7,909 nucleotides of DNA from an uncultured Desulfobacterales bacterium (lineage in GTDB: Bacteria; Desulfobacterota; Desulfobacteria; Desulfobacterales; G020354645). The DNA lies in assembly GCA_947259865.1 (NCBI GenBank), contig CAMYNZ010000267.1:1-7909 (forward strand), in the 5' to 3' direction. The notes beneath the pieces were generated by a model. The model was not told where the DNA came from and did no database searches. It saw only the letters and a list, made by a program, of their open reading frames with translations. Shown in pieces: positions 1 through 7,909 of this stretch. The position numbers and the translations under genes are program-made. Every line of letters begins with the position of its first letter. Position 1 is the stretch's first letter.

Positions 1-150
1 TTCTTCATCATCGAGCACAGCATGAAGGTCATCAGCAGTATCTGTGACAGGGTGTATGTACTGAACTTCGGGCAGAAAATAGCTGAAGGGACACCGCAGG
101 AAATCCAGCAGAACGGACAGGTGTTGGAAGCCTATCTCGGCGGGGCCTAA
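1..150 (+). CDS. livG: LIV-type ABC transporter ATP-binding protein, 3' end (LivG-like)
   Basis: This is the last 49 codons of a reading frame entering from the left edge and ending in TAA at 148-150. It begins [20 protein letters not shown] and ends with EAYLGG plus a terminal Ala. The pattern IEH-x-M-x5-I-x-DR-x-YVLN-x-G, then IAEGTP-x-EI, then AYLGG is the typical C-terminus of LivG, one of two cytoplasmic ATPases of branched-chain or polar amino-acid ABC importers. The His of EHSM is the switch (H-loop) histidine. The Walker A, Walker B and signature motifs lie outside the window. A LivF-type partner starts 142 bp downstream on the same strand, which supports the assignment. The substrate cannot be read from the ATPase; the neighbouring catabolic genes suggest a proline-type amino acid (inference). 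Confidence 0.88.
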
Positions 151-156
151 CCCGAA

Positions 157-187
157 TTGAGCTAAAATTCGATTTGGTGGTTATAAT
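157..187 (+). promoter_or_regulatory. weak sigma70-like promoter candidate upstream of livF
   Basis: TTGAGC (157-162) and a consensus TATAAT (182-187) are separated by 19 bp in the livG-livF gap. The -10 box is perfect. The -35 box matches TTGACA at its first four bases, and the spacing is longer than the optimum of about 17 bp. It could fire livF and the catabolic genes independently of livG. This is a pattern match only, in AT-rich sequence where such matches arise by chance. Confidence 0.28.
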
Positions 188-217
188 AAAAATATGAAAT
201 CGGACACCTTGCCGTTC

Positions 218-245
218 CATTAACGAATAACAAATAACAGATAAC
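218..245. repeat. degenerate 7-bp tandem repeat (xxATAAC x4)
   Basis: Four consecutive heptads can be read: CATTAAC, GAATAAC, AAATAAC and AGATAAC. All share the ending TAAC, and the last three share ATAAC. They end three bases before the palindrome in the livG-livF gap. The array is short and noncoding. It could be a decayed microsatellite-like intergenic repeat or part of a regulator-binding region; nothing in the sequence decides between these. Confidence 0.5.
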
Positions 246-247
246 TG

Positions 248-273
248 CCCATTGAGCGATATCGTTCAATGGG
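248..273. promoter_or_regulatory. 26-bp near-perfect palindrome, possible operator
   Basis: The half-sites CCCATTGA (248-255) and TCAATGGG (266-273) flank a perfect CGATATCG core (257-264). The only mismatch in the dyad is G256 against T265, which would still be a G-U pair in RNA. The two arms meet with no spacer. That favours a binding site for a dimeric regulator over a stem-loop, although an RNA hairpin with a small loop is possible. No T-run follows, so it does not look like an intrinsic terminator. It ends just upstream of the livF ribosome binding site (GGGGGA, 277-282), where a bound protein or a folded RNA could influence livF expression. Confidence 0.5.
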
Positions 274-292
274 TTAGGGGGATTTAATCACG

Positions 293-1000
293 ATGCCCTT
301 GTTAGAGGTAGAAAATGTCGTTTCCGGTTATGGACGTACCGATGTCCTTCACGGCGTTTCGATATGCGTTGAACGGGATGAGATCGTCACCATAATCGGG
401 CCCAATGGCGCTGGGAAATCCACCCTGTTCAAAACCATCATGGGCTACCTGATACCCAGGTCCGGAAAGGTTATATTTTCGGAAGAAGATTTAACCCAAT
501 TAAAACCCAATCACAAGGTGGAAAAAGGAATAGCCTACGTTCCGCAACTCGATAATACGTTTCCTTCGTTAACCATTCGGGAAAATTTGGAAATGGGCGG
601 CTTCTCAAAGAACAGTGAAGCGCTGCAGCAAGGAATTGAAACTGCCTACAGTACATTTCCCATCCTGAGTGACCGCAGAAACCAGCGTGCCCGCACCCTC
701 AGCGGTGGGCAACGGCAAATGTTGGCCATGAGCATGGCTCTGATGACCGAGCCCGATCTTTTATTATTAGATGAACCCTCGGCGGGACTCTCCCCGAAAA
801 TTTCCGATGAGGTTTTTAATCAAATAATGAGCCTGCACCAAAAGGGGATCGGTGTGCTCATCATTGAGCAAGATGCGCATCGATCTTTAAGCATATCCGA
901 TAGAGGATATGTGCTGGCCCTGGGGCAGAACCATTTTGACGGGTCGGCTGATACAATCCTGAATGATCCACAGATAAAAGAAGCTTTTTTAGGTGACTGA
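293..1000 (+). CDS. livF: LIV-type ABC transporter ATP-binding protein (LivF-like)
   Basis: A 235-residue cytoplasmic ATPase of the branched-chain/polar amino-acid importer family, complete and of normal LivF length. Walker A GPNGAGKST is at residues 36-44, the Q-loop Gln at 85, the ABC signature LSGGQ at 136-140, and Walker B LLLLDE at 156-161, followed by PSAGLSP. The stretch IIEQDAHRSLSISDRGYVL replaces the classical H-loop, as is usual in LivF, and the C-terminus IKEAFLGD is also LivF-like. The ATG at 293 has GGGGGA (277-282) about 10 bp upstream. With the truncated LivG it should form the ATPase pair that drives import; the permease and binding-protein genes must lie outside the window. 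The next gene starts only 30 bp downstream, so cotranscription with the catabolic genes is likely. An imino-acid substrate is inferred from context only. Confidence 0.93.
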   Translation: MPLLEVENVVSGYGRTDVLHGVSICVERDEIVTIIGPNGAGKSTLFKTIMGYLIPRSGKVIFSEEDLTQLKPNHKVEKGIAYVPQLDNTFPSLTIRENLEMGGFSKNSEALQQGIETAYSTFPILSDRRNQRARTLSGGQRQMLAMSMALMTEPDLLLLDEPSAGLSPKISDEVFNQIMSLHQKGIGVLIIEQDAHRSLSISDRGYVLALGQNHFDGSADTILNDPQIKEAFLGD

Positions 1001-1030
1001 TTCAAAGGACAAACCTTCACAGGAAATATC

Positions 1031-2074
1031 ATGAATTTCACAAAAATCATAACCGCAATTGATACACATACAGAGGGGAATCCGGAGCGGGTGGTCACGG
1101 GCGGGATACCATCTATTCCCGGCAAAACCATGCTTGAGAAATCAGAGTATGCACGCGATAATTTGGATTATCTTCGCACCATGCTGGTACATGAACCCCG
1201 GGGCCACGTCAATATGTATGCCGCTCTCCTTGTTCCGCCTGCTGTAGAAGAAGCAGACATTGGGGTGCTGTATTTAGAGCCGGGTGGGTATCCAACCATG
1301 TGTGGCCATGGAACCATTGCGATCTGCAGCGTTTTAGTAGAGACGGGCATCATCGAAGCCCGGGAGCCTGAAACCGTTATCGCGCTGGATACGCTCGCCG
1401 GACTCGTGCGAGCCAGGGTGGCCGTAAAGGATGGCAGGGCCGAATCCGTTACCATCCGTAACGTACCGTCCTTTCTGTATAAGGCGGATGTAGAACTGGA
1501 TGTTCCCGAGGTGGGCCGCGTGAAGCTGGATATTGCTTACGGGGGCAACTTTTACGCTATCGTGGAGGCTGAAAGGGTGGGGCTGGAGGTAAAAACCGAG
1601 AATTTGAATAAACTCATATCCTTGGGTGCCAGAATATGGCAGGCAGTCAACCAACAGGTTGAGATCCATCACCCTCAGGAACCGCAGATAGATTGTGTCA
1701 ATTATGTGGAGTTCAGCGCTCCAGCAACTCATCCAGAGGCCACCATGAAAAATGCCGTGGTGGTACCCCCGGCGGGCATGGACCGGTCTCCTTGCGGTAC
1801 GGGGACCTGCGCCAAGATGGCAACCCTCTATTCAAAAGGGAAACTCAGCCTGAAGAAGGAATTTGTTCACGAAAGCATCATCGGAACGCTGTTTTACGGT
1901 GAACTCTTAGAAGAAACGAACGTAGGGGAATATCCGGCGGTGGTGCCGACCATTCGAGGCAGTGCTTATATCACGGGGATTCACCAGTTTGTGGTTGACC
2001 CCAGAGACCCGTTTCCCGGGGGCTTTCAGCTCGGAAAAATGGAGAAGCTGTATGGTTTTGGATTTAGAAGCTGA
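1031..2074 (+). CDS. proline racemase family protein (copy 1; proline racemase or hydroxyproline 2-epimerase)
   Basis: A 347-residue cofactor-independent racemase/epimerase of the proline racemase family, which inverts the alpha carbon of proline or hydroxyproline using two cysteines as acid and base. Both are visible: Cys91 in MCGHGTIA and Cys255 in DRSPCGTGTCAK. The second Cys argues against a trans-3-hydroxyproline dehydratase, in which it is Thr. The N-terminus IDTHTEGNPERVVTGG, the EPRGH stretch (55-59) and the C-terminal VDPRDPFPGGF are family hallmarks. The length and the IDTHTEG form resemble proline racemases more than the shorter hydroxyproline epimerases (about 310 residues, from memory). 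The ATG at 1031 has AGGA at 1021-1024. It follows livF by 30 bp and precedes a DapA-family gene by 38 bp, so it is probably in the same operon. Context favours hydroxyproline as substrate, but proline is not excluded. It aligns without gaps to the second copy over at least the first 255 residues. Confidence 0.88.
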   Translation: MNFTKIITAIDTHTEGNPERVVTGGIPSIPGKTMLEKSEYARDNLDYLRTMLVHEPRGHVNMYAALLVPPAVEEADIGVLYLEPGGYPTMCGHGTIAICSVLVETGIIEAREPETVIALDTLAGLVRARVAVKDGRAESVTIRNVPSFLYKADVELDVPEVGRVKLDIAYGGNFYAIVEAERVGLEVKTENLNKLISLGARIWQAVNQQVEIHHPQEPQIDCVNYVEFSAPATHPEATMKNAVVVPPAGMDRSPCGTGTCAKMATLYSKGKLSLKKEFVHESIIGTLFYGELLEETNVGEYPAVVPTIRGSAYITGIHQFVVDPRDPFPGGFQLGKMEKLYGFGFRS

Positions 2075-2097
2075 TGAATTCATAATAAATGCTTTAA

Positions 2098-2104
2098 AAG
2101 GAGG
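2098..2104 (+). promoter_or_regulatory. strong ribosome binding site that fixes a GTG start
   Basis: AAGGAGG lies 8 bp upstream of GTG 2113. This near-ideal Shine-Dalgarno at good spacing supports the GTG as the true start of the first DapA-family gene. The alignment of its N-terminus (KELKGICAALCTPF) with the second copy (NKLRGTFTVMVTPF) supports the same start. Confidence 0.75.
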
Positions 2105-2112
2105 AGATTATT

Positions 2113-2985
2113 GTGAAAGAACTTAAGGGAATCTGCGCCGCCTTGTGCACACCATTTACGGATGATGGTGAAAAAGTTGATGAAACCGCAATCAAAGACC
2201 ACATCGATTCAATGTTGGAAGCCGGGATTCACATTATTCTGGTTTGCGGCGGAACCGGTGAATTTGCTTATCTGAGGCCTGAGGAGAGAAAAAGGATTGC
2301 CGAGATTGCCGCAAAACATATCGATGGCAGAGCCGGCTTTATGGTTCAAACATCGGCCATCAATACGGCCGACGCGATCGAGTACGCCCGGCACGCTGAA
2401 GGAGTTGGTGCGGATTGTCTACTGATTTTACCACCTTATTTTGAAGGGCCTGACAGCGAAGGGGTTTACTACCATTATGAGAAGATCGCCGAGGCCATTA
2501 AGATTCCGATCATGACCTATAATATTCCAGTCCACTCGGGCATTGATCTCACCCCGGCTTTATTTAAGCGTCTTATGGAGATCGACAACATTCAATATAT
2601 CAAAGACAGTACCGCTGATCTCATTCGAATTCAGGAACTGCTTGCCATGGGAGCCAACGTATTCAACGGAGCGGATCCGATTGCTTTCTTCAGTCTGGCA
2701 GCCGGATGCCCGGGGTGCGTATGGGGCGCCCCCAACGCGATGCCAAAGGAGGCTGTTAATCTCTTCAACTTTGTTGAATCGGGAAAACTGGCTGAAGCGG
2801 CGGATCTATGGAAAAGCATGTTTCCTGCCAATCTCTTCTTCTGGACCCACGTATACAATGCCTCGGTCAAGGCAGCCACGAATCTGTCCGGCAGAAAAGT
2901 AGGTCCCTGCCGCAAGCCCGTTCAAGCCTTAACGGATGCTGAAATGAGCGAACTGCGGGAGGCTTTAAAGCCGTTGGGGATATAG
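2113..2985 (+). CDS. DapA/NAL superfamily lyase or deaminase (copy 1)
   Basis: A 290-residue TIM-barrel enzyme of the dihydrodipicolinate synthase/N-acetylneuraminate lyase superfamily, which works through a Schiff base between substrate and lysine. The carboxylate-binding motif GGTGE is at 46-50, a conserved Tyr109 in PPYF, the catalytic Tyr136 in TYNIP and the Schiff-base Lys164 in YIKDST. Where E. coli DapA has Arg138, which binds aspartate semialdehyde, this protein has His141 (YNIPVHSG), so lysine biosynthesis is unlikely. Hydroxyproline pathways use a member of this superfamily (LhpC-type) to deaminate pyrroline-4-hydroxy-2-carboxylate to alpha-ketoglutarate semialdehyde. Its place between racemase genes and upstream of a D-amino-acid dehydrogenase suggests that role (inference). 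A 4-hydroxy-2-oxoglutarate aldolase or another 2-keto acid aldolase is also possible. The start is GTG with a strong ribosome binding site. Family certain, substrate uncertain. Confidence 0.87.
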   Translation: MKELKGICAALCTPFTDDGEKVDETAIKDHIDSMLEAGIHIILVCGGTGEFAYLRPEERKRIAEIAAKHIDGRAGFMVQTSAINTADAIEYARHAEGVGADCLLILPPYFEGPDSEGVYYHYEKIAEAIKIPIMTYNIPVHSGIDLTPALFKRLMEIDNIQYIKDSTADLIRIQELLAMGANVFNGADPIAFFSLAAGCPGCVWGAPNAMPKEAVNLFNFVESGKLAEAADLWKSMFPANLFFWTHVYNASVKAATNLSGRKVGPCRKPVQALTDAEMSELREALKPLGI

Positions 2986-3145
2986 GTTCAAAGGTTCAAG
3001 GTTCAGGGTTCAAGTGTCAGGGAAAATTGAGGAATTTAGGGATTAAAAAAAATCCTGAAAACTAGACTTTGTATCGTGAATCAAGCGCCTCTCTTTTTTG
3101 CCTCAAACCTCTAACCTATGACCTGAACCTTTGAACCCTGAACCC
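2985..3145. repeat. GGTTCA-type intergenic repeat with inverted arms
   Basis: Immediately after the stop codon of the first DapA-like gene, GGTTCA-type units recur on the + strand (2985, 2993, 3000 and 3007, with variable A or G spacers). The complementary units (TGAACC, TTGAACC) lie at about 3121-3145. Two 14-bp perfect inverted matches can be seen: 2985-2998 with 3124-3137, and 3000-3013 with 3131-3144. The roughly 105-bp interior holds an A-run (3045-3052) and a T-run (3094-3099) and has no gene I can support. Transcribed, it could fold into a long, register-shifting stem. From memory, similar GGTTCAA repeats occur in intergenic DNA of Desulfobacterota; this is not proof of origin. Confidence 0.7.
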
Positions 3146-3173
3146 GGAACGTTGACCCCTGATCCTATATTAC

Positions 3174-3179
3174 GAAAGG
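3174..3179 (+). promoter_or_regulatory. ribosome binding site that decides the start of racemase copy 2
   Basis: GAAAGG sits 8 bp upstream of ATG 3188. It favours that ATG over the in-frame ATG at 3131, which lies inside the GGTTCA repeat and has no purine-rich Shine-Dalgarno of its own. Confidence 0.6.
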
Positions 3180-3187
3180 CAACGGAA

Positions 3188-4195
3188 ATGAAAATCAAGC
3201 ATGTATTCTCATCCATCGACTCCCATACCGGCGGGCAGCCCACCCGAACCATTACCGCCGGAATTCCATACATCCCCGGATCCACCATTGTGGAAAGAAT
3301 GACCTATTTAAAAGAAAACATGGACTGGATACGAACGTCTTTAATGTTTGAACCTCGGGGTCGCGACATTATGTCCGGTGTTATTCTAACTGAACCGACT
3401 CACCCCGACGCAGATATCGGGGTAATTTTTATTGAAACCACCGGCTACCTGCCCATGTGCGGCCATGACACCATCGGTGTCTGCACCGCCCTGGTGGAAA
3501 CCGGTATGGTCAAGGTGGAGGAACCGGTGACCCATATCGTATTGGATACCCCTGCCGGGTTGACACGTATTCGAGTGAATGTTGAAAACGGCAGGGCCAA
3601 AAGCGTCACTTTTAAAAATGTACCTTCGTTTGTGCTGGCTGAAGACGCCGAGGTCGATGTGCCGGGATTTGGAAAAATTATCATGGATGTTGCTTACGGC
3701 GGCAATGTGTATGCAATCCTGCCGGCGGAGGCCGTCGGCCTTGAGATTCGCCCCGAAAATGCGAGCATGGTCATTGACATCGGCCGCAGGATCAAAGCGG
3801 CGGTGAACGCCCAGTTAAAGATACAGCATCCCGAAAAAGAGTTTATCAATGAGTGTACGCATGTGGAATTTTACGGGCAACCCTCTTCACCGGAAGCCCA
3901 TCTGAAGAATACGGTCTTTTTTGCCGAATCGGGGATTGACCGATCACCCTGCGGCACCGGCACGTCCGCCAAACTCGCCGTTCTGCACGCCAGGGGCGAG
4001 CTGAAGCTCGATCAGGAGTTCGTCCATGAGAGCATCATCGGGAGCATATTCAAGGCCAGGATTGTCGAGCAGGGCCGTGTCGGGCCTTTTGCAGCGATTG
4101 TCCCGGAGGTGACCGGAAGTGCTCACATCATGGGAATCAATCAATCAGTCATAGATCCCGATGATCCCCACTGGAAGGGTTTTCTCTTGAGTTAA
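3188..4195 (+). CDS. proline racemase family protein (copy 2)
   Basis: A 335-residue proline racemase family enzyme when started at ATG 3188. An in-frame ATG at 3131 would add 19 residues encoded partly by the intergenic repeat and not matching the family, so it was not chosen. From 3188 the protein aligns without gaps to copy 1 from its Met. The two catalytic cysteines fall at the same positions: Cys91 in MCGHDTIG and Cys255 in DRSPCGTGTSAK. Having both argues for racemase/epimerase activity rather than dehydratase. The N-terminus IDSHTGGQPTRTITAG differs from copy 1 (IDTHTEG), and Asp94 replaces Gly next to the catalytic His. The substrate or preferred stereoisomer may therefore differ (inference). 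It follows the repeat spacer and precedes the second DapA-like gene by 44 bp. Substrate candidates are proline, 4-hydroxyproline and a related cyclic imino acid. Confidence 0.88.
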   Translation: MKIKHVFSSIDSHTGGQPTRTITAGIPYIPGSTIVERMTYLKENMDWIRTSLMFEPRGRDIMSGVILTEPTHPDADIGVIFIETTGYLPMCGHDTIGVCTALVETGMVKVEEPVTHIVLDTPAGLTRIRVNVENGRAKSVTFKNVPSFVLAEDAEVDVPGFGKIIMDVAYGGNVYAILPAEAVGLEIRPENASMVIDIGRRIKAAVNAQLKIQHPEKEFINECTHVEFYGQPSSPEAHLKNTVFFAESGIDRSPCGTGTSAKLAVLHARGELKLDQEFVHESIIGSIFKARIVEQGRVGPFAAIVPEVTGSAHIMGINQSVIDPDDPHWKGFLLS

Positions 4196-4239
4196 AGTTT
4201 AACCTTTACAGGGGAATATCAGCATTGGAAGGAGAATAA

Positions 4240-5121
4240 ATGAATAAATTAAGAGGTACTTTTACGGTGATGGTGACGCCTTTCACCCCGGATGAACAGT
4301 TGGATGAAAAAGGATTCCGCGAAAACATTGACTGGTATATTGATGAAGGGATCCATGGCGTTATTTGCCTGGGAAGCACCGGCGAGTTTGCCAACCTGTC
4401 AATTGAAGAACGACAACGCGTCATCGATCTCACGGTCGATCAGGTCAAGGGCCGGGTTCCGATAATCGCAGGTACGGCTGCCAACTCAACCCGCGAGACC
4501 ATCGCAATGACAAAATATGCCAAAGACGCTGGCGCCGATGCTGCCCTGATTGTCGCGCCTTTTTATGGCTTGCCGACCCAGGATGACCTATATGAACATT
4601 ACAAGTCCATAGCGGAAAATGTGTCAATTCCGATTATGGTCTATAACAATCCCGGGTTTTCAGGGGTTGACATGCTACCCCCCCTCATTGAAAGGCTCGC
4701 AGCGATTGACAACATCCTGTATGTTAAAGAAAGCACCGGGGATATAAAAAGGGTTCATGAATTATTGCAGCGCTGCGGCGACAGCATCGATGTATGGTGC
4801 GGCTGGGATGACCTGGTCTATGAATTTTTCTTATTGAGCTGCCGGGGCTGGGTAGCCCCCATCGCAAACTTTATGCCCGGGACCGCAGCCGAGCTCTTCA
4901 CGCTGGCTGAAGAGAAAGCGTATGATAAAGCCAAAGCGCTTTTTTTCAAGATGCTTCCCTTACTGAATTATCTGGAAGAGGGCCAGCTACTGGCCAAAGT
5001 AAAAGAAGCGATGAACCTGATAGGCAAAGCGGGCGGAAAACCAAGAAGGCCGTTTCTCCCTATCACTGAAGAACAAAAAAACGAATTACGCAGAATGTTA
5101 AGCGAGGTCGGGTTAATCTAA
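4240..5121 (+). CDS. DapA/NAL superfamily lyase or deaminase (copy 2)
   Basis: A 293-residue Schiff-base TIM-barrel enzyme of the DapA/NAL superfamily, clearly paralogous to the gene at 2113 but well diverged. GSTGE is at 45-49, Tyr109 in APFY, catalytic Tyr135 in VYNNP and Schiff-base Lys163 in YVKEST. The residue matching the substrate-binding Arg138 of E. coli DapA is Phe140 (YNNPGFSG), so it is not a typical lysine-biosynthesis DapA. The YNxPxxSG form is closer to N-acetylneuraminate lyase-like members. AAGGAG (4229-4234) precedes the ATG by 5 bp. The order racemase then lyase repeats that of the first pair, and the dehydrogenase genes follow 37 bp downstream, so all are probably one transcript. 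A pyrroline-hydroxycarboxylate deaminase role is inferred; an aldolase is the main alternative. Confidence 0.87.
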   Translation: MNKLRGTFTVMVTPFTPDEQLDEKGFRENIDWYIDEGIHGVICLGSTGEFANLSIEERQRVIDLTVDQVKGRVPIIAGTAANSTRETIAMTKYAKDAGADAALIVAPFYGLPTQDDLYEHYKSIAENVSIPIMVYNNPGFSGVDMLPPLIERLAAIDNILYVKESTGDIKRVHELLQRCGDSIDVWCGWDDLVYEFFLLSCRGWVAPIANFMPGTAAELFTLAEEKAYDKAKALFFKMLPLLNYLEEGQLLAKVKEAMNLIGKAGGKPRRPFLPITEEQKNELRRMLSEVGLI

Positions 5122-5158
5122 AAAGTGCCTAATTGAGCCTTATTCTGGAGATAAGACG

Positions 5159-5389
5159 ATGCCGAACAGAAGTGCTGATGTAGTCGTCATCGGCGGAGGA
5201 GTCGTCGGAACAGCGATTGCGTACTTTCTGGTCCGGAATAATATGGACGTCATTCTGGTGGAAAAGGGAGCGATTACGGCGGGCACTTCCGGCAGCTGCG
5301 AAGGCGATGTTTTAGTCTGTGATAAGGTGCCCGGATTCGACAGTCAATTGACCAAACTTAGCCAGGAACAGTCAATTGACCAAACTTAG
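5159..5389 (+). pseudogene. N-terminal fragment of the DAO-fold dehydrogenase subunit
   Basis: A 76-residue piece containing only the nucleotide-binding beta-alpha-beta unit (IGGGVVG, Glu35) and about 30 further residues. Residues up to Gln69 belong to the ancestral protein. The last seven (EQSIDQT) are out-of-frame reading of the second repeat copy before the TAG at 5387-5389. It is too short to work alone. Confidence 0.8.
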
Positions 5390-5395
5390 CCAGGA
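5340..5395. repeat. perfect 28-bp tandem duplication causing a frameshift
   Basis: Positions 5340-5367 and 5368-5395 are identical over all 28 bases. The flanking bases differ on both sides (G5339 versus A5367, A5368 versus T5396). Because 28 is not a multiple of three, the extra copy throws the dehydrogenase gene out of frame. Each unit contains the 10-bp palindrome GTCAATTGAC (5343-5352, 5371-5380). The lack of any divergence points to a recent event or an assembly artefact. Confidence 0.97.
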
Positions 5396-6362
5396 TCTTT
5401 TTCCGGAAATTGTCGATGAATTAGACTATGATATCAGTTGGATACAGAAGGGAAGCCTGCTTGCGATTGAAAACGAAGCGGAGATGGAGGAGGCCAAGAA
5501 GTTTTGCTCTCGGTTAGATGCCGAAGGACTACCGGTTAGAATTCTGGACAAGTATGAGGTCCACGAGGATGAGCCCTATCTGGCCTCCGATATTGTCGGT
5601 GGTATGGAAACGGATTGTGACGGTTCCCTGAACCCCATGGCCCTGGCCTATGGACTGGTTCATGGCGCTAAAAAGATGGGCGCCGAAGTTTTGACTTTTA
5701 GTGCTGTGACCGACATCCGGCTGGATGCCGACGGCGGCATCGAGAGGGTCGTTACCGAAAAAGAGGAAATCGTCACCAGGCGGGTCGTCAATGCTGCCGG
5801 TGTCTGGGCACCGGAAATTGGCAAACTGGTGGGGCTGGATATCCCCATCAGGTCCAGACAAGGCCAGATGCTGGTGGCTGAGCGTACTTTCCCCGTTGCC
5901 AGACGAAAAGTAATGGAATTCGGGTATATGATGGCCAAATTTGAAAGCAGTAATTATGACCGCAATGTAACACCCGAAATGGAAAAATACGGGGTTGCGC
6001 TAGTGTTTGAACCCACCGAAGCAGCGAATTTTCTGATTGGCAGCAGTCGCCGGTTCGTGGGCAGGGACACGTCATGCCACATTGACGTTCTACGTGCCAT
6101 GGCCCAGCGGGCCATTCGGTTTTTCCCCGTGATCAAGGATATTAAAATCATTCGCAGTTATGCGGGGCTCAGGCCTTTTACGCCGGACCATCTGCCCATT
6201 ATTTCAGAAACCGAGGTGCCGGGCTTTTACGTGGCGGCCGGTCATGAAGGCGATGGCATCGGGCTTTCCCTGATCACCGGCAAATTAATATCCCAAATGA
6301 TCTGCGGCGAGCAACCGTCAGTATCAACCGAACTTTTAAAGCTGAGCCGGTTTAAGGGATAG
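5376..6362 (+). pseudogene. C-terminal part of the DAO-fold dehydrogenase subunit
   Basis: The open frame resumes in the second repeat copy, overlapping the N-terminal fragment by 14 bp. If read from TTG 5376 it gives 328 residues, but no ribosome binding site supports that start; the frame is simply the continuation of the interrupted gene. It holds the substrate and FAD-cap regions, including QGQMLVAE in the middle and the C-terminal DAO segment with AGHEGDGIGLS, but lacks the GxGxxG motif. Production by reinitiation is conceivable, yet it could not bind FAD normally by itself. Confidence 0.8.
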
Positions 6363-6363
6363 C

Positions 6364-6642
6364 ATGGATGTCGGAGATACGTTTGAAATTGAAGTGGACG
6401 GACGGACTATTTTAGCCCGCAGCGGACAGACGATTGCCGAGGCACTTTTGGCGAACGGGTTGAGAGGGTTGCGGGTGACAAGGAAGCAAGCCCCCCGGGG
6501 TGTCTACTGCGGCATGGGAATCTGCTATGAATGCCGGATGATTGTCAACGGCGTTCCCAATGTTCGCACGTGTATGACCCCGGCAACACCGGGTTGCAGA
6601 ATAGCCACCCAGGATGATTCAAGGATAACGCTTGAGAAATGA
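6364..6642 (+). CDS. [2Fe-2S] subunit of heteromeric amino-acid dehydrogenase (LhpF/SoxA-N-like)
   Basis: A 92-residue plant-type ferredoxin-fold protein (Fer2_4 type). Cysteines at 49, 54, 57 and 70 (C-x4-C-x2-C-x12-C) lie in RGVYCGMGICYECR and VRTCMTP, the standard [2Fe-2S] ligands of this small subunit. The N-terminal part, VDGRTILARSGQTIAEAL, is the usual beta-grasp opening. In D-hydroxyproline dehydrogenase and opine oxidase complexes this subunit passes electrons between the flavin subunits. In sarcosine oxidase alpha a similar domain is fused to the N-terminus. It starts one base after the stop of the DAO-fold subunit and overlaps the next gene by 4 bp (ATGA), which indicates translational coupling. 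It is intact, unlike the subunit upstream. A sixth Cys at 78 has no assigned role. The complex type is recognised with good confidence; the amine substrate is inferred. Confidence 0.88.
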   Translation: MDVGDTFEIEVDGRTILARSGQTIAEALLANGLRGLRVTRKQAPRGVYCGMGICYECRMIVNGVPNVRTCMTPATPGCRIATQDDSRITLEK

Positions 6643-7909
6643 AAGAAGCTGATCTGGTCATAATCGGAGGAGGCCCGGCAGGAATCACAGCTGCAACCGA
6701 GGCAGCCCGCCTGGGGGCCTCTGTTGCTATCATTGATGAAAACCAGCATCTGGGTGGAAAAGTATTGAGCCCGACGAGCAGCACAATCCAGGCAGGTGTT
6801 TCGGATGACATCGAGAAAAACCTCCGGCGTCAAATACTGAACGACTTCGATCGGGTCAAGGATAAAATATCGCTATTTTTGAACACAGAGGTGTGGGATA
6901 TTGTTGATCAAAGGATGGTCCTGCTTTATTCAAAACTCGGGTCTGCAGAACAATTAAAAAGCATCAAGGGCGACAAATTGATTATTTCCGTTGGCGCCTT
7001 TGAAAAAGCGATTCCCTTCCCGGGGTGGACGCTTCCCGGTGTGTTTTCGGTGGGTGGGTTAAATACGCTGGTTAAAAAGGGAATCCTGCCCGGGAAACGT
7101 TTTTTGCTTGCCGGAACCGGTCCCCTGCAGCTTGTATTGGCAAATCATTTAATCAATGCCGGTGCCTGCTTAAGCGCCATTGTTAATGCCGCTTCGCTGA
7201 AGGACATTTCGGCAAGTGCCTTACAGCTTATTTCAAGTATTGACTATCCGAAAATACGATCCGGATTTGACTACCTGTGGAACATCCAAAGACATCACAT
7301 ACCTGTTTATCGCTCTCATATTATTTCCAAAGTATTTGGTACCAGCGAGGTAGAAAAGACGGAGATTGTAAAAGTTGACCGATCTTGGAATCCGATAAGG
7401 GGAACAGAAAAGGAAATCAACGTCGATTCGGTTGCATACGGGTTCGGCCTGATTCCGTGTACCGAGCTGACCCGGCAGTGTGGTTGCAAACACATCTACG
7501 ATGAAGGTCGCGGCTATTGGAGAGTCGATCTCAACGAAAGAATGGAAACCAACGTACCTGGAATATTTGCGGCCGGCGACGGTCTGAGCGTCAAGGGTTA
7601 TTCCGCGGCCATCGAGGAGGGCAGAGTGGCTGCTCTGGAGGCCTGCACCCAGCTTGACCGTGTGGACAGAAGAGAAGCCGATAGATTACTGCGACCCGCT
7701 TTAAGAAAATTAAAACGATTCAATCGATTTGGTCAAATCATGGATGCCATATCAACGCCGAGGCCGGGGATATACAATATCCTGTCTGATGATACGGTTG
7801 TGTGCCGCTGCGAAGAGGTAACCATGCATGATGTGATCTCTGCGGTGGCGGACGGCGCCGGAGATGTGAACGACATTAAAAGAAGAACCCGACTGGGGAT
7901 GGGGCACTG
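6639..7909 (+). CDS. NAD(P)/FAD-type oxidoreductase subunit with C-terminal BFD-like [2Fe-2S] domain (LhpE/OoxA-like), 3' truncated
   Basis: The frame opens at ATG 6639, overlapping the previous stop (ATGA), and stays open for 423 codons plus two bases to the right edge. Residues 10-15 (GGGPAG) form the FAD-binding loop and Asp33 ends the second beta strand. A second Rossmann-type motif, AGTGPLQL, is at 158-165, and FAAGDG (310-315) binds the flavin near the end. CRCEEVT supplies Cys389 and Cys391 of a bacterioferritin-ferredoxin-like [2Fe-2S] domain. The last two bases (TG, after MGH) would begin the third ligand, Cys424. This layout matches the large subunit of hydroxyproline dehydrogenase, opine oxidase and HcnB-type enzymes; about 40-60 residues are probably missing. 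It likely accepts electrons from the DAO-fold subunit through the [2Fe-2S] protein and hands them on, to an acceptor that cannot be read here. The frame shows no lesion in the visible part. Confidence 0.88.
   Translation, partial: MKEADLVIIGGGPAGITAATEAARLGASVAIIDENQHLGGKVLSPTSSTIQAGVSDDIEKNLRRQILNDFDRVKDKISLFLNTEVWDIVDQRMVLLYSKLGSAEQLKSIKGDKLIISVGAFEKAIPFPGWTLPGVFSVGGLNTLVKKGILPGKRFLLAGTGPLQLVLANHLINAGACLSAIVNAASLKDISASALQLISSIDYPKIRSGFDYLWNIQRHHIPVYRSHIISKVFGTSEVEKTEIVKVDRSWNPIRGTEKEINVDSVAYGFGLIPCTELTRQCGCKHIYDEGRGYWRVDLNERMETNVPGIFAAGDGLSVKGYSAAIEEGRVAALEACTQLDRVDRREADRLLRPALRKLKRFNRFGQIMDAISTPRPGIYNILSDDTVVCRCEEVTMHDVISAVADGAGDVNDIKRRTRLGMGH

Follow-up and report, generated by a model that had tools for sequence, protein, structure and literature searches.

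A perfect 28-bp tandem duplication breaks a predicted D-hydroxyproline-type dehydrogenase gene in one Desulfobacterales-like record: recent private mutation or assembly error?

D-hydroxyproline dehydrogenase is encoded by tandem beta, gamma and alpha genes and has flavin and 2Fe-2S subunits; its beta subunit is catalytically active on its own (PMC4575208, in the part describing the enzyme). The DNA analysed here, a stretch of 7909 bases referred to as the window, resembles the alpha4 beta4 gamma4 enzymes of Pseudomonas aeruginosa and Azospirillum brasilense in its beta-gamma-alpha gene order (same part of PMC4575208). It is also like these systems in having racemase/epimerase-family and DapA-family genes alongside. 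Genes of both families have a place in the bacterial hydroxyproline pathway. Unlike these systems, the window has a broken beta gene, two racemase/epimerase-family and two DapA-family genes, and a substrate that is only predicted; its three subunits also differ in reaching no NCBIfam cut-off among the matches listed.

For the lesion itself, the closest described cases are pneumococcal. Acapsular serotype 8 pneumococci lost their capsule by a tandem duplication in wchA, and, as in the window, short tandem duplications within a reading frame inactivate the pneumococcal capsule genes cap8E/wchA and tts (both from part of PMC4022640, whose reference list includes Waite et al., 2001 and 2003, with titles on duplications and phase variation). 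The capsule gene cap3A is a further case of such a duplication. Unlike these duplications, the one in the window gave no evidence that it reverts, recurs or varies from relative to relative. An ordinary recent pseudogene allele is a third point of comparison. Like the window, it has one private lesion in an otherwise conserved gene, and the sole difference noted is that the lesion in the window is not proven to be real. The features of the window are as follows.

293 to 1000, plus strand: ABC transporter ATPase, most like LivF/UrtE, under the curated cut-offs
1031 to 2074, plus strand: proline racemase/hydroxyproline epimerase family, paralogue 1, cysteines 91 and 255
2113 to 2985, plus strand: DHDPS/DapA-family lyase, paralogue 1
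3188 to 4195, plus strand: proline racemase/hydroxyproline epimerase family, paralogue 2, cysteines 91 and 255
4240 to 5121, plus strand: DHDPS/DapA-family lyase, paralogue 2
5159 to 5389, plus strand: N-terminal piece of the DAO-family dehydrogenase, 76 aa and stop, glycine-rich FAD-binding motif at residue 12
5340 to 5367, plus strand: unit copy 1, 28 bp, in the reading frame of the dehydrogenase gene
5368 to 5395, plus strand: unit copy 2, 28 bp, identical, shifts the frame onto a TAG stop at 5387-5389
5376 to 6362, plus strand: C-terminal piece of the same DAO-family gene, 328-aa open frame starting at TTG 5376, without a GxGxxG-type motif
6364 to 6642, plus strand: 2Fe-2S protein (Fer2_4), predicted gamma subunit
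6639 to 7907, plus strand: FAD/NAD-linked protein (Pyr_redox_2 and Fer2_BFD), predicted alpha subunit, runs past the window end

The DAO, 2Fe-2S and FAD/NAD genes lie in tandem, which is the beta-gamma-alpha order with the beta gene broken in this record. The broken gene is predicted to encode the beta subunit of a beta-gamma-alpha dehydrogenase of the D-hydroxyproline type. No NCBIfam cut-off was reached by the N-terminal piece (best 25 of 52 matches) or the C-terminal piece (15 of 15 matches), and none of these matches is named for D-hydroxyproline dehydrogenase. The same holds for the 2Fe-2S protein (its one match) and the FAD/NAD protein (best 25 of 82 matches). The name is kept as a prediction because no curated model is at its cut-off among the matches listed. 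Neither racemase-family protein reaches an NCBIfam cut-off among the matches listed, and the second DapA-family protein lies above that for dapA (245.2 vs 206.15).

In both racemase-family proteins the motifs MCGH and SPCGTGT hold cysteines 91 and 255, as located by motif rather than by alignment to a characterised enzyme. An archaeal ProR-like protein has the active-site pair Cys88-Cys251, near these positions, and judged against the part of that account dealing with the active site, both window proteins fit the Cys-Cys racemases/epimerases rather than the Cys-Thr dehydratases (PMC4364671). From the order of the dehydrogenase subunits and these Cys-Cys motifs, the cluster is predicted to serve proline/hydroxyproline catabolism.

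Positions 5340-5395 consist of two identical units, 5340-5367 and 5368-5395, with zero bases between them, and the perfect 28-bp tandem duplication described in an earlier note on this DNA is confirmed. A script scan found it to be the sole perfect tandem repeat with a period of 12-200 in the window; 100 first-order Markov simulations of the window's length gave no such repeat. The region is exactly twice the unit: the bases on either side do not extend it, and there is no junction microhomology. Each unit contains the 10-bp palindrome GTCAATTGAC. A hairpin-driven duplication was considered and rejected, as the single-stranded DNA fold of the repeat region is unremarkable (z −0.96; 33 of 200 shuffles fold equally well). 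No Rfam family matched at its gathering score, and an RNA-family explanation for the repeat was dropped. A terminator explanation was likewise rejected: one terminator-like site was found in the C-terminal piece, at 6099-6115, vs a shuffle average of 1.8.

The frame from ATG 5159 runs for 76 residues, the last seven of which (EQSIDQT) lie past the family-like sequence, and ends in the second unit at the TAG of 5387-5389. Pfam DAO (PF01266) is matched by both pieces, at profile positions 1-41 by the N-terminal piece and 65-353 by the C-terminal piece, and because these parts of the profile are complementary the two are taken as one gene. Since 28 is 3n+1, one FAD-dependent dehydrogenase is split in two. 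A GxGxxG-type motif was looked for in the C-terminal piece and none was found. The genes adjoining the broken dehydrogenase are open frames, and most of the 120 listed protein relatives are 387-411 residues long. The frame and the two Pfam halves support the earlier claim: the gene of the DAO-type (predicted catalytic) subunit is intact apart from the break that the duplication makes. The join quoted with that claim (SQLTKLSQ to DLFPEI) also fits the relatives when the N- and C-terminal pieces are laid on them separately. Given the predicted functions, the lesion may silence the central oxidation step of the pathway, as had been proposed, and a second copy of the gene may exist elsewhere.

A relative of the dehydrogenase is encoded at 11 genome-contig loci (L001-L011), the six nearest being titled Desulfobacterales, Desulfobacteraceae or Deltaproteobacteria; by these matches the gene is nearest to Desulfobacterales. 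In all six of the nearest loci (L001-L006) the unit is single, matching in 17 to 25 of its 28 bases, against 16 or fewer for the runner-up site in the roughly 600 bases scanned around the place, and none has an insertion there. No duplication was seen in the stretch covered in the more distant L007, L008, L009 and L011; L010 does not cover the place. On the protein side, 3013 of 7999 candidates scored were over threshold and 120 relatives were listed. The join is covered by 117 of these (the exceptions, left out here, are P0059, P0110 and P0111), and an inserted residue at the join was found in 0 of 117. The nearest listed protein is 92% identical to the C-terminal piece, and thus the window's own species is not among the proteins compared, although closer members may hide in 90%-identity clusters. 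The N-terminal piece, searched among short proteins only, yielded 10 short N-terminal homologues, none ending in the two-copy tail. Four short homologues (P0124, P0126, P0127 and P0129) end in unrelated tails at places other than the repeat, so that broken, erroneous or truncated versions of the gene seem to be present in other contigs. A family-wide search around G001, covering six genomes, gave matches at E ≤ 0.001 in G001 and G002 and none in the other four.

The one-copy form looks ancestral in these comparisons. The earlier note had held that two copies in all related strains would speak against a recent lesion; the relatives compared are instead single-copy (6/6 at the DNA level and 117/117 proteins). 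Among them, none being of the same species, the number of units is constant, and the variable copy number of a phase-variable locus was not found.

The remaining codons of the broken gene bear the mark of selection. For the C-terminal piece, dN/dS is 0.163 between the window and L001, 0.126 between the window and L002, and 0.108 between L001 and L002; private synonymous and nonsynonymous changes number 30 and 14 in the window, 20 and 9 in L001, and 54.5 and 19.5 in L002. The corresponding dN/dS values for the N-terminal piece are 0.080, 0.189 and 0.204. The window departs at one column of the C-terminal piece that is conserved in 116 of 117 relatives, and at no column of the N-terminal piece conserved at the 95% level. 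Relatives themselves depart from residues common to more than 95% of the others 0-2 times each in both pieces (first 58 of 117 relatives; the C-piece range is approximate). At 5294-5296, a less conserved place within GTSGxCEGD, the window has S where R, K or H (86, 19 and 1, respectively) stands in all 106 relatives that contain GTSG; 11 of the 117 are without the motif. Purifying selection is visible in the remaining codons, with no clear decay outside the repeat. From dN/dS and the conserved columns, selection on the gene lasted until very recent times or continues.

As in a recent pseudogene, the frame is broken and the rest of the gene is conserved. The identical copies, the purifying selection and the single-copy relatives together point to an event that is either recent or artefactual, and the lesion is, on these alignments, private among the relatives compared. 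That part of the earlier note, which had offered a very recent event, a reversible on/off repeat or an assembly error, stands; its reversible repeat finds no support, as no relative compared carries the repeat at this place.

Perfect tandem repeats of this kind are rare in the relatives. A sample of forty 20-kb stretches from the two nearest genomes (789,449 non-N bases) held two with a period of 12-200, of periods 24 and 12, and none longer than 24. Over 143,833 non-N bases, loci L001-L011 held none with a period of 12-200; some 10 kb of L001 is shared with the sample. From these counts a perfect, frame-breaking 28-bp duplication is unusual, and its rarity does not tell mutation from artefact. 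Literature searches gave nothing direct on short tandem duplications in bacteria nor, among the matches listed, on assembly artefacts of this kind.

The explanation we favour, over assembly error, is a recent private 28-bp duplication that turned the gene for the DAO-type (beta) subunit into a null allele, and we regard it as an even call. The tandem duplication would have arisen in one lineage, in a gene with a single unit. By the shift of +28 (3n+1) the second copy is read in the wrong frame, and translation would end within it, seven residues past the family-like sequence. The N-terminal piece retains the FAD-binding motif without the rest of the domain, and the C-terminal piece, if restarted at all, would be made without that motif. 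We infer that a living cell carries the duplication and has lost the enzyme, and that the lesion plays no part in regulation. Several observations count against a null mutation. A classic slippage product has junction microhomology. The repeat has none at either end, and simple slippage is therefore ill-suited to explain it. Perfect tandem duplications are rare in the assemblies of the relatives. The dN/dS of the C-terminal piece to L001 is slightly above the value between L001 and L002, a difference too small to show decay. A real null mutation would add to the cases in which a short tandem duplication abolishes gene function, this time in a gene of predicted catabolic role.

Against a null mutation stands the reading in which two contig or graph pieces with a 28-base overlap were joined untrimmed and the true gene is single-copy and intact. 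We consider this a serious possibility, if somewhat short of even. The lack of any mutation between the copies and of microhomology beyond the unit fits a concatenated overlap, the window may be a metagenome contig, the dehydrogenase gene carries no clear sign of relaxed selection, and the compared relatives are single-copy. It stays close because there is no junction homology and no other record with the lesion. An overlap of 28 bases is, however, not a usual assembler k-mer overlap, except near k=29; the common SPAdes and MEGAHIT k-mer sizes are not known to give it otherwise. The relatives' assemblies (the 789,449 sampled bases and L001-L011) also hold no perfect tandem repeat of period greater than 24, which argues against an artefact. 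If the repeat is an artefact, gene breaks by a perfect tandem repeat in a single record need read support before a pseudogene or a switch is called.

Reversible phase variation, in which gain of the 28-bp unit would turn the gene off and its precise loss would turn it on as in the pneumococcal capsule genes, appears very improbable. A perfect abutting repeat can in principle shed one unit, and the capsule duplications offer a precedent (in the part of PMC4022640 concerned with them). Extra copies were nevertheless found in 0 of 117 protein and 0 of 6 DNA relatives, and the two-copy tail in 0 of 10 short homologues. There are also two units only, with no junction homology to seed a new gain, and the gene is metabolic. 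As no compared relative shows the repeat at this place, a dedicated on/off switch is unsupported. It is a shade less probable again that a subpopulation of an uncultured Desulfobacterales relative has proline/hydroxyproline oxidation turned off by a reversible duplication, as a contingency switch in an environmental catabolic gene.

The two units could also be a long target-site duplication from between which a mobile element was removed exactly. Target-site duplications as long as 16-28 bp, which is unusual, have been reported from part of the current IS1202 group (PMC10132070, in the part on that group). Not one base of an element lies between the copies, and none of L001-L006 (few loci, and not of the same species) has an insertion here. 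Exact removal that leaves both target-site duplications would be unusual, and we find this footprint very improbable. Least credible is a functional two-copy form whose two parts are translated apart, through a restart close to the stop, and then assemble: the C-terminal frame does open at TTG 5376, 11 bases ahead of the N-terminal stop at 5387, but 0 of the 117 relatives covering the join are split there and the cut falls within a single Pfam domain, downstream of the FAD-binding motif.

The gene content of the cluster varies between relatives in the locus stretches compared. In L002, at 6036-6309 and 7352-7809, the first DapA-family gene has no match and the second is matched by its last 44 residues only; neither racemase gene nor the dehydrogenase is shortened there. 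In L004 no DapA-family match lies between the racemase and dehydrogenase genes, and a single racemase gene is present in each of L003 and L004. An apparent loss of the FAD/NAD subunit in L001 was dropped from consideration, as a run of 100 N (9168-9267) sits at that place. The records of L001 and of G001 and G002, titled chromosome, contain many runs of exactly 100 N. Such records look like joined contigs, and the neighbourhood across these runs is therefore unreliable.

Within the window, heptamer arrays flank the gap between two genes, with AGGTTCA at 2984-3022 and then on the opposite strand at 3122-3162. The reversed control of the 13-mer GGTTCAAGGTTCA occurs twice in G002 and in none of the other five genomes. 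The 13-mer itself is absent from G003, G004 and G006 and is found once in G005, 8 times in G002 and 17 times in G001.
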